Shown one piece after another: positions 1 through 64,000 of a DNA stretch of 64,000 nucleotides (position 1 is the first letter of the stretch; every line of letters begins with the position of its first letter). A program made the position numbers and the translations under genes. The notes under the pieces were generated by a model. That model was not told where the DNA came from, made no database searches, and worked only from the letters and a program-made list of their open reading frames with translations. This DNA comes from Candidatus Gastranaerophilales bacterium (GTDB lineage: Bacteria > Cyanobacteriota > Vampirovibrionia > Gastranaerophilales > Gastranaerophilaceae), in assembly GCA_944325705.1 (NCBI GenBank), contig CALVBB010000003.1, positions 1-64,000 of the forward strand, given 5' to 3'.

Positions 1-135
1 TCCACCTAAATTTAAAATTTTGAAAAATTTTTCAACACTGTCCTGTCCCAAAATTCCTGAACTGTCCCAAAATTCCTGAACTGTGTCTAAATTCCCGCCA
101 TTTAAGGTTTTGAGACACTGTCTTGTTTTAGACAT
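1..135 (-). other. Open frame running off the left edge, unrecognised
   Basis: Reading leftwards from an ATG at 135, the frame stays open for 45 codons to the edge of the window. It includes the in-frame product of the 19-bp direct repeat at 43-80. I see no ribosome binding site and no recognisable motif. It may be a real gene start, a degraded coding remnant or chance. Confidence 0.15.
43..80. repeat. Two tandem copies of a 19-bp unit
   Basis: The unit ctgtcccaaaattcctgaa occurs twice head to tail (43-61, 62-80) and a third partial copy starts at 81. Its core, ttcctgaac, is close to the inverted form gttcaggaa seen at about 165-173. The role is unknown. Confidence 0.6.
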
Positions 136-181
136 TGACGGACAGTAATCGGACTTTTTTGCCAGTTCAGGAATTTCATTT

Positions 182-358
182 TTAGCGATTTCCGACTAAA
201 AAAATCAAGATATATTTGAAACACACCCCTATTAGTTCAAAAAAATCAAATTCCTGCAATGTCTGTTCAATGATAATCGCACCATCTGCCATACGCAAAA
301 TACTCACTTCATTACAGGAATAGTCACCCAAAAAGTCACCCAAAATGAAAAAATACAA
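182..358 (-). pseudogene. Possible relic of a prepilin-like gene
   Basis: On the minus strand an open frame reads GDYSCNEVSILRMADGAIII and stops at a TAA at 182-184. The stretch resembles the middle of the prepilins elsewhere in this window, which have a Y-D-Y-N-C-like cysteine segment followed by an A/P-D-G-S/A/T turn (for example KLADGTII in the gene at 40552). No prepilin signal or C-terminal W-E-I-K-D-D-Y-P-W-like ending is present, so at best it is a fragment. The rest of 1-360 shows nothing else I recognise. Confidence 0.25.
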
Positions 359-360
359 AA

Positions 361-400
361 AAGTTAAAAAATAGAGATAAGGCTTAAAACCTTATCTCTA
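361..400 (-). terminator. Rho-independent terminator of the initiator tRNA
   Basis: An 11-bp perfect stem (372-382 with 390-400) and a 7-nt loop are followed, in minus-strand sense, by TTTTTTAACTTTTTT. It lies 13 bp beyond the tRNA 3' end. Confidence 0.8.
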
Positions 401-412
401 TTGCTTTTTAAT

Positions 413-489
<77 letters not shown>

Positions 490-624
490 TTAAATTCGGA
501 TTTGTTCAGAATTGCAACACATAAGGTTGCCCTCTCAACAAATTTATTATGTAACGCTGAATTTTAAAATGCAACCCCTTCCAGTTTGGAATAATATACA
601 AGTTTACAATAAATATACGTAATA

Positions 625-777
625 CTGTCATACTGAACTTGTGTGACAAAGCGAACCCCAAATATTGTCATCTTGAATTTATTTAAGGATCTTAAAATTT
701 TTGTGTGAGCCTGTCCTTATGAAGTGCAGCATCTCTAAACTACTAGATGCTGAATTAAATTCAGCATGACAATATTT
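625..777. repeat. Palindromic intergenic repeat element
   Basis: A 25-bp imperfect inverted repeat (660-684 with 753-777, three mismatches; ends aaatattgtcat / atgacaatattt) encloses a hairpin gcatct/agatgc (729-750) and a near-perfect palindrome centred on aatt (747-767). A related start, ctgtcatactgaactt, lies at 625-640. This is the main content of the gene-free stretch 490-810 and has the look of a short non-autonomous repeat. No coding frame is seen there. Confidence 0.5.
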
Positions 778-810
778 GTACATCTGGTGTAAAGTGCGAT
801 ATAAATTCCT

Positions 811-1599
811 CTAGTTTAAACTATGAAAAGCAGTTTTCATCTTATCAAATGTACAAAAATATTTGAACCCTATATTTTCAAGCTCGTTTTTTGCATCTTC
901 AATATGGCTGCTTACCTGCTCCGGACAATGAGAATCCGTGCCTATTGTAATTATCTCACCACCCAATTCCCGGTACAGTTTCAATATTTCACGCGATGGT
1001 GTAAGGTTACTCAGGCGGTAACGGTAACAGGATGTATTTATTTCAATACCTTTCCCGTCAGAGATTACCCGTCTCAAGATTTGTTCAACAACTGGTTTTA
1101 TCTTTTCAAACGGATATTCGCCTTTTAAATCATAACGCCTTATTACATCCAGATGCCCCAGAACAGAGTAATTTTCAAAGCAGTTAACCAGACGCAAAAT
1201 TTCCTCATAATAACGCTGATTATACTCATCCTGAGTTTTCCCTGTCTGAAATTCTTGCGACCAGAACCATTTATCCTCAATCAAGTGGCAGGACATTAAT
1301 ATAAAATCAAAATTCCCGTTTTTGAAAAAATTCTTAAAATACGGAACTGTAGATGTCTGCATGCCAAATTCCATACCGAGTTTCAAGTTTATCCTGCCGG
1401 AATACTTTTCCTTACAGTACAAAAAATCATCTTCGTAAGATTTGTAAGGGAAACAAGGATCAATTCCGGTGACACAATCAAGATGATCAGTTATACAAAT
1501 TTCATCAAGCCCGCAGGAGATTGCTTTTTTAACAACATCTTCCATTCTAAAACTTGAATCGTCGCTATAGTTTGTGTGCATGTGATAGTTTGCAAGCAT
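811..1599 (-). CDS. hisK: PHP-family histidinol-phosphatase
   Basis: Predicted to remove phosphate from L-histidinol phosphate, the penultimate step of histidine synthesis, in the cytoplasm. At 262 aa it has the normal length. Metal-binding PHP motifs are visible in order: YHMHTNYSDDS at the N-terminus, ITDHLD near residue 38, GHLDVIRRYD near 148, GIEINTS near 185 and GTDSHCP near 220. It starts 3 bp after the end of the upstream unknown gene, so it probably sits in the rpmH-rnpA operon, with no other histidine gene nearby. PHP enzymes can act on other phosphoesters, so the substrate is inferred from family resemblance only. Confidence 0.75.
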   Translation of the reverse strand: MLANYHMHTNYSDDSSFRMEDVVKKAISCGLDEICITDHLDCVTGIDPCFPYKSYEDDFLYCKEKYSGRINLKLGMEFGMQTSTVPYFKNFFKNGNFDFILMSCHLIEDKWFWSQEFQTGKTQDEYNQRYYEEILRLVNCFENYSVLGHLDVIRRYDLKGEYPFEKIKPVVEQILRRVISDGKGIEINTSCYRYRLSNLTPSREILKLYRELGGEIITIGTDSHCPEQVSSHIEDAKNELENIGFKYFCTFDKMKTAFHSLN

Positions 1600-1602
1600 A
1601 TT

Positions 1603-2124
1603 TTATTTCCTAATAGCCCCCCAGGCACGTATAGTTCCGCGCTCATATTTTACTACAAAATAATTTCCTTTTTCATCAAACTCGATTGAAGCTTCCATAT
1701 TAACATAATCCTCAACTGGCGGCATTCCGGCTTTTGCACGCTGTGCATTTACTTTTTCTTTCTCTTTTGCTTCTTTTTTAAGCCTGCGTTTGTTTTGTCT
1801 GTCATTAAGCCTATCTTGTTCGCTGTCATCTTCTTCAATTTTAAACACCGGAATTATCGCGACAGGTTCTTTGCTTTGCAGAAGTATAAGAAAGTTTCTT
1901 TCATCCGAAAGCGCCAGCTCATAATGACCGGGCTTTATTACATCACCTTCCCCGTCATAAATCGGCTCAACAATTGTAAGTGTCGGGTAATCTGATTCAC
2001 GAAGCGCATAGCGGTAAATGGTTTGGGAACCTATCTCCAGACCGGAGGTTTCCTGCGGAGAAATCGGATACGGACGGATATTCTGGTGCATCCAGGTATA
2101 GTCTACGAAAGAGCCCTCCAGCAT
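1603..2124 (-). CDS. Unknown protein coupled to rnpA
   Basis: Not recognised. It encodes 173 aa. The first ~100 residues are rich in beta-type sequence, residues ~100-135 are highly charged and probably helical (many K, R, E, D), and the last ~30 residues look like a beta hairpin ending in GTIRAWGAIRK. There is no signal peptide or membrane segment. Its ATG overlaps the rnpA stop codon (TAATG), which suggests translational coupling, and hisK follows after 3 bp. The tight placement suggests a conserved role near RNA processing or ribosome assembly, but that is only inference from position. Confidence 0.7.
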   Translation of the reverse strand: MLEGSFVDYTWMHQNIRPYPISPQETSGLEIGSQTIYRYALRESDYPTLTIVEPIYDGEGDVIKPGHYELALSDERNFLILLQSKEPVAIIPVFKIEEDDSEQDRLNDRQNKRRLKKEAKEKEKVNAQRAKAGMPPVEDYVNMEASIEFDEKGNYFVVKYERGTIRAWGAIRK

Positions 2125-2477
2125 TATTTCAGTTCCTCCAAAAGATTTTTAACATTTTTTTTCACAATATCAAAGCTTTTCCCCAGAGCGCGCTCGTGTC
2201 CGACAAAAATCAGCGACATATATTTATCGGTATTTGGTATTTCGTTATTTTTTTGGAGAATTCTAAAAGCTTCACGCATTAAACGTTTAAGCCGGTTTCT
2301 TTTAACTGCGCGTTTATGTGTTTTTTTACTGACCACAAAACCGACTTTTACGGGGGAATCCTGCTGTTTTAATTTTCCTGCAAAAAGTGTTATTCCGCCC
2401 GAGTGGTAAGAATTTTTAATTCTGTATGTGGCGGAAAAAGCTGATTTACTTTTTAATCTGAATTGTTTTTTTAACAT
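2124..2477 (-). CDS. rnpA: Ribonuclease P protein component
   Basis: Protein subunit of RNase P, which helps the RNA subunit trim 5' leaders of pre-tRNAs. The diagnostic basic helix is present (AVKRNRLKRLMREAF), preceded by VGFVVSKKTHKRA. I place the start at the internal ATG (MLKKQFRLKSKSAF), giving 117 aa, the usual family length. A GTG at 2552 would add 25 residues (MKQFKKIIKMQQ...) not typical of RnpA, and neither start has a strong ribosome binding site. It lies downstream of rpmH, the near-universal bacterial arrangement, and overlaps the next gene by 1 bp. Confidence 0.9.
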   Translation of the reverse strand: MLKKQFRLKSKSAFSATYRIKNSYHSGGITLFAGKLKQQDSPVKVGFVVSKKTHKRAVKRNRLKRLMREAFRILQKNNEIPNTDKYMSLIFVGHERALGKSFDIVKKNVKNLLEELK

Positions 2478-2630
2478 AATTTCTACAAGAACACAGCACG
2501 CCAAATAAATTTCGACCTGCTGCATTTTAATTATTTTTTTGAATTGTTTCACCTAACATCTCTTAAAATTCAAAAGCCGCCGTCTTTAAAATTGCCGCTT
2601 CAAAATGATTAAAAGATATTCCGGTTAACC

Positions 2631-2783
2631 TTAAGCACGTTTTTTAGCTGTTATAGAAATCTGATGACGGCCTTTTGCGCGGCGTCTGTTCAAAACTTCT
2701 CTGCCGCCCGGAGTTGCCATTCTTGCTCTAAAACCGCTTACATGCTGTCTTTTAATCTTAGTTCCTTCTAGTGTACGTCTCAT
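2631..2783 (-). CDS. rpmH: Ribosomal protein bL34
   Basis: A 50-residue basic protein of the large ribosomal subunit. It begins [12 protein letters not shown] and ends SITAKKRA; the signature [11 protein letters not shown]...RRRAKGRHQ fits bL34. It was found by direct translation because it is very short. An AAGGA ribosome binding site lies about 9 bp upstream of the ATG. A TTGACT/TAACAT promoter with 17-bp spacing lies further upstream. It is followed by rnpA, as in most bacteria. Confidence 0.95.
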
Positions 2784-2823
2784 TTCTTTATTCCTTTTTA
2801 ATTATATTTGTCGTATAATTCTA

Positions 2824-2852
2824 ATGTTAAATAAAAAAATATAATTAGTCAA
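2824..2852 (-). promoter_or_regulatory. Sigma-70-type promoter of rpmH
   Basis: In minus-strand sense, TTGACT (2847-2852) and TAACAT (2824-2829) are separated by 17 bp. The -10 box lies about 40 bp upstream of the rpmH ATG. The same short region is the leader of the divergent proC. Confidence 0.6.
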
Positions 2853-2879
2853 CACTAAAAGAGGGGCAGGTTACGGAAT

Positions 2880-3686
2880 ATGAACAAAAAAATCGGATTT
2901 ATAGGCTGCGGAAAGATGGCAAGCGCTATTATTAAAGGAGTTTTGACTGCTTGCTGCAAGCCAGATGTTGAGATTAAGGGGTCTGAAGTTAACTGCGAAA
3001 TCGCAGAACTTGCGCAAAACAGACTCGGTATTGAGGTTTTGACAGATAACAGGCTGCTTACAATCGACAGCGATGTAGTATTTATTGCGACAAAACCTAA
3101 TTACGTGGCGCAGGTTCTTGAGGAAATCAAAGATGAATTAACACCAGACAAACTGATTGTTTCAATAGCAGCCGGAGTTTCAACTAAAAAAATTGAAAAC
3201 ATTTTAGGACAGCATCGCGTAATAAGAGTAATGCCAAACACTCCGGCGCTTGTAAAAGAAGGTATGAGCGGAGTTTGCAAGGGTTCTTATGCAACTGAAG
3301 ATGACGCTGAATTTGTAATGAAGCTTCTCTCCGGTATCGGCAAATGTATAGAAGTTACAGAAGATCAGATGGATATAGTAACGGCAATTTCAGGCTCAGG
3401 GCCGGCATTTTTCTATCAGATAATCGAAGATATGGCACGTGCAGGCGAAAGACTCGGACTTGATTACGAAAAATCACTTCTGCTTGCAGCACAAACTGCT
3501 TTAGGTTCAGCGAAAATGGTTTTTGAAAGAGGAGAACTAACTGTTCAAAACCTTATAGATAACGTTGCAACTAAAGGCGGGTGCACCTTTGTCGGGATAC
3601 AGACAATGAAGGAAGAAAATTCCGAAAAACTTTTCTATGATGTAATTGAAAAAACAGCAGTAAAAGCAAATGATTTAGGGAAATAA
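2880..3686 (+). CDS. proC: Pyrroline-5-carboxylate reductase
   Basis: Catalyses the last step of proline synthesis, reducing 1-pyrroline-5-carboxylate with NAD(P)H. The 268-residue protein opens with the Rossmann motif IGFIGCGKMASAI, has MPNTPALV at about residue 119, and carries the family signature SGSGPAFFY plus the C-terminal segment VATKGGCT. Length is typical. A G-rich stretch (GAGGGG) lies about 15 bp upstream of the ATG, rather far for a binding site. It is divergent from rpmH and ends in a bidirectional terminator shared with the convergent prepilin gene. Confidence 0.95.
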   Translation: MNKKIGFIGCGKMASAIIKGVLTACCKPDVEIKGSEVNCEIAELAQNRLGIEVLTDNRLLTIDSDVVFIATKPNYVAQVLEEIKDELTPDKLIVSIAAGVSTKKIENILGQHRVIRVMPNTPALVKEGMSGVCKGSYATEDDAEFVMKLLSGIGKCIEVTEDQMDIVTAISGSGPAFFYQIIEDMARAGERLGLDYEKSLLLAAQTALGSAKMVFERGELTVQNLIDNVATKGGCTFVGIQTMKEENSEKLFYDVIEKTAVKANDLGK

Positions 3687-3713
3687 AAAAGAGGGTTAAT
3701 CCCCCTCTTTTTT
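3685..3713. terminator. Bidirectional terminator between proC and a prepilin gene
   Basis: The stem AAAAAAGAGGG/CCCTCTTTTTT has a 7-nt loop, with A-run and T-run on either side so it can work for both strands. It overlaps both stop codons. Confidence 0.85.
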
Positions 3714-4476
3714 ACCATTCAAATGTATCACCTATATTGTAATTATCGTACACAAACGGATCTTTCTTATCCATTAAAATATTATTTAAGCTTTGTGTCC
3801 CCATAGCTCCCCATGTGGTATTGCTTATCCTGTCCCTGTAGACATCTAACCCGTAAACATCCCTACCAAACTGGTTTGGAAGTTTATTGCCATTTACATC
3901 AAACACCATTGCTGCACACCTTGCAGAAGTTCGCGTCCAGTAAACAATATTACCATCTTCATCTTTTTTCAATGATCCGTCAGGATTATAGCTTTCTCCT
4001 CGTTCTTCAACCTCTGCACAACCGTTTAGTGTAGAATTAAGTCCGATTACCGCCCCGTTGTTTAAAACTATTCTTGGATAAGCAGCCATATTGGTTATAC
4101 GTATACCATCACCGGAAATAGACTGCTGAAGGGTAGCATATTTAATTGTATAGTTCAAATCTTTGCAACCTTTAGCATTTGTGCCAGCTTCACAAAAACG
4201 TGCCCCGTTGAAATATTTGACAAGTTCTTCTATTACAGCAACAGTAGCCTTATTAGCAGCAAACAAACTGCTGTTATCGCCCGGTGTTCCATATTTAACC
4301 TGTGCAAGTGCCAGAGCCTGATTAATTGATGTATAGGTCTTTTTGACCTGAGTAATCAGTTCACGTTCTTTGTATTTATTGACTAATGCCGGCAGTGTCA
4401 TAGCCGCAACAACCCCGATTATTCCTAAAGTAATCAACACCTCCGCAAGAGTAAACGCAGTATAATTCTTTTTCAT
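3712..4476 (-). CDS. Prepilin-like protein (type IV pilin/pseudopilin), copy A
   Basis: 254 aa. After MKKNYTA comes the class III signal [19 protein letters not shown]; processing is expected just before or within this motif, with the glutamate (LAE) at position 5 of the mature chain, followed by a hydrophobic helix. The globular part holds paired cysteines and the segment MVFDVNGNKLPNQFGRDVYG, shared with other copies here. Expected to be exported by a type IV pilus or type II secretion machine; none of that machine is in the window. It is divergent from an XRE-type HTH gene at 4569 across a 92-bp gap with a palindrome. Exact filament and function are unknown. Confidence 0.9.
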   Translation of the reverse strand: MKKNYTAFTLAEVLITLGIIGVVAAMTLPALVNKYKERELITQVKKTYTSINQALALAQVKYGTPGDNSSLFAANKATVAVIEELVKYFNGARFCEAGTNAKGCKDLNYTIKYATLQQSISGDGIRITNMAAYPRIVLNNGAVIGLNSTLNGCAEVEERGESYNPDGSLKKDEDGNIVYWTRTSARCAAMVFDVNGNKLPNQFGRDVYGLDVYRDRISNTTWGAMGTQSLNNILMDKKDPFVYDNYNIGDTFEW

Positions 4477-4501
4477 TATATTATCCTTCCATATTTATGA
4501 A

Positions 4502-4515
4502 ATATAGTTCTATAT
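4502..4515. promoter_or_regulatory. Palindrome between prepilin A and its divergent HTH gene
   Basis: ATATAG-TT-CTATAT is a perfect palindrome, 26 bp from the prepilin start and 53 bp from the HTH start. It is a plausible operator for the adjacent HTH protein, by position only. Confidence 0.4.
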
Positions 4516-4568
4516 AATGAATTATAATGGATATTTTTCTAATTGTCAACTTTAATAAAATAAGTATT

Positions 4569-4808
4569 ATGGATGATAGAATAATACTTGATAAGGTTTC
4601 TGATAATATCAGACTGGCAAGACTACAGCAACGGCTTTCACAGGAAAAGCTTGCCGAAATGGTTGATATTTCAACAAAATACCTGAATATGATTGAAAAC
4701 AGAAAAGCAAACCCTACGATTGTTATTGTCGTAAAAATATGTATTGCTCTAAAAATTAGCCTTAATACTATTTATCCGCAAATTCTGCAAAAGCCAGAAA
4801 CTCTATAA
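4569..4808 (+). CDS. XRE-family HTH regulator next to prepilin A
   Basis: A 79-residue DNA-binding protein made almost entirely of one Cro/CI-type helix-turn-helix: RLARLQQRLSQEKLAEMVDI, then STKYLNMIENRKANPTI and a C-terminal helix with ISLNTIYPQI. I prefer the ATG at 4569 (MDDRIILDKV) to the one at 4527, because the extra 14 residues do not belong to the fold. It is transcribed away from the prepilin at 3712-4476, and its 3' end overlaps the convergent Fe-S oxidoreductase gene by 41 bp. Position suggests it controls the prepilin and itself; this is inferred. Confidence 0.85.
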   Translation: MDDRIILDKVSDNIRLARLQQRLSQEKLAEMVDISTKYLNMIENRKANPTIVIVVKICIALKISLNTIYPQILQKPETL

Positions 4809-5922
4809 TATTCATAATTTTTGGCGCTCTTTTACCCGCAGCGAGAAACCCTTGATGAAGCCCCATAACACATGCAGGACAGGTTGTAAGAATATAATCA
4901 GCCCCGGTTTCATAAGCATTTAGAGCTTTTTGTTTTGATATTTTCCGAGAAATTTTCGGATTTTTTACCGCAAATTCACCGGCAAAACCACAGCATTCAT
5001 CGTAATCTTTCATTTCAACGTATTCGATATTTTCGCATTTTTCCAGAAGAGGTTTTAGGAAATCATCATTTTCAAGGTGGCATGGTTTATGGAATGTGAC
5101 TTTAACAGGCTTTTTAAACTTGAATTTAATATTCTGTCCCGCCAGAAACTCTGCAGCATTGACAAATAAAAACCCTCCGTCAATTCGTGACACCTCCCTT
5201 ACAATGGAGGTATTTTTACTCTCTTCTAGGGATTTATGTGTTGAATTAAAGTACCCCTTCAGCGTGCTTTCACAGCTTGCGCAATCCGTCAGAATATAAG
5301 CAAAATCGCAATTATTAATCAATTCAAGATTATGTTTTTTAACCTCCTCAAACCTTTCCAGATTCCCGCTAGAGAGAAACGGAAGCCCACAGCAGTCAAA
5401 ATCCAGTTCTATAAGTTCTACATTAAGGTTTGAAAAGATTTTCTTCAAAGCCCGCTCGGTTTTTGGATAAACATTATTTACACACCCTTTAAAATAGAGT
5501 AGTTTAATACAACATTTCCCGCTGTCGCCTGAAATGGAGGCCGCAGAATTGATTCGGCGGAAAATTTTCATGAATTTCATAAAAATTCCAAAGAACAATT
5601 TGGACTCAAAAAACTTCTCAAACTTACCTTGAATGGTATTTTTAGCACATTCATATTTAGCTGTGTTAAAAATTTCGCAAACATCAATATTGCTAGGACA
5701 AAAGTTTTTGCATTTGCCGCATTTTAAGCACATATCGAGGTATTTTTCAATATTTTTGTTTAATTTTAAATCGCCTTTAAGAACCCCGTCAAGCATAACG
5801 AATTTTCCGCGCGAAACAGCGCAGTCATTGCCCGTAATCTTATACACAGGGCAAACAGACTGGCAAAGCCCGCATTTGGAACACTTATTTATATCGTCGG
5901 CAAAATCTTCCAGCTTTTTCAT
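4768..5922 (-). CDS. Fe-S oxidoreductase of the GlcF/GlpC type
   Basis: 384 aa. Two [4Fe-4S] ferredoxin motifs lie at the N-terminus (CSKCGLCQSVCPVY at about residue 15, CLKCGKCKNFCP at about 65). Two cysteine-rich CCG domains follow (DFDCCGLPFL and HKPCHLEND...DECCGFAGEF). This architecture is known from the iron-sulfur subunits of glycolate oxidase, glycerol-3-phosphate dehydrogenase and heterodisulfide reductase-like enzymes, which pass electrons from a flavoprotein partner. No such partner lies beside it, so the substrate cannot be named. A -10-like GTGCTATCAT lies only 6 bp before the ATG, with no ribosome binding site, suggesting a leaderless mRNA. Confidence 0.85.
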   Translation of the reverse strand: MKKLEDFADDINKCSKCGLCQSVCPVYKITGNDCAVSRGKFVMLDGVLKGDLKLNKNIEKYLDMCLKCGKCKNFCPSNIDVCEIFNTAKYECAKNTIQGKFEKFFESKLFFGIFMKFMKIFRRINSAASISGDSGKCCIKLLYFKGCVNNVYPKTERALKKIFSNLNVELIELDFDCCGLPFLSSGNLERFEEVKKHNLELINNCDFAYILTDCASCESTLKGYFNSTHKSLEESKNTSIVREVSRIDGGFLFVNAAEFLAGQNIKFKFKKPVKVTFHKPCHLENDDFLKPLLEKCENIEYVEMKDYDECCGFAGEFAVKNPKISRKISKQKALNAYETGADYILTTCPACVMGLHQGFLAAGKRAPKIMNIIEFLAFAEFADK

Positions 5923-5943
5923 AATTAAATGATAGCACAGAAA

Positions 5944-6576
5944 TTACCACGGGTAATCGTCTGGGAATTCCCATCCGTTTTTATACAGTATTGTCGAACA
6001 GGTAAAATACCCATTACCACCAGGGTTTTGGAGATTGCATCTATAAGATATAAATTCGTCATCTTTATCAAGATATGGCGGTTCAATTTGACCTTTATTA
6101 TCGTTCATCCAGAACCAGAAAACATAACGCGGGCCTTTTGAGCCGCTATAGTCCCAGAATTCACCTTTGTGAACAAGGGGTTTTGTAAGAAATACGCACC
6201 CTAACTTATCATACTCACGTCCGTTAATATGCTTGGAACATGCTGTCTGTGAGCCGTCAGCATAAGTCATGACAACTCCGTCTGTAAAGCTTCCTGTAAT
6301 TTGTACATTTGTCTTTACATCAATTGTTTTTATATATTTTTTTAAATATTTATAATAAAGATCAGACGTATCATCAATCTGCCAGTATTTATATTCACCG
6401 AACTCCAGCTGTGCCTGCTGAAAAGCCTGATTAAACATAGAGTAAAATTTCTTAACTTTAACTGCTGTTACTTTTTTCTGATAATTTCCGACAACAACCG
6501 GCAGAGTCATAGCGGCAACAACCCCTATTATTCCGAGAGTTATCAATACCTCTGCAAGCGTAAATGCTTTTTTCAT
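5944..6576 (-). CDS. Prepilin-like protein, copy B
   Basis: 210 aa with a minimal leader, MKKA, followed directly by [19 protein letters not shown] and then VKVKKFYSMFNQAFQQAQ, the amphipathic end of the pilin helix. The C-terminal domain has several cysteines, a YADGSQTAC turn and the ending GWEFPDDYPW. Several other copies in the window share this D-D-Y-P-W-like tail. The gene is divergent from a small HTH gene at 6721 across an AT-rich gap with two TATTCAAT repeats. It is a probable minor pilin or pseudopilin; its filament is unknown. Confidence 0.9.
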   Translation of the reverse strand: MKKAFTLAEVLITLGIIGVVAAMTLPVVVGNYQKKVTAVKVKKFYSMFNQAFQQAQLEFGEYKYWQIDDTSDLYYKYLKKYIKTIDVKTNVQITGSFTDGVVMTYADGSQTACSKHINGREYDKLGCVFLTKPLVHKGEFWDYSGSKGPRYVFWFWMNDNKGQIEPPYLDKDDEFISYRCNLQNPGGNGYFTCSTILYKNGWEFPDDYPW

Positions 6577-6642
6577 TCTTACCTCATTAAAATATATTAA
6601 TTAACTAAACTTATATATTTATCATTACATATTTTTATTTAG

Positions 6643-6662
6643 TATTCAATCCTCTATTCAAT
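6643..6662. promoter_or_regulatory. Direct repeats of TATTCAAT between prepilin B and its HTH gene
   Basis: TATTCAAT occurs at 6643-6650 and 6655-6662, one helical turn apart. The related prepilin G/HTH pair near 34.4 kb has TTCAATAT repeats. The two HTH proteins are also related, so this may be a shared operator motif. Confidence 0.4.
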
Positions 6663-6720
6663 TTATTCGTTAAATTATTAACAAATTTATATAATTTTAA
6701 ATAAATTAATGGAGTTAAAA

Positions 6721-6939
6721 ATGTCAATAATAAACGAGCTAAAAAAAATACTGCTGGATGTAAACGTAAACTTGACAGAGCTTGCTCAGGCACTGGGAAA
6801 ACGACTAAATAAACCCTATTCTATGCAAAACCTTTCAAACAAACTCCGCAATGAAACAATAACCCACAGGGAAATGCTTATTATTGCGGACATTCTGGGG
6901 TACGACATCAAGTTTGTAAGGCGGGAGGAAAAACGTTAG
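6721..6939 (+). CDS. Small HTH-like regulator next to prepilin B
   Basis: 72 aa, basic, all-helical. [19 protein letters not shown] followed by [20 protein letters not shown] and [10 protein letters not shown] resembles a compact HTH domain, and it aligns along its whole length with the protein at 34461-34712. The start at 6721 is chosen because GGAG lies 6 bp upstream; an ATG at 6709 overlaps that site. The gene is divergent from prepilin B and its stop codon overlaps the convergent ilvD stop. The link to the prepilin rests on position and on the repeated arrangement. Confidence 0.75.
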
Positions 6940-8585
6940 ACTATAGCACCGTGGCTTGCGTCTTTCACATTATTCGCATATTTTGCAAGGTAGCCCGATT
7001 TCACTCTCGGTTCAAACGGTTTTAAATTTTTTCTGCGGTCTTCAAGCTCAGAAGCCTCAACACAAAGTTCAATTAATCTTTTATTAATATCAATTTTGAT
7101 TTTATCCCCGTTTTCGATTAAAGCTATGGTTCCGCCGTTTGCTGCTTCCGGACAGATGTGCCCGACACAGATTCCGCGGGTAGCACCGGAAAATCTTCCG
7201 TCAGTAATAAGCGCACATTTCTTCCCCAGCCCTTTCCCTACAAGCAAAGACGTAGGCGCAAGCATTTCACGCATCCCCGGCCCGCCTTTCGGACCTTCGT
7301 AGCGGATTACTATAACATCACCCTCTTTAATCTCATCACCCTCAAGAGCCTTCATTGCATCTTCTTCGCTGTCAAAAGTCTTTGCCAATCCCTCAAACTC
7401 ATAACATTCAGGTGCAACTCCCGACGTTTTTATTACACAACCGTCTTTTGCAAGATTTCCATACAAGACCGCAAGTCCAGCCTGAGTGTAAGTCGATTTT
7501 TCATAAGGCGGAATAATACTGGCATCTGCATAAGAAATTTCCGCAATTTCTTTTACCGTAAACCCTGAAACTGTTTTAGTATCAATCAAAAATTTTTCGA
7601 GAGATTTTTCAACTGCCGGAACTCCTCCGGCATTATGAAAATCAGTCATAGTCAGCGTTGATGACGGATTAATCTTCACAATCTGATGAATTTTACCGCT
7701 TAATTCCTCAAAATCATTCAGAGTAATATCAATTCCGCCGGCATTCGCAACCGCAAGTAAGTGTAAAAATGTATTTGTAGAGCCGCCGAGAGCTAAATCA
7801 ACCGTTATAGCATTTCTAAGACTTTCTCTTGTAATAATATCCGAAGGCTTCACCTCATTTTTTACAAGTTCAACAACCTGCATACCGCTTTCGAAAGCAA
7901 TTCTCCGCTTCTGAGATGAAACAGCCGAGGCAGAAGAACAATAAGGCATACTCATTCCCATAACTTCAGTAAGACAGGCCATAGTGTTTGCAGTGTACAT
8001 TCCCTGACAGGCACCTGCAGAAGGACAGGAGTTTTCCTCCAGAGCAAGCAGATGTTCTTCCGTAATCTCGCCTTTTCTGAATCTTCCGACAGCCTCAAAA
8101 GAACCTGTTACCATAGTTAGTTTCTTCTCGCCTCTGCACATTCCGTCGAGCATAGGTCCCGCAGTCACAATAATTGCAGGAATATTAAGCCTTAACGCTC
8201 CGATAAGCATCCCCGGAGTAATTTTGTCGCAATTAGAAAGCAAAACAATACCATCGAGTTGATGGGCTGCAGCAACGCTTTCCACACAGTCCGCAATCAA
8301 ATCCCTTGACGGAAGCGAATATCTCATTCCGTTGTGTCCCATAGCAATTCCATCGCAAATTGCAGGAACACCGAAAACAAAAGCTTGCCCGCCCGCCGAG
8401 TGTATTCCTTTTTCTATTTGCCTTTCTAAATCCCGCATTCCGATATGTCCCGGAACTAAATCCGAAAAAGAACTTGCAATCCCGATAAACGGTGCATCCA
8501 TATTCTTACGGCTTACGCCTGTTGCCATCAACAATCCTCTGTGAGGTGTCCTTGCTATTCCTTTTTTAATACTGTCGCTTCTCAT
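6936..8585 (-). CDS. ilvD: Dihydroxy-acid dehydratase
   Basis: Fe-S enzyme that dehydrates 2,3-dihydroxy-3-methyl acids in valine, leucine and isoleucine synthesis. The 549-residue chain shows the conserved cysteine motifs ICDGIAMGH (about residue 75), [12 protein letters not shown] (about 118) and [16 protein letters not shown] (about 190). The [26 protein letters not shown] segment (shown in part) marks the C-terminal domain. I start at the ATG at 8585 because AGGAG lies 6 bp upstream; the ATG at 8600 has no such site. It stands alone, with no other branched-chain gene nearby. Confidence 0.95.
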
Positions 8586-8601
8586 AACTTTCTCCTGCAT
8601 A

Positions 8602-8629
8602 TTGAATTTAACACAAAATATGTTATAAT
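8602..8629 (+). promoter_or_regulatory. Promoter of the poly-G prepilin C
   Basis: TTGAAT (8602-8607) and TATAAT (8624-8629, with an upstream TG) have a 16-bp spacer. AAGGAGG follows just before the ATG at 8649. The next gene (D) has a near-copy of the TGTTATAAT...AAAAGGAGGA block. Confidence 0.7.
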
Positions 8630-8648
8630 TAAAGAAAAGGAGGATAGC

Positions 8649-9485
8649 ATGAAAACCATTGATATGATTAAATCTCAGACAGGGGGGGGGGGCAGATACA
8701 GTCTAATTGCAGCTCTCGACAATAATTTTAGCCGGAGCAAACTATACAAACTTGACAGGCGCACAGATTTTTTCAAATCTTTTTCCTTTACGGGCGCGTT
8801 CACTCTTGCAGAGGTGCTGATTACCCTTGGCATTATCGGAATTGTTGCGGCGATGACACTGCCTTCAATAGTCGGACACTATAAAAAACAGGAAATTTGT
8901 ACAAGATTACAAAAATTTGCATCAACAATGCAAAACGCGATAAATCGTTCAACTATTGACAACGGCCCCGCAGAATACTGGGAAACTCCGACTGCTCAGG
9001 ATGATGCCAAAGACGAATTTGTCTCAGAATATATAAAAAAATACATTTATCCGTACTTGACCGGTATTAGAATGTGCGATATTAATGATACCGCCTGTAA
9101 AACTATAGGAAAAACCTTGTTTCCAAACAACGCGTCTCAACAACAGCAGTCCATTTACATATTTGAGGACGGCAGTTGTTTTACAATGTTCTTTGGCGGA
9201 GTATCCACAGCCGGCGGCATGGCACACATAATATACGATTACAATTGTATGAAAAAGCCAAATGAATTTGATAAGGACCAGTTTTCTTTTGTAATAAGCT
9301 ACACATTAGGAAAAAGCGCAAGCTTTAAAGCCGGCAGTCGTTCAACATACAATGTAACAGATCGCGATAAATTGCTCGAACTTTGCAAAAACCACACAGC
9401 AACACACAATGGTGGAGGCTGTACAGCTCTTATTGAATATGACGGATGGGAGATAAAGGACGATTATCCATGGATAACACATTAA
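8649..9485 (+). CDS. Prepilin-like protein with poly-G leader, copy C (in frame)
   Basis: 278 aa. It starts at an ATG directly behind AAGGAGG. The first codons encode [11 protein letters not shown], then an 11-G tract gives GGGG, then a long leader to residue ~50 before [20 protein letters not shown]. The leader is much longer than usual for a class III prepilin signal. The C-terminal part has paired cysteines, a FEDGSCF turn and the ending [13 protein letters not shown]. With G11 the frame is open; a gain or loss of one G leads to a TAA within 16 codons, so the gene looks phase-variable. The neighbour D is a tandem paralogue in the off state. Confidence 0.85.
8682..8692 (+). repeat. Poly-G tract (G11) in the leader of prepilin C
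   Basis: Eleven consecutive G, codons 12-15 of the gene. G11 keeps the prepilin frame; G10 and G12 both hit a TAA soon after. In an AT-rich genome such a run is unusual. Confidence 0.9.
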
Positions 9486-9498
9486 TAAAGGATTAAAG

Positions 9499-9527
9499 TT
9501 GCATATCGACAAATAAAATGTTATAAT
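9499..9527 (+). promoter_or_regulatory. Promoter of the poly-G prepilin D
   Basis: TTGCAT (9499-9504) and TATAAT (9522-9527) are spaced 17 bp apart, and AAAAGGAGGA precedes the ATG at 9547. The layout matches that of prepilin C, so D has its own start signals. Confidence 0.7.
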
Positions 9528-9546
9528 AAAAATAAAAGGAGGAATT

Positions 9547-10286
9547 ATGCAAAGCACAGAAATAGCTTCAAAATCACGTAGGGGGGGGGGGGCTTAACCC
9601 TTAATATCAGAGGGTTTTCAGGTTTTACCCTTGCCGAAATTTTAATTACACTGGGGATAATCGGAGTTGTTGCAGCAATGACACTGCCGGCAATTATTCA
9701 ATCTTATGCAAATTCGGTTGTAGAAACAAGAATGGCAAAATTTTATTCATCCATTAATCAAGCCATCGCCAGAGCAGAAGTTGATTATGGAGATAGAAGA
9801 TACTGGTTTGATGAAAACGCCGGTGTCGGGAGTATTACTAATCCTGATAACGCAAGGCTGGAGTGGTTTAAAAAATATCTGCTCCCATATATGAACGGAG
9901 TTACGTATAAATATTATATGCAAATTCCTATTTTTTATATGCCGGACGGTTCGGCGTTTGCAAGCATAAACGGCGGGGAAGTTAACAGGGACTGGATGTT
10001 CTGGACATCAGATCCTTTAACAAAATGCACAAAATGGAGAACATTAGACGGTTATGATGATATTGGAGTGTGTGCTTTTGCGTTTTATTATTCTCCGGGA
10101 GATGTAATAGAAAAGAACAGAACGTTTGGACTTGAACCATGGAAAGTAAACTGGACAGGCAAAGTTGATGATTTATATGAAAACTGCAAAGATAAAACTT
10201 TGACATATAACCGGCAATGCGGGGCGATCATCCAGATGAACGGCTGGAAAATTCCTAAAGATTATCCATTCAAAGTTCGTTATTAG
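9547..10286 (+). pseudogene. Prepilin-like gene with poly-G leader, copy D (out of frame)
   Basis: From the ATG at 9547 (behind AAGGAGG) the frame reads MQSTEIASKSR, enters a 12-G run and stops at TAA 9595-9597. The prepilin body lies in another frame: [21 protein letters not shown] through to GWKIPKDYPFKVRY at 10286. With 10 or 13 G the two parts join as RRGGGGLTLNIRGFSGFTLAE, giving a 246-residue protein. In the body frame a TAG lies just before the G-run and no ATG precedes the signal helix, so no alternative start rescues it. It is best read as a phase-variable gene caught off; a miscounted homopolymer is the other explanation. Confidence 0.8.
9581..9592 (+). repeat. Poly-G tract (G12) in prepilin D
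   Basis: Twelve consecutive G. This length puts the start codon and the prepilin body in different frames; G10 or G13 would restore one continuous frame. Confidence 0.9.
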
Positions 10287-10631
10287 ACAATCGAATTTTT
10301 CAGCCGTCTGAAATTTAAGTTTCTGATACGTACTGTGAATGTCGATGCCAAGTAATAGTCCGGACTGGTCCGGTGGAAAATTCCTAAAGATTATCCGTTC
10401 AAAGTTCGTTACTAGACAATCGAATTTTCCAGCTGTCTGAAATTTAAGTTTCTGATACGTACTGTGAATGTCGATGCCAAGTAATAGTCCGGACTGGTCC
10501 GGTGGAAAATTCCTAAAGATTATCCGTTCAAAGTTCGTTACTAGACAATCGAATTTTCCAGCTGTCTGAAATTTAAGTTTCTGATACGTACTGCGAATGT
10601 CAATGACTGGAAATGGCCGGACCAGTCCGGA
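10245..10631 (+). repeat. 129-bp tandem repeat, about 2.8 copies, growing from the 3' end of prepilin D
   Basis: Copies start at 10245, 10374 and 10503, exactly 129 bp apart. Each begins with the codons for the last 13 residues of prepilin D (W-K-I-P-K-D-Y-P-F...) plus its stop and downstream DNA. Copies 1 and 2 carry CCGGAC-TG-GTCCGG; at the end of the third, CCGGAC-CA-GTCCGG appears in inverted form where the copy diverges after ~10604. The rest of the gene-free stretch up to 10752 is AT-rich and shows no other feature. Confidence 0.9.
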
Positions 10632-10752
10632 TGCTACATATCAAATTGCTTAATAATCCTGTAAAGAATCTGTTTTTTATCGTAAGGCAAATTTTTTACA
10701 ATCTCAATAGTTATAATAATAATTAGAACTAGAGATTTAATGAGGTTTTATA

Positions 10753-10952
10753 ATGTTTACAGCAAGAAACAAAGGATTTACACTCGCAGAAGTTTTAATT
10801 ACGCTCGGAATAATAGGAGTTGTCGCAGCAACAAATTAACCAGAACAGACGCCGTCTATGCCTACAACGCCGTCCAGAGAGGACGCTGGTGTACCACCTT
10901 AATTATGAGCGACGGCTGGCAAATAAAACCTGATTATCTCTGGAGCAACTGA
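10753..10952 (+). pseudogene. Prepilin remnant with internal deletion, copy E
   Basis: MFTARNKG followed by [18 protein letters not shown] is intact with a GAGG site upstream, but the frame then meets a TAA at 10837-10839 (28 codons). Directly after, in another frame, lies a prepilin C-terminus: RGRWCTTLIMSDGWQIKPDY, ending LWSN at 10952. The middle ~170 codons are missing. Either a deletion joined the two ends or the gene decayed after recombination with its tandem neighbours. The last 19 bp overlap the convergent nagA. Confidence 0.85.
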
Positions 10953-11881
10953 CAAACATTAAAATCCTCATCCCATTCAATTTCGCCAAACGGTTCAATA
11001 TTATGGTAATTATAAGGATTATCAATGTATTGGGGGTTGAAAAGCCCGACAGAAGCAAGTCTGTGCATAATTTCAGGAAGAAGTACCGTACTTCCAGCAA
11101 TTGTACCGTCCTTTGAGGTCGCACGCTTTCCGTCATAGTATACTTTTTCGTCAGCAAAGACAAACTCTTTTAAATCACTATGAGTACATGGCAGGCAATC
11201 ACTTACAAGAATAACCTTATCCGCAGGCTTGCATTTAAAAAAGAGCCTCAAAGCATCATCCGACACATGAACACCGTCTGCAATAATTTCAGAATAAATA
11301 TTATCACTAATCAATGCAGAAAGTGCCGTAGATTTTCCGCGATGAGAAATTCCCTCCATAGCATTAAAAGTATGTGTTGTTCCGCTGCAGCCCGACAAAT
11401 CTCCGCCGACACAGTGCCCCGCCTGAACCTTTACCCCTTTTTCAGCAAGATAATCAGCTAAACTTTCCTGCGGCTCCTCAAAAGATGCGACCTGTGAAGA
11501 AATTGAGGGAATTAGTTCCGGAGCAAGTGTTACAATTTTTATGAAATCATCTTCAAGAAGTTTATAATTTTCAACCGATGGTGTCAAAAAATGCGCAGGA
11601 TTATGAATTCCTTTTTTCTTTTCATTAATAAAAATTCCTTCAAGATGAACCCCGAGAATCTTTGCCATTCCCTCGGACTGTTTTGAGGCGGCTTCTTTAA
11701 TAACGGAAACCGCACGATTTATATTTTCAACACTATCAGTCACGAGTGTAGGGAAAATTCCGCCGATACCGTATTTCAAGATTGCTTTTGACAAATACAA
11801 GACATCATCAACGGAGGCTTTATTAAAATCAACACCGAATGCACCATGAAAATGCTGTTCAATCAATAGTCTTGTTCTCAT
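10934..11881 (-). CDS. nagA: N-acetylglucosamine-6-phosphate deacetylase, shortened
   Basis: Deacetylates GlcNAc-6-phosphate to glucosamine-6-phosphate, feeding amino sugars from wall turnover back to metabolism. Family motifs are seen in order: QHFHGAFGVDF, ILGVHLEGIFI (metal-binding Glu), VKVQAGHC, THTFNAM, IADGVHV and ILVSDCLPCT (catalytic Asp). The chain is 315 aa against roughly 380 for the family: it starts at the HxH motif, so the N-terminal half of the small beta domain is missing, and the C-terminus is short. It sits beside murE and ftsI; murQ elsewhere in the window fits a recycling route. Confidence 0.85.
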   Translation of the reverse strand: MRTRLLIEQHFHGAFGVDFNKASVDDVLYLSKAILKYGIGGIFPTLVTDSVENINRAVSVIKEAASKQSEGMAKILGVHLEGIFINEKKKGIHNPAHFLTPSVENYKLLEDDFIKIVTLAPELIPSISSQVASFEEPQESLADYLAEKGVKVQAGHCVGGDLSGCSGTTHTFNAMEGISHRGKSTALSALISDNIYSEIIADGVHVSDDALRLFFKCKPADKVILVSDCLPCTHSDLKEFVFADEKVYYDGKRATSKDGTIAGSTVLLPEIMHRLASVGLFNPQYIDNPYNYHNIEPFGEIEWDEDFNVCQLLQR

Positions 11882-11888
11882 TATAAAA

Positions 11889-11934
11889 AACCCCTCACCC
11901 TCAATCCCTCTCCCACAAGGGGCGAGGGAAGCAT
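11889..11934. repeat. Dispersed C/G-rich repeat between nagA and murE
   Basis: The sequence begins aacccctcaccctcaatc and ends ggggcgagggaagcat, with a ccctc/gaggg hairpin. A nearly identical copy (about five mismatches over 46 bp) lies inside murE at 12553-12598. Confidence 0.75.
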
Positions 11935-11936
11935 TT

Positions 11937-13493
11937 TTATATTACACTGCCTTCAAAAACTTTTCTGGCTTCTTCTCTGTCATCAAAATGGATTGTACGG
12001 TCTTTTAATATCTGGTAATCCTCGTGCCCTTTTCCTGCAATAACAACAACATCATTGTTGCCGGCAATGGTTTTTAATAACGCAATCGCATGACCTCTGT
12101 CAGGTTCAACAGTAACTTTATCAGGATTTGTAGATTTCAGACCTGCAATAATATCGGTAATTATAGTTTGCGGATCCTCACTTCTCGGATTATCGCTTGT
12201 GATAACGATTTTATCCGCGATTTTTTCGGCAATAGCACCCATTTTCGGACGCTTTGTTGCATCTCTGTCGCCGCCGCAGCCAAAAAGACAGATAAGTTTT
12301 CCGTCTTTAGGTGTAATTTCTCTTGCAGAATTAAGGACATTCTCAAGTCCGTCGGGAGTGTGTGCATAATCGACAATAACAAGCGGTTTTTTAGCAACAA
12401 CTTCAAACCTTCCGGCAACCCCTTTTACATTTTCCAGAGCTTTCAGTGCAACACTCAAATCAATACCCATGGCAAGAGCAGCCGTAACTGCAGCAAGAAC
12501 GTTATAAACACTGAACATACCGTTCATGTGAAGGTTTACGGGGAATTTATTCAACCCCTCACCCTCAATCTCTCTCCCATAAGGAGCAAGTGAAGCATAG
12601 TTTACCTCAAGAGTAAATTCCGCACCGTTAAGAGAGAATTTAATATCTTTTGCCACTACATCAGCCTGTTTTTTTACACCGTAAGTAAAAGTTCTTACAC
12701 CTTCCGGCACCGCATTAAGAAACCTTTCAGCATAATTATCATCAGCATTAATTACAGCAAACGGAATTTTCTGGTTTTCATCCCCCTCCTGCGGCATTGA
12801 ATTTGCGAGCCCTCTGAACAGAAGCGCCTTTGCTTCAAAATAATTATCCATCGTAATATGGTAATCCAGATGATCCTGCGTTAAGTTTGTCAGGACTGCT
12901 CCGTCAAACATACATCCTCCGACACGATTTTGTTCAAGCGCATGCGAACTAACTTCCATCACGACATTATCAATCTTTTCAACGTCTTTTATCATCCTTA
13001 AAGTTGCCTGTAATTCAGGCGCCTGTGGAGTTGTGTGCTTTGCGTCGCGGTACTCGCCGCCCGAGGAAAGCTTATAACCGAGAGTTCCGATAAGCGCACA
13101 TTTCTGACCGTTTTCTTCAAAAATTTTCTGGATTAAGTGAGTGACTGTTGTTTTGCCGTTAGTTCCGGTGATGCCTATAAGATTAATCCCTCTTGAAGGA
13201 CTTGAATAAAACCTGTCCGCGATATCTGCAATTTTATGACGTGTTGAGGAAACAACAACCTGCGGGATTTTCTTATCCGCGTCAACCCTTCTTTCCACAA
13301 GCAAAGCAGCAGCACCATTTTCTACTGCATCTTTAGCGTACTTGTGCCCGTCAGTGTATTCTCCTGTAAGGCAGACAAAAATATCACCCTTTTTTGTTGT
13401 TTTAGAATTATATGAAATTCCGGAAATTTCCACATTTTTAAAATTTATCAAGTCTTTGTAGTCCAAATGTTCAATCAATTCATCTAATTTCAT
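11937..13493 (-). CDS. murE: UDP-MurNAc-tripeptide synthetase (meso-DAP adding)
   Basis: Adds the third stem-peptide residue to UDP-MurNAc-L-Ala-D-Glu, using ATP, in the cytoplasm. The 518-residue chain shows GTNGKTT at 110-116, the HTTPQ and NLTQDHLDYH segments, VDYAHTPDG near 375, and DNPR at 434-437, the signature for meso-diaminopimelate rather than lysine. Residues about 299-317 (YASLAPYGREIEGEGLNKF) look like an in-frame insertion derived from a dispersed repeat; homologues go straight from the beta strand to F-x-V-N-L-H. AAGGAG precedes the start. It follows ftsI after 20 bp, as in division/cell-wall clusters. Confidence 0.95.
   Translation of the reverse strand: MKLDELIEHLDYKDLINFKNVEISGISYNSKTTKKGDIFVCLTGEYTDGHKYAKDAVENGAAALLVERRVDADKKIPQVVVSSTRHKIADIADRFYSSPSRGINLIGITGTNGKTTVTHLIQKIFEENGQKCALIGTLGYKLSSGGEYRDAKHTTPQAPELQATLRMIKDVEKIDNVVMEVSSHALEQNRVGGCMFDGAVLTNLTQDHLDYHITMDNYFEAKALLFRGLANSMPQEGDENQKIPFAVINADDNYAERFLNAVPEGVRTFTYGVKKQADVVAKDIKFSLNGAEFTLEVNYASLAPYGREIEGEGLNKFPVNLHMNGMFSVYNVLAAVTAALAMGIDLSVALKALENVKGVAGRFEVVAKKPLVIVDYAHTPDGLENVLNSAREITPKDGKLICLFGCGGDRDATKRPKMGAIAEKIADKIVITSDNPRSEDPQTIITDIIAGLKSTNPDKVTVEPDRGHAIALLKTIAGNNDVVVIAGKGHEDYQILKDRTIHFDDREEARKVFEGSVI
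12553..12598. repeat. Dispersed repeat copy inside murE
   Basis: Close copy of the element at 11889-11934, here translated as part of MurE (residues about 299-315) without disturbing the frame. Confidence 0.75.
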
Positions 13494-13513
13494 TATTATT
13501 TCTCCTTAAAAAA

Positions 13514-15268
13514 CTAATTAACGGTTTTAGACACCGGAACTTTGTCCGGCTTGAGATTTAAAATTCTGGCGACCTGAGTAGTAACCTCGTGGAACACAGG
13601 GCCTGCAACAGTATTTCCCCAGATAGCTCCGACTTTCGCGCTGTCTACCATTACATAAACAAGTATCTGCGGATCTGATGCTGGCAGATAGCCTATTGTT
13701 GAAGTGTACATAAACGGGGTATAGCCTGAGGAATTTTCTTTAGGTTTTCTTGAGGTTCCGGTTTTTGCCGCCACGTTGTATTTATCCATTTTAATTACGG
13801 AGCGTCCATGGTTTACCGCAGAGGCAAGAAGTCTTGTTATTGAATGCGCTGTCTGCGGGGACACAACCTGAGTTCTTTGAACTTTAACAGCTTCTTCCTC
13901 CGGCGAGTATTTTATAACATGTGGGGTAACTCTCACTCCGTGATTAGCCAGAGCCTGAACAGCAGAAATCATCTGCATTGCGGTAACCGAGGTTCCGTAT
14001 CCGTAAGACATTGTTGCATGAATTCCCTGATCCCAGTAGCTGTAATAAGGCAAAAGCCCCGAGGATTCACCCGGCAAATCTATTCCTGTTTTTGATCCGA
14101 AACCGAATTTCTTAAGCATATCATAAAACTCTTTCGGAGTCATTGTACGTGCAATATTTATAGCGCCGATGTTGCTTGAGTGTTCAAAAAGGTATTCCAG
14201 AGAAATATGCCCCGGATAAGGATGCACATCGTAGTCGTAATTTTTTATTTCCCAGTTGCCGATTGTTGTTTTTCCCGTATCGAGAACTGTAGAACTTTCA
14301 TTAATTTTTCCAAGCTCCATTGCACTTGCAACTGTTATGATTTTAAAAGTTGACCCCGGCGGGAAAACATCCGTAAGCGTCCAGTTTTTAATCTGAGCAG
14401 GTGTTGCTTCTCTGTAATTATTCGGATCATAGGAAGGGTAAACCGCGTAGGCAAGAATTTCGCCGTTTTTAGGGTTCATAACAAGAACAGTTCCGCGCAG
14501 AGCCTTCTTTTCCTCAACCATTTTGGCAATTTCTTTTTCGCAAACATGCTGAATGGCAGCGTCAATAGTTAAAGTTACATCCTGCCCTTTCGGGTTTGTT
14601 GCGGTGGCAACCGGATCTGTTGTAAAATCGTATATAATTTTGCCCTTCTGCGTCCGCTGAAACTTAACCTCGTTTTCTACATGCTCAAGTTTATCCTTCG
14701 CGGTGTATTCAACCCCGTTTGCAATATCCGCATCAAAATTATAATACCCGAGAATATGAGCGGCAAGTGTTCCCTGCGGGTACTCCCTTGTGTTTTTTTT
14801 ATCAAGGCTTATTGCCCTTAAGTGCAGCTTTGCAATTTCTTTTGCAGTATTTCTGTCAATATCTTTTTTTACGGCAATAATCTGGCTGGAGCTGTTTAAC
14901 TTTTTTAAAAGCGACTCCTTTGAGGTTTTCAATATAGGTGCAAGCTTTTTGGCGATAACCTCCGGAGAAGATTCGTCCTCATCATAATCAGCACGTCTTG
15001 CAAAAACATTATAAAAAACATTATCAGTCGCAAGTTTTATCCCGTTCCTGTCGTAAATATCCCCGCGGACTGCAAAATTTTGTCCGGCGCGCTGGTTTCT
15101 TGCTTTCACTCTGTACTTTTTAATATCAATTACCTGAATAAAAAACAAATGAATAATCAGTGCAACCGCAAACAGTATAAACAGAATATACAACCAGCTC
15201 AGAACGCCGTCAAATCTTTTCTGGCGTTTATTAACAACACGCTGGTTTTCTGCCCGTCTTTCTCTCAA
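13514..15268 (-). CDS. ftsI: Division transpeptidase, class B penicillin-binding protein
   Basis: Cross-links peptidoglycan at the septum. The 584-residue chain has a cytoplasmic tail, one membrane helix (about 21-46), the pedestal domain beginning RGDIYDRNG, and the transpeptidase domain with all three active-site motifs: S306-T-F-K309, S364-S-N366 and K502-T-G504. There are no PASTA repeats. The start is a TTG with AGGGAGA 8 bp upstream; the nearby ATG frame stops after three codons. The murE-linked position favours FtsI over the elongation enzyme MrdA, which has the same architecture. Confidence 0.9.
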   Translation of the reverse strand: MRERRAENQRVVNKRQKRFDGVLSWLYILFILFAVALIIHLFFIQVIDIKKYRVKARNQRAGQNFAVRGDIYDRNGIKLATDNVFYNVFARRADYDEDESSPEVIAKKLAPILKTSKESLLKKLNSSSQIIAVKKDIDRNTAKEIAKLHLRAISLDKKNTREYPQGTLAAHILGYYNFDADIANGVEYTAKDKLEHVENEVKFQRTQKGKIIYDFTTDPVATATNPKGQDVTLTIDAAIQHVCEKEIAKMVEEKKALRGTVLVMNPKNGEILAYAVYPSYDPNNYREATPAQIKNWTLTDVFPPGSTFKIITVASAMELGKINESSTVLDTGKTTIGNWEIKNYDYDVHPYPGHISLEYLFEHSSNIGAINIARTMTPKEFYDMLKKFGFGSKTGIDLPGESSGLLPYYSYWDQGIHATMSYGYGTSVTAMQMISAVQALANHGVRVTPHVIKYSPEEEAVKVQRTQVVSPQTAHSITRLLASAVNHGRSVIKMDKYNVAAKTGTSRKPKENSSGYTPFMYTSTIGYLPASDPQILVYVMVDSAKVGAIWGNTVAGPVFHEVTTQVARILNLKPDKVPVSKTVN

Positions 15269-15353
15269 TTTATCATCTCCCTGAGCATATTCTATTTTAG
15301 CATAAGCAATTTTAGAAAATATTAAATATTAAATTATCTTAACGCGGTTATGC

Positions 15354-15359
15354 TATAAT
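15354..15359 (+). promoter_or_regulatory. Extended -10 box only 6 bp before the amidase ATG
   Basis: TATGCTATAAT ends 6 bp before the ATG and no ribosome binding site lies between. Transcription would start at or next to the A of the ATG, so the mRNA is probably leaderless. Confidence 0.55.
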
Positions 15360-15365
15360 ATTTTT

Positions 15366-16733
15366 ATGAAACGATTTATTTTAATTTTGGGTTTGTTAAG
15401 TATTTCAGGGAAAGCTTTTGCGCTGGATATAGTATATCCCTCATACAAAGCCGTTACAATCGGGGCAGCCTCAAGTTTTTTCATCGGGTCGGCCGATACT
15501 GAAAAACCTCTTACAATAAACGGAAAAACTGTTCCGGTACACCCGTCGGGGGGATTTGCTTATGTAGTTCCCTTAAACACAGGCAAAAACACTTTTCAGA
15601 TAAAATCCGGCACTGAAGAATTAACTTACACAATAATGAAACCTCCGGCACCGCCTGCTGGGAATTATAAACCGCCTGAATTTAAAGAGTTTGACAATCT
15701 CAAATACGCAGCTGTCACAACCGATCGAGCACCGCTTAGAACAACACCGGAAGATTTTGGAATAAACAGAATTTCACATCTACAGAAAGGCATGCAGCTG
15801 GTGCTTGACGGGGAAAAAGGAAACTTTTACAGGGTAATTCTCGGGAGCAGCAAATCCGGCTGGATATGGAAAGGCAACATTAAACTTGTAGAAAACGGGG
15901 CTTCTCTTGCAGAACTAAAAGGATACGACTACGTTGACACTGACGAATTTTTCATCTTTGTTTTTCATTTTGACCGGATGACACCGTTTGAACTCATTGA
16001 AAGCAGCCCTTTTTTAATAAAGTTCTACAATGTAAAAGATTATCCTGATAACACCTACGTTATGGATTTTCCGGTAGAAAAATCCATGAGAAACGGAAAA
16101 CTTTTAGGTTACAGCGGACAGTTCAGCGGCACTGATTTTATACTTAAAATCAGAAAGCCGCTTATACCTGACGAGAAACAACCTTTAAGAGGTTTAAACA
16201 TAGCAGTTGATGCAGGTCACGGCGGCTCTGAACTCGGGACGACGGGCTGCCTCGGAGACAGAGAAAAAGATGTAATGCTAAAATTTGCAAAAGAACTCGA
16301 GGGGGAACTTAAAAGACGCGGCGCAAACGTTATTATGACAAGAAAAGGCGACACTGCCGAAGGCTTAAATGAAAGAGTTGATTTGGCAAACAGTGAAAAT
16401 GCGCTTCTTTTTATAAGCCTTCACGGCAATGCGCTTCCGGACGGCAAAGACCCGAACGCAAACTGCGGCACAAGCATTTATTACTATTACAATCAGGCAA
16501 AACCGCTTGCGGATGAGATTTTAAAAGAAATGACCTCACAGCTCGGTATGAAAAATGACAGAGTAAGGCAGCAGAGCTTTGCCGTTGTAAGAAACACAAA
16601 CGCACCTAGTATTCTTATTGAAATCGGGTATATGATTAACCCTTCCGACAACGCAAAGATGATAACAAAAGAATTCCAAAAACAAACAGCAAAAGCAATT
16701 GCAGACGGAGTTGAAAATTTCATTAAAAATTAA
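15366..16733 (+). CDS. Secreted N-acetylmuramoyl-L-alanine amidase (Amidase_3)
   Basis: Cleaves the bond between MurNAc and L-Ala in peptidoglycan, typically for daughter-cell separation. A signal peptide covers residues 1-19 (cut near SGKAFA). A beta-rich region follows, with an SH3-like stretch around 115-175 (RAPLRTTP...KSGWIW). The catalytic domain spans about 276-455. Zinc ligands and catalytic residues are visible: H285 (DAGHGG), E300 (GDREKD), H353 (SLHGN) and E418 (LIEIGYM). Length is typical of AmiC-like proteins. Its last 11 bp overlap the convergent HTH gene. Confidence 0.9.
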   Translation: MKRFILILGLLSISGKAFALDIVYPSYKAVTIGAASSFFIGSADTEKPLTINGKTVPVHPSGGFAYVVPLNTGKNTFQIKSGTEELTYTIMKPPAPPAGNYKPPEFKEFDNLKYAAVTTDRAPLRTTPEDFGINRISHLQKGMQLVLDGEKGNFYRVILGSSKSGWIWKGNIKLVENGASLAELKGYDYVDTDEFFIFVFHFDRMTPFELIESSPFLIKFYNVKDYPDNTYVMDFPVEKSMRNGKLLGYSGQFSGTDFILKIRKPLIPDEKQPLRGLNIAVDAGHGGSELGTTGCLGDREKDVMLKFAKELEGELKRRGANVIMTRKGDTAEGLNERVDLANSENALLFISLHGNALPDGKDPNANCGTSIYYYYNQAKPLADEILKEMTSQLGMKNDRVRQQSFAVVRNTNAPSILIEIGYMINPSDNAKMITKEFQKQTAKAIADGVENFIKN

Positions 16734-16950
16734 AATCAAAAAGCTCGCCCATAGTTAAATCTAAAGCATTTGCAATTTTTGCCGCATTATCAATTGTCGG
16801 GAAAAATTTTTCACGCTCTATTGAACTTATTGTTGTACGGTGAACATCTGCTAACTCCGCAAGCTGCTCCTGTGACATCCTGCGCTTTGCTCTTTCTATT
16901 CTAATTTTTTTAGCAAAATTTTCTGCAAGTTTTTCAACATCTATAGCCAT
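16723..16950 (-). CDS. XRE-family HTH regulator
   Basis: 75 aa in total, a single Cro/CI-type domain: KKIRIERAKRRMSQEQLAEL, then ADVHRTTISSIEREKFFPTI, and a C-terminal helix ending MGELFDFNF. The ATG at 16950 is preferred over a TTG at 16974 that overlaps the divergent promoter. Unlike four other HTH genes in the window it has no prepilin partner. Instead it faces a strong promoter (TTGACA/TACAAT) for a short, probably non-coding transcript. Whether it controls that transcript is unknown. Confidence 0.85.
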   Translation of the reverse strand: MAIDVEKLAENFAKKIRIERAKRRMSQEQLAELADVHRTTISSIEREKFFPTIDNAAKIANALDLTMGELFDFNF

Positions 16951-16967
16951 ACGACTATGATAAAGAC

Positions 16968-16996
16968 TTGACAAAATTTATGCTACAGTATACAAT
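16968..16996 (+). promoter_or_regulatory. Strong sigma-70-type promoter for a candidate small RNA
   Basis: TTGACA (16968-16973), a 17-bp spacer, TACAAT (16991-16996): five of six bases match the consensus in the -10 and all six in the -35. It is the best promoter in the window, yet no gene follows on this strand. Confidence 0.75.
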
Positions 16997-17002
16997 CGAT
17001 AT

Positions 17003-17171
17003 ATGAGATTATACAATTCAAATGTATAATATAAAAGGAATTTTGAATTGTAAAGAATGCAATTAGTACCAACATCTAACTACTGCTGTAAGTAAAATGC
17101 TACCCTGAGCAGCAAAAAGGGGAAAAACCTTATAAAACCAAAACGGGAGTTTAGAAACTCCCGCTTTTTTT
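17003..17171 (+). ncRNA. Candidate small RNA of about 165 nt
   Basis: Between a near-perfect promoter and a strong terminator there is no open frame with a ribosome binding site on this strand. Local pairings are possible (tgct...agca around 17095; ctgctg region with cagca near 17110). Genes on both sides are on the minus strand, so the transcript is its own unit. I cannot assign it to 6S RNA, tmRNA or any known family by eye. Confidence 0.5.
17144..17171. terminator. Terminator of the candidate small RNA and of pepA
   Basis: CGGGAGTTT/AAACTCCCG stem, then CTTTTTTT on the plus strand. On the minus strand GTTTTGGTTTTA follows the stem, so it may also end the pepA transcript. Confidence 0.85.
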
Positions 17172-17173
17172 AA

Positions 17174-18574
17174 CTAATTATTCTTAATATAATTCAGAAG
17201 GGTTCTGACACCGGCACCGGTTGCACCTGCGATAAACTCTTTCTGAGGTTTTTCCAGAAATGCAGTTCCTGCAATATCAATATGAACCCATTTTGCCTTA
17301 TCAACAAACTCTTTCAGGAATACACCCGCAATAGAGGCGCCGCCCTGACGGGAGCCTGTATTTTTCATATCAGCAATGTCTGATTTCAGACTTGTTTTGT
17401 ATTCCTCAAACATAGGAAGCTCCCATGCCGGCTCGCCTGATTCGTTTGCAGTTTTTATAACTCTTGAAATCATTTCTTCATCATTACCCATTACGCCGGC
17501 AGCATAAGTTCCGAGTGCAACAACACAGGCGCCTGTAAGAGTTGCTATATCAATAACTTCATCCACGCCGAGTTCACAGGCGTAGCAGAGAGCATCAGCA
17601 AGTGTCAAACGGCCTTCGGCGTCAGTATTATCCACTTCAATGGTTTTACCGTTTTTAGCTCTTAAAATATCGCCCGGTTTGTATGAAGTTCCGGACGGCA
17701 TATTTTCACATGCCGCAATAATTCCGTGAACTTCCATATCAGGCTCAAGTTCCTTCAATGCTTTCATAACACCTAAGATGCAAGCTGCACCGGACATATC
17801 ATCCCGCATTGTAAGCATAGATGACGGAGGTTTAATATCAAGCCCGCCGCTGTCAAAGCAGATACCTTTACCAATAATTGCAAGTTTCTTTTTCGGATTT
17901 TTGCCTGTATATTTCATGTGGATAAATTTAGGTGGTTTAGCACTTCCCTTCCCTACTGCAAGGTATGCACCCATCCCCATTCTCTCAACAGCTTCCTTAT
18001 CGTAAACTTTAGTTTCAACCCCTTCGATGTTTGAGGCTATTTCCGCAAGTTTTTCAGGAGTTGCAAAATCAGCCGGCTCGTTTGAAAGATTCCGCGCAAA
18101 ATCAAGCGCTCTGCCGAAAATTATTCCCTCTTTTACTTCTTCTTCAGAGAATTTTGTAAACGTAATCTCCTCAACCCTCGGAGCCTTTTCGGTTTTATAC
18201 TTGTCGAAAGCATAATCCGAAATCAATGCACCGATTGCGGCAGATTTTCCGTAATCACAGTTTACGTCAAAATCAAAGCAGGCGTTCTTTGCATGAATCT
18301 GTTGGAGCTTTTTAACAGCTTTTGCAACAGCCAGACGCATTTTGTCCGCATTAAATTCTTCCTTTTTACCAAAACCTACAACCAAAATTTTATCTGCAGG
18401 AATTTTCCCGAAAGTGTGCAGAAGATAGGTGTGACCGAACTTTCCTTCAAAGCGGTCTTTTTCCACTGCATAAGTGTTAGCAAGCTCCTGCGAGGTTTTA
18501 TCGCCTTCAAACTTGTTGATAACAAGAACTTCGCAAGACTTGTCCTTTACGTCTTTTAAAACTTTAATTTCCAT
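17174..18574 (-). CDS. pepA: Leucyl aminopeptidase (M17)
   Basis: Cytosolic two-metal aminopeptidase that removes N-terminal residues from peptides. The 466-residue chain has the variable N-terminal domain (to ~165) and the catalytic domain with GKGICFDSGGLDIKP (metal-binding Lys and Asp), MRDDMSGAA and the M17 signature NTDAEGRLTLADAL. The C-terminal IADMKNTGSRQGGASIAGVF segment (20 residues) is also typical. GGAG lies near the start. A bidirectional terminator follows. It is unlinked to neighbours in function. Confidence 0.95.
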   Translation of the reverse strand: MEIKVLKDVKDKSCEVLVINKFEGDKTSQELANTYAVEKDRFEGKFGHTYLLHTFGKIPADKILVVGFGKKEEFNADKMRLAVAKAVKKLQQIHAKNACFDFDVNCDYGKSAAIGALISDYAFDKYKTEKAPRVEEITFTKFSEEEVKEGIIFGRALDFARNLSNEPADFATPEKLAEIASNIEGVETKVYDKEAVERMGMGAYLAVGKGSAKPPKFIHMKYTGKNPKKKLAIIGKGICFDSGGLDIKPPSSMLTMRDDMSGAACILGVMKALKELEPDMEVHGIIAACENMPSGTSYKPGDILRAKNGKTIEVDNTDAEGRLTLADALCYACELGVDEVIDIATLTGACVVALGTYAAGVMGNDEEMISRVIKTANESGEPAWELPMFEEYKTSLKSDIADMKNTGSRQGGASIAGVFLKEFVDKAKWVHIDIAGTAFLEKPQKEFIAGATGAGVRTLLNYIKNN

Positions 18575-18722
18575 AAATAACTCTCCTTCTCATCAGGGAT
18601 TACTGAAGGCACCGCATATAGGCACCTTTTCTGTTTCGAAAAAATTATAGCACTTTTTTTTAACTTTGTAAATTTATTTGAAGATAAAGCAAAAAAATTT
18701 TTTCACAGGACTTAACCGGAAT

Positions 18723-19760
18723 ATGCAGATTACCCCTCAATACAGAAAAACACAACACACCCCGAAAATAAATCAGCCGGCCTTTAAGGGACTTATGCGG
18801 CTGGATCCGAAAACCTATGCGCCGCTGGACAGCTGGTTTTTCAGAGATTACAATACCCTGAAAGCTGCAGCGGATGAAATTAAATACACTTTTCCTCAGG
18901 GCGCGGAAGTTCTGGATTACGCCTGCTCCAACGGGGAAGAAACAATTTCTCTGAAATCGCTGCTTCCGGATGAAAAATACAAAATCATAGGCTACGACAC
19001 AAGTGAATCCGCACTTAAACTAGCCCGCCGCGGGGTTTATACAGTATTTTCACACTGGCACGACTCGTTTCTTCTGCCGGAAGCTTATCCGAACAGAGCT
19101 GAACAACCATTAAAAACAGGATTTTACAGGATTATGGAAGAAACATTACCAGAGCCCCAAGACAGATTAATAAATAATAAAAAAAGTTATTTTAATTTAA
19201 AAAACAGGCTGCCCGGATTTATAGAAAGTTTTTTCCGGATAACACCAGATAAAAAAGATGAAATTGATATTAGACGTGGCAGCATAGGCAATCTTGATAA
19301 ATATAGAAGCCAGACTTCTAAACCTCTAGGAGCAGTATTTTTCAGAAATGCACTCTACCAGATTTGCGGAAATGATTTGAACGAAACACTTGAACAGAGA
19401 AAAATTTCAAGATTTTCTTACGATAAAAAAGCCATAATAGAAGATTTTGTTGATAAATTATATTCAAGACTTGACCGCGGCGGAATTTTTGTAATAGGCG
19501 ACCACATTAAAGACCACCTGTTTCTTGCAGACAAAATGACTCCGGATGAGGAAACAATTTACTTTAAAGACACTCCGTTCTTTAATAGGCTTGACGACAG
19601 ACACAAAAAGGTTCCCTTCATAAGACTTTTTAAAGAATCCCCTCTCAAAACCGCTCTTGAAAAAGGTAACAGGTTCACACCTGTAGGATATTCAACAACA
19701 CACCTTGTCGCGGGCGGGAAAAAGATGACAGTTCCTACAATCTGGAAAATACTTAAATGA
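18723..19760 (+). CDS. CheR-like SAM-dependent methyltransferase
   Basis: 345 aa from the ATG at 18723; a TTG at 18678 would add 15 residues. The N-terminus carries a short INQPAFKGLM stretch, a type of motif seen in other proteins here. The core matches CheR-type methyltransferases: SWFFRDYNTL, the SAM loop VLDYACSNGEETISLKSLL, GYDTSESALKLARRGVY, and FFRNALYQICG in place of the CheR I-F-C-R-N-V-L motif. The CheR N-terminal all-helical domain is missing and no chemotaxis gene is nearby, so the target need not be a chemoreceptor. Confidence 0.7.
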   Translation: MQITPQYRKTQHTPKINQPAFKGLMRLDPKTYAPLDSWFFRDYNTLKAAADEIKYTFPQGAEVLDYACSNGEETISLKSLLPDEKYKIIGYDTSESALKLARRGVYTVFSHWHDSFLLPEAYPNRAEQPLKTGFYRIMEETLPEPQDRLINNKKSYFNLKNRLPGFIESFFRITPDKKDEIDIRRGSIGNLDKYRSQTSKPLGAVFFRNALYQICGNDLNETLEQRKISRFSYDKKAIIEDFVDKLYSRLDRGGIFVIGDHIKDHLFLADKMTPDEETIYFKDTPFFNRLDDRHKKVPFIRLFKESPLKTALEKGNRFTPVGYSTTHLVAGGKKMTVPTIWKILK

Positions 19761-20005
19761 AAGATGATACAACGTTAGGTCACTGAGATGATAAGTTAAC
19801 AACAAAGTTATACTTATTAAATTTCACTACTATACAAAATGAATTTCTTATGATATTATATAAACAGATGTAGTAGTTAAATATTTTTTGGATATATATG
19901 CAATGACAAAGCTTTAAATTAAAATAACAAGTTCAGCCCGATAGGATATATGTATCGGGAATTGCATGTATTATAAAAAATAGAAAAGGATAAGGTAAAG
20001 ACTTA

Positions 20006-21526
20006 ATGGAATTTTTGTTAATTCTTGCGGTTATTGCAGTAATAGCCTTAATCGCAGTGCTGATTATCCAGCAAAACAAAATGAAGTCTGTTCTGCAAAG
20101 CACGCAGAAAGACAAAATTGCGCTTGAAGAAAAAGAAAAAATTCTTTTTAAAGAAGCTAAAATTAAAGCAATCGAAGAACTTCAGGATGACAGAGAAAAA
20201 CTTAACGAAGAAGAAAGAGAAAGACGTCAGGAGCTTGCAAGATTAGAAGCAAAATTAAACAAACGCGAAGATATGCTTGAAGATAAAATTCAGGAATATA
20301 CAGAAAAAGACTTGCAGGCGCAAAGAAAAATTGATGAATTATTAGAAAAAGAAGATTATCTTGCCGAGATAGTCCAGAAACAAACCTCTGAACTTGAACG
20401 GATTGCAGGTATGACTGCAGAAGAAGCAAAAAATATGCTTCTTGAACAGTTAAAACACGACCTGGCTCAGGAGCAGATGACTTTAATTCGCGAAAACGAA
20501 GCAAAAATAAAAGAAACCTCACTAGAAAAAGCCAAAGAAATTCTCTCAACAACAATGCAAAGATGTATGATAGAACAGGTTGTTGAAACAACAGTTTCAG
20601 TTGTTGCACTTCCGAACGACGAGATGAAGGGCCGCATTATAGGACGTGAAGGACGCAACATCCGCGCCCTTGAAACCCTTACAGGCGTTGACTTAATCAT
20701 TGATGATACTCCGGAAGCCGTTGTATTATCAAGTTTTGACCCTGTTCGCCGCGAAGTTGCAAAACTTGCACTCGAAAAACTTATAGTAGACGGACGTATT
20801 CACCCTGTACGTATTGAAGAAATGGTTGAAAAGGCAAACGAAGAAATCGAAAAGAAAATCTGGTCAGAAGGTGAAAATGCAGCACTTGATATGGGTGTTA
20901 TGGGATTAAACAAAGAATTAATAAAAACCCTCGGACGCCTCTATTACAGGACAAGCTACGGTCAGAATGTCCTGAAACACTCGCTTGAAGTAGGGCACAT
21001 TGCAGGAATGCTTGCAGCTGAACTCGGTGCTAACGTAGCGGTGGCAAAAAGAGCCGGCCTACTCCACGACATAGGCAAAGCCGTTGATCAAACACAGGAA
21101 GGAACTCATATTCAATTAGGTGTGGAACTTGCTGCGCGTTACGGCGAGAAACCTGAGGTTATACACGCAATTGAAGCACACCACGATGACGTTGTTGCCA
21201 ATACTATTGAAGCGGTTCTTGTTAAAGTTGCAGACGCAATTTCCGCTGGCAGACCGGGAGCAAGACGCGATACATTAGAAATTTACATAAAACGTCTGCA
21301 AAAAATTGAAGAAATAGTTAACAGCTACAGTGGAATTAAACAATCTTTTGCAGTTCAGGCAGGACGCGAGGTTAGAATTATAGTTCAGGCAGAAATGTTT
21401 GATGATTTAGCTTCCCAAAGACTTGCCAGAGATGTTGCAAAGAGAATCGAGGATGAACTGGATTATCCCGGACAAATCAGAGTAACAGTTGTCCGCGAAT
21501 TTAGAACAACAGAAATAGCTAAATAG
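20006..21526 (+). CDS. rny: Ribonuclease Y
   Basis: Membrane-anchored endoribonuclease that starts mRNA decay. The 506-residue chain has an N-terminal membrane helix (1-22), a long charged coiled coil (about 25-180), a KH domain ([17 protein letters not shown]) and an HD domain with [21 protein letters not shown] and the HHDD pair. Length and order match the family exactly. AAGGTAAAG is near the ATG. ymdB and a PHP phosphoesterase follow on the same strand; rny-ymdB linkage is well known in Firmicutes. Confidence 0.95.
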
Positions 21527-21600
21527 TTGAAAGGTTGAAGGGTGGAAAGGTTTAAAAATAATCCGTTCAACCCTTCAGCCATTAAACCGCTCTACCAACA
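21524..21600. repeat. Dispersed GTTGAAGG-type repeat between rny and ymdB
   Basis: Begins agttgaaaggttgaagggtgg and ends ttcaacccttcagcc; the two ends are inverted copies, so the spacer can fold. Related sequence occurs inside ymdB, inside ispA and before accC. Confidence 0.55.
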
Positions 21601-21614
21601 ACAAGGTGAATTAT

Positions 21615-22490
21615 ATGGGTGATGAAACAATAAAAATTTTATTTTTCGGGGATCTGGTCGGCAAACCGGGAAGATATGCCGTGAGAGATTTTTTGAACGG
21701 AGAATTCTTTTCTGCCCGCGAGCATACCGGCCTCTCATCTTTTCAACCATTAAACCCTTCATCACTTCAACAAACCTTTGTAATTGCCAATGTGGAAAAT
21801 GCCTCCCATGGTTTCGGGCTTACGGAAAAGAATTACAACGACATCTCAGATTACGGCGTTGATTGTATGACCTCCGGTAATCATATCTGGGATAAGAAAG
21901 ATATTTTCAGCTACATCGATAATGCACCCAAATTACTGCGTCCTATAAATTATCCCAAAGGCACACCGGGCAAAGGTTCCGGGATTTTTGAAACTGCCGG
22001 AGGAATTAAAATCGGGATAATCAGTGTTCTCGGGCGGGTTTTTATGAACCTTGTGGATCCACAATGGGAAATTGTCAAAGAAGAGATTGAAAAACTTAAA
22101 AAAATTACCCCAATAGTTGTAATTGATTTTCACGCAGAAGCAACTGCAGAGAAGATTTGTTTTGCAAAATACTGTTCAGAACTCGGAGTAAGTGCATTTT
22201 TCGGAACACATACACATGTTCAGACAGCTGATGAAAGTATTATTAACCATACGGGGTATATAACTGACGCCGGATTTTGCGGCACTAAAGACGGGGTTAT
22301 CGGAATGGAATATAAAACCTCGCTCAACAGATTTTTAACAGGTATACCTGAACGTTATGAGGTGGCAGACAGCGAGGCTGTACAGATTAATGCCGTAGAA
22401 GTCGAAGTGGATATTAAAACAGGCTATGCTGTTGCCATAAAAAGAATTTTTTGTTGTAGAAATAATAAAGAAGAGGAAGAAAGTCAATGA
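21615..22490 (+). CDS. ymdB: YmdB-like metallophosphodiesterase
   Basis: Family members hydrolyse 2',3'-cyclic nucleotides or related phosphodiesters and act with RNase Y. 291 aa from the ATG at 21615 (AAGGTG 6 bp upstream; a GTG at 21606 overlaps that site). Metal-site motifs: FFGDLVGKPGR, NVENASHGFG, TSGNHIWDKK, DFHAEATAEK and FGTHTHVQTAD. Residues ~36-52 (EHTGLSSFQPLNPSSLQ) are longer than expected and look like translated repeat DNA. The stop overlaps the next start by 4 bp. Confidence 0.9.
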   Translation: MGDETIKILFFGDLVGKPGRYAVRDFLNGEFFSAREHTGLSSFQPLNPSSLQQTFVIANVENASHGFGLTEKNYNDISDYGVDCMTSGNHIWDKKDIFSYIDNAPKLLRPINYPKGTPGKGSGIFETAGGIKIGIISVLGRVFMNLVDPQWEIVKEEIEKLKKITPIVVIDFHAEATAEKICFAKYCSELGVSAFFGTHTHVQTADESIINHTGYITDAGFCGTKDGVIGMEYKTSLNRFLTGIPERYEVADSEAVQINAVEVEVDIKTGYAVAIKRIFCCRNNKEEEESQ

Positions 22491-23341
22491 AAACGGATTT
22501 GCACATTCACACCTACTATTCTGATGGTGTGTTTTCGCCCGAAAAAATAGTTGATACAGCAATTGATGTCGGGCTGGAAGTTATTGCACTGACGGATCAT
22601 GATAATGTTTTATCATACAGGGTTGCAAAAGATTATTTAAAAAAAGAAGGCAAGGAAGATAAACTTGAAATAATTCAGGGCGTCGAAATAAATACTTTAT
22701 ATAAAAATTATGAAGTTCATATTCTCGGTTATTTTATGAACACGGAAAACAGCGACTTCCAAAATCTATTAAAAATCCAGCAGCAGGCAAGGGTAAAACA
22801 AACAAAAGAAATAATAGAACTTCTGGCAAAAAAAGAAGGAATAAAAATAAAATATGAAGATATTCTAAAACAGGTTGCCGAAGGCGGCAGCATCGGCCGT
22901 CCGCATATTGCCAAAGCAATCACAAATGCAGGCGGAACAAACAGTGTTATGGAAGCTTACGCAAAATATATCCATGATGATTCTCCAGTATATATTCCGA
23001 GAAAAACAGTTTCTCCGCAGGATGCTGTTGAAATTATCTATGACGCCGGTGGTGTTCCGGTAATTGCACACCCACATGATCTTGATATTGCCGAAAGTCT
23101 TATTAAAGAGCTGATGACTTATGGCCTGCGCGGAATTGAAGCATATCATAGAAAACATTCTCCTGCATGCGTTGAATATTTTTCATCAATGGCTGAAGAA
23201 CTAGGGCTTATAGTAACCGGAGGTTCAGATTTCCATGCTCCGAATATCATGAACGGACAAATTATTCTCGGCAAAAACTTTGTTCCAGAATGGATTTACG
23301 ACAAACTCATTCAGGAAAAGAAACAAATCGATATGGCGTGA
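22487..23341 (+). CDS. PHP-domain phosphoesterase, TrpH/YciV type
   Basis: 284 aa. Motifs: DLHIHTYYSDGVFSP, ALTDHDNV, IQGVEINT, GRPHIAKAI, VIAHPHD and GGSDFHA. This is the arrangement of the enzymes that hydrolyse 3',5'-nucleoside bisphosphates or trim 5' ends of short RNA (RNase AM). Its 4-bp overlap with ymdB and closeness to rny suggest a role in RNA or nucleotide turnover. It is distinct from the PHP protein at 811, which has the HisK pattern. The exact substrate is not provable from sequence. Confidence 0.85.
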   Translation: MKTDLHIHTYYSDGVFSPEKIVDTAIDVGLEVIALTDHDNVLSYRVAKDYLKKEGKEDKLEIIQGVEINTLYKNYEVHILGYFMNTENSDFQNLLKIQQQARVKQTKEIIELLAKKEGIKIKYEDILKQVAEGGSIGRPHIAKAITNAGGTNSVMEAYAKYIHDDSPVYIPRKTVSPQDAVEIIYDAGGVPVIAHPHDLDIAESLIKELMTYGLRGIEAYHRKHSPACVEYFSSMAEELGLIVTGGSDFHAPNIMNGQIILGKNFVPEWIYDKLIQEKKQIDMA

Positions 23342-23348
23342 GGATTGT

Positions 23349-23981
23349 ATGAAAAAGTTTGTCTGGAAAGCTGAATACTCTATAACTTTACTTGCGGTAT
23401 TTGCATTATTTTTAATGTTTGTACCGCTATCATTCGGCTCGACTGTTCAGGCAAAATTTATTACCAAATGGGATGACTGCTTTTCAAAACTGTCTTATAC
23501 AAAAGAGGTTATAAGTAAACACGAACAGGAAGATATTTTAAAAAGTTTCAAAAGAGCCAAAACGCCAGATGAGAGAGAAAATTTAATTCTGGAACTGACA
23601 AAGCCTTACTACCGGCTGAATGATACTAAATTTCCCAAACACTACAAAATACGGTTTATGAATAAAATGGAAGTTCCAAAAACAAGTCTTTATTACTTTA
23701 CAGATTTGTATTACGGAGAAAACAATATAATCGTTGGGCTTAAAGATATTTCTGAAGATAAATCTACAAAACCTATGTTTTTAATGATGTTTGATATGAA
23801 CGGGAAAATACCGCCGAACACATGGGGCAAAGATATTTTTGGAGCACAGATTTACGAGGATAAAGTAGAAGCTTTCGGAGAAAATTTGACACTCCAGGAA
23901 CTTCAAACCGACTGTTCAAAAACCGGTACCGGCGTAAACTGTTCTTATTACTATCAAATCGGAGGAGAATTTGATGACTAA
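23349..23981 (+). CDS. Pilin-like protein without a prepilin signal, copy F
   Basis: 210 aa from the ATG behind GAGGA. The N-terminus is MKKFVWKAEYSITLLAVFAL and a hydrophobic helix to about residue 28, so it has an ordinary signal peptide or anchor and lacks F-T-L-A-E-V. Yet the C-terminal half carries MMFDMNGKIPPNTWGKDIFG, matching MVFDVNGNKLPNQFGRDVYG of prepilin A, and a cysteine pair (SKTGTGVNC). So the globular domain of the prepilins appears on a different export signal. The last 8 bp overlap the next gene. It may be a secreted partner or regulator of the pilins. Confidence 0.7.
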   Translation: MKKFVWKAEYSITLLAVFALFLMFVPLSFGSTVQAKFITKWDDCFSKLSYTKEVISKHEQEDILKSFKRAKTPDERENLILELTKPYYRLNDTKFPKHYKIRFMNKMEVPKTSLYYFTDLYYGENNIIVGLKDISEDKSTKPMFLMMFDMNGKIPPNTWGKDIFGAQIYEDKVEAFGENLTLQELQTDCSKTGTGVNCSYYYQIGGEFDD

Positions 23982-24585
23982 AAAACGGATTTGCGTATTT
24001 TGCTCATCTTGCAATTATCTTGACAAAAGCTATTATGAAGCAGCAGAAGAATTCGGCAGGCTGATTGCTAAAAATGGTTTTGATATGGTATACGGCGGAA
24101 GTTCTCTCGGGATGATGTGGGCATGTGCTAATATGGTAAAACAAAACGGCGGAAACATTTACGGTGTTATGCCGCAGAAACTTCACGATATGGGTGTTTA
24201 CACAGATGAATGCGTAAATCTTACAATTACACCCTGCATGCGTACCAGAAAAGCTAAAATGGATGAACTTTCCGATTGTGTTGTTGCACTTGCAGGCGGG
24301 TTTGGCACACTTGAGGAACTTTCTGAAATGATTGTTCAAAAACAGCTAGGTTATAATAACAAACCCGTTGTACTCTTAAACACAAACGGATTTTACGACA
24401 AACTAATTGAATTTTTTAATCATATCATTACCGAAAACTTTGCAAACGAATGTGCCTCAAATTTATATTATATTGCACAAACGCCAGCAAAAGCTGTAGA
24501 TTACTTTTTGAATTATGACTACTCTGCGCCTTCTGTATCAAAAGAAGAAATCTACGCAAGAAAGCATCCGCATTGCCGCAGGTAG
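23974..24585 (+). CDS. LOG-family nucleotide phosphoribohydrolase
   Basis: 203 aa; the ATG is behind GGAGGA. The LOG signature is clear: MVYGGSSLGMMWACAN, then CMRTRKAKMDELSD and GGFGTLEELSEM. These enzymes release the base from nucleoside 5'-monophosphates (the plant versions activate cytokinins); in most bacteria they are thought to act on AMP or modified nucleotides. It overlaps the previous gene by 8 bp and so is probably co-transcribed with it. No direct functional link is apparent. Confidence 0.85.
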   Translation: MTKKRICVFCSSCNYLDKSYYEAAEEFGRLIAKNGFDMVYGGSSLGMMWACANMVKQNGGNIYGVMPQKLHDMGVYTDECVNLTITPCMRTRKAKMDELSDCVVALAGGFGTLEELSEMIVQKQLGYNNKPVVLLNTNGFYDKLIEFFNHIITENFANECASNLYYIAQTPAKAVDYFLNYDYSAPSVSKEEIYARKHPHCRR

Positions 24586-24732
24586 AAAATAAAATGAATA
24601 AAGAGAGCGTTCAAGAAATCCATGAACTGCCCTCTATTCATTAAAAATCGTCTATAAAGTATGTGTCCGTGAGTAGGCCTAGGCTTATCCAAAGCCATGC
24701 TCTATAAGCATGACTTATTTCCCGCCACCTCT

Positions 24733-25266
24733 TTAATATTTAAGCATAGAAACAATCCTGCAATTTTCGCTGTTTAATTTTTCTCTGCCTTTTAAATCCT
24801 CAAGTTCAATTAAGAAAGCTATTCCGACTAAGTTAGCCCCTGTTTTTTTAACGAGCTTGCAGGCAGCTTCAGCGGTTCCGCCGGTTGCAAGAAGATCATC
24901 CACGATTAAAACGTTAGCCCCCTGCGGGAATGCGTCTTTGTGAACTTCAATTTTATCGGTACCGTATTCTAGCTCGTATTCCTGAGAATAGGTTTCTGCA
25001 GGAAGTTTATTCGGCTTTCTGATTGGAACAAATCCTGCGTCCATCTTATACGCCATAGGCATCCCGAAAATAAAACCGCGGCTTTCAATACCTGCTATAT
25101 AATCAATTTTCACATCCTTAAACTGCTCGCACAGATAATCAATCATAACTTTCAAAGTTTCAGCGTCTTTGAGAGCTGTCGTAATATCACGGAATATTAT
25201 TCCCGGTTTTGGGAAATCTGTCACTGCCCTGATTTTATTCTTCACATCCAAAATAGTTTCTGTCAT
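24733..25266 (-). CDS. apt: Adenine phosphoribosyltransferase
   Basis: Salvages adenine to AMP with PRPP. At 177 aa it has normal length. It shows FPKPGIIFRDITTAL near the N-terminus, GIESRGFIFG, FVPIRKPNKLPAETYSQEYE (20 residues) and the PRPP-binding loop VLIVDDLLATGGTAEA. Its start overlaps by 1 bp the stop of the upstream glycosyltransferase gene, so the two are likely co-translated. No regulatory site is visible. Confidence 0.95.
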   Translation of the reverse strand: MTETILDVKNKIRAVTDFPKPGIIFRDITTALKDAETLKVMIDYLCEQFKDVKIDYIAGIESRGFIFGMPMAYKMDAGFVPIRKPNKLPAETYSQEYELEYGTDKIEVHKDAFPQGANVLIVDDLLATGGTAEAACKLVKKTGANLVGIAFLIELEDLKGREKLNSENCRIVSMLKY

Positions 25267-26711
25267 TATTTTTCTCCTTTATCAACAATTTTTTGTATAA
25301 TTCTTTCCGTATACTCTTTTGTATATTGTTTTGTTTTTTCAAGCTCGTTTTTTATAAAAGCCTTAATACTGGCCTCTTCTTCCATAACAAGTCCGTGCGC
25401 TGTTTTACCCCAGTTCATATCCTTTTTCATAAAAAGGATTTTAAAACAGATGAAAAGTACGAGCGGGAACCATATTATAAAAAGATAAATGGAGGTTTCA
25501 AGCGCCTCAAACATTGCATCCGGACGCGGCATGTAATCGTAGCGTCTTAGAGCATATCTTGCTGCAAGGAAAAATCCAACGCCAATTGCAATACCAATAA
25601 TTATAGAAGAATACAGCATGTGTGGAGAAGCATCTTTTGCAAGGATTTTGAAGGCTCTGATTACAATTTCCAGCAAAAACCACAGCGGCATAATAAACTC
25701 TGAAATATACGCCATCATATCAATTCTTGCCCTGAGCGACATTTTCTTGGAAGTTAAGGCTGCACCGGAATACTCAAGATAACGCCTGATTGTACCTTCC
25801 AGCCATCTTCTGCGCTGTCTGTACAATGGCCCGAGATAGGCAATGCCTTCCTCATACACCACAGCATCAATACAATAACGAACATCCCAGCCTTTTATAT
25901 GAAGCCTCGTTGACATATCAAGGTCATCAACAATAGTATAATTATTCCAACCGCCAATATCATTAATGGCTTCACGCTTTATAAGTTCGCCGTTGCCTCG
26001 GAGTTCAACCGCCCCTTTAACAGAATCACGGCTTACCTGAAAATACGTATCCATTGTGTATTCGTTGTTCTGACAGCGGGTAAGAAAATTCTGGTTCTTG
26101 TTTCTGATAACTTTTCTTGCCTGCACAGCCCCGACATCTTTCGGCTCTAATTCCGGCACTAATTTTGACAGGAAATCCGGCTCAACTGTTGCGTCCGCGT
26201 CAAATACAAGTACAGCGTCCCCTCTTGCCATTTGAAACGCATCATTCAATACAGCGGATTTCCCCGGGAAAGCGCCCTCCTGACGTATCAAAACTTTTAC
26301 CTTTTCATACTTTCTTTCAAGATCTTTTATAACAGAGGCTGTATTATCAGTACTGCGGTCGTCAATTACAATAACTTCAAAGTTTTCATAATCCATACCA
26401 AGAATATTTTCAACGGTTGATGCGATAACACTTTCCTCGTTATGCGCAGGAATAAGAACACTCACAAAAGGTTTGTAACCTTCATTTATCACCTGCGGGT
26501 ATTTCTTAAGAATACGTTTTTTAAGTGTATATGCAAGGTTTGTAACAAGAGCGTATATTGTCATACACAGACATAAAAACGCAAGCCCCCAGACTGTATT
26601 AAAGTAACTTTGGAAAATATAAACGAACACACCGAGTCCGAAAATAATCGTAAATAAAATTACTCTTTCCTTCATTGCTAAAAAATTAAATCCCTTTAAA
26701 ATCTTCTTCAT
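25266..26711 (-). CDS. Processive family-2 glycosyltransferase, membrane-bound
   Basis: 481 aa. Two N-terminal membrane helices (about 18-60) are followed by a GT-A domain with VSVLIPAHNEESVI, DDRSTDNT, FDADATVEPDF, TIVDDLDMSTRL and QRRRW, the set used by processive enzymes such as the poly-GlcNAc synthase PgaC/IcaA, cellulose synthase and hyaluronan synthase. Further membrane helices lie at about 335-425, then a long charged cytoplasmic tail rich in K and E. No partner export genes are near, so the polymer made is unknown. It is the first gene of an operon with apt. Confidence 0.85.
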   Translation of the reverse strand: MKKILKGFNFLAMKERVILFTIIFGLGVFVYIFQSYFNTVWGLAFLCLCMTIYALVTNLAYTLKKRILKKYPQVINEGYKPFVSVLIPAHNEESVIASTVENILGMDYENFEVIVIDDRSTDNTASVIKDLERKYEKVKVLIRQEGAFPGKSAVLNDAFQMARGDAVLVFDADATVEPDFLSKLVPELEPKDVGAVQARKVIRNKNQNFLTRCQNNEYTMDTYFQVSRDSVKGAVELRGNGELIKREAINDIGGWNNYTIVDDLDMSTRLHIKGWDVRYCIDAVVYEEGIAYLGPLYRQRRRWLEGTIRRYLEYSGAALTSKKMSLRARIDMMAYISEFIMPLWFLLEIVIRAFKILAKDASPHMLYSSIIIGIAIGVGFFLAARYALRRYDYMPRPDAMFEALETSIYLFIIWFPLVLFICFKILFMKKDMNWGKTAHGLVMEEEASIKAFIKNELEKTKQYTKEYTERIIQKIVDKGEK

Positions 26712-26845
26712 TATATATTGTACCAGAAACTAACAAAAAAAGTAAGAGATATAACAATTCATTACGTTTCAGCCTCAAAAATCAGCCTAAATACACTAAA
26801 CAGATGTTTTTTCGGGTTAAAAAGTGTTAAAATTCATTAAAGGAC

Positions 26846-26873
26846 TTGCGTAAATAAAAAAATCCGCTATAAT
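26846..26873 (+). promoter_or_regulatory. Promoter of the HU gene
   Basis: TTGCGT (26846-26851), 16-bp spacer, TATAAT (26868-26873). It lies 32 bp before the HU start, which has GAAGGAG in front of it. Confidence 0.7.
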
Positions 26874-26905
26874 AAGGCATGTACATAAAGAGAAGGAGTT
26901 TTATC

Positions 26906-27184
26906 ATGAACAAAGAAGAATTAGTACAAGAAGTTGCAAAAAAAGCTAATGTTACACAAAAAGAAGCTGCTGAAGTTATCAGCGCTTGGGTAGAAACAGT
27001 TCAAAAAACTGTTGCTAAGGGTAAAAAAGTAACTTTAGTTGGCTTTGGTACTTTTGAAGCACGTAAAAGAGCAGCTAGAACAGGCAGAAATCCGCAGACA
27101 GGTAAAGAAATTAAAATCCCTGCAAAAACAGTTCCAGCATTTTCTGCCGGCAAAAAATTCAAAACTGTTGTTAACGGCAAATAA
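26906..27184 (+). CDS. hup: HU-family DNA-binding protein
   Basis: A 92-residue histone-like protein that bends and compacts DNA as a dimer. It begins MNKEELVQEVAKKANVTQKE; the arm sequence GFGTFEARKRAARTGRNPQT (20 residues) holds the N-P that intercalates into DNA, and AFSAGKKFK is at the C-terminus. The ATG at 26906 is chosen because GAAGGAG lies just upstream; an ATG at 26879 adds nine residues not found in HU. It has its own promoter and terminator, so it is a single-gene unit. Confidence 0.95.
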   Translation: MNKEELVQEVAKKANVTQKEAAEVISAWVETVQKTVAKGKKVTLVGFGTFEARKRAARTGRNPQTGKEIKIPAKTVPAFSAGKKFKTVVNGK

Positions 27185-27210
27185 TTGAATTTTCATACTT
27201 GCAAGTTTGA

Positions 27211-27240
27211 AAGGACGTACTGAAAAGTACGTCCTTTTTT
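27211..27240 (+). terminator. Terminator of hup
   Basis: A 10-bp perfect stem (27211-27220 with 27227-27236), a 6-nt loop and a run of six T. Confidence 0.9.
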
Positions 27241-27250
27241 AGATCTATAA

Positions 27251-27844
27251 TTATTTTTCTTTTGCAGCTTTTCTTGCTTCAACTTCAAGAAGATTATTTT
27301 TATATATTTTTAATTTCGCCCTTCTGTTTTTTAGCATTTCCCTGTAACCTTTTTCTGCAACGACGTTAAGATCTTCTAAAATGCTTAAATTAGGATATTC
27401 TTTGTATGCTCTCACATATTCTTTTGCTTTTTCAAATTGAGGATGCCCTTCTTGTATTACTCCGCTTCGGACAACCGTATCTTTATAGAATTTTTTATTG
27501 AAAATAAAAACGCCGTCAAAATGAGGAAACCTTCTGATTAAGAATTTTCTAAAATTATTAATACCTGCATCAATATTGCCAGCCATACCTGTAATATATC
27601 TTGCCATAATTTGAAACTGATCCATGTGCTTGGTTTCATGTTTGATAAGTTTTCGAAGCAAAGGTCTGAATAACCTGCAATTATAAATTTTATTCACAGT
27701 TATCTCTGCAGTATAAGGGTTTGCATCACCGCCGAAAACATTTATCATAAGCCCGGAACGCAATTTAGGAGCCACAGGTAAATTTTGCTTTTTCACTGCC
27801 TGATTTAAAGTATTTAACAAAAATCTACATTGCTTTATATACAT
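27251..27844 (-). CDS. Unknown protein with a zincin-like HExxH motif
   Basis: 197 aa, basic, no clear signal peptide or membrane span. LIKHETKHMDQF contains H-E-x-x-H, the zinc-binding motif of many metallopeptidases, within a helix-like stretch; a third ligand is not obvious, though E and H residues follow (EGHPQFEKAKEY). The C-terminal 40 residues are strongly charged and helical. I recognise no family beyond this. It stands between hup and the SNF2 helicase gene. The motif alone could occur by chance, so protease function is tentative. Confidence 0.65.
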   Translation of the reverse strand: MYIKQCRFLLNTLNQAVKKQNLPVAPKLRSGLMINVFGGDANPYTAEITVNKIYNCRLFRPLLRKLIKHETKHMDQFQIMARYITGMAGNIDAGINNFRKFLIRRFPHFDGVFIFNKKFYKDTVVRSGVIQEGHPQFEKAKEYVRAYKEYPNLSILEDLNVVAEKGYREMLKNRRAKLKIYKNNLLEVEARKAAKEK

Positions 27845-27914
27845 ATCAAAACCTTCCTAAATTTTATAAGGAAGAAATTTTATAAATCTGCTCTAGTTTT
27901 AAGATATTGTTACA

Positions 27915-30900
27915 TTAATCTGCCGAGAAAATTTCCCTAATATCATCCATTGTGAGTGACTTAACAATATTTCTGTCAACGGAAATTACGCTGTCAACAA
28001 GGTTTCGCTTCACTGTTTTAAGCTTCTGAATTTTCTCTTCAACTGTATTTTTGGTGATAAGCCTGTAGACAAAAACTTTCTTAGTCTGCCCGATACGATA
28101 GGCTCTGTCTGTTGCCTGATCTTCAACCGCAGGGTTCCACCAAGGGTCGTAATGGATGACGTAATCTGCGCCTGTAAGGTTCAAACCGGTTCCGCCGGCC
28201 TTCAGACTTATCAGGAATATCGGGATATTACTGTTATTAAAATGTTCAACCGCAGCCTGACGGTCTTTTGTCTTGCCTGTCAGGTATTCATATTCAATTC
28301 CTTCGCGCTCAAGCCAGCCTTTTACTATATCAAGCATATTTACAAACTGGCTGAATAGCAGAACCCGGTGTCCTTCCGAAATAATCTCTTCCAGCATAAC
28401 TTTAAGTTTTTCAAATTTGCCGGAGGACATAATGTGTTTAACATTTTCTTTATCATAAAGTCTAGGGTGGCAGCAAATTTGACGTAATCTGAGCAGAGCC
28501 GAGAAGATAGATAATCTGCTCTTTTCAAGCCCGTTCTGCTCGATACTCTTGAATAATTCTTCTTTTGTACTGTCAAGAACCTGCAGGTAGAAATCTTTCT
28601 GTTCATCAGTAAGTTCGCAGTAAGCAATGTTTTCGACTTTATCCGGCAAATCTTTTGCAACATCGCGTTTCATACGGCGCAGGATAAACGGATAAATCTG
28701 GAGTTTAAGACGTTTTTCAACGGTTTTGTCCTGACGTTCCATAATAGGATTCACATAACGCGAATTAAATTCAGCCATAGTAAGCAAGAAACCCGGCATA
28801 AGAAAATCAAATACCGACCAGAGTTCTTCCAGTTTATTTTCAATCGGAGTGCCGGACAGTGCAAGCTTATGAGATGCTTGAAGCTGTTTTACGGCTTGTG
28901 CGGTCTGTGACATTGCATTTTTAATATTCTGTGATTCATCAAGAATAATGTAGCGGAAATTTATATCTTTGAAATGTTTAATGTCGCGTCTTATAAGTGC
29001 ATAACTTGTAATAACAACGTCATAATTAGGAATTTCCTTAAACAGAGCTTTTCGATCCGCACCTGAAAGTTTCAGGCAGGAAAGTTCCGGAGCAAATTTT
29101 TGGATTTCTGATTCCCAGTTAAACACAACGGTTGTCGGACAGATAACGAGTGTTGGAGCCGGCCCGTCAACTTCTTTTGCCTTTTGAAGAACAGTCAGAG
29201 CCTGCAAGGTTTTTCCGAGCCCCATATCATCAGCAAGGATTCCGTTAAGCCCATACTTATACATAAACCAGAGCCATCCGTAACCTTTAAGCTGATATTC
29301 TCTAAACTCTGCTGTTGCATTTTGAGGAAGTTCCAGCCCATCGTGAGTTGAAAATGTCGACATCTGTTCCCAGAACTCTTTAAAGCGGTCGCTTAAAACA
29401 AGCTCAACATCAAGGTTTTTAAGTTCATTAATCAATCCTGCGCGGTAAGTTTTTACGGTAAATTTATTCTCGTCATTTCTATACACATCAAATGAGTTAA
29501 ATGCGCGCATCATAGCGTAAATATTCTGCGCCGGAAATTCGACAAAGCCAAGACTTCTTATCCTGCTGTACTTTTCACCGCTCTGAATAGTGTCATAAAC
29601 ATCGTCAAAGTCAATAATCTCATCACCAACCTGTCCGTATAGCTGGATTTCAAAGCTGTCCTGAGAATCTTCGGAAAAATCAATTTTTGCACAAAGCCTG
29701 AAAGGTTCCTCCATTAGTTTGAAAAAGCTCATATCGTCTTTTTCCACAAACTTCCAGCCTTCACCCGCCTGTTTTATATAATAATTGTAAAAATCAATCG
29801 CATTTTCTTTTTCCAGAGCAAGGTTGTTTGTCTGCATAGGTACAAACTTGCATGCCAGAAGCATATTATAAGAATCAAGTTCGTGTTTAAAGTTCCTCTT
29901 AATCCAGTAGACAAAATCCTCTCCGGGCTTTTTAACCGTGATATAAGGCGCCTTATCGCTTGATTTTGAAAACGGAACCCTTACCCCGTCATATTCAAAT
30001 TCCAGAGAAGCTTTCAATGACTGGTCATAGTCAATCCCGAGCGTTACAATATTCAGCGGCGGACGTTCCTCAAGCATAAGCTTTGAAATACTTTCATCAA
30101 TATTCACGTCCATAACTTCCCTGAGTTTCGGGAGTTCTTCATAGATGAACTTTCCGCCGTCCGAGTCTTTCAAGTCAGTAAATGAGGACTTCAAAAGGTT
30201 CTGCGGAATAACCTGCATTGCAATATTTGTCGGGAAAATTATATTTTTATACCTTCCCCATTTGAGGTGACGCGAAAAATATCTCACTTCCTCAAGCGGA
30301 TAAACGTCATCCTTGTCAGGACGCTGCCACTCAAGTGAAAGAAGAATTGTACCGCCCTGCGACATATTTACGTTTAGAATTAATTTCCATTCCTTATCTG
30401 TAAATTTAAGCCTCTGTTTTGTTTTTTCATCCAGAACCTCATCCGCTTTTGAAAGCAGTGTAAACATCGGCCCGAATTTTGTTATCGGAATATCATACCA
30501 TCCGGCTTTTTTATCCTGACGCGAAATTGTAAGCAGCTGCTGAAAGATTGCAATCTCAACTTTCTGCGAATTATTTAACTCAAAATCAGGATTTTGTTTC
30601 TGAGCCTCAATTAAAGCCCGCAAAATATTTTCAATCTGTCTTACAACCTTGCCGGTTTCTCGGGACATTACAAGAATAGAAAAGAAATTAGCCTTCCGCT
30701 TCGGGTTAAAATGAAAAATATAACTTCCCTGCGGAGCGTCTTCCAGTGCAGTATTTTCATCAGGGAAATCAAATTCCATGCCGAATTTCGTTTCCAGCCA
30801 ATCTTCATAAGCATGTTCATCAATTGCCTTTAAGCCAACAGCCACAGCATGCTTGCACCATTCTTCTTTCAAAGGACAGTTGCAGCGGGCCTCAACCTTA

Positions 30901-31088
30901 TTCTTTTTAAATATTAAATCGGTATTGTAATGATCCTGAAAATTCCCTTTTACTTTCCCCATGTAAAAATTCTTTTCAGGATAAGTGTCGAACACCATAT
31001 CTTTTAAGTGGTATTCGTATCCTCTGCGCCAGCTTCCTGCTCCGGCTCTGTCTTTTATATACTTGTAATTAAATTCCTCAGTACCCAT
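27915..31088 (-). CDS. SNF2-family helicase with SWIM zinc finger
   Basis: 1057 aa. A SWIM motif lies near residue 70 (CNCPLKEEWCKHAVAVG: C-x-C...C-x-H). A long middle region of unclear fold leads to the SNF2 ATPase in the last ~500 residues: DDMGLGKTLQAL (Walker A), LDESQNIKNA (motif II), LSGTPIEN, LLFSQFVNML and DQATDRAYRIGQTKKVFVYR (20 residues). Such proteins translocate on duplex DNA and may remodel protein-DNA complexes or polymerase. It is a stand-alone gene with no restriction or defence genes nearby, so a housekeeping role is the simpler reading. Confidence 0.9.
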   Translation of the reverse strand: MGTEEFNYKYIKDRAGAGSWRRGYEYHLKDMVFDTYPEKNFYMGKVKGNFQDHYNTDLIFKKNKVEARCNCPLKEEWCKHAVAVGLKAIDEHAYEDWLETKFGMEFDFPDENTALEDAPQGSYIFHFNPKRKANFFSILVMSRETGKVVRQIENILRALIEAQKQNPDFELNNSQKVEIAIFQQLLTISRQDKKAGWYDIPITKFGPMFTLLSKADEVLDEKTKQRLKFTDKEWKLILNVNMSQGGTILLSLEWQRPDKDDVYPLEEVRYFSRHLKWGRYKNIIFPTNIAMQVIPQNLLKSSFTDLKDSDGGKFIYEELPKLREVMDVNIDESISKLMLEERPPLNIVTLGIDYDQSLKASLEFEYDGVRVPFSKSSDKAPYITVKKPGEDFVYWIKRNFKHELDSYNMLLACKFVPMQTNNLALEKENAIDFYNYYIKQAGEGWKFVEKDDMSFFKLMEEPFRLCAKIDFSEDSQDSFEIQLYGQVGDEIIDFDDVYDTIQSGEKYSRIRSLGFVEFPAQNIYAMMRAFNSFDVYRNDENKFTVKTYRAGLINELKNLDVELVLSDRFKEFWEQMSTFSTHDGLELPQNATAEFREYQLKGYGWLWFMYKYGLNGILADDMGLGKTLQALTVLQKAKEVDGPAPTLVICPTTVVFNWESEIQKFAPELSCLKLSGADRKALFKEIPNYDVVITSYALIRRDIKHFKDINFRYIILDESQNIKNAMSQTAQAVKQLQASHKLALSGTPIENKLEELWSVFDFLMPGFLLTMAEFNSRYVNPIMERQDKTVEKRLKLQIYPFILRRMKRDVAKDLPDKVENIAYCELTDEQKDFYLQVLDSTKEELFKSIEQNGLEKSRLSIFSALLRLRQICCHPRLYDKENVKHIMSSGKFEKLKVMLEEIISEGHRVLLFSQFVNMLDIVKGWLEREGIEYEYLTGKTKDRQAAVEHFNNSNIPIFLISLKAGGTGLNLTGADYVIHYDPWWNPAVEDQATDRAYRIGQTKKVFVYRLITKNTVEEKIQKLKTVKRNLVDSVISVDRNIVKSLTMDDIREIFSAD

Positions 31089-31199
31089 CTACGGGAGTAT
31101 CTCTTTCTTTAAGGGATCAATTAATTCCTGATATAGATTTTACTCTATAAACCCTTAACAACCAGTATTATTACATGAACAATAAAAAAAGGCAATAGC

Positions 31200-31664
31200 T
31201 TAAATTAATCCTGTCAAATATGAATGATAGAAAAATGCAAATGCACAGCCGAAAATTGCACCCATAATAACTTCAAAAGGAGTATGCCCGAGAAGTTCTT
31301 TCAGTTTTCCACCTATAGCCTGAACATCGTGCTTGTAAAAATCATCCATCATACGGTTAAGACAGGCTGCTGTTTTTCCCGCAGCACGCCTCACACCTGC
31401 CGCATCATACATAGTAATCAGAGCAAACCCGACCGCCACTGCAAATATAACAGAATCAAATCCTTCAATTATACCAACCGATGTGGAAAGCCCCATTACT
31501 CCGGCAGAATGCGAACTCGGCATTCCTCCTGTAGTTGTAAATATTTTAAAGTTTACTTTTTTGGTTTTTATCGTAAAAATAAAGAATTTAATTATCTGCG
31601 CGAGAAATGCGCTTAAAATTCCGGCTGATAAGGCTTCATAGCCATTATTTACATAAGTTATCAT
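31200..31664 (-). CDS. Divergent PAP2-family membrane protein
   Basis: 154 aa with four predicted membrane segments (about 12-32, 55-75, 72-90 and 130-150). The segment TTTGGMPSSHSAGVMGL is the phosphatase-like signature of the divergent PAP2 (DUF212) family, followed by YDAAGVRRAAGKTAA and HTPFEVIMGAIFG. It overlaps the ispA stop by 4 bp. Linkage to isoprenoid synthesis suggests a phosphatase for isoprenyl diphosphates or another lipid phosphate, but this is not shown. Confidence 0.85.
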   Translation of the reverse strand: MITYVNNGYEALSAGILSAFLAQIIKFFIFTIKTKKVNFKIFTTTGGMPSSHSAGVMGLSTSVGIIEGFDSVIFAVAVGFALITMYDAAGVRRAAGKTAACLNRMMDDFYKHDVQAIGGKLKELLGHTPFEVIMGAIFGCAFAFFYHSYLTGLI

Positions 31665-32665
31665 TTATTTACTCTCTTTTCAATTCCCGAAACTATCTCT
31701 TCAAAGACTTCCGATTTTACGGCAAGCCAGTTTATCATATCATAACAATCTTTCAAAAGGCAAGCCAGTTTACATTTTGCCTCATCAAGTCCGTACAGAC
31801 TGACATAAGTAAGTTTGCCGGCAGCTTTGTCTTTACCTAAGGTCTTACCCATTTCTTCAAATGTAGAAATTTCATCAAGAATATCGTCAGCAATCTGAAA
31901 CGCAACCCCCAGTTTCTGTCCGAAATCTGTTATCATAGACAGTTGTTCCTCTGTTGCTCCTGCAATAATTGCACCTGTCCTGAGAGCAAGCTTAAATAAG
32001 TCTGCTGTTTTATGGGTATGGATAAAATCTAATGTAGTTGAAGGGTTGAAGGGTTGAAGGGTTGAAGATTGCCCCTCACCCTGAGGGAGGGTAGAAATCT
32101 CAGATTTCAGGTCAGGGTTATTCTCCATTTCAATATCACCTGCCATGTCGGATACAGTACCGCCTGATTTCTTAACAGACTTCTCGCTTTCAATATCAAC
32201 AACCTGACCTGCAATTACGCCGTATGCGCCTGCAGCCTGAAAATATTCCGCAAAAACTTTAACAAGGGTTTCAGGCGGAAGGCTTGAGTGATTAAGAATT
32301 GTCTGCGGAGCAAATGTCAGAAGCGCATCTCCTGCAAGAACAGCATTTGCTTCCCCGAAAACTTTATGATTAGTCGGTTTTCCGCGTCTAAAGTCATCGT
32401 TATCCATACACGGCAGGTCATCGTGGATTAAAGTCTGCGCATGAAGCATTTCAACAGCGCAGGCTGCCGGAATTGCCTCCTCAAAATTTCCGCCGAAAAT
32501 TCTGCAGCTTTCAAGGCACATCACAGGACGCAGCCTTTTACCCGGAAGCGTCACCGTGTATTTCATGGCCTTAAAAATATCCTCGGGATACCCGACAGGC
32601 ATAAATTCATCCAGTTTTTTGTCGATAATCTCAATGTAATCATTCATTTTCATTGTCATTTTCAT
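31661..32665 (-). CDS. ispA: Polyprenyl (farnesyl/geranylgeranyl) diphosphate synthase
   Basis: Condenses isopentenyl diphosphate units for quinones and lipid carriers. 334 aa, longer than the usual ~300. The two Asp-rich motifs are HDDLPCMDNDDFRRGKPT (82-98) and DDILD (260-264), the first carrying the C-x-x-x spacing typical of bacterial short-chain synthases. Residues ~161-213 form an extra segment (includes STLPQGEGQSSTLQPFN) coded by repeat DNA, placed between GQVVDIE and the HTHKT region. The start ATG follows AAGGA and overlaps rsgA by 26 bp. Confidence 0.9.
   Translation of the reverse strand: MKMTMKMNDYIEIIDKKLDEFMPVGYPEDIFKAMKYTVTLPGKRLRPVMCLESCRIFGGNFEEAIPAACAVEMLHAQTLIHDDLPCMDNDDFRRGKPTNHKVFGEANAVLAGDALLTFAPQTILNHSSLPPETLVKVFAEYFQAAGAYGVIAGQVVDIESEKSVKKSGGTVSDMAGDIEMENNPDLKSEISTLPQGEGQSSTLQPFNPSTTLDFIHTHKTADLFKLALRTGAIIAGATEEQLSMITDFGQKLGVAFQIADDILDEISTFEEMGKTLGKDKAAGKLTYVSLYGLDEAKCKLACLLKDCYDMINWLAVKSEVFEEIVSGIEKRVNK
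32036..32115. repeat. GTTGAAGG tandem plus C/G-rich repeat inside ispA
   Basis: About four tandem 8-bp units gttgaagg (32037-32068) are followed by gcccctcaccctgagggagg, a relative of the elements at 11889, 12553 and 61381. Both lie in frame within ispA. Confidence 0.75.
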
Positions 32666-33644
32666 ATTCCTTATAAATCTTTTGTTTTAAAGTATTTCGT
32701 GCACTCCGGCGTTTTTTTTCGCTTATCTTAGCAAAGGTTTTGTTATGAACAAGCTTTTTTGTGTATTCTTCTTTTTGACCTTCATATTTAATTTTTTCTT
32801 TAAACTCACGTGCTTCTTCTACAAAAGCAAGGTAGCTTTCATACCTCGACGGATCTATTTTATCAAGGTTTGCAAGAACATTGCAGCCATCCTCTTTAAT
32901 GTGGAGGCAGTCTGAATATTTACAACCAGCCCTGAATTGTGCAATCTCATCAAACAGCAAATCCACGTCGGCAGGAAGAATAAAATCAAACTTTACGTTG
33001 CTAAACCCCGGTGTATCGACTATCTTTGAATTATCATTAATTTTTATAATTTCACAGTGACGAGTAGTGTGAGTTCCACGCTGAAGCTTTTCGCTCACGG
33101 CTTTTGTTTTTAAATTCAACTGCGGATTTATTGCATTAACAAGGCTTGACTTTCCGGCCCCTGAATTTCCGCAAAGTACGCTGATTTTACCTTCCAGAAG
33201 CTGTTCAAATGCTTTTATACCTTTATGTTCCTTTGCCGACGTAAAAACTATTTCAAATCCTAGTTTTTTATAAATATCTGTAATTTTATTTTTTAAGGAT
33301 TTTTCCCAATTTAAATCTTCTTTATTGAAACATAATACGGCCGGAATATTGTAATACTTTGCAAGTGAAACATACCTGTTTAACTGGTGCAAATCTAAAT
33401 CAGGTTCCTTTAGTGCAGATACAATAATTATCCTGTCAACATTTGCGACAGCCGGACGTTTAATAAAATTTTTCCTTGGAAGAATTTTTGTAATATGTCC
33501 GTTTTCAAATTCCACAAAATCCCCTGCGAGAATTTTCTCGCGCTGTTTTTTCAACACCTCGCGAACCTTGCATTCAAAAGTCCCGTTTCCGGTATCTACA
33601 TAATAAAAATCGGAGTGGATTTTAAAAACTTGCCCTTCTGTCAT
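32640..33644 (-). CDS. rsgA: Ribosome small-subunit GTPase A
   Basis: Checks the 30S decoding centre in late assembly and releases RbfA. 334 aa: an N-terminal OB-fold, a circularly permuted GTPase with FNKED (G4), TSAKEH (G5), LCGNSGAGKSSLVNAI (G1), TTRHCEI (G2) and DTPGFSN (G3), then the zinc-binding C-terminus CKYSDCLHIKEDGC. Upstream is TTATGCTACAAT only 9 bp before the ATG with no ribosome binding site, so the message may be leaderless or nearly so. It heads an operon with ispA and the PAP2-like gene. Confidence 0.95.
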   Translation of the reverse strand: MTEGQVFKIHSDFYYVDTGNGTFECKVREVLKKQREKILAGDFVEFENGHITKILPRKNFIKRPAVANVDRIIIVSALKEPDLDLHQLNRYVSLAKYYNIPAVLCFNKEDLNWEKSLKNKITDIYKKLGFEIVFTSAKEHKGIKAFEQLLEGKISVLCGNSGAGKSSLVNAINPQLNLKTKAVSEKLQRGTHTTRHCEIIKINDNSKIVDTPGFSNVKFDFILPADVDLLFDEIAQFRAGCKYSDCLHIKEDGCNVLANLDKIDPSRYESYLAFVEEAREFKEKIKYEGQKEEYTKKLVHNKTFAKISEKKRRSARNTLKQKIYKEYENDNENE

Positions 33645-33671
33645 AACAGAATTATTGTAGCATAAAAAGAA

Positions 33672-34376
33672 TTACTCCACACCTTCCTCGTAGTATTCAT
33701 AGGTCAGAGTGTCATCAAACAAAAATGTGTAATATTGCATAGTAACTTTCTGTGCTCTAATATCTACATCGAAAACATCAGCCCCCAGCTGATTCGGTCT
33801 TTTTTCACCATTCACATCAATTTTAATAGACCCGCATCTGGTTTCATTTGTACGTATCTTTACGGGATTTCCGTCATCATCTTTAACTACATATCCTTTG
33901 TCATCTGTTTTGTTATATTCATGAACCCAGCCGCAGTCACCGCTATGTGCATAGGCGTGTACAAACAATACACTGCCGTCATTCAGAACCATACTTGCAT
34001 ATTTGCTGAAATCCTTATAAACCGTTTTCCCGTTTGAATATGTCTTTTTAGAAGATTTCACTTTCCAATCCCAGCAACCACCTTTATTCTCTTTGCAAAT
34101 TTTAACGGGTTTAAACTCTTTTGCCAGTATATCTATAATCTCATCATTACTTCTGCTGTTATTAAACAAATCTCCGTATGAATCAAAATTGTTATCAACT
34201 TTAGTTTTCATCATTGCATTTGAAATAATAGAATACGAACGTTTTGCCTGATTTAAAAGAACTCTGTCCTGATATTTTGCAACAAGTGTCGGCAGCGTCA
34301 TTGCCGCGACTATTCCTATTACTCCAAGGGTTATTAAAACCTCTGCCAGTGTAAATGCACTGTTTTTATACCTCAT
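33672..34376 (-). CDS. Prepilin-like protein, copy G
   Basis: 234 aa from the ATG at 34376, which has GGAGG 7 bp upstream; an ATG at 34397 lies before that site and is unlikely. MRYKNSA precedes the motif [19 protein letters not shown], then YSIISNAMMKTK. The globular part has cysteine pairs (KICKENKGGCWDWK), LNDGSVLFVHA and IDVNGEKRPNQLGADVFDV. That last segment is shared with prepilins A, H and the pilin-like F. It is divergent from a small HTH gene across a 84-bp AT-rich gap with a palindrome. Confidence 0.9.
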   Translation of the reverse strand: MRYKNSAFTLAEVLITLGVIGIVAAMTLPTLVAKYQDRVLLNQAKRSYSIISNAMMKTKVDNNFDSYGDLFNNSRSNDEIIDILAKEFKPVKICKENKGGCWDWKVKSSKKTYSNGKTVYKDFSKYASMVLNDGSVLFVHAYAHSGDCGWVHEYNKTDDKGYVVKDDDGNPVKIRTNETRCGSIKIDVNGEKRPNQLGADVFDVDIRAQKVTMQYYTFLFDDTLTYEYYEEGVE

Positions 34377-34409
34377 ATAAGCCTCCGTTTTTAACATTAT
34401 ATTTAATAA

Positions 34410-34438
34410 TTCAATATAATATTGAAATATTCAATATT
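34410..34438. promoter_or_regulatory. Palindrome between prepilin G and its HTH gene
   Basis: TTCAATAT-A-ATATTGAA (34410-34426) is perfect, and a further TTCAATATT follows at 34430-34438. The TTCAAT core also occurs in the B pair, whose HTH protein is homologous. Confidence 0.5.
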
Positions 34439-34460
34439 ATACTACACAGTTTTATTATGA

Positions 34461-34712
34461 ATGTCAATACTTTATACTTTGGATATGGATATTACGAACT
34501 GGAATAACGATGAAATAATGCGGCTGGTAATGGCTAAAGGACATATTACGCAGAAGATTTTGCTGAAAAATTTGAAAGATAAAACAGGTCTGGACATCCC
34601 GCAGAGCACTTTTTCATGCAAAATCCGCAGAAACGCACTGAAGCTTGCAGAATTTCAAAATATCTGCGAACTTCTCGGTTATTCCATCAGCATTGAACCG
34701 CTAAGTAAATAA
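34461..34712 (+). CDS. Small HTH-like regulator next to prepilin G
   Basis: 83 aa (75 aa if the ATG at 34485 is used; neither start has a strong ribosome binding site). ITQKILLKNLKDKTGLDIPQ then STFSCKIRRNALKLAEFQNI and LGYSISIEPL. It aligns end to end with the HTH-like protein beside prepilin B: both have an L-x3-L-K/R helix, a P-x-S/Q turn, an S-x-K-I/L-R recognition-like stretch and an L-G-Y end. The gene is divergent from prepilin G. The role as its regulator is inferred from position. Confidence 0.7.
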   Translation: MSILYTLDMDITNWNNDEIMRLVMAKGHITQKILLKNLKDKTGLDIPQSTFSCKIRRNALKLAEFQNICELLGYSISIEPLSK

Positions 34713-34723
34713 ATCAGTGACAT

Positions 34724-34914
34724 TTGTTCAAGCCAGCAGTAAAAGAAATATTGACCTCAACGTAATGAACAGCCGCTGTTCTGCGAAACAATTACAAAAG
34801 CAAGTGCTGTCTGAGCGTAAGCGAGTTCACTTGCTTCGGGTTGAGCGGATTACACGCGGCTAGTGAATGAAGTTACAGGTCAATATTTCTTTTACTGCTG
34901 GCTTGACTGAACAA
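34724..34914. repeat. Long inverted repeat, possible MITE or structured RNA
   Basis: A 30-bp perfect inverted repeat (34728-34757 with 34877-34906), extended outward by tttgt/acaaa, encloses about 120 bp. Inside sits a second perfect 9-bp stem AAGCAAGTG/CACTTGCTT (34798-34806 with 34828-34836). There is no coding frame. It fills the gap between the HTH gene and the next membrane-protein gene and could fold as a long hairpin on either strand. Confidence 0.8.
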
Positions 34915-34925
34915 ACTATAACAAT

Positions 34926-35501
34926 CTATTTCATAAACGCAGGGAGTTGATTTTTAGCCATTTGCATTTTCATATACTGTTCTTTAAGTTTTTGTTTTTC
35001 ACCATCATCTGCGTTTTTGGCTTTGTCATTCATCTGTGTCAAAAGATTTTTCTCTATAGTATTGCCTTTTATGTAAATATCCATATCCCTGCCTTTAGTG
35101 AAGGCATTAACTTTCCCCTCATACATAATTTTTGGAGTTTTGAAAAGGGTATACAAGAATGCGCAGCCGCCCACAAAAATTCCCGCCAACCCCAGGGTAG
35201 ATAAAACTGTCATCCATTCCCGCTTATGCTTTGAGGCATTTTTATAATTTTTATTAGCAATTTTGCGCCCCCGTTTTTCAAGATGTTCCACCATAAACTC
35301 ACTGTCAAAAATTTCAGCCAGCATTTTTACACCAAAGCCTAGCCCTGCTAAAAATGCAGCTTTTGCAAGCTTTAGACGCTCGCCGGTTTTTGAAACAGGA
35401 TTTTTATCAGCAGGATTTGAGGTGTCAGAAACTTTACGTGCAGGCTGAGCCGGTGGTGCCGCACTAAAATTTGTCTTATTCAGAGATAGAACTTTCAGCA
35501 T
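34926..35501 (-). CDS. Unknown small membrane protein, paralogue 1
   Basis: 191 aa, not recognised. The N-terminus (MLKVLSLNKTNFSAAPPAQP) is proline/alanine-rich and looks disordered. A weak hydrophobic stretch lies at about 48-62 and a clear membrane helix at about 97-116 (STLGLAGIFVGGCAFLYTLF). The tail KVNAFTKGRDMDIYIKG...NLLTQMNDKAK matches the tail of the upstream neighbour (KVKSFVREKEMDVFSRD...NILTEVDKEVK). The two genes abut with no gap, so they are one operon of paralogues. Function is unknown. Confidence 0.75.
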   Translation of the reverse strand: MLKVLSLNKTNFSAAPPAQPARKVSDTSNPADKNPVSKTGERLKLAKAAFLAGLGFGVKMLAEIFDSEFMVEHLEKRGRKIANKNYKNASKHKREWMTVLSTLGLAGIFVGGCAFLYTLFKTPKIMYEGKVNAFTKGRDMDIYIKGNTIEKNLLTQMNDKAKNADDGEKQKLKEQYMKMQMAKNQLPAFMK

Positions 35502-35969
35502 TTATACACCTTTTATAAGCATTCCGCTGCCGCGGTTTGCCATCTGGAGAGTTGTATAATGGTTTATCTTCTGGTCTAAAGATACATCCTCATCCTTTAC
35601 TTCCTTATCAACTTCTGTAAGAATATTAGATTTTAACTCTCTGTCGCGGCTAAAAACATCCATTTCTTTTTCTCTGACAAAAGATTTAACCTTTCTGTCA
35701 TAAAGTTTTGCCGGAAGTGTCAGGGCAGCAGTCAAAACAGCAACCGCAGCACCAATTGCAGCAGCAATAGGAAATTTGTGCTTTGCGCCTTCTTTCATAA
35801 AGCAGGTAGAAATTCCGCCTGCAGTAACTCCGGCAATAAGACTTACGCCGGCAGACTGCAATACTGTTAAATTACGTTCGGTCTTACGGTTGACCGGATT
35901 TTCGTATGCGGAGTTCTTCTCCTTAAAAGCCGGTGACGCGCATCTGTTAGTAATCGCTGAAACTTTCAT
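35502..35969 (-). CDS. Unknown small membrane protein, paralogue 2
   Basis: 155 aa, not recognised. After MKVSAITNRCASPAFKEKN come two hydrophobic segments (about 38-56 and 68-86, rich in A, G and V), then a charged tail KVKSFVREKEMDVFSRDREL shared with the next gene. The short N-terminal P-A-F-K motif resembles those in the methyltransferase at 18723 and the protein at 46081. AAGGAG lies before the start. It probably sits in the inner membrane with the tail in the cytoplasm. Confidence 0.75.
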   Translation of the reverse strand: MKVSAITNRCASPAFKEKNSAYENPVNRKTERNLTVLQSAGVSLIAGVTAGGISTCFMKEGAKHKFPIAAAIGAAVAVLTAALTLPAKLYDRKVKSFVREKEMDVFSRDRELKSNILTEVDKEVKDEDVSLDQKINHYTTLQMANRGSGMLIKGV

Positions 35970-36153
35970 ATATACTCCTTACTCTTTTCCCTACTGATAT
36001 ATAATAATGCTAAAGGATTCTTTTTGCTATTTATAAGCAAAAATTTACAAAAATACTTGAAATTGTAAATTTTATTTGTGATTTTGCATGTTTATGCTAA
36101 ACTCAATTTACAAAGTAGATAATAGTAATATTAATTAGATAAAGGGGAAAAAG

Positions 36154-36711
36154 ATGATTTCAGTAAACGACTTAAAAACAGGCTTGACGCTGCAATTGGA
36201 CAACGGCTTGTGGTCTGTAGTAGAATTTTTGCACGTTAAACCGGGTAAAGGCGCTGCATTCGTAAGATCTAAACTTAAAAATGTTGAAACAGGACAGGTT
36301 GTTGAAAAAACATTCCGCGCAGGTGAAAAAGTTGCCAAAGCTATGCTTGACAGACGCGAAATGCAATACCTCTACAAAGAAGGCAAAGAGTACGTTATGA
36401 TGGATAACGAATCTTATGAACAAATGCAGATAACTGAAGAACAGATTGGCGACGGCATAAAATATTTAAAAGAAAATATGATTGTTCAGGTTCTTATGCA
36501 CGACGGCAGAATTATCGGTATAGATATTCCGGCTCACGTAGAACTTGAAGTTGTTGACACTCCGCCTGCCGAAAAAGGAAACACCGCACAGGGCGGTACA
36601 AAACCGGCAAAACTTGAAACAGGAGCCGTTGTTAACGTTCCGTTCTTCGTTCAAAACGGTGATGTGATCCGCGTTGATACAAGATCAAACGAATATCTCG
36701 ACAGAGTATAA
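36154..36711 (+). CDS. efp: Elongation factor P
   Basis: Relieves ribosomes stalled at consecutive prolines. 185 aa in three beta domains. The tip loop HVKPGKGAAFV places a lysine at position 32, the residue that many bacteria modify; no modification gene (epmA/epmB) is in the window. The C-terminal signature NVPFFVQNGDVIRVDTRSNE (20 residues) is typical. AGGGG lies before the ATG. efp directly before accB and accC is a common order in cyanobacteria and Firmicutes. Confidence 0.95.
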   Translation: MISVNDLKTGLTLQLDNGLWSVVEFLHVKPGKGAAFVRSKLKNVETGQVVEKTFRAGEKVAKAMLDRREMQYLYKEGKEYVMMDNESYEQMQITEEQIGDGIKYLKENMIVQVLMHDGRIIGIDIPAHVELEVVDTPPAEKGNTAQGGTKPAKLETGAVVNVPFFVQNGDVIRVDTRSNEYLDRV

Positions 36712-36717
36712 TTAAAA

Positions 36718-36771
36718 GTAAAGGGTGAAAAGTAAAGCTTGCAGTAAACTTTTTCACCCTTTACATAAAAA
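36718..36771. terminator. Long hairpin between efp and accB
   Basis: GTAAAGGGTGAAAAGT (36719 on) pairs with ACTTTTTCACCCTTTAC ending at about 36770, with a loop of roughly 15 nt. There is no T-run, so it may weaken read-through or be another dispersed repeat rather than a true terminator. Confidence 0.4.
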
Positions 36772-36783
36772 GAAAGGCAAATT

Positions 36784-37224
36784 ATGAAATTCGATATTGA
36801 GTATATAGAAAAATTAGCGAAAGTTCTTGCTGACAATTCTCTTACAGAAATTTCTTTAGAGGACAGCGAACAGGCTATTACACTACGTAAAGAAACAATA
36901 GTTGCTCCGGCAGCTGTAAGTGCAGCACCTGTTGCAGCTCCGGCTCAAACTCCGGCTGCGGCACCTGCTAAAGAAACAGAAGTGAAAAAAGGAACTCCAA
37001 TTACATCTCCGATGGTAGGAACTTTCTACAAATCACCGTCGCCTGATGCGGCTCCGTTTGTTGAAGTCGGTCAGACAATTTCTAAAGGCGATGTTGTTTG
37101 TATTGTTGAAGCTATGAAATTAATGAACGAAATAGAATCCGAAGTTTCCGGGAAAGTTACCGAAATCTGTGTTGCAGACGGTCAGCCGGTTGAGTTCGGT
37201 CAGGTTTTGATGTACGTTGAATAA
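36784..37224 (+). CDS. accB: Biotin carboxyl carrier protein of acetyl-CoA carboxylase
   Basis: Carries carboxybiotin between the two half-reactions of acetyl-CoA carboxylase, the first step of fatty acid synthesis. 146 aa: N-terminal helix, an Ala/Pro-rich linker (about 40-65, [16 protein letters not shown]), and the biotinyl domain with VEAMKLMNE, where K112 is the biotin site. Length and layout are typical. It is followed by accC after 72 bp holding a short repeat. Confidence 0.95.
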
Positions 37225-37226
37225 AA

Positions 37227-37260
37227 TATTGAAAGGTTGAAAAGATGAAGGGTTGAACGG
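37227..37260. repeat. Dispersed GTTGAA-type repeat before accC
   Basis: attgaaaggttgaaaagatg followed by aagggttgaacgg. Same type as at 21524 and 32036. It lies between accB and the accC ribosome binding site (AAGGAAG). Confidence 0.5.
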
Positions 37261-37296
37261 TTTTGTTCCCCTTCCTTTTCTAAGGAAGTATAGGAT

Positions 37297-38655
37297 ATGT
37301 TTAGAAAAGTATTAATAGCAAACCGCGGCGAAATTGCGGTCAGAATTATAAGAGCCTGCAGGGAAATCGGAATTCCGACAGTTGCGATATATTCTCAGGC
37401 TGATGCAAATTCTCTGCACGTAAGACTTGCAACCGAAGCTTACTGCATAGGGCCTGCGCAAAGTTCACAGAGTTACCTTAGTATTCCTGCAATAATCTCG
37501 GCGGCACTTGTCAGCGGAGCCGATGCTATCCATCCGGGTTATGGCTTTATGTCTGAAAGAGCCGACTTTGCAGAAATTTGCGAAAAACACGGAATTAAAT
37601 TTATCGGGCCGACAGCTGATGCTATGAGAAAAATGGGCGACAAAGCTACAGCCAGAAAAACTATGATTGAAAACAATGTTCCGGTTACCCCGGGAACAGG
37701 AATTTTAAAAACGCCTCAGGAAGTAAAAGACTTTGCAAAAAAAGCCGGCTACCCGATTATACTTAAAGCTACAGCCGGCGGCGGCGGAAAAGGTATGAGA
37801 ATAGTTCGCTCCGACGATGAAGTTGAAACAAATATGAGCCTTTGTCAGTCAGAAGCACAGAACTTTTTCGGGAATCCTGATGTTTATGCGGAAAAATACC
37901 TTGAAAATCCGCGCCATATCGAGGTTCAAATTCTCGGCGACCAGTACGGAAATGTCGTTCACTTAGGGGAAAGAGATTGCTCAATCCAGCGCCGCCACCA
38001 GAAGTTACTGGAAGAAGCTCCTTCCCCTGCAATTGATGAAGCCACCCGTAAAGAAATGGGCGCGGCTGCCGTTAGAGCCGCAAAAGCTATTAAATACGAA
38101 GGTGCAGGCACATGTGAATTCCTCCTTGACCATGACGGCAAGTGGTATTTTATGGAGATGAATACCCGTATTCAGGTTGAACATTGTGTGACAGAAATGA
38201 TTTCAAATGTTGATTTAGTGAGAGAACAAATTATGGTTGCGGCAGGAGAAAAGCTTGACTTTACGCAGGATGAAATCGTTCTCAGAGGTCATGCTATTGA
38301 ATGCCGTATTAACGCAGAAAACCCTGAAAAAGACTTTATGCCAAATCCGGGACAGATTACAGGGTATGTAACTCCGGGCGGCTTCGGCGTAAGAGTGGAT
38401 TCTCATGTTTATCAGGATTATTCAATTCCTCCGTATTATGATTCCATGATAGGGAAGCTCATCTGCTGGGGCAGAACCCGTAATGAAGCCAGACGCAGAA
38501 TGTACAGAGCCTTAAAGGAATATGTCATCACCGGTATTGAAACAACTATTCCGTTCCATCAGGAAATAATCGAGGATCCTGTATTTATAAGCGGAAAATT
38601 TAACACCGGCTTTATTGAAGATTTCTACAAAAGAACTGGTAAAGACAAAAAGTAA
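37297..38655 (+). CDS. accC: Biotin carboxylase of acetyl-CoA carboxylase
   Basis: Carboxylates biotin on AccB with ATP and bicarbonate. 452 aa. Motifs: [20 protein letters not shown] (20 residues) at the N-terminus, the ATP-grasp glycine loop [37 protein letters not shown] and [14 protein letters not shown]. The C-terminal RAL-type segment ([19 protein letters not shown]) completes the fold. accA and accD are not in the window. A terminator follows. Confidence 0.95.
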
Positions 38656-38661
38656 AAAGTA

Positions 38662-38697
38662 AAAACTAAACCCCTAAAAACGGGTTTAGTTTTTTTA
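38662..38697 (+). terminator. Terminator after accC
   Basis: Stem AAACTAAACCC/GGGTTTAGTTT with loop ctaaaaac and a T-run to 38696. Confidence 0.85.
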
Positions 38698-38711
38698 AAA
38701 GAGGTTGGGAT

Positions 38712-40199
38712 ATGGAAAAAAATTCTGCAAATAAACTGCTTAAAATATTAACGGCAGCCGTAATTATTTTATTCGGATTTGTAATAGTGCAATCCTTACT
38801 CGTCAAAGGTTCTAATTCCGATATGGCAAATATGGTTTTAAGGGCTTATGACCTGCTGCATGGCGATATTTTATGCAGAAACTGGCATGAATTTATGTTT
38901 TATACAACTGATTTATTGTTTTATGATATTGTAACCCTATTCACAGGTATAAGTACCAGAACAGTTTACATTGCAACATTCCTGATGATTATTTTAATGT
39001 ATTTTGCAGGAGCCCTGCTTATAAAACGTGACGGCAAATTTGAAGCAACATTTGTTCTGCTATTTCTGCTTTTAACCGGAATAAATATAGATTTGTACGT
39101 TCATACGGCAGTTTTTGCCTATTCATTTCTGGCATTATACTTTTTAAACAATTATATTGGTGATGGCAAAAAGAAAGATATAGCTCTTTGCTCAGTATTC
39201 ACACTGGCGGGGCTTATCGGAGATAAACTTATTCTTCCGATGTTAATTATGCCGGTGCTGGTATGTTGCGCGGTAAAACTGCTAAAATACCCGATAAAAG
39301 AAGTGAAAAAATATCTTAATATTATTTACATATTTTCAGGAATTTTTATTGCCTTTATTTTGTTATCCAAAATTTTAACTGCAACAGGCATAACTATATA
39401 TCAGAGAAACACTTATCACCTTTATATCTATCATTTATTCACACTACCTGTAAAATTCAAGACTTTTCTACTGCAGCTTATACACCTTTTTGAAGCACAA
39501 TGTTTCGGAGAGATTGTTAGTATAAAAACAATTCCGAATATAACCCGTTTCTTAGTCATACTTACCGGATACACAATAGCTTTTAAAGAAATCCTATTAC
39601 TTCTAAAAGACAAAAATAAAGATTTTATCAATGCAATATTATCTTTAAATATTTTATTCTTAACTTTCATCATGATTTTCACAAACGTAAATGAATATTT
39701 TCCGAGTCTGAGGTATATTGCATACTTTCCGGCTGCGTTTGCAGTGTTAATCACAAGAAAGTGTTTCAACCTGAATACAAAACCGTTATATGTGCTAATT
39801 ACAGTTTTATATACACTTACTATTATAAATATCTTAATTACACCGGTAAAAACATCGGTTTTTGTAGATAAAAAAGATACAACAGCAATATCAGAATTTT
39901 TGCTGTCGCATAATCTCACAAACGGGCTGGCAACATACTGGAATGCTTCCGATATTGTTGTAAAAACCGGCAATAGACTTAAAATCAGAGCCTTTGACGT
40001 TTATGATAACAATGTATCGCAAATTTTTTCATCAACAAATTACAAATGGTACAAAGACGAAAAATTTAATTTTATTTTGCTTGCTCAAAAAGATATAGTA
40101 AAACCTGAACAGCTGCCGGAACCAGATGAGATTATTCATTTTGAAAATTACATTATCTACAGATACGACAACCCGATAATAGTTAAAACAACTAGATAA
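38712..40199 (+). CDS. Multi-pass membrane protein, possible lipid-linked glycosyltransferase
   Basis: 495 aa with about ten membrane helices and a soluble C-terminal domain from ~residue 390. The first loop has GSNSDMANMVLRAYDLLHGD followed by NWHEF; an acidic residue pair in the first outside loop before a long set of helices recalls GT-C enzymes, but I see no diagnostic motif. AGAGGTTGGG lies before the ATG. It is after the accC terminator and overlaps the convergent HTH gene by 8 bp. The family is uncertain. Confidence 0.7.
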   Translation: MEKNSANKLLKILTAAVIILFGFVIVQSLLVKGSNSDMANMVLRAYDLLHGDILCRNWHEFMFYTTDLLFYDIVTLFTGISTRTVYIATFLMIILMYFAGALLIKRDGKFEATFVLLFLLLTGINIDLYVHTAVFAYSFLALYFLNNYIGDGKKKDIALCSVFTLAGLIGDKLILPMLIMPVLVCCAVKLLKYPIKEVKKYLNIIYIFSGIFIAFILLSKILTATGITIYQRNTYHLYIYHLFTLPVKFKTFLLQLIHLFEAQCFGEIVSIKTIPNITRFLVILTGYTIAFKEILLLLKDKNKDFINAILSLNILFLTFIMIFTNVNEYFPSLRYIAYFPAAFAVLITRKCFNLNTKPLYVLITVLYTLTIINILITPVKTSVFVDKKDTTAISEFLLSHNLTNGLATYWNASDIVVKTGNRLKIRAFDVYDNNVSQIFSSTNYKWYKDEKFNFILLAQKDIVKPEQLPEPDEIIHFENYIIYRYDNPIIVKTTR

Positions 40200-40422
40200 A
40201 CAAATCAGCAATAGAAACCTGAAGCGCTTTAGCAAGCCGCTTGGCGGTGGAAATTGTTGTATCGGTAATCCCTCTTTCTATAGCACTCATATAACTCGGA
40301 GAAATATTTGCTCTGAACGCCAGTTCTTCCTGAGAAATCTCCTGCTCCAGACGCAAATCTTTTATCCGCTTACCAAACTTTCTTGCAAGAATAATATCAA
40401 ATCTGAATGTTTTTTTACCCAT
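40192..40422 (-). CDS. XRE-family HTH regulator next to prepilin H
   Basis: 76 aa from the ATG at 40422 (MGKKTFRFD); a start at 40491 would add 23 hydrophobic residues that do not fit. The HTH is FGKRIKDLRLEQEISQEELA, then FRANISPSYMSAIERGITD and the C-terminal KRLAKALQVSIADLFI. It is divergent from prepilin H across 129 bp that contain two CTAT-N3-ATAG sites. Different from the small HTH proteins of pairs B and G, but the same arrangement. Confidence 0.85.
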   Translation of the reverse strand: MGKKTFRFDIILARKFGKRIKDLRLEQEISQEELAFRANISPSYMSAIERGITDTTISTAKRLAKALQVSIADLFI

Positions 40423-40458
40423 AACAAATAGTGTAAAGTAAATTTTTGTAAAATATAA

Positions 40459-40534
40459 ACTATTCCATAGGATAACATACCAAAAATCCATATATAATCA
40501 TGATTATAGGTTTAATTCAACTATGGGATAGTTG
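40459..40534. promoter_or_regulatory. Two CTAT-N3-ATAG sites between the HTH gene and prepilin H
   Basis: CAACTAT-GGG-ATAGTTG (40518-40534) is a perfect palindrome 18 bp before the prepilin ATG. ACTAT-TCC-ATAG (40459-40470) is a second, shorter copy nearer the HTH gene. The pair fits an operator bound by the XRE protein. Confidence 0.5.
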
Positions 40535-40551
40535 AAAACGGAGGGAATTTT

Positions 40552-41229
40552 ATGAAAAAACGGGTTCACACTGGCAGAAGTTTTAATAACACTCGGAATA
40601 ATCGGCATTGTGACAGCAATGACAATGCCGGCACTCGTCGGGAACTACCAAAAGGTTCAGACTGTTGCACAGCTAAAAAAGTTTATTCCTCCCTGCTTCA
40701 ATCCGTAGAATTTTCAAAATCTCAGTACGGCGACATTAAAAACTGGGATTGGAGTTTAGGAGCCGCAGACTTTTATAAAAAATATTTAGGCAAATATCTT
40801 AAAACTACCGCCGTATGCGAAGATACCGATACATCTATATGCTGGAGCGGCAACAAGACAAAACAGCTTAATGGCTCTTACTACACAGGAGATAGTAATC
40901 AGGTTAACTTTAAACTTGCCGACGGAACAATTATACGTCTAGAAAAACAGAATGACCTCCACATACACGTGTGGGTTGACATAAACGGAGTAAAAGAACC
41001 AAATACTTTTGGCAGAGATATTTTCATTCTTACACTGGTTGGAGATGCGTTTAAAGACAATTATCAAATTATACCACATGCAGGATTATATATGTTCGGA
41101 CACGGGTTAACAAGAGAAGAAATCAAATCGACAAACGGACAGGCCTGCACACAAACCAAAAGCGGAACAACATGCGGAGAACTTATCCTGATGGATGGCT
41201 GGGAAATAAAAGACGATTATCCGTGGTAA
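40552..41229 (+). CDS. Prepilin-like gene with two compensating frame shifts, copy H
   Basis: The start (GGAGG upstream) and the C-terminal body are in one open frame of 225 codons, ending [10 protein letters not shown]. But the prepilin signal lies in another frame: between about 40561 and 40675 the +1 frame reads [20 protein letters not shown] then TMPALVGNYQKVQTVAQ. Removing one A from the A6 at 40555-40560 and adding one to the A6 at 40675-40680 restores a normal prepilin, MKNGFTLAEV...LKKVYSSLLQ. As read, the product would lack its hydrophobic helix. It is either switched off by A-tract slippage or misread. Confidence 0.75.
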   Translation: MKKRVHTGRSFNNTRNNRHCDSNDNAGTRRELPKGSDCCTAKKVYSSLLQSVEFSKSQYGDIKNWDWSLGAADFYKKYLGKYLKTTAVCEDTDTSICWSGNKTKQLNGSYYTGDSNQVNFKLADGTIIRLEKQNDLHIHVWVDINGVKEPNTFGRDIFILTLVGDAFKDNYQIIPHAGLYMFGHGLTREEIKSTNGQACTQTKSGTTCGELILMDGWEIKDDYPW

Positions 41230-41255
41230 TTTGTTTATGTTAGAATTAAAACATA

Positions 41256-42569
41256 ATGAGATTACAATTCAGACACTACGCCAGAGAATTATTAAACATT
41301 GCCCTGCCGATTATAATGGGAAACCTCGGTTTTATACTGATTGGAGCCGGAGATGTTTTGATTGCAGCAAAGCATTCAACCGACACCCTCGCAGCCATAA
41401 GTATTGCAACAGCCATCACAAACTGTATAATGACTTTCGGAATAGGATTGATTGCAAGTGTTTCCCCGATACTGTCCAACTTCAGGGGTGAAAAAAAATC
41501 CGCAAAAAAATATTTCTTTCCGACAATAAGATTTGCCATGCTTCTGGCGTTATTAACAATGATTGTGACACTTGCATTTATTCCTTTAATAGATTTTATG
41601 CACTTTGAGCCGAAGCTTGTGCCTGATATTAAAGAATATATGCTTATTACCGCATTTTCGACTTTCGGAGCATATCTGCATGCGGCGTTGAAAGAATATC
41701 TTCAGGCGTTTGAGATTGTATTCTTCCCGAACCTTGTAACGGTCATCTGCGTATTTTTAAATCTTATTTTAAACACAATTCTGGTATTCGGCCTCGGCCC
41801 TATACCGTCATTCGGGGCAATAGGTCTTGCTGTGGCAAGCTTTACTGTAAGATATTTTATGGGTCTGGCACTTCTTTTCTACTGCCTCGGGCTGATGAAA
41901 TTCCGAGATTACCATGACAGAGGTTACTACAAAAATCTTATGAAGGTCGGACTGCCTATATCTCTGGCTGTTCTGGTTGAATTTATTGCGTTTAATTCCA
42001 TTGCAATTCTTATGGGAAGGGTTTCCGGAGTTTATGCAGCAGCGCAGAATCTTGTGTGCACACTGACAACAGTTTCATTCATGGTGCCGCTTGCCATATC
42101 AAATGCTATTGCCGTTAAGGTCGGCTTTGCAAACGGGGCTGAAAATTTTGAAGATTTAAAAAGGTATTCTTTTGCCGGTGTTGTTATGGCAGTAGGCTTT
42201 ATGACGTTAAGTTCCATAATATTTTCAAGCTTTCCACATTTTCTTGTTGGATTGTTTACGTCAGACAAGGTTCTTGTCGGAATTTGCGTGCCTGTACTTT
42301 ATATTTTATCAGTATTTCAGATATTTGACGGGCTGCAGGTGTCGCTTGCCGGAATTTTTAAAGGGATTAAGCGTACCAATATAGTTCTAATTGCAAATTT
42401 TCTTGCCTACTGGCTCATTTCAATACCTTTCGGTTACACACTTGCTTTCAAATTCGGGCTAAATCTAAAAGGGTTCTGGTTTGGGCTTGCGTCTGCCGCA
42501 GTAATTCTCTGTACAATTATGGTAACTATACTTGTTAAATATTTTGTTGAAATGAAACGGGAAAAATGA
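41256..42569 (+). CDS. MATE-family efflux transporter
   Basis: 437 aa with about 12 membrane helices in two repeats. The N-terminal ARELLNIALPIIMGNLGFIL, LIGAGDVLIAAKHSTDTLAA and the second-half LMKVGLPISLAVLVE are typical of MATE cation/drug antiporters, which use Na+ or H+ gradients. Substrate is not predictable. No clear ribosome binding site precedes the ATG, and TATGTTAGAAT lies 9 bp upstream, so the message may be leaderless. It lies 26 bp after the prepilin gene. Confidence 0.85.
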   Translation: MRLQFRHYARELLNIALPIIMGNLGFILIGAGDVLIAAKHSTDTLAAISIATAITNCIMTFGIGLIASVSPILSNFRGEKKSAKKYFFPTIRFAMLLALLTMIVTLAFIPLIDFMHFEPKLVPDIKEYMLITAFSTFGAYLHAALKEYLQAFEIVFFPNLVTVICVFLNLILNTILVFGLGPIPSFGAIGLAVASFTVRYFMGLALLFYCLGLMKFRDYHDRGYYKNLMKVGLPISLAVLVEFIAFNSIAILMGRVSGVYAAAQNLVCTLTTVSFMVPLAISNAIAVKVGFANGAENFEDLKRYSFAGVVMAVGFMTLSSIIFSSFPHFLVGLFTSDKVLVGICVPVLYILSVFQIFDGLQVSLAGIFKGIKRTNIVLIANFLAYWLISIPFGYTLAFKFGLNLKGFWFGLASAAVILCTIMVTILVKYFVEMKREK

Positions 42570-42607
42570 TATAATTTTCCAATAACAATAAAAACAGGAT
42601 TGGAATT

Positions 42608-44008
42608 ATGATAGAGAAGATTAGAGAGAACATCAACCCTGCAAGCATAAAAGGGGTTATAGGAAGAAAATGGTATTTTATAATCAGCCTTGCAATCGGC
42701 GGGATTAACGGGCTTTTGATGAATACTCTTGCACCGTCAATATCAGACGGAATATTTGAGGCTGTAAAAAATAATGACACAACAAATGTTTATTCCATAT
42801 TTAACAGCGGATTAATCCCTGACGGACAGATGTATGCGTTTTTGTTTCTTGCGCTCGCCGGAGCATTTTTCGGCTTCGCAAATAACACCAAAAGGATTAA
42901 AGATATTACAGCAAAAAATACTAAAAGTATTATCCTCTCCGGATTAGTCTTAATTGCTACATTCAGCCTTTATTTTTTCAACCTTAACTCGTTCATGTAC
43001 ATGCTTGTCTACACACTGAACATGCTCATCGCACTAATCCTTATTTTCAAAGAAGGTAAATGTATAAAACCGAAAACTGCACAGATAAAAACTACAGCAA
43101 GAAGTGAAATGATTGAAACCCGTAAATCGGTTTCTTTCTGGAGAAGAATATTTGCGCACTTTATTGACTCTTTAATAGTACTAAATGTAGTTCTTTTACT
43201 TCTGCTTGTTGTAGGGGCACCGCTCTGGTATAAAGCTGGAACTTACGGGATTGCAGTCAGCCTTATTCTTTATGCTCTATACTACGGTATTATGAACAGC
43301 AGAGTGGCAAACGGTCAGACAATAGGGAAAAAAGTATTAGGGATAAAAGTCGTCGATTCTGAAGGGGATTTTCTTCCACTGAATAAATCTCTAATAAGAA
43401 GTATTATTTATACAATATGCGGCTCTTTCAGCATGTGCTTGTGTTATGCAGCATCAACAATTCTTCCGGATTATATTATTTTTCAGGCAGACTTTATCTA
43501 TACATGCTCTATATTTATAATGCTAACGCTGGCACTTTACGGAACATTTTTGTTTAACACAAAAACCCGTCAGACATTTCACGATTTTGCTTCCGGAAGT
43601 TATGTTGTACTAAAATCAAATTACAACAGGCTGTATAACCCTCACTCCAATCCTCTGCCGGCATTTAGTGCTTCAATTCTCTCGTTAATTATCTGTATTA
43701 TAATTGCCTCAATGCTGACCGGCGGGGTGACAAAATTACCGGTTAAGCCGGCTTTCACAAAACAAATTAGCAATGACCTACATATAGAGGCGCTTAACAC
43801 AAGTTTTGATAAAAGTAAAAGTGAACTAACAATCACTGTTCGCACTCAAAAAATAAATAATCAAGCACTTGCAGAAAATGTATACCGATATATTACTGAG
43901 AACTACAGCGGAGCAGAATTGTTTAAAACCACAAACATTGTTTTGCAGAACAGTTATCTTGTAGGAGCTATCGGAGAAGTCAAACAGCATACTTACAGTA
44001 TAAAATAA
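42608..44008 (+). CDS. RDD-family membrane protein
   Basis: 466 aa. Three to four N-terminal membrane helices (about 22-140) lead into an RDD domain: SFWRRIFAHFIDSLIVLNVV (20 residues), NGQTIGKKVLGIKVVDSEG and KSLIRSIIY, then further helices, one more at ~355-375, and a soluble C-terminal domain of about 85 residues with beta character. RDD proteins are poorly characterised; some act in ion transport. AGGATTGGA precedes the ATG. The function of this one is unknown. Confidence 0.8.
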   Translation: MIEKIRENINPASIKGVIGRKWYFIISLAIGGINGLLMNTLAPSISDGIFEAVKNNDTTNVYSIFNSGLIPDGQMYAFLFLALAGAFFGFANNTKRIKDITAKNTKSIILSGLVLIATFSLYFFNLNSFMYMLVYTLNMLIALILIFKEGKCIKPKTAQIKTTARSEMIETRKSVSFWRRIFAHFIDSLIVLNVVLLLLLVVGAPLWYKAGTYGIAVSLILYALYYGIMNSRVANGQTIGKKVLGIKVVDSEGDFLPLNKSLIRSIIYTICGSFSMCLCYAASTILPDYIIFQADFIYTCSIFIMLTLALYGTFLFNTKTRQTFHDFASGSYVVLKSNYNRLYNPHSNPLPAFSASILSLIICIIIASMLTGGVTKLPVKPAFTKQISNDLHIEALNTSFDKSKSELTITVRTQKINNQALAENVYRYITENYSGAELFKTTNIVLQNSYLVGAIGEVKQHTYSIK

Positions 44009-44060
44009 TTGGCAAAACAGCCTGTTTGTGTTATCATCAGATATGAATGGAGGAAAATTT

Positions 44061-46017
<1,957 letters not shown>

Positions 46018-46080
46018 TTTAAGTTCCTCCGTTTAATATTCATATTATAATTATACAATATTTTTTAACGGATTACAAAA

Positions 46081-46626
46081 CTAATCTTCTTTTTTAGGAT
46101 AGTTATTAAGCTTCTGGTCTACAAAAGCATTACGCTGGTTCGCCTGCAATTTACCTTTAACTATATGAAAAGCAAGAACCGCAGTTCCGGCAATTGCAGA
46201 AGCAATCTTACCGCCTTTGCTTATACTTTTTATCGGATGTCTGAAGGTTTGTTTTAACGAACCTTTTTTAGTAAATCCTTTAGGAAGCGATACAAAAAGC
46301 CAGTTCAAAGCCATCATACCAGCCCCTGTCAGTGCACCATAAACGGCACCGTTGGCTGTGCCTTTTGTTATTTCTTCTGTTGCTGTGAAAAACTTTGCTA
46401 CAGACGCAATTCTGTCTTTTAAAGGTCTTTTTTTCTTTTTCTCAGGAGCGTCTTTTTTATCAACATCATCAGTTTCAGGTATTTTCTCCAGTGAGGAATT
46501 AAACGTATCAAGAAGCTGTTCCTGTACATTTGAATCCTGCATCTGCTTTCTGATTTTTTCTACATTATCTTCACTTATTTTAAATGCTGAATTGAAACTT
46601 ACTCTTGGATTTATACCTGCTAACAT
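46081..46626 (-). CDS. Unknown small membrane protein with N-terminal AFK motif
   Basis: 181 aa, not recognised. The N-terminus MLAGINPRVSFNSAFKISED is followed by a long charged region (about 22-78, with the lysine-rich EKKKKRPLKDR). Two hydrophobic segments lie at about 93-112 and 138-154 (KIASAIAGTAVLAFHIV). The tail KGKLQANQRNAFVDQKLNN recalls the K-x-x-x-F tails of the pair at 34926-35969. There is no ribosome binding site as good as its neighbours' (AGGAGTGTACA). Function is unknown. Confidence 0.7.
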   Translation of the reverse strand: MLAGINPRVSFNSAFKISEDNVEKIRKQMQDSNVQEQLLDTFNSSLEKIPETDDVDKKDAPEKKKKRPLKDRIASVAKFFTATEEITKGTANGAVYGALTGAGMMALNWLFVSLPKGFTKKGSLKQTFRHPIKSISKGGKIASAIAGTAVLAFHIVKGKLQANQRNAFVDQKLNNYPKKED

Positions 46627-46710
46627 TGTACACTCCTACATTTTCACTCACTAACATTAAAACTCGTAAATAAAAAATTTTGACCTGTTTTTTACAAAAA
46701 TTTACATAAA

Positions 46711-49290
46711 CTAATTAAAAAGATTTAACTGCGGAACAGTAAGTTCTGTATCTTCAGCAGTCCTTTTACGGGTTGCAAGATTGCTTGAAAAATCTCTCTG
46801 CATCTTGTTCATCAAATCCTGCGAACGTTTGATTACAGCGATAGGAAGCCCCGCCATTTTTGCAACCTGAATACCGTAACTCTTGCTTGCCCCGCCCTGA
46901 ACAATCTTTCTTAAAAACTCTATTTCTCCGTTCTCCTCAGAAATAGTAATTCTGTAATTCTTAATCTGAGGATAAGTTTTTGTCATCACATTCAACTCAT
47001 GATAGTGGGTTGCAAAAATACATCTTGCCTTAATTTTTGTTGCAATGTATTCAGCAACAGACCATGCAATTGCAACCCCGTCATAAGTGCTTGTACCGCG
47101 CCCTATTTCATCAAGAAGTATCAAACTCTTTTCTGTTGCAGAATTAAGGATATACGAAGTTTCAATCATCTCGACCATAAACGTAGACTGTCCAAGTGTC
47201 AAATCATCAGAAGCCCCTACGCGTGTAAAGATTTTATCCACAGCACCAAGCTTTACATAATCAGCAGGTACCCAGGAACCAATCTGCGCAAGCAGTGCTA
47301 TCAAAGCATTTTGACGCATATAAGTTGATTTCCCTGCCATATTCGGCCCTGTCAAAATCATAAACTGTGTGCTGTCGATTGAATTTGCAGTCAAATCCAG
47401 ATCGTTCGGAACATACTCTCCGAGCGGCAAAATCTTTTCAAGCACTGGATGCCGTCCGTTTTTAACAACAAAATCATCAGCTTCATCAACAATTGGACAG
47501 CAGTAATTATTTTCAACTGCAGTTTCAGCAAGAGCCACAAGTACATCTGCGTTTGCGATACATTCTGCAATCTCGCGCACCTTTGTAACAAATTCTTTTG
47601 AATATTCCCTGAAATCACAGAAAAGCTTGTATTCAAGCTCTGTTGATTTGAATCTTGCAGAAAGAACATCATCTTCATGCTTTTTAAGTTCATCTGTTAT
47701 AAAACGCTCGCCGGTAGTAAGAGTTTGTTTTCTTACATACTCTTTCGGAACCTGATTAAGATAGGATTTTGAAATCTCAATATAATATCCGAATACCTTG
47801 TTATAATTTACTCGTAAACTCTTTATTCCTGTACGCTCTTTTTCCTGCTCTTCAAAAGTTCTGAGCCATTCTTCGCCGCCGGTTAAAAGTTCTCTGAAAT
47901 AATCAAGTTCTCCGCTTACACCTTCTTTTATCAAACCTCCGTCTTTAATCACAATAGGCGCATTTTCGTCTATTGTACGCTCTATTAAGGTTGTGTAATC
48001 CATTATTTCAGGCAAATAATCCTCTATGGAGGTAAACGGATTATTATCAAGGTCTTTAGCAAGTTTCACCAGTTCCGGCAGGTGATAGAGGGATTCTTTG
48101 AGACTCAAGAAATCCCGCGGATTGGCAGATCCATTGCTCATTCTTGTTGAAAGCCTCTGAATATCATATATCTTTTCAAATTGCTCAATCATATTTTTTC
48201 TGATTTCTGTTTTTTCAACAAATTCAGAAATAGAATTTTGTCTTTTTAAAATAGACCGGACATCTTTCAAAGGCTGACAAATCCAGCTTCTCAAAAGCCG
48301 GGCGCCCATATTTGTTCTGGTTTTATCAACAGCCCACAAAAGAGAGCCGTATTTTGATTTTTCACGGAGAGTTTCAACAAGTTCAAGATTTTTTCTGGTG
48401 CTTCCATCCATCATCAGGAACTCGGACAATTCATAAGGAACAATCTTTTCAAACTTTGGAATATTATCCTTCAACGTTTCCCACACATAGGCAAGAAGCG
48501 CCCCTGCTGCACGGAAACCAAGTTTATACTTCGAAAACCCAAATGCCTCAAGGGAGGATGTTTCAAAAATTGCTTTCAGATTATTCTCTGCAAAATTCAA
48601 ATCGAACACATTTGCCGGAATTTTGGAACAGTTATAAAGTTTCTGGATATTTTCCGGAAGGTTAATCTTTTCTTCCGGAACAATCTGGAAGGGCTGAATT
48701 TTCTGTGCTACAGAAGGAGCAATAACTTCCGACGGATTCAACCTTGCAAGCTCTGCCATAATAAGATTCAACGGAGCCTGAGTTGTCTTAAATTCGCCTG
48801 TTGAAATGTCAGCATAGGCAAAACCCCAATCACCGCTTTTTTCATCCTTAAACATTGCACAGATATAATTATTTGTGTTTTGCTTCAAAAAATCACTTTC
48901 TGTAAGAGTTCCGGCTGTTACAACTCTTGTAACACCGCGTTTTACAAGGCCTTTAGCTTGTTTCGGGTCTTCCAGCTGATCACAGATTGCAACCTTAATA
49001 TTTTTTTGCACAAGTTTTTCAAGATATACGTTAACCGCCTTTGCAGGGATTCCTGCAAGCGGGATTCTACCGTATTTTGCACCTGCATCACGCCCTGTGA
49101 GCGTAAGCTCCAGTTCTTTTGAGAGTAGGACGGCATCCTCAAAAAAAGTTTCATAAAAATCGCCAAGCCTGTACAACAGCACCGCATCAGGGTTCTGGCG
49201 TTTAATTTCCAGATACTGCTGCATGACAGGTGTTAAATCTTCTATATTAATATCACTGGTATTAACGATATTGATTTCAGGTTTTGTCAT
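46711..49290 (-). CDS. mutS: DNA mismatch repair protein MutS
   Basis: Recognises mismatches and small loops in DNA. 859 aa, normal length. N-terminal mismatch-binding motif RLGDFYETFFEDA; core and lever domains in the middle; ATPase with LTGPNMAGKSTYMRQNAL (Walker A), LILLDEIGRGTSTYDG (Walker B) and FATHYHELN. A TGCTATAAT lies 12 bp before the ATG with no ribosome binding site. It matters for this window because MutS activity would limit slippage in the poly-G and poly-A tracts. Confidence 0.95.
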   Translation of the reverse strand: MTKPEINIVNTSDINIEDLTPVMQQYLEIKRQNPDAVLLYRLGDFYETFFEDAVLLSKELELTLTGRDAGAKYGRIPLAGIPAKAVNVYLEKLVQKNIKVAICDQLEDPKQAKGLVKRGVTRVVTAGTLTESDFLKQNTNNYICAMFKDEKSGDWGFAYADISTGEFKTTQAPLNLIMAELARLNPSEVIAPSVAQKIQPFQIVPEEKINLPENIQKLYNCSKIPANVFDLNFAENNLKAIFETSSLEAFGFSKYKLGFRAAGALLAYVWETLKDNIPKFEKIVPYELSEFLMMDGSTRKNLELVETLREKSKYGSLLWAVDKTRTNMGARLLRSWICQPLKDVRSILKRQNSISEFVEKTEIRKNMIEQFEKIYDIQRLSTRMSNGSANPRDFLSLKESLYHLPELVKLAKDLDNNPFTSIEDYLPEIMDYTTLIERTIDENAPIVIKDGGLIKEGVSGELDYFRELLTGGEEWLRTFEEQEKERTGIKSLRVNYNKVFGYYIEISKSYLNQVPKEYVRKQTLTTGERFITDELKKHEDDVLSARFKSTELEYKLFCDFREYSKEFVTKVREIAECIANADVLVALAETAVENNYCCPIVDEADDFVVKNGRHPVLEKILPLGEYVPNDLDLTANSIDSTQFMILTGPNMAGKSTYMRQNALIALLAQIGSWVPADYVKLGAVDKIFTRVGASDDLTLGQSTFMVEMIETSYILNSATEKSLILLDEIGRGTSTYDGVAIAWSVAEYIATKIKARCIFATHYHELNVMTKTYPQIKNYRITISEENGEIEFLRKIVQGGASKSYGIQVAKMAGLPIAVIKRSQDLMNKMQRDFSSNLATRKRTAEDTELTVPQLNLFN

Positions 49291-49327
49291 AGTTATAATT
49301 TAATTATAGCATGAAAAGAGGAAATCA

Positions 49328-49927
49328 ATGGGTTGTTTAAAAAATATATTGAGAGCCATAATCCTCACACTAGCCGTTGTAGGGTTCTTATCACTCGGCG
49401 GTAAGGAATTTGTCACAAAATATATTTCACAGATATTCAACCCGTCAGCGGAAACAATCCTGGACAGGGCAAAAAAAGTGGGGGATTTTTCCGGCTTAAA
49501 CGAAGAATTTGAACTGGAAAAAGCCTCGGGCATGTTCGGTTACAACGGAGTAGTTGCAGAACATAAAGCCTCGGGGCAGAAATTTATCGTGGTGGATACA
49601 GCCTCAAAGCCTTTATTCACGCAGGATGACATCCGTTCAGACAATCTGGAAGAAAAAATTCTTGACGTACTTTCAAAATTTAAAATTCAAGCCGTATCCA
49701 TTGACGAACTTGAGATAACAAAGCATGGCGAGATGTCATCATACGGGAAAACCGTTCCCTATGCGAAGTTTGACGCAAAAATAAAAAAGCTTCCAATTGG
49801 AAATGTTTCTGGTATAATATCAGTAGCGGAAACAAAAGACGGAGAACCCCGGATTTTGATTTCTGCGAACGAGAAAAGCAAGTATTCACAGCTAATCTCG
49901 GACGAGTTTTTTAAAAACATCAAATAA
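49328..49927 (+). CDS. Unknown membrane-anchored protein
   Basis: 199 aa, not recognised. One membrane helix or signal anchor lies at residues 6-24 (NILRAIILTLAVVGFLSLGG). The rest is soluble and alternates helix and strand, with no cysteines. GAGGAAA precedes the ATG. Divergent from mutS with 37 bp between the starts. The soluble part is probably outside the cytoplasm. No function can be given. Confidence 0.75.
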   Translation: MGCLKNILRAIILTLAVVGFLSLGGKEFVTKYISQIFNPSAETILDRAKKVGDFSGLNEEFELEKASGMFGYNGVVAEHKASGQKFIVVDTASKPLFTQDDIRSDNLEEKILDVLSKFKIQAVSIDELEITKHGEMSSYGKTVPYAKFDAKIKKLPIGNVSGIISVAETKDGEPRILISANEKSKYSQLISDEFFKNIK

Positions 49928-50017
49928 CTGACAACTGAATATTTACATTTTTACATGTCGAAGTGGCACTCTGCCGAACGGCTTTGCGGACGGACGACAC
50001 GACTGAAAAGGAGTTAG

Positions 50018-50099
50018 TCCGGATAGCGAGGTCATTGAGCCAGCAAGAACAAAGTTCATCTGGCGAAACTGACCGTGCATGGAGCAAATTCAAGATAGA
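50018..50099 (+). repeat. Dispersed 83-bp element, copy 2
   Basis: Second copy of the element at 45774-45856, lying between an unknown gene and tRNA-Leu. The surrounding stretch 49928-50203 also holds an 11-bp match to the tRNA 5' end (GTCGAAGTGGC at 49957-49967) and no coding frame I can support. Confidence 0.65.
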
Positions 50100-50203
50100 A
50101 AAACGATTAAGTATCGTTTTTTGAGAGGGTATGAGCACCGGCGAATACTTCCGCCGCGGAGACTTATATAAAATCAGTGAAAATTTAATAAAAATTTTTT
50201 CTT

Positions 50204-50285
50204 GTCGAAGTGGCGGAATTGGTAGACGCGCATGATTCAGGTTCATGTGGTTAGCGCCTTGTGGGTTCGAGTCCCATCTTCGACA
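50204..50285 (+). tRNA. tRNA-Leu (CAG anticodon)
   Basis: Acceptor stem GTCGAAG/CTTCGAC, discriminator A, anticodon stem CATGA/TCATG with loop TTCAGGT (anticodon CAG), short class II variable arm (TGGTTAGCGCC region) and T-arm GTGGG-TTCGAGT-CCCAT. The 3' CCA is not encoded, unlike in the initiator tRNA at 413. It is followed at once by a terminator. Confidence 0.95.
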
Positions 50286-50292
50286 ATAAAGA

Positions 50293-50317
50293 AGAGTCCT
50301 TTTCAGGGCTCTTTTTT
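50293..50317 (+). terminator. Terminator of tRNA-Leu
   Basis: Stem AGAGTCC/GGGCTCT (one G:T pair), loop ttttca, then six T. Confidence 0.85.
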
Positions 50318-50370
50318 ATTTAGCAGTTCTGTTTACCTGTTTTTTCAGAAGTACTATTCATTGTATTAAT

Positions 50371-50400
50371 AAAAAACCTGAGCATTTTCATCTGCTCAGG
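50371..50400 (-). terminator. Terminator for the ricT-side minus-strand operon
   Basis: Perfect stem CCTGAGCA/TGCTCAGG (50377-50384 with 50393-50400); in minus-strand sense it is followed by TTTTTTATT. It lies about 200 bp beyond the ricT stop. Apart from this hairpin I see nothing in 50401-50597. Confidence 0.7.
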
Positions 50401-50597
50401 TATCATTGTTTAGTCTTTTTAAGTTTTTCCCTTTTTGGAGTTCCCTTATTTCCCATACTATGTATTACGGCACATGAAGTGAAAAACTTTAATAACTTGT
50501 TACAATTTGTTACAATTACTATCTATTGCAAATACAACAGAGTAAATCTGACAGAGAACTTCATATCGTCTACGGTCTACTACTGTGTCAGGAGGGA

Positions 50598-51524
50598 TTA
50601 AACGTTACCTGTAGAACTGTTTCTGTCATCTTCAAGCTGACGAATATCGATATTTGTGTCATCCTCGGTGTAAGCATTATTGATTACAGGAACATCAATT
50701 TCTATATTAACATCCGCATCAACCATTTCAATATCGGTTTTGTTAAATTCTTTAGTTTTGCCGTCCTCCATTTTTACGGCAACAGTACCGTTCAGAAACT
50801 GCAGGAAGCATACTTTACCCAGTCCGTCAGGTGTCATTACAGAAGAACCTATAGGCGGCATGCCCTTGGCTGCATCTATGTAATTTGAGTATTCATAAGT
50901 CAGACAGCACAATAATCGCCCGCATGTTCCCGAAATCTTTCCCGGGGCAATCGGCATGCCCTGATCTTTCGCAAGCTTTACATTAATTGTAGCAAATTTC
51001 CGCAGGAATGACGAACAACAGAATGGGCGTCCGCAAATTCCGACACCCTCCAGAATAGAGGTTTCGTCCCTTACACCGATATGCCTCAGGTCAATTCTTA
51101 CACGCGTAAATACCTGCGTCAGGTCTTTTAAAAGAGCCCTGAAATCAACCCTTTCCGGTGCTGTGTAATAAAAAGTTATCTTTCTTCTATCAAAGGTAAT
51201 TCTGCACTGCACAAGATTCATCGTAAGTTTATGCTGCTTGACAAGAGCCTGACATTTAAAAAACGATGTAACTTCCTCTTTTTTAATATCATCCAGTGTC
51301 TGCAAATCTCTTTGCGAACACACTCTGATAAATGGAAACGGCTCCGGCATAGACTTTGCCTGTTCCCACATTTTTGCAATCTGCGGATTGACGAGTTCAG
51401 CTTTTAAGACTTCTTCACCCTTATCCGTCCTCACAATAACGAGCTGTCCATCCTCAACTTTAACTCCGTCCGGAAGATTCAAAGGGTAAAATGTGTTTTT
51501 TAAATATCTGACTGCATATTTCAT
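50598..51524 (-). CDS. ricT: PSP1-domain protein RicT (YaaT)
   Basis: 308 aa. The PSP1 region carries the cysteine set GICGRPFCCSSFLRKF and SGTCGRLLCCLTYEY typical of RicT. In Bacillus RicT forms an Fe-S complex with RicA and RicF that stimulates RNase Y cleavage and affects development; RNase Y is also encoded in this window. No RicA or RicF is seen nearby. Its C-terminal ~45 residues are acidic and variable. It is last in an operon with gpsA (2-bp gap). Confidence 0.9.
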   Translation of the reverse strand: MKYAVRYLKNTFYPLNLPDGVKVEDGQLVIVRTDKGEEVLKAELVNPQIAKMWEQAKSMPEPFPFIRVCSQRDLQTLDDIKKEEVTSFFKCQALVKQHKLTMNLVQCRITFDRRKITFYYTAPERVDFRALLKDLTQVFTRVRIDLRHIGVRDETSILEGVGICGRPFCCSSFLRKFATINVKLAKDQGMPIAPGKISGTCGRLLCCLTYEYSNYIDAAKGMPPIGSSVMTPDGLGKVCFLQFLNGTVAVKMEDGKTKEFNKTDIEMVDADVNIEIDVPVINNAYTEDDTNIDIRQLEDDRNSSTGNV

Positions 51525-51526
51525 TG

Positions 51527-52528
51527 TTATACGTATCTTTCTTCTTCTTTCAGTTTTCTATTCATCAACTTAGCCAAAAGTTCCTTTGGCGTAATATCTG
51601 TGTAAACAGCTTCATAAATAGCATTAGAAATCGGAACCTCAATATCAAGTTTTTTAGCAAGCTCGCAGATAGCTTTTGAGGTTTTTACACCTTCAGCCAC
51701 AGAACCAAGTTCTTTTAGAATATCATCAACTTTTTTACCTTTAGCCAGCATCGAACCTACTGTATAATTTCTGGACATCGGACTTGAACAGGTTGCGACC
51801 AAATCCCCCATGCCGGAAAGCCCGTAAAGAGTTGACGGATTTGCACCAAGGTTAATACTTACCCGAACAATTTCTGCCATGCCGCGGGTTAAAAGTGTTC
51901 CTGCACAGTTATCACCCAAACCCATTTCATGGGCAAAACCTGATGCTATAGCAATTACATTCTTTAAGCTTCCGCCAAGCTCCACACCGACGACATCACT
52001 GTTTGTATAAAGCCTGAATTTACCAGGAACACTACAGGTTTTCTGTACAAATTCTGCAGTTTCCCTATTGTCAGAAGCAACAGAAGCCGCTGTTGGCAAC
52101 CCATTTAAAACCTCTTTTGCAAGTGTCGGACCTGAGAGAATTGCAAGCTTCTGCTCCGGAAGAACGTCCTTTATAACCTCGGACATTCGCATAAGCGACG
52201 GAAGCTCAATTCCTTTTGAAGCATTCACAAGTATTTGTTCCGGCTTAATACCTGATTTTTTAAGGTTTTCACAAACATTACGGGTGCCAGAGGTTGCAAC
52301 AACATTAAGAATAATATCTGCCTCTTTAATAGCTGCTTCCATATCAGATGTAATTTCAACCTTAGAAGCAAGCTGAACCTCAAGAGGTTTTGAAGTATGT
52401 TTATTTTGGACTAAATCATCAGACAAATCCTGTTCTCTACCCCATATAACCACTTCATCAAAGTTATCGGTGAGAAGCCATGCCAGTGTAAGCCCCCAGC
52501 AGCCTGCTCCAAGTACTGTTAATTTCAT
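51527..52528 (-). CDS. gpsA: Glycerol-3-phosphate dehydrogenase (NAD(P)+)
   Basis: Makes sn-glycerol-3-phosphate from dihydroxyacetone phosphate for phospholipids. 333 aa. N-terminal Rossmann motif LGAGCWGLTLAWLL, LVNASKGIE, LSGPTLAKEV, GGSLKNVIAIASGF with the catalytic lysine, and LTRGMAEIVR then LSGMGDLVATC. Length is normal. It lies between murQ (15-bp gap) and ricT on one strand. Confidence 0.95.
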   Translation of the reverse strand: MKLTVLGAGCWGLTLAWLLTDNFDEVVIWGREQDLSDDLVQNKHTSKPLEVQLASKVEITSDMEAAIKEADIILNVVATSGTRNVCENLKKSGIKPEQILVNASKGIELPSLMRMSEVIKDVLPEQKLAILSGPTLAKEVLNGLPTAASVASDNRETAEFVQKTCSVPGKFRLYTNSDVVGVELGGSLKNVIAIASGFAHEMGLGDNCAGTLLTRGMAEIVRVSINLGANPSTLYGLSGMGDLVATCSSPMSRNYTVGSMLAKGKKVDDILKELGSVAEGVKTSKAICELAKKLDIEVPISNAIYEAVYTDITPKELLAKLMNRKLKEEERYV

Positions 52529-52543
52529 ATCACCCTTCCTCCT

Positions 52544-53440
52544 CTACACGGAAAGTTCCGACGCCTTAAGAATTTTTCTCAAAACTCCACCGTGCTTCTT
52601 TAACTCTGCTCTTGCTTCTTCTGCGTCAATCCCCATTTTTATAGAAATAATTGAGGTTTTAATTTCCCAGTTGGTTTTCAACAATGAAGCAAGCGCTTCA
52701 CTGTGTGAAACATTTGCAATCTGCGCTACAATTCTGATTGCTCTGTCTTTTAATTTTTCGTTCACAGCCTGCAGGTCAATCATAAAATTCTCGTAAGTTT
52801 TACCTATTTTAATCATAGAACCTGTAGTCAGCATATTCAAAATCATCTTCTGCGCGGTGCCTGCCTTTAACCTGCTTGAACCTGCAATTACCTCCGGGCC
52901 TACCTCAACACATATTACAAGTCCTGCTTCTTCTGCAACCCGTCCATGAGAATTGCAGGTAACCCCGATTGTCTTAGCACCGATTTCTTCAGCATAATCA
53001 AGAACCCCGAGAAGATACTTAGGGTTTCCACTGGCTGAAATAACAACCGCAACATCCTTATCAGTCAGCACTTTCGCATCTTCCCTGCCAAGGTCAAAAT
53101 TATCCTCAGCGCCTTCAACAGATGTTCGGATAGCCTTATCTCCGCCGGCAATAATTCCCTGAACCATATCAGGAGAAACACTGAATGTCGGAGGGCATTC
53201 CGAAGCATCAAGAATTCCGAGCCGGCCGGAAGTTCCCGCACCGAAGTAGAACAACCTGCCGCCTTTCAAAAACTGTTTGGCAATCAGGTCAATCGCTTTT
53301 GCAATCTCCGGAACTGCATCTTCAACAGCAATAGCAACAATTTTGTCCTCCTCGTTCATTTTTCTTACCATATCAATGGTAGATAAAATGTCGATGTCTT
53401 TTGTGTTCTCATTACGGTATTCTGTAATCACTTCACTCAT
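52544..53440 (-). CDS. murQ: N-acetylmuramic acid 6-phosphate etherase
   Basis: Removes the lactyl ether from MurNAc-6-phosphate, giving GlcNAc-6-phosphate; together with nagA (10934-11881) this forms a wall-recycling route. 298 aa. The SIS-domain motif FGAGTSGRLGILDASECPPT (20 residues) is diagnostic. The C-terminus has the LKKHGGVLRKIL segment. A G-rich ribosome binding site (GGGGGTTCC) is before the ATG. No MurNAc kinase or transporter is in the window. Confidence 0.95.
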   Translation of the reverse strand: MSEVITEYRNENTKDIDILSTIDMVRKMNEEDKIVAIAVEDAVPEIAKAIDLIAKQFLKGGRLFYFGAGTSGRLGILDASECPPTFSVSPDMVQGIIAGGDKAIRTSVEGAEDNFDLGREDAKVLTDKDVAVVISASGNPKYLLGVLDYAEEIGAKTIGVTCNSHGRVAEEAGLVICVEVGPEVIAGSSRLKAGTAQKMILNMLTTGSMIKIGKTYENFMIDLQAVNEKLKDRAIRIVAQIANVSHSEALASLLKTNWEIKTSIISIKMGIDAEEARAELKKHGGVLRKILKASELSV

Positions 53441-53470
53441 AGGAACCCCCTTTTTATAAACTAATAAACA

Positions 53471-53932
53471 CTAAATAACCTTAAGCAGATTTGCCATTTC
53501 AATAGCGGCCTTAGCAGCTTCGGAACCTTTATTTCCGGCTTTAGTACCTGCTCTTTCGATAGCCTGCTCGATATTTTCGGTTGTTAACACCCCGAAAATA
53601 ACAGGGGTTTCTGTTTGAAGGCTGACCTGAGCGATACCTTTTGAAAGTTCTGCGCTAACGTAATCAAAATGCGCTGTTGCTCCTTTTATTATTGCGCCGA
53701 GTGTAATAATTGCATTATATTTTCCGGACTTTGCACATTTCAATGCTAGAAGCGGAATTTCAAATGCTCCCGGAACTTTTACTATATCTATATTTTCAGG
53801 ATTAACGCCATGTCGTTTAAGCTCATCAACCGCACCGGAAAGCAGTTTTGAACCTATAAAATCATTAAATCTTGAAATTATTATACAAAATTTTTCTTCT
53901 CCGGCAACCAGCTGCCCTTCATAAGTTTTCAT
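53471..53932 (-). CDS. ribH: 6,7-dimethyl-8-ribityllumazine synthase
   Basis: Penultimate step of riboflavin synthesis. 153 aa, normal length. Motifs: [20 protein letters not shown] (20 residues), [28 protein letters not shown] and [13 protein letters not shown]. Stands alone without other rib genes; no FMN riboswitch is recognisable upstream. GGAGAA precedes the ATG. Confidence 0.95.
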
Positions 53933-54025
53933 TATAAAATTCTCCTTAGTCCTCTAATATAGCGTCTGTGCCGGATAGTCCAGTAACAGTACACTCTGTC
54001 TGTAGACATTGTACATCATAGATGC

Positions 54026-54730
54026 CTATTTTACAATAAGAGGCGCGAAAATCTTATAAAAAATATATATAGAAGTTAAGATTAAAAGCAAACCGCTGAC
54101 TTTTAAAAGAATATCAGAAAGTTTGTAAAAGTTTTTCCAGGTTTTCAATTTTGAAGTCAAAACGCCCGCAAGCACAAGAATAAGTCCCTGTCCTAGAGAA
54201 AATAGAAAAAGCATTATCACAGCCTGAACAAGGCTTGCGGAAAGCGATGCAAACGCCATTATCGCCGCAAGTATAGGGGTTGAACATGGCGTTCCGGCAA
54301 GTGCAAACACTCCGCCAAGAATAAGCGGATAAATCACAGTGCTTGTGCTGTCACCTTTCGGCATTTCTTTTATAAGCACCGGAATTTCAAAATCAAGCAC
54401 CCCGACAAGCTTCAACCCCATAACCATTACAATACTTGCAATTATAAGGCTGAAATACGAACCGCCTGCCGACACAAAGACTTTTCCGGTAATCGCACAA
54501 ATTATACCGATAATAGAAAATACAACAGCAGTTCCCATTATAAAAAATACAAGCTGTATAAAGGTTTTAAACGGACGGTTGTCAGAATATCCCCCGACAT
54601 AGCCTATAATTATAGGCAGCATTGCAAGCGAACACGGCGAAACGGAGGCTATCAGCCCGCCAAGAAACGAGAGAGCAAACAGCAGCATTATACTTGTATT
54701 ACCGGTAAATAAGTCTACATAATCAGTCAT
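54026..54730 (-). CDS. ccdA: CcdA/DsbD-type thiol electron transporter
   Basis: Moves reducing power from cytoplasmic thioredoxin across the membrane, as used in cytochrome c maturation or repair of outside thiols. 234 aa, six membrane helices. The two conserved cysteines are in SVSPCSLAMLP (helix 1) and AGTPCSTPILAA (helix 4). The downstream thioredoxin-like gene in fact lies just before it in transcription order (1-bp gap), giving a plausible electron acceptor. Confidence 0.9.
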   Translation of the reverse strand: MTDYVDLFTGNTSIMLLFALSFLGGLIASVSPCSLAMLPIIIGYVGGYSDNRPFKTFIQLVFFIMGTAVVFSIIGIICAITGKVFVSAGGSYFSLIIASIVMVMGLKLVGVLDFEIPVLIKEMPKGDSTSTVIYPLILGGVFALAGTPCSTPILAAIMAFASLSASLVQAVIMLFLFSLGQGLILVLAGVLTSKLKTWKNFYKLSDILLKVSGLLLILTSIYIFYKIFAPLIVK

Positions 54731-54731
54731 T

Positions 54732-55124
54732 TTATTTCAAGCCTTCCAAACAACTTTCCATTTCTTCTTTAGGTATAGCGCCCTCAATTCTTTTAACCTG
54801 ATTGCCCTTAGAATCAATCAAAATAATAGTAGGCACAAGAGTTACATTATATTTTTTAATTTGTTCTTCTGTAAAAGCTTTCCCATCCTGAACCGGTATT
54901 TCAATCAGAACCATTTTGTCCTGATATTTAGGAAAAATTTCTTTAATAATTTTATTCATTTCCTGGCAGTCAAGACACATTGCAGAGGTGAATTTTATTA
55001 TTTGCGGCTTTGCTGTAGCATCATCAGCAACAGCAATCTGGCTGTTTGAGGTTTTGTTTAATACAAAATACGCTACAAGCGGTACGATAAAAACGAGCAG
55101 TACAATAATTAAATTTTTTTTCAT
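54732..55124 (-). CDS. Membrane-anchored thioredoxin-like protein
   Basis: 130 aa. A signal anchor lies at 3-23 (NLIIVLLVFIVPLVAYFVL), then a thioredoxin fold with the redox motif SAMCLDCQEMNK (C-L-D-C) and the cis-proline region LVPTIILID. It faces the outside of the membrane and probably receives electrons from the CcdA protein coded next. AGGAG is before the ATG. The target, cytochrome c or other thiols, cannot be told. Confidence 0.9.
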   Translation of the reverse strand: MKKNLIIVLLVFIVPLVAYFVLNKTSNSQIAVADDATAKPQIIKFTSAMCLDCQEMNKIIKEIFPKYQDKMVLIEIPVQDGKAFTEEQIKKYNVTLVPTIILIDSKGNQVKRIEGAIPKEEMESCLEGLK

Positions 55125-55203
55125 AAGAAACTCTCCTTTTCAATTTAATCATATCATAAACGAAAAAGAGAGCTTCGCTATTAGCAAGGTGGACTAATGC
55201 AAT

Positions 55204-55368
55204 TTAGAGATCTTCAGGCACAAAAAAGTCTGCCCGCTCAAGAAGTTCACGCGTATGCTCGTAACAGCAGGAATTTCTTGTTACCTGCAGATATTCCCTC
55301 ACAATATTAATAACATCGTCCACAGACATACGGATAATCCTTCTTTCGCCTTCAATAATTCTTGCCAT
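55204..55368 (-). CDS. Unannotated 54-residue protein
   Basis: Found by direct translation of the gap after rpoC2. MARIIEGERRIIRMSVDDVI runs on to a helix with two adjacent cysteines (RNSCCYEH) and ends FFVPEDL. AAGGA lies about 8 bp before the ATG. It is soluble, likely two helices, and not recognised. The frame, ribosome binding site and codon use all look coding. It is transcribed between the rpoC2 terminator and the thioredoxin-like gene. Confidence 0.65.
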   Translation of the reverse strand: MARIIEGERRIIRMSVDDVINIVREYLQVTRNSCCYEHTRELLERADFFVPEDL

Positions 55369-55468
55369 ACTACCATCCTTTCATAGAATTAATCGGCATA
55401 TTTTTCAAAAACTTTTGCAAAATACGCTAGTGTATTTAGAAATCATGTTTAGGATTTGAGAAGTTTCT

Positions 55469-55500
55469 AAAAAAAGCCCCCTCAAAACTTGAAGGAGCTT
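55469..55500 (-). terminator. Terminator of the rpoBC operon
   Basis: In minus-strand sense an 11-bp stem with some G:U pairs (AAGCTCCTTCA/TGAGGGGGCTT), loop AGTTT, then TTTTTTT. It lies 33 bp after the rpoC2 stop. Confidence 0.85.
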
Positions 55501-55532
55501 TCTTTAATTAAATTTAGCGCTGTCAAACGATA

Positions 55533-58500
55533 TTATTCTTTATCGTTTCCGCTTCCATCATCCAGAGTTAAATCAGGAGCGCCGAACATACCTTCGATTT
55601 CTTCTAAGATTGCAGAAGGTTTTCTTGCCTGATTTCTCTGGGCAACTGCGCGTTTTCTGGCTTCGCGTTCTTTTTCTTCGTTAGCATTTGAAAGGTGATG
55701 GAAACCTGTACCTGCAGGTATCAAACGTCCGATAATAACGTTTTCTTTCAAGCCGCGGAGCATATCTTTTTTACCTTCTACAGCAGCTTCTGTCAGGATT
55801 CTTGTTGTTTCCTGGAAGGATGCTGCAGAGATAAAGCTTTCTGTATTCAAAGATGCCTTTGTAATACCTAAAAGCATATACTCGCATGTTGCAGGTGTTT
55901 TACCCTCATCTTCAACCTTTTTATTTTCATTTTCAAAGTGCTGAATTTCAACGAGTTCGCCAGGAAGCAGAGTTGTATCGCCGGCGTCAATAACCTTAAC
56001 TTTCTTGGTCATCTGCCGAACGATAATTTCAACGTGTTTATCAGCAATTTCTACACCCTGAGAACGGTATACACGCTGAACTTCATCAACTAAGTACTGC
56101 TGTGCAGCTTCCGGCCCGCAGAGTCTTATGACATCGTGCGGATTCAGAGGCCCGCTTGTTAAAGGCTGACCTTTCTTGATTTTCTGCTTGTCCTGAACAA
56201 TGATATTAGCATCAATTGCATATTTGATTTCAGTTCTGCCGTTTTCGTTAACGAGATAGAGTCTCGGAAGATCTTCATCAGTAACGATTTCAGCAACACC
56301 GTCTTCTTCTGCAAGAATTGCACAGTCTTTCGGCTTACGGCCTTCAAGAAGTTCTTCAACTCTCGGCAAACCTTGAACGATGTCGCCTGTTTTCTGTCTT
56401 TCAAATACAAGTGTCGCAATCATATCACCGCGCAGTACCAGAGCTCCTGCTTCAACCAGAAGCATTGTACCAGGGCTGATTAAGTAAGGACGTCCTGTTC
56501 TGATAGTAACTTCGCCCTTATTTACAGAGATAACCTGACCTGAAACAGTAGATTTTTCTCCGCTTTCTGAGAGAACTCCGTCAGTTTTTACAAAGTCGCC
56601 TTTTTTAACAACCGGTTTTGCTTTAATTGAAATCTTTTCTTCAAAAGATTCACTTGTTAAAAGCAGACGTCTTGCATCTGCATCTTCATTTTTGATAGAC
56701 GCAGTACCGTCATTGATTGCAAGAACCTGAGTTTTTGCAACCGGAGTTTTAGGATCAATTGTCTGACCGTCTTTTACGAGAAGTTCTGTCTGAAGTGACG
56801 ACATTGTTTTTGCGTTGCCTTCAAATTCACGGCGGATAATCAGGTTTTCAAGAACGACAATTCTTAAATTACCCTTATCATCAAGTTCTACCATGCCTTT
56901 GAGGTGTGAGAGATACCCTTGCATCTGAAGTACAAGGCTTGTTCTTGTGATAGTTGAACCGTCAAGGTTTCTAACCCTTGCTCCGTCTTTGTACTGTAAT
57001 TGAGTTACAGGAACAATATCAATCAAGCCGTCTGTTGTATTAAACTTAATTGATACGTCCTTTTGCTGAACACTCAGCACCTGAACCGGTCTGATAAGAA
57101 TTTGTACAGGCTGATTGGAAATGCTGTCCTCGTCAAGTGAAAGACTTGTATCAAGTTCTTCATCCAGATCGTCAATATCAATATCATCAATAGTTGAATC
57201 CATGATAGTCACAATTGATGTTTCTTTAGCTTTAATACCGTCAGCAATTACGGTACCTTTCTTAACGACTTCGCCTTCGTCAACTTTTAATTCGCCGACA
57301 TTTGGAAGTGTGTGAATTTCGCCGGGTCTGATTGTGATTTCGTGAATTATATCGTTATATTCTTTAAATTCAACAATACCGTCAATGTGGCAGTAAACAT
57401 CTTTTACAACCTCGGTGCCTGCTGTAACATAAGTTCCGTTTTCAACCATTTTCAAAGTGCTGTCTTTTGAAATCTGGTGAATTTCTTCCGGAATAAATAC
57501 AACAGAACCAGGTTTTGTAATAATCTGGTTTTCGTCAACCTCAACATCAACATATCTGATTTCACCGGATGAAGTAACCGCACAGTCATCGTCAATAAGT
57601 TCAGCGATAATCATACCGTTTTCAACAGGAGTATCTACAGGAGCTTTAACAATATATTTTTCACCTGTTTTGTCAACTGTCCAGATTTGTTCTTTCTTGG
57701 TCTGTTCAAAAGAAGCATTATCCGGCATCAAAGAAGCAATTACAATAGTAATTTCTTTACCTTGAACAATCTTTTTGATTGTTTTGCCTTCAAATTTCAC
57801 ATCTTCAATAACTAAATCTTCACCAAAACGGACTTCCCCGCCGTGTTCGGAGATAGTTAAGGTTTCAGCTAATTTTTCACCGGCCTTAACTTTCTGTTCG
57901 TTTTTAACAAGAACTTTAGACCCGCCAGGAAGGTTATAAACATCTCCGCCGAGAACCCAGATAATTCCCTGTTTGTTTGTAGTTCTGGAAATGTTACCCT
58001 GTCTGTCTTTTTTCTCGTCAACTGTAAAATCTTCATACAACACTTCACCGGAAAGGTCGGTAGTAATATCTTTTGTAGCTTTTTCAGTCAAACGTGAGCC
58101 GTCACCCTGTGAAACAGGTTCATAAGTTGCAAGTTTAAAGCCTTTTTCAACTTTCATACCGTTTTCAAAGTAAACTGTAGAACCTGCAGGGATATGATAT
58201 TTTTCGGTTTTCTTATCGCCTTTAACTTCAATATCGGCTTCGTAGTTAGCAACACGAACAACATCACCATGACGGGTTCTTAATTCTCTTGTTCTTACAT
58301 TAGATACAACCTCACCGGCAATTCCGGCTTCGATAGATTTCATTGCACCGGAACCTTTAAATACACCGCCGGTGTGGAATGTTCTCATTGTAAGCTGTGT
58401 GCCGGGTTCACCGATTGATTGTGCCGCGATAATACCGATTGCTTCACCTATGTCAACTAATTTCTGGGTTGTCATTGCCCAGCCGTAACATTTCTGGCAG

Positions 58501-59405
58501 ATACCGTACTCAAGACCGCAGGTCAAGCCTGAACGAACTTTCAATTCTGTCAGATTTAATCTTGAGGCTTTTCTAACATCGTTACGATCCATCGTAGTTC
58601 CAGCTTTTACAATAACATTGCCGTCAGCATCTTTAATATCTTCCGCAATTGTACGGCCTAAAAGTCTGTCAATTAACGGAACAATTACTGTATCGCCATC
58701 CATAATAGGTTTCATATTGATAGATTTTGTTGTATGACAGTCATCTGCTCTGATAATTACATCCTGAGCAACGTCGACCAGACGTCTTGTCAGGTAACCG
58801 GAGTCAGCTGTTTTCAACGCTGTATCTACCAGGCCTTTACGGGCACCGTAAGATGAAATGATGTATTCTGTAACGGATAAGCCTTCTTTAAAGTTTGATT
58901 TAATCGGAAGGTCGATAATCTGTCCCTGTGCGTCAGCCATCAAACCACGCATACCAACAAGCTGTGATACCTGTGATAAGTTACCTCTCGCTCCGGAGAA
59001 TGCCATCATATATACCGGATTTAATCTGTCAAAGTTATCAACTACGCTTGATGTTAATTTTGCAGTTGTTTCAGACCATGTGTCGATAACTTTTGTATAT
59101 CTTTCAACTTCGGTGATTTCACCTTTTAAATATCTGTTTGTAGATTTTTCGATTTCTTTTTCAGCTTCCTCAAGAAGTTGTTTCTTAACTGCAGGAACCT
59201 GCAAATCCGCAATCGAAATGGTAACACCTGATTTAGTTGCATACTTGTATCCGAGGTTTTTCAGGCTGTTTGCAACCTCAGCTGTAGTAGCACCGCCGAA
59301 TTCAAGATACATCTGTGATAAAAACGATTTTAGGGCGCCTTTATCCATTTTCTTGTTAATAAATTCAAGTGTTTTGTGTTTTGAATTTGTATAAGTTGTT
59401 TCCAT
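55533..59405 (-). CDS. rpoC2: RNA polymerase subunit beta' (C-terminal part, RpoC2)
   Basis: 1290 aa from the ATG behind GAGGAAA; a TTG at 59420 overlaps that site. It starts like cyanobacterial RpoC2 (MDKGALKSFLSQMYLEFG). Zinc ligands lie at about C223, C296, C303 and C306. The trigger helix GEPGTQLTMRTFHTGG is at ~332-347. The chain then leaves the standard fold for about 650 residues and resumes at GLPRVEELLEGRKPKDCAIL (20 residues, ~1012). The insertion is a chain of beta-sandwich-like repeats with recurring x-G-x-x-V-x-x-G-x-x-L/I-A turns. This is the size of the cyanobacterial SI3 insertion, against 188 residues in E. coli. Confidence 0.95.
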   Translation of the reverse strand: METTYTNSKHKTLEFINKKMDKGALKSFLSQMYLEFGGATTAEVANSLKNLGYKYATKSGVTISIADLQVPAVKKQLLEEAEKEIEKSTNRYLKGEITEVERYTKVIDTWSETTAKLTSSVVDNFDRLNPVYMMAFSGARGNLSQVSQLVGMRGLMADAQGQIIDLPIKSNFKEGLSVTEYIISSYGARKGLVDTALKTADSGYLTRRLVDVAQDVIIRADDCHTTKSINMKPIMDGDTVIVPLIDRLLGRTIAEDIKDADGNVIVKAGTTMDRNDVRKASRLNLTELKVRSGLTCGLEYGICQKCYGWAMTTQKLVDIGEAIGIIAAQSIGEPGTQLTMRTFHTGGVFKGSGAMKSIEAGIAGEVVSNVRTRELRTRHGDVVRVANYEADIEVKGDKKTEKYHIPAGSTVYFENGMKVEKGFKLATYEPVSQGDGSRLTEKATKDITTDLSGEVLYEDFTVDEKKDRQGNISRTTNKQGIIWVLGGDVYNLPGGSKVLVKNEQKVKAGEKLAETLTISEHGGEVRFGEDLVIEDVKFEGKTIKKIVQGKEITIVIASLMPDNASFEQTKKEQIWTVDKTGEKYIVKAPVDTPVENGMIIAELIDDDCAVTSSGEIRYVDVEVDENQIITKPGSVVFIPEEIHQISKDSTLKMVENGTYVTAGTEVVKDVYCHIDGIVEFKEYNDIIHEITIRPGEIHTLPNVGELKVDEGEVVKKGTVIADGIKAKETSIVTIMDSTIDDIDIDDLDEELDTSLSLDEDSISNQPVQILIRPVQVLSVQQKDVSIKFNTTDGLIDIVPVTQLQYKDGARVRNLDGSTITRTSLVLQMQGYLSHLKGMVELDDKGNLRIVVLENLIIRREFEGNAKTMSSLQTELLVKDGQTIDPKTPVAKTQVLAINDGTASIKNEDADARRLLLTSESFEEKISIKAKPVVKKGDFVKTDGVLSESGEKSTVSGQVISVNKGEVTIRTGRPYLISPGTMLLVEAGALVLRGDMIATLVFERQKTGDIVQGLPRVEELLEGRKPKDCAILAEEDGVAEIVTDEDLPRLYLVNENGRTEIKYAIDANIIVQDKQKIKKGQPLTSGPLNPHDVIRLCGPEAAQQYLVDEVQRVYRSQGVEIADKHVEIIVRQMTKKVKVIDAGDTTLLPGELVEIQHFENENKKVEDEGKTPATCEYMLLGITKASLNTESFISAASFQETTRILTEAAVEGKKDMLRGLKENVIIGRLIPAGTGFHHLSNANEEKEREARKRAVAQRNQARKPSAILEEIEGMFGAPDLTLDDGSGNDKE

Positions 59406-59464
59406 TCTATATTTCCTCAATTTTTAAAATTTACCTTACAGGCACTACTGCGTAAATATAAAAT

Positions 59465-61174
59465 CTACGCAATAGCTTTTCTAACAGTTTCGTTAAAGAT
59501 AATTCTGCCGACTGTAGTTTCAAATCTTTCGCCATGTTCATCCCTTACTACAATCTTGTCGTGCAAATCAATTACACCGACTTCAAGTGCAGAAATTGCA
59601 TCCTGGAAGCTGTAGAAGTATCCTTTCGGCTCAGAATTTTCATTTTTCAGAATTGTCAGGTAGTACATACCCAGTACCATATCCTGAGAAGGAGTGATAA
59701 TCGGTTTACCTGTAGCCGGAGCAAGAATATTGTTTGTAGCAAGCATTAACATTCTGGCTTCTGTCTGAGCTTCAATTGACAACGGAACGTGAACAGCCAT
59801 CTGGTCACCGTCAAAGTCAGCATTGAACGCTGTACATACAAGCGGGTGAAGCTGTATTGCGCGGCCTTCTACCAATTTCGGTTCAAATGCCTGAATACCT
59901 AATCTGTGCAGGGTTGGTGCACGGTTCAGTAACACAGGATGTCCGTCAATTACTTCTTCTAATATATCCCATACAATTGGTTCGGAACGTTCAATTTTCT
60001 TTTTGGCTGATTTAATATTTTGAACGTATCCTCTTTCAATCAATTTATTAACAACGAACGGTTTAAACAATTCGATTGCCATTTCTTTTGGCAGACCGCA
60101 CTGGTTAAGGCTCAATTGCGGGCCGACAACGATAACAGAACGGCCGGAGTAGTCAACACGTTTACCGAGAAGGTTCTGACGGAAACGTCCCTGTTTACCT
60201 TCAATAATGTTAGATAATGATTTTAATGCTCTGTTGTTAGGGCCGACAACTGTTCTGCCTCGTCTGCCGTTATCAATCAGCGCATCAACCGCTTCCTGAA
60301 GCATACGTTTTTCGTTTCTTACGATAATTTCAGGAGCACCCATTTCCAGTAATCTCTGTAAACGGTTGTTTCTGTTGATTACACGTCTGTATAAGTCGTT
60401 CAAATCAGATGTTGCGAAACGTCCTCCGTCCAATTGAACCATCGGTCTTAAATCCGGCGGTGTTACAGGAAGTACATCCATAATCATCCATGTTGGATTT
60501 GTTTCTGATGAAATGAGGTTATCTAATAATCTTAATCTCTTTATTAATTTAGATTTTCTCTGAACAGAAGTTACGTTGCCTGCAAGCTCGTTTCTCATTT
60601 CTTCAGCCATTTGTTTAATATCTAATTCGCCGAGAAGTTCTTTAATGGCTTCAGCACCGATACCTACTTTAAGAGTAGATTCTTCATGTTCAGCCATAAA
60701 GTCTTCGTATTCTTCTTCGCCTAATAATTGTAATTTTTTGAATTCACTGTCGCCCGGATCTATTACAACATAGTTGTTGAAATAAATAACCTGTTCAAGA
60801 TCTTTCAAAGTCATATCAAGAAGCAAACCGAGGTATGAAGGAATACCTTTCAGGAACCAGATGTGAGATACAGGAGCGGCAAGTTTGATATGCCCCATTC
60901 TCTGACGTCTTACTTTAGAATCAGTAACTTCAACACCGCAGCGTTCGCAGATGATACCTTTGTGGCGAACTCTTTTATACTTACCGCAATAGCATTCCCA
61001 GTCCTTTGACGGCCCGAAAATTCTTTCGCAGAACAAGCCGTCGCGTTCAGGTTTTAATGTACGGTAGTTAATTGTTTCCGGTTTAGTAACTTCACCGTAG
61101 GACCATTTCAAAATCCTTTCCGGCGACGCTATACTAATTCGTATATAGTCAAAATAATCTATGCTTGTTGACAT
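59465..61174 (-). CDS. rpoC1: RNA polymerase subunit gamma (N-terminal part of beta', RpoC1)
   Basis: 569 aa. Zinc site C61, C63, C76 and C79; clamp and rudder region; and the catalytic Mg2+ motif NADFDGDQ at 451-458. It ends ...[17 protein letters not shown] with a TAG/TAA-type stop and is followed 59 bp later by rpoC2 with its own ribosome binding site, so the split is genuine rather than a frameshift. Cyanobacteria split beta' at the same place. It comes 240 bp after rpoB, an unusually wide gap. Confidence 0.95.
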
Positions 61175-61380
61175 TTATATTATTCTCCTTTTTTATACTA
61201 CAGCTTACTTTTAGGTATGCCGTCTTTTAGTAAATTTTGTTATATCATCCGATATTTGTAGTACCAGCTTTATTTTGTCAACGCACTCGGGAATTCCTTT
61301 CAGATTTTTATTTGCTGTCGGACTTATCCCTCGCACCTGTTTGGTTTAGCGGGAATTACCCCCACCCGGAAATCAAAGAT

Positions 61381-61407
61381 TCCACCCTCCCTCAAGGGGA
61401 GGGTATT
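61381..61407. repeat. C/G-rich palindromic repeat between rpoB and rpoC1
   Basis: accctccc-tcaag-gggagggt: an 8-bp perfect stem. Same family as 11889, 12553 and 32071; its translation (STLPQGEG) is the peptide seen in IspA. No T-run follows in the minus sense, so it is not a clear terminator. Confidence 0.6.
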
Positions 61408-61414
61408 GAAAATC

Positions 61415-64000
61415 TTATAAGTCTCCAAATGTAGTCGGTGTTTCAAAGAAGTTGATGTTCAGAAGTTCAGAGTCTATATCTGACAAAGTTCTTTTCGGAG
61501 CTGATTTTCTTAAATCGTCCATATCTGTCATCAAGTCAACTTCGGCACCGTCTTTTTTCGCTACCGTAATATCAAGACCGATAGATTGTAATTCTCTTAC
61601 AAGTACCTTGAAGGATTCAGGGATACCCGGTCTTGGAATATTATCACCTTTAACGATTGCTTCATAAGCTCTGTTACGTCCGTTTACATCATCGGATTTG
61701 ATTGTTAACATTTCCTGTAATGTGTAAGCAGCACCGTAAGCTTCCAGAGCCCAAACTTCCATCTCGCCGAATCTCTGTCCGCCGAACTGGGCTTTACCGC
61801 CTAAAGGCTGTTGTGTAACTAATGAGTAAGGCCCTGTACTTCTTGCGTGAATTTTATCATCAACAAGGTGAACAAGTTTCAGGATATAAGAAAGACCAAC
61901 TGCAACAGGTTCATCAAACGGTTCGCCTGTTCTACCGTCAATCAATCTTACCTTACCGTCTTCGGTAACCCAATCGCAGCCGGATTCTTTAATACCTTTA
62001 ATTAATTCAGCTTTTGTTGCGATTTCGGATTTGTTATCACCGTATCTTTCATCGAAAGAAGGTGCTTCGTAATAATTACCTGTTAAGTATGCAGCCAAAC
62101 CTAACAATAATTCGTAAGTTTGACCTACGTTCATACGGGAAGGTACCCCCAGAGGGTTTAATACAATATCAACAGGAGTTCCGTCAGGAAGGAACGGCAT
62201 ATCTTCTTTAGGTAATATTCTTGATACGATACCTTTGTTACCGTGACGGCCTGAAAGTTTATCACCTACGGAAACCTTACGTTTTTGAGCGATGTAAACT
62301 CTGATAACTGTATTTGCACCCGGCGGCAATTCATCGCCTTTTTCACGGTCAAATACTTTAACGTCGAGTACTCTACCGCCTTCTCCGTGAGGAACTCTCA
62401 GAGAATTATCTTTAACATCTCTTGCTTTTTCAGCAAAGATTGCGCGGAGAAGTTTTTCTTCCGGCGGATGTTCACTTTCGCCTTTTGGTGTAACTTTACC
62501 AACTAATATATCATCAGCGTAAACTCTTGCACCGATACGCACGATACCGCGTTCATCCAGATGTCTCAAAGCTTCTTCTGAAACGTTCGGGATTTCACGT
62601 GTAATTTCTTCAGGCCCGAGTTTTGTCTGACGCGCATCTATTTCTAATTTTTCAATGTGAACTGAAGTGAATATATCATCGTGGACGCATCTTTCTGAAA
62701 GCAAAATAGCATCTTCGAAGTTATACCCTTCCCAAGGCATATACGCTACCAGAACGTTTTTACCTAAAGAAAGTTCACCGCAGTTTGTAGAAGCACCGTC
62801 GGCAATTACATCACCTATTTTAACCTTATCGCCTTCATGAACAATCGGACGCTGGTTAATGCAAGTATCCTGGTTGGATCTTAAGTATTTAATCAACTGA
62901 TGTAAATGAGGTTTGCCCTGCTGATCGGTGATTATGATTTCTTCACCGGTAACACGGGTAACAGTACCATCTGCATCAGCTACTAGAACCATACCGGAAT
63001 CTTTTGCGGCACGAGCTTCCAAACCGGTACCAACTACAGGTCTTTCAGTAATCAAAAGCGGTACAGCCTGACGCTGCATGTTAGACCCCATCAGTGCACG
63101 GTTTGCGTCATCGTGTTCAATGAACGGAATTAAAGATGTCGCAACAGAGATTACCTGAATAGGTGAAACTCCGGCGTAGTCAACCTTTTTAGCTTCGCCC
63201 ATCGTAAATTCTGAACGATAACGGATAGGTACATATTCATCTTTGAATGAATTATCCGGATTAAGCTGAACGTCTGCAGGAGCGCAACGGAAGTTTTCAT
63301 CTTCGTCCGCGGTCAGGTAGTGTACTTCATCTGTTACAACGCCGTCTTTAACAACAAAGAACGGAGTTTCAATAAATCCGTAGTCGTTAACTTTCGCGTG
63401 TGTTGCAAGTGAACCAATCAAACCTGCGTTCGGACCTTCAGGAGTTTCAATCGGACAAATACGACCGTAGTGTGAAGGGTGAATGTCACGAACAGCAAAA
63501 CCTGCACGTTCTCTCATCAAACCGCCAGGCCCTAATGCTGAAATACGTCTTTTGTGAGTTAATTCAGCAAGCGGGTTTGTCTGATCCATAAACTGTGACA
63601 ACTGAGAACTTCCGAAAAATTCTTTCAAAGAAGCAACCAGAGGTTTTGTGTTCAACAGGTTCAGCGGAGTAAGAGTTTCAGAATCCTGCAGGGTCATCCT
63701 TTCTTTAACAATTCTTTCAATTCTTGAAAGCCCGACTCTGAACTGGTTCTGCAACAATTCACCTACTGAACGGATACGTCTGTTTCCGAGGTGGTCAATA
63801 TCATCAACAGTTCCCTCATCGTAAGTCAAATTGATTAAGTATTCAATTGAAGCTACAATATCCTGAACAGTCAGTGTTCTCTGGTTTTTCGGAATATTCA
63901 GGTTTAATTTTTTATTCAATTTGTAACGACCGACACGTCCTATGTCGTATTTCTTTTCGTCAAAGAAACGTGCTTCCAGAATCTGGCGTCCACCCTGAGG
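61415..64000 (-). CDS. rpoB: RNA polymerase subunit beta, C-terminal part (cut by the window edge)
   Basis: The frame runs from beyond 64000 to its stop at 61415; about 860 residues are visible. The first visible codons read [20 protein letters not shown], so the start is outside. Motifs: [19 protein letters not shown] (the rifampicin region; serine and histidine residues of the wild type are in place), [20 protein letters not shown] (20 residues), [14 protein letters not shown] (catalytic lysines) and, near the end, [20 protein letters not shown] (20 residues). It leads the operon to rpoC1 and rpoC2. Confidence 0.97.

What the first reader, a model, noticed from the sequence alone, without database searches (positions are those of the whole stretch)
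9581..9592. Prepilin D appears to be in the off phase (G12)
The start frame stops at TAA 9595 while the prepilin body is intact in another frame. G10 or G13 would restore a 246-residue protein. A TAG just before the G-run blocks other starts. Promoter and ribosome binding site are intact, which argues for switching rather than decay.
Basis: partly seen in the sequence, partly recalled or inferred. Interest (0 to 1): 0.85.

Follow-up and report, generated by a model that had tools for sequence, protein, structure and literature searches.

The report
Pilin gene switched off by G-run
A gut bacterium's surface-filament gene carries a run of twelve G's near its start that leaves it out of frame and silent, and it is one of about 30 such genes in its genome, nearly all parked one letter away from being expressed.

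Summary
ATG 9547, G12 at 9581-9592 and TAA 9595 give a 16-residue peptide. The intact prepilin body is open in another frame and has no other start; G13 gives 246 aa, G10 gives 245. G-runs of nine or more are essentially absent by chance (0.01 expected; two tracts present).

The interpretation, an off phase rather than decay, is well supported. The body is under purifying selection (dN/dS 0.08-0.18). Neighbour C has the same design and is ON (G11); its syntenic ortholog in another Scatousia species, with a 92% identical leader, has G12 and is OFF. Across Scatousia, 94 leader loci open into prepilins, only 5 in frame. A sister genus uses poly-C instead: C8 versus C9 gives ON versus OFF (21 ON, 19 OFF). 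That argues against G-quadruplex, Gly-codon and programmed-frameshift readings.

D is therefore one member of a large, mostly silent set of slippage-switched pilins with exchangeable leaders. In one related species (37 loci) the same leader sits upstream of a hairpin and may act as a phase-variable attenuator, as at Streptococcus gallolyticus pil1.

Not shown: within-species length variation, read-level mixtures, or expression.

The parts
9499..9527 (+). promoter of D: weak -35-like TTGCAT (9499-9504), 17 nt spacer, extended -10 TGTTATAAT (9519-9527)
   Evidence: read directly; below the scan's -35 threshold; function inferred
9537..9542 (+). ribosome binding site AGGAGG of D
   Evidence: read directly
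9547..9597 (+). D leader ORF as assembled: ATG to TAA, 16 aa (MQSTEIASKSRRGGGA*), the OFF product
9581..9592 (+). G12 tract, the length switch
   Evidence: genome-wide family of such tracts
9579..9581 (+). TAG in the body frame just upstream of the tract; blocks other starts
9582..10286 (+). D prepilin body, open frame (GGGGLTLNIRGFSG|FTLAEILITLG...), predicted cleavage before F at 9624
   Evidence: TIGR02532 above cut-off, PF20318 DUF6613, PF07963 borderline; dN/dS 0.08-0.18
8602..8629 (+). promoter of neighbouring prepilin C (TTGAAT-16-TATAAT, TG before -10)
8649..9485 (+). prepilin C, same design, in frame (ON), 278 aa
8682..8692 (+). G11 tract of C; ON at G11, 18 aa at G10, 25 aa at G12
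10245..10631 (+). three tandem 129-nt copies containing the 3' end of D and what follows
10753..10839 (+). remnant of an ordinary-leader prepilin start ([28 protein letters not shown]), likely what is left of the ordinary-leader gene seen at this locus in G006 and G011
   Evidence: origin inferred
45977..46017 (-). decayed copy of the switch leader: ATG 46017, interrupted tract GGGGGAGGGGG (45987-45977), truncated prepilin after it

Best explanation
D is a type IV prepilin-like gene whose long leader contains a homopolymeric G tract. Gain or loss of single G's by replication slippage moves the body in or out of frame with the only start. At G12 the ribosome stops just after the tract and no pilin is made; at G10 or G13 a full prepilin is made. 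The tract-encoded part lies upstream of the predicted prepilin peptidase site, so the mature pilin would be the same whatever the tract length. D belongs to a genome-wide set of such genes (31 tract-to-prepilin open frames in this genome, plus a few glycosyltransferase-like genes) that share exchangeable promoter-RBS-ATG-tract leaders and are nearly all OFF in the assembly. Shown here: anatomy, single-register opening, purifying selection, tract and state differences between an ortholog pair and among paralogs, poly-G to poly-C turnover. Inferred: slippage as the mutation, reversibility, expression, peptidase cleavage, and immune or phage pressure as the reason for mostly OFF.
For: Only one length class of three opens D and C. 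D body dN/dS 0.08-0.18 against five orthologs. The C leader in G000 and its syntenic ortholog in G011 are 92% identical but G11 (ON) versus G12 (OFF). 94 leaders open into prepilins: 5 ON, 89 OFF. In sister genus G023 the same design uses poly-C: C8+TA 15 of 15 ON, C9+TA 14 of 16 OFF, C8+AC 3 of 3 OFF, C9+AC 4 of 5 ON. A stealth-type glycan gene with such a leader is ON in G011 and OFF in G003. Tracts broken by a substitution (GGGGGAGGGGGG etc.) occur in locked-OFF or truncated copies. Tract lengths peak at 10-12, much as Campylobacter poly-G tracts peak at 9-10 (PMC6321876).
Against: No reads or second strain of this species, so within-species length variation at D is not demonstrated. ON is far rarer (5 of 94) than the 1/3 expected from random drift in Scatousia, which needs selection for OFF or another cause. 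All genomes are metagenome assemblies, so tract lengths are consensus calls and could be off by one at some loci. D sits in the minority register. The structure model gave no PDB match.
Confidence: 0.85

Rival explanations
1. Programmed frameshifting or transcriptional slippage at the G tract: the extra-G state is the functional genomic state and a fraction of ribosomes or transcripts shift to make low levels of pilin.
For: In 94 prepilin leaders 70 need exactly one G fewer, 19 one more, 5 none; tract lengths shuffled within genomes give about 44 and 22 for the first and last. The overlap between frames is confined to the tract by stops on both sides.
Against: The preferred register is not constant: in the OFF pair 9/10 the longer member dominates (4:0), in 11/12 and 12/13 the shorter (46:5, 14:2), as a length equilibrium near 10-11 plus selection against ON predicts; in G003 upstream-ORF units the other register dominates. 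In G023 alleles are half ON, half OFF. tRNA-Gly(CCC) has a normal 7-nt anticodon loop. ON alleles exist.
Confidence: 0.07
2. Decay: D is a pseudogene frozen by a frameshift.
For: Out of frame as assembled; a remnant pilin and a tandem-repeated tail lie next to it; other copies in the genome are truncated with interrupted tracts.
Against: Body fully open and under purifying selection with no second lesion; pure 12-G tract, promoter and RBS intact; truly decayed copies look different.
Confidence: 0.05
3. Silent donor cassette for pilin gene conversion, or a G-quadruplex recombination element like gonococcal pilE.
For: About 55 related pilins in the genome; leaders and bodies are exchanged at one syntenic locus; G11 is just long enough for a two-tier quadruplex.
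Against: D has its own promoter, RBS and start; the sister genus uses C on the coding strand; a single tract length class opens the gene, which a recombination signal does not need.
Confidence: 0.04
4. Leader-peptide attenuation: the tract sets the frame of an upstream peptide whose ribosome opens a terminator, as in Streptococcus gallolyticus pil1.
For: True to pattern in G003, G012 and a few G000 and G007 loci: pilin with its own start, hairpin with T-rich tail between, usually exactly one leader frame reaching the hairpin while the others stop 7-18 nt after the tract; compare PMC3894217.
Against: Not for D: no hairpin and no own start between tract and body. In G003 a promoter-like TGTTAAAAT follows the hairpin in most copies and the hairpins are short, and no third-position signal was found in the long frame.
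Confidence: 0.03

Closest known systems
Neisseria opa genes (CTCTT repeats in the leader-coding region; PMC3960869)
   Same: A family of paralogs, each with a slippage-prone repeat in the removed leader, independently ON or OFF
   Different: Mononucleotide G or C tract, prepilin-type leader, about 30-60 loci per genome, nearly all OFF in Scatousia, leaders shared with glycosyltransferase-like genes
Campylobacter poly-G contingency loci (PMC6321876)
   Same: Poly-G tracts in surface genes of a low-GC gut bacterium, single-peaked length distribution, interrupted tracts in non-variable homologs
   Different: There the tracts lie in diverse surface genes; here one leader design precedes a large pilin family, and ON is much rarer than drift predicts
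Streptococcus gallolyticus pil1/pil3 (PMC3894217)
   Same: Phase-variable leader peptide upstream of a pilus terminator, as in the G003-type relatives
   Different: D itself is a direct translational fusion; the repeat is a homopolymer instead of GCAGA; the pilins are type IV-like, not sortase-linked
Neisseria gonorrhoeae pilE/pilS (from memory)
   Same: Many pilin copies, G-rich DNA near pilin, surface variation
   Different: Here each copy has its own promoter and start, and the G tract can be replaced by poly-C

Membership tests
Translational phase variation by simple sequence repeat (Opa type) | Pure repeat tract inside the 5' coding region | tested here: met
   G12, 34 nt after the first base of ATG
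Translational phase variation by simple sequence repeat (Opa type) | Only one of the three length classes opens the full ORF | tested here: met
   G10 245 aa, G11 18 aa, G12 16 aa, G13 246 aa
Translational phase variation by simple sequence repeat (Opa type) | Tract length and state differ between alleles, orthologs or paralogs | tested here: met
   C ortholog G11 ON versus G12 OFF; poly-C paralogs 21 ON, 19 OFF. Not tested for D alleles of the same species
Translational phase variation by simple sequence repeat (Opa type) | Reversible high-frequency switching in a population | not testable with these tools
   No reads, no culture
Type IV prepilin / pseudopilin | Prepilin cleavage and N-methylation motif (G|FTLAE and hydrophobic helix) | tested here: met
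   TIGR02532 19.7 bits, cut-off 16.3; PF07963 21.0 versus 21.2
Type IV prepilin / pseudopilin | Long N-terminal helix with a globular head of pilin fold | tested here: inconclusive
   Helix 17-69 predicted, mean pLDDT 75; no PDB match at E below 0.001
Phase-variable attenuator (S. gallolyticus pil1 type) | Terminator between the leader peptide and a pilin with its own start | tested here: not met
   Absent at D; present in G003, G012, G007 and a few G000 relatives
Programmed ribosomal frameshift gene | Conserved register, with the shift needed in all members | tested here: not met
   Registers vary with tract length class and genus; ON alleles exist
Gonococcal pilE G-quadruplex/sRNA element | G-rich strand conserved in orientation to the gene | tested here: not met
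   Sister genus has C on the coding strand

The most novel reading that the evidence does not exclude
Scatousia keeps a genome-wide library of about 30-40 pilins held one base from expression by exchangeable poly-G leader modules, with selection keeping only one or two ON (near-exclusive expression), and the same module works either by in-frame fusion or as a phase-variable transcription attenuator.
Probability: 0.4. Interest if true: 0.78.

Novelty: new variant of a known kind. Interest (0 to 1): 0.62.

Why it matters
No paper found here describes phase variation in Gastranaerophilales, the non-photosynthetic gut relatives of cyanobacteria. If the reading is right, these common but uncultured gut bacteria carry a very large pilin switching repertoire, and simple read counting in existing metagenomes would show when and in which hosts pilins are switched. 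It would also give a natural system with hundreds of comparable tracts for measuring how selection and slippage set tract length, and in which leader modules were exchanged between genes and the repeat base changed from G to C.

Tried and rejected
A four-base-anticodon tRNA-Gly reading GGGG: the one tRNA-Gly(CCC) found has a 7-nt loop. A Gly-codon attenuator and a G-quadruplex were rejected as general explanations because G023 uses poly-C. Programmed +1 frameshift was considered seriously because 70 of 94 loci share one register, then disfavoured by the pair analysis, by G003 units and by G023. The codon-position test of the post-tract ON frame in G000 and G003 copies gave no third-position excess, so it does not support selection on those peptides. 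RNAalifold of the G003 unit pairs the tract with a downstream CCTCC; not pursued. Failed or badly designed calls: 49, 50, 55, 69 and 75. Structure comparison with PDB gave nothing. G023 loci were first chosen at exactly nine C, a biased sample, which is why C8 and C10 loci were added.

Full report
1. The observation. Reading the window and a script confirm every element of the finding. ATG 9547 is preceded by AGGAGG and an extended -10 TGTTATAAT. The tract 9581-9592 is 12 G. The start frame ends at TAA 9595 after 16 codons. The prepilin body is open from 9582 to 10283, closed upstream by TAG 9579-9581, and has no start before an ATG inside the N-terminal helix. Tract lengths 10, 11, 12 and 13 give 245, 18, 16 and 246 aa. 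Runs of nine G are expected 0.01 times in this window and occur only as the two tracts at C and D.

2. The neighbour. Prepilin C (ATG 8649, G11 at 8682-8692) has the same architecture and is in frame: 278 aa, against 18 or 25 aa at G10 or G12. Two further prepilins in the window, on the minus strand (5944-6576 and 3712-4476), have ordinary short leaders and no tract.

3. The genome. The window's genome (G000) has 67 tracts of nine or more G. 51 of them follow an ATG with a ribosome binding site by 28-53 nt, in a few related leaders (ME[NK]..SIAR.., MQNT.IASKL.., MKTIDM..). 31 of these lie in a frame that is open from the tract into a prepilin. Others precede glycosyltransferase-like genes, named from sequence motifs only. 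The window's genus is therefore Scatousia by the kinship given.

4. Switch or decay. D against five orthologs gives dN/dS 0.08-0.18 with no frameshift or stop. The locus between ilvD and nagA is conserved (gene names by my reading of the sequences). In G006 the D ortholog has an ordinary leader. In G011 it also has an ordinary leader, and a C ortholog next to it has a leader 92% identical to C over 92 nt but G12, OFF, where C is G11, ON. In G004 a C-type leader with G12, OFF, precedes a D body (382 aa if one G shorter). So leaders have been exchanged at this locus. A remnant with the ordinary start lies just downstream of D in the window (10753-10839), which suggests that D took its tract leader here. 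Truly decayed cassettes look different: interrupted tracts and truncated pilins (window 45977-46017 and loci L262-L264).

5. Why not a programmed frameshift. Over Scatousia and a few relatives, 94 leaders open into a prepilin: 70 need one G fewer, 19 one more and 5 are in frame. ON is depleted against 1/3 (p 8e-11, not corrected for relatedness) and tract lengths follow the register more closely than shuffles within genomes allow. This could mean a functional shifted frame. However, the preference depends on length: among OFF pairs between two ON lengths, 11/12 splits 46 to 5, 12/13 splits 14 to 2, 10/11 splits 9 to 5, but 9/10 splits 0 to 4. That is what an equilibrium length near 10-11 plus selection against ON predicts. 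In the G003 upstream units the other register dominates. These counts include relatives by duplication and should be read as a strong tendency, not as exact probabilities.

6. The sister genus test. In G023, another genus of the family, the same leader design uses C on the coding strand (MFNLKNKLVPTPP.., tract 31 nt after ATG). In 40 loci read, C8 followed by TA is ON in 15 of 15, C9 followed by TA is OFF in 14 of 16, C9 followed by AC is ON in 4 of 5, C8 followed by AC is OFF in 3 of 3; in all 21 ON and 19 OFF. Paralogs with one leader type within one genome thus differ by a single C and by state. A Gly codon run or a coding-strand G-quadruplex cannot be the general function; a slippery homopolymer can. 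A survey of 40 genomes of the family finds ATG-to-G10 units well above the reversed-pattern control in about ten genera, with different leader sequences; which genes follow them there was not checked.

7. A second output mode. In G003 (37 loci) and G012, and in a few loci of G000 and G007, the tract leader is a separate short ORF and the pilin has its own start. A short hairpin with a T-rich tail lies between (for example GCCGTGCCAAGTGTCACGGTGATTTTT). In most, exactly one leader frame ends in or next to the hairpin while the other two stop 7-18 nt after the tract. This is the anatomy of the experimentally shown S. gallolyticus pil1 switch, where repeat number sets leader length and the ribosome opens a terminator (PMC3894217). 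It remains a proposal here: promoter-like sequence follows the hairpin in most copies and codon-position tests were negative. D does not have this arrangement.

8. What D is. D is most likely an OFF allele of a slippage-switched prepilin, one of a large, mostly silent repertoire. In its logic it is closest to Neisseria opa (CTCTT repeats in the leader-coding region, several independent loci; PMC3960869) and in its repeat to Campylobacter poly-G loci (PMC6321876). Searches of the paper library found no account of this in Gastranaerophilales. D's protein is prepilin-like by motif; the head matches DUF6613 and no solved fold.

9. Limits. All genomes are consensus assemblies, no reads or same-species strains were available, and reversibility, expression and cleavage were not tested. 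Loci were collected mostly at tracts of nine or more, so shorter, locked tracts are under-counted.

Noticed in passing
L051, L033, L094 (G000); L187 (G010); L220 (G011); L162 (G003): The same tract leaders precede glycosyltransferase-like or stealth-type genes; these are ON more often (L051, L187, L220 ON). In L033 one leader frame ends at TGATG over the next gene's start, suggesting translational coupling.
   Followed up: partly
window 10245-10631: Three tandem 129-nt copies containing the 3' end of D and the following spacer (97% and 84% identical to the first).
   Followed up: partly
G003 leader units (L101-L185): Codons 4 and 5 of the leader and a 5-nt island after the tract are hypervariable between copies while the flanks are nearly invariant.
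   Followed up: no
G000 contigs C1:66, C5:3, C6, C13, C19, C21, C25, C33 ends: Several tracts lie within about 250 nt of contig ends, so these loci may be unresolved repeats or length-polymorphic.
   Followed up: no
G023 loci L355-L368, L024; G000 ME[NK]-type leaders: Prepilin leaders of up to about 170 codons contain dispersed repeat sequence read as protein (for example CHSELDSES, LPSPLPRRGN) before the cleavage motif.
   Followed up: no
G000:C15 (L073, + strand): A G12 tract 36 nt after ATG opens a 907-aa ORF of unknown identity, in frame.
   Followed up: no
G043 contigs C33, C36, C39, C41: Near-identical ATGGCTGAAACCCTTGTCCTGAGCGGCTTTTC units with G10 to G19 tracts near contig ends: tract length varies between copies in one assembly.
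   Followed up: no
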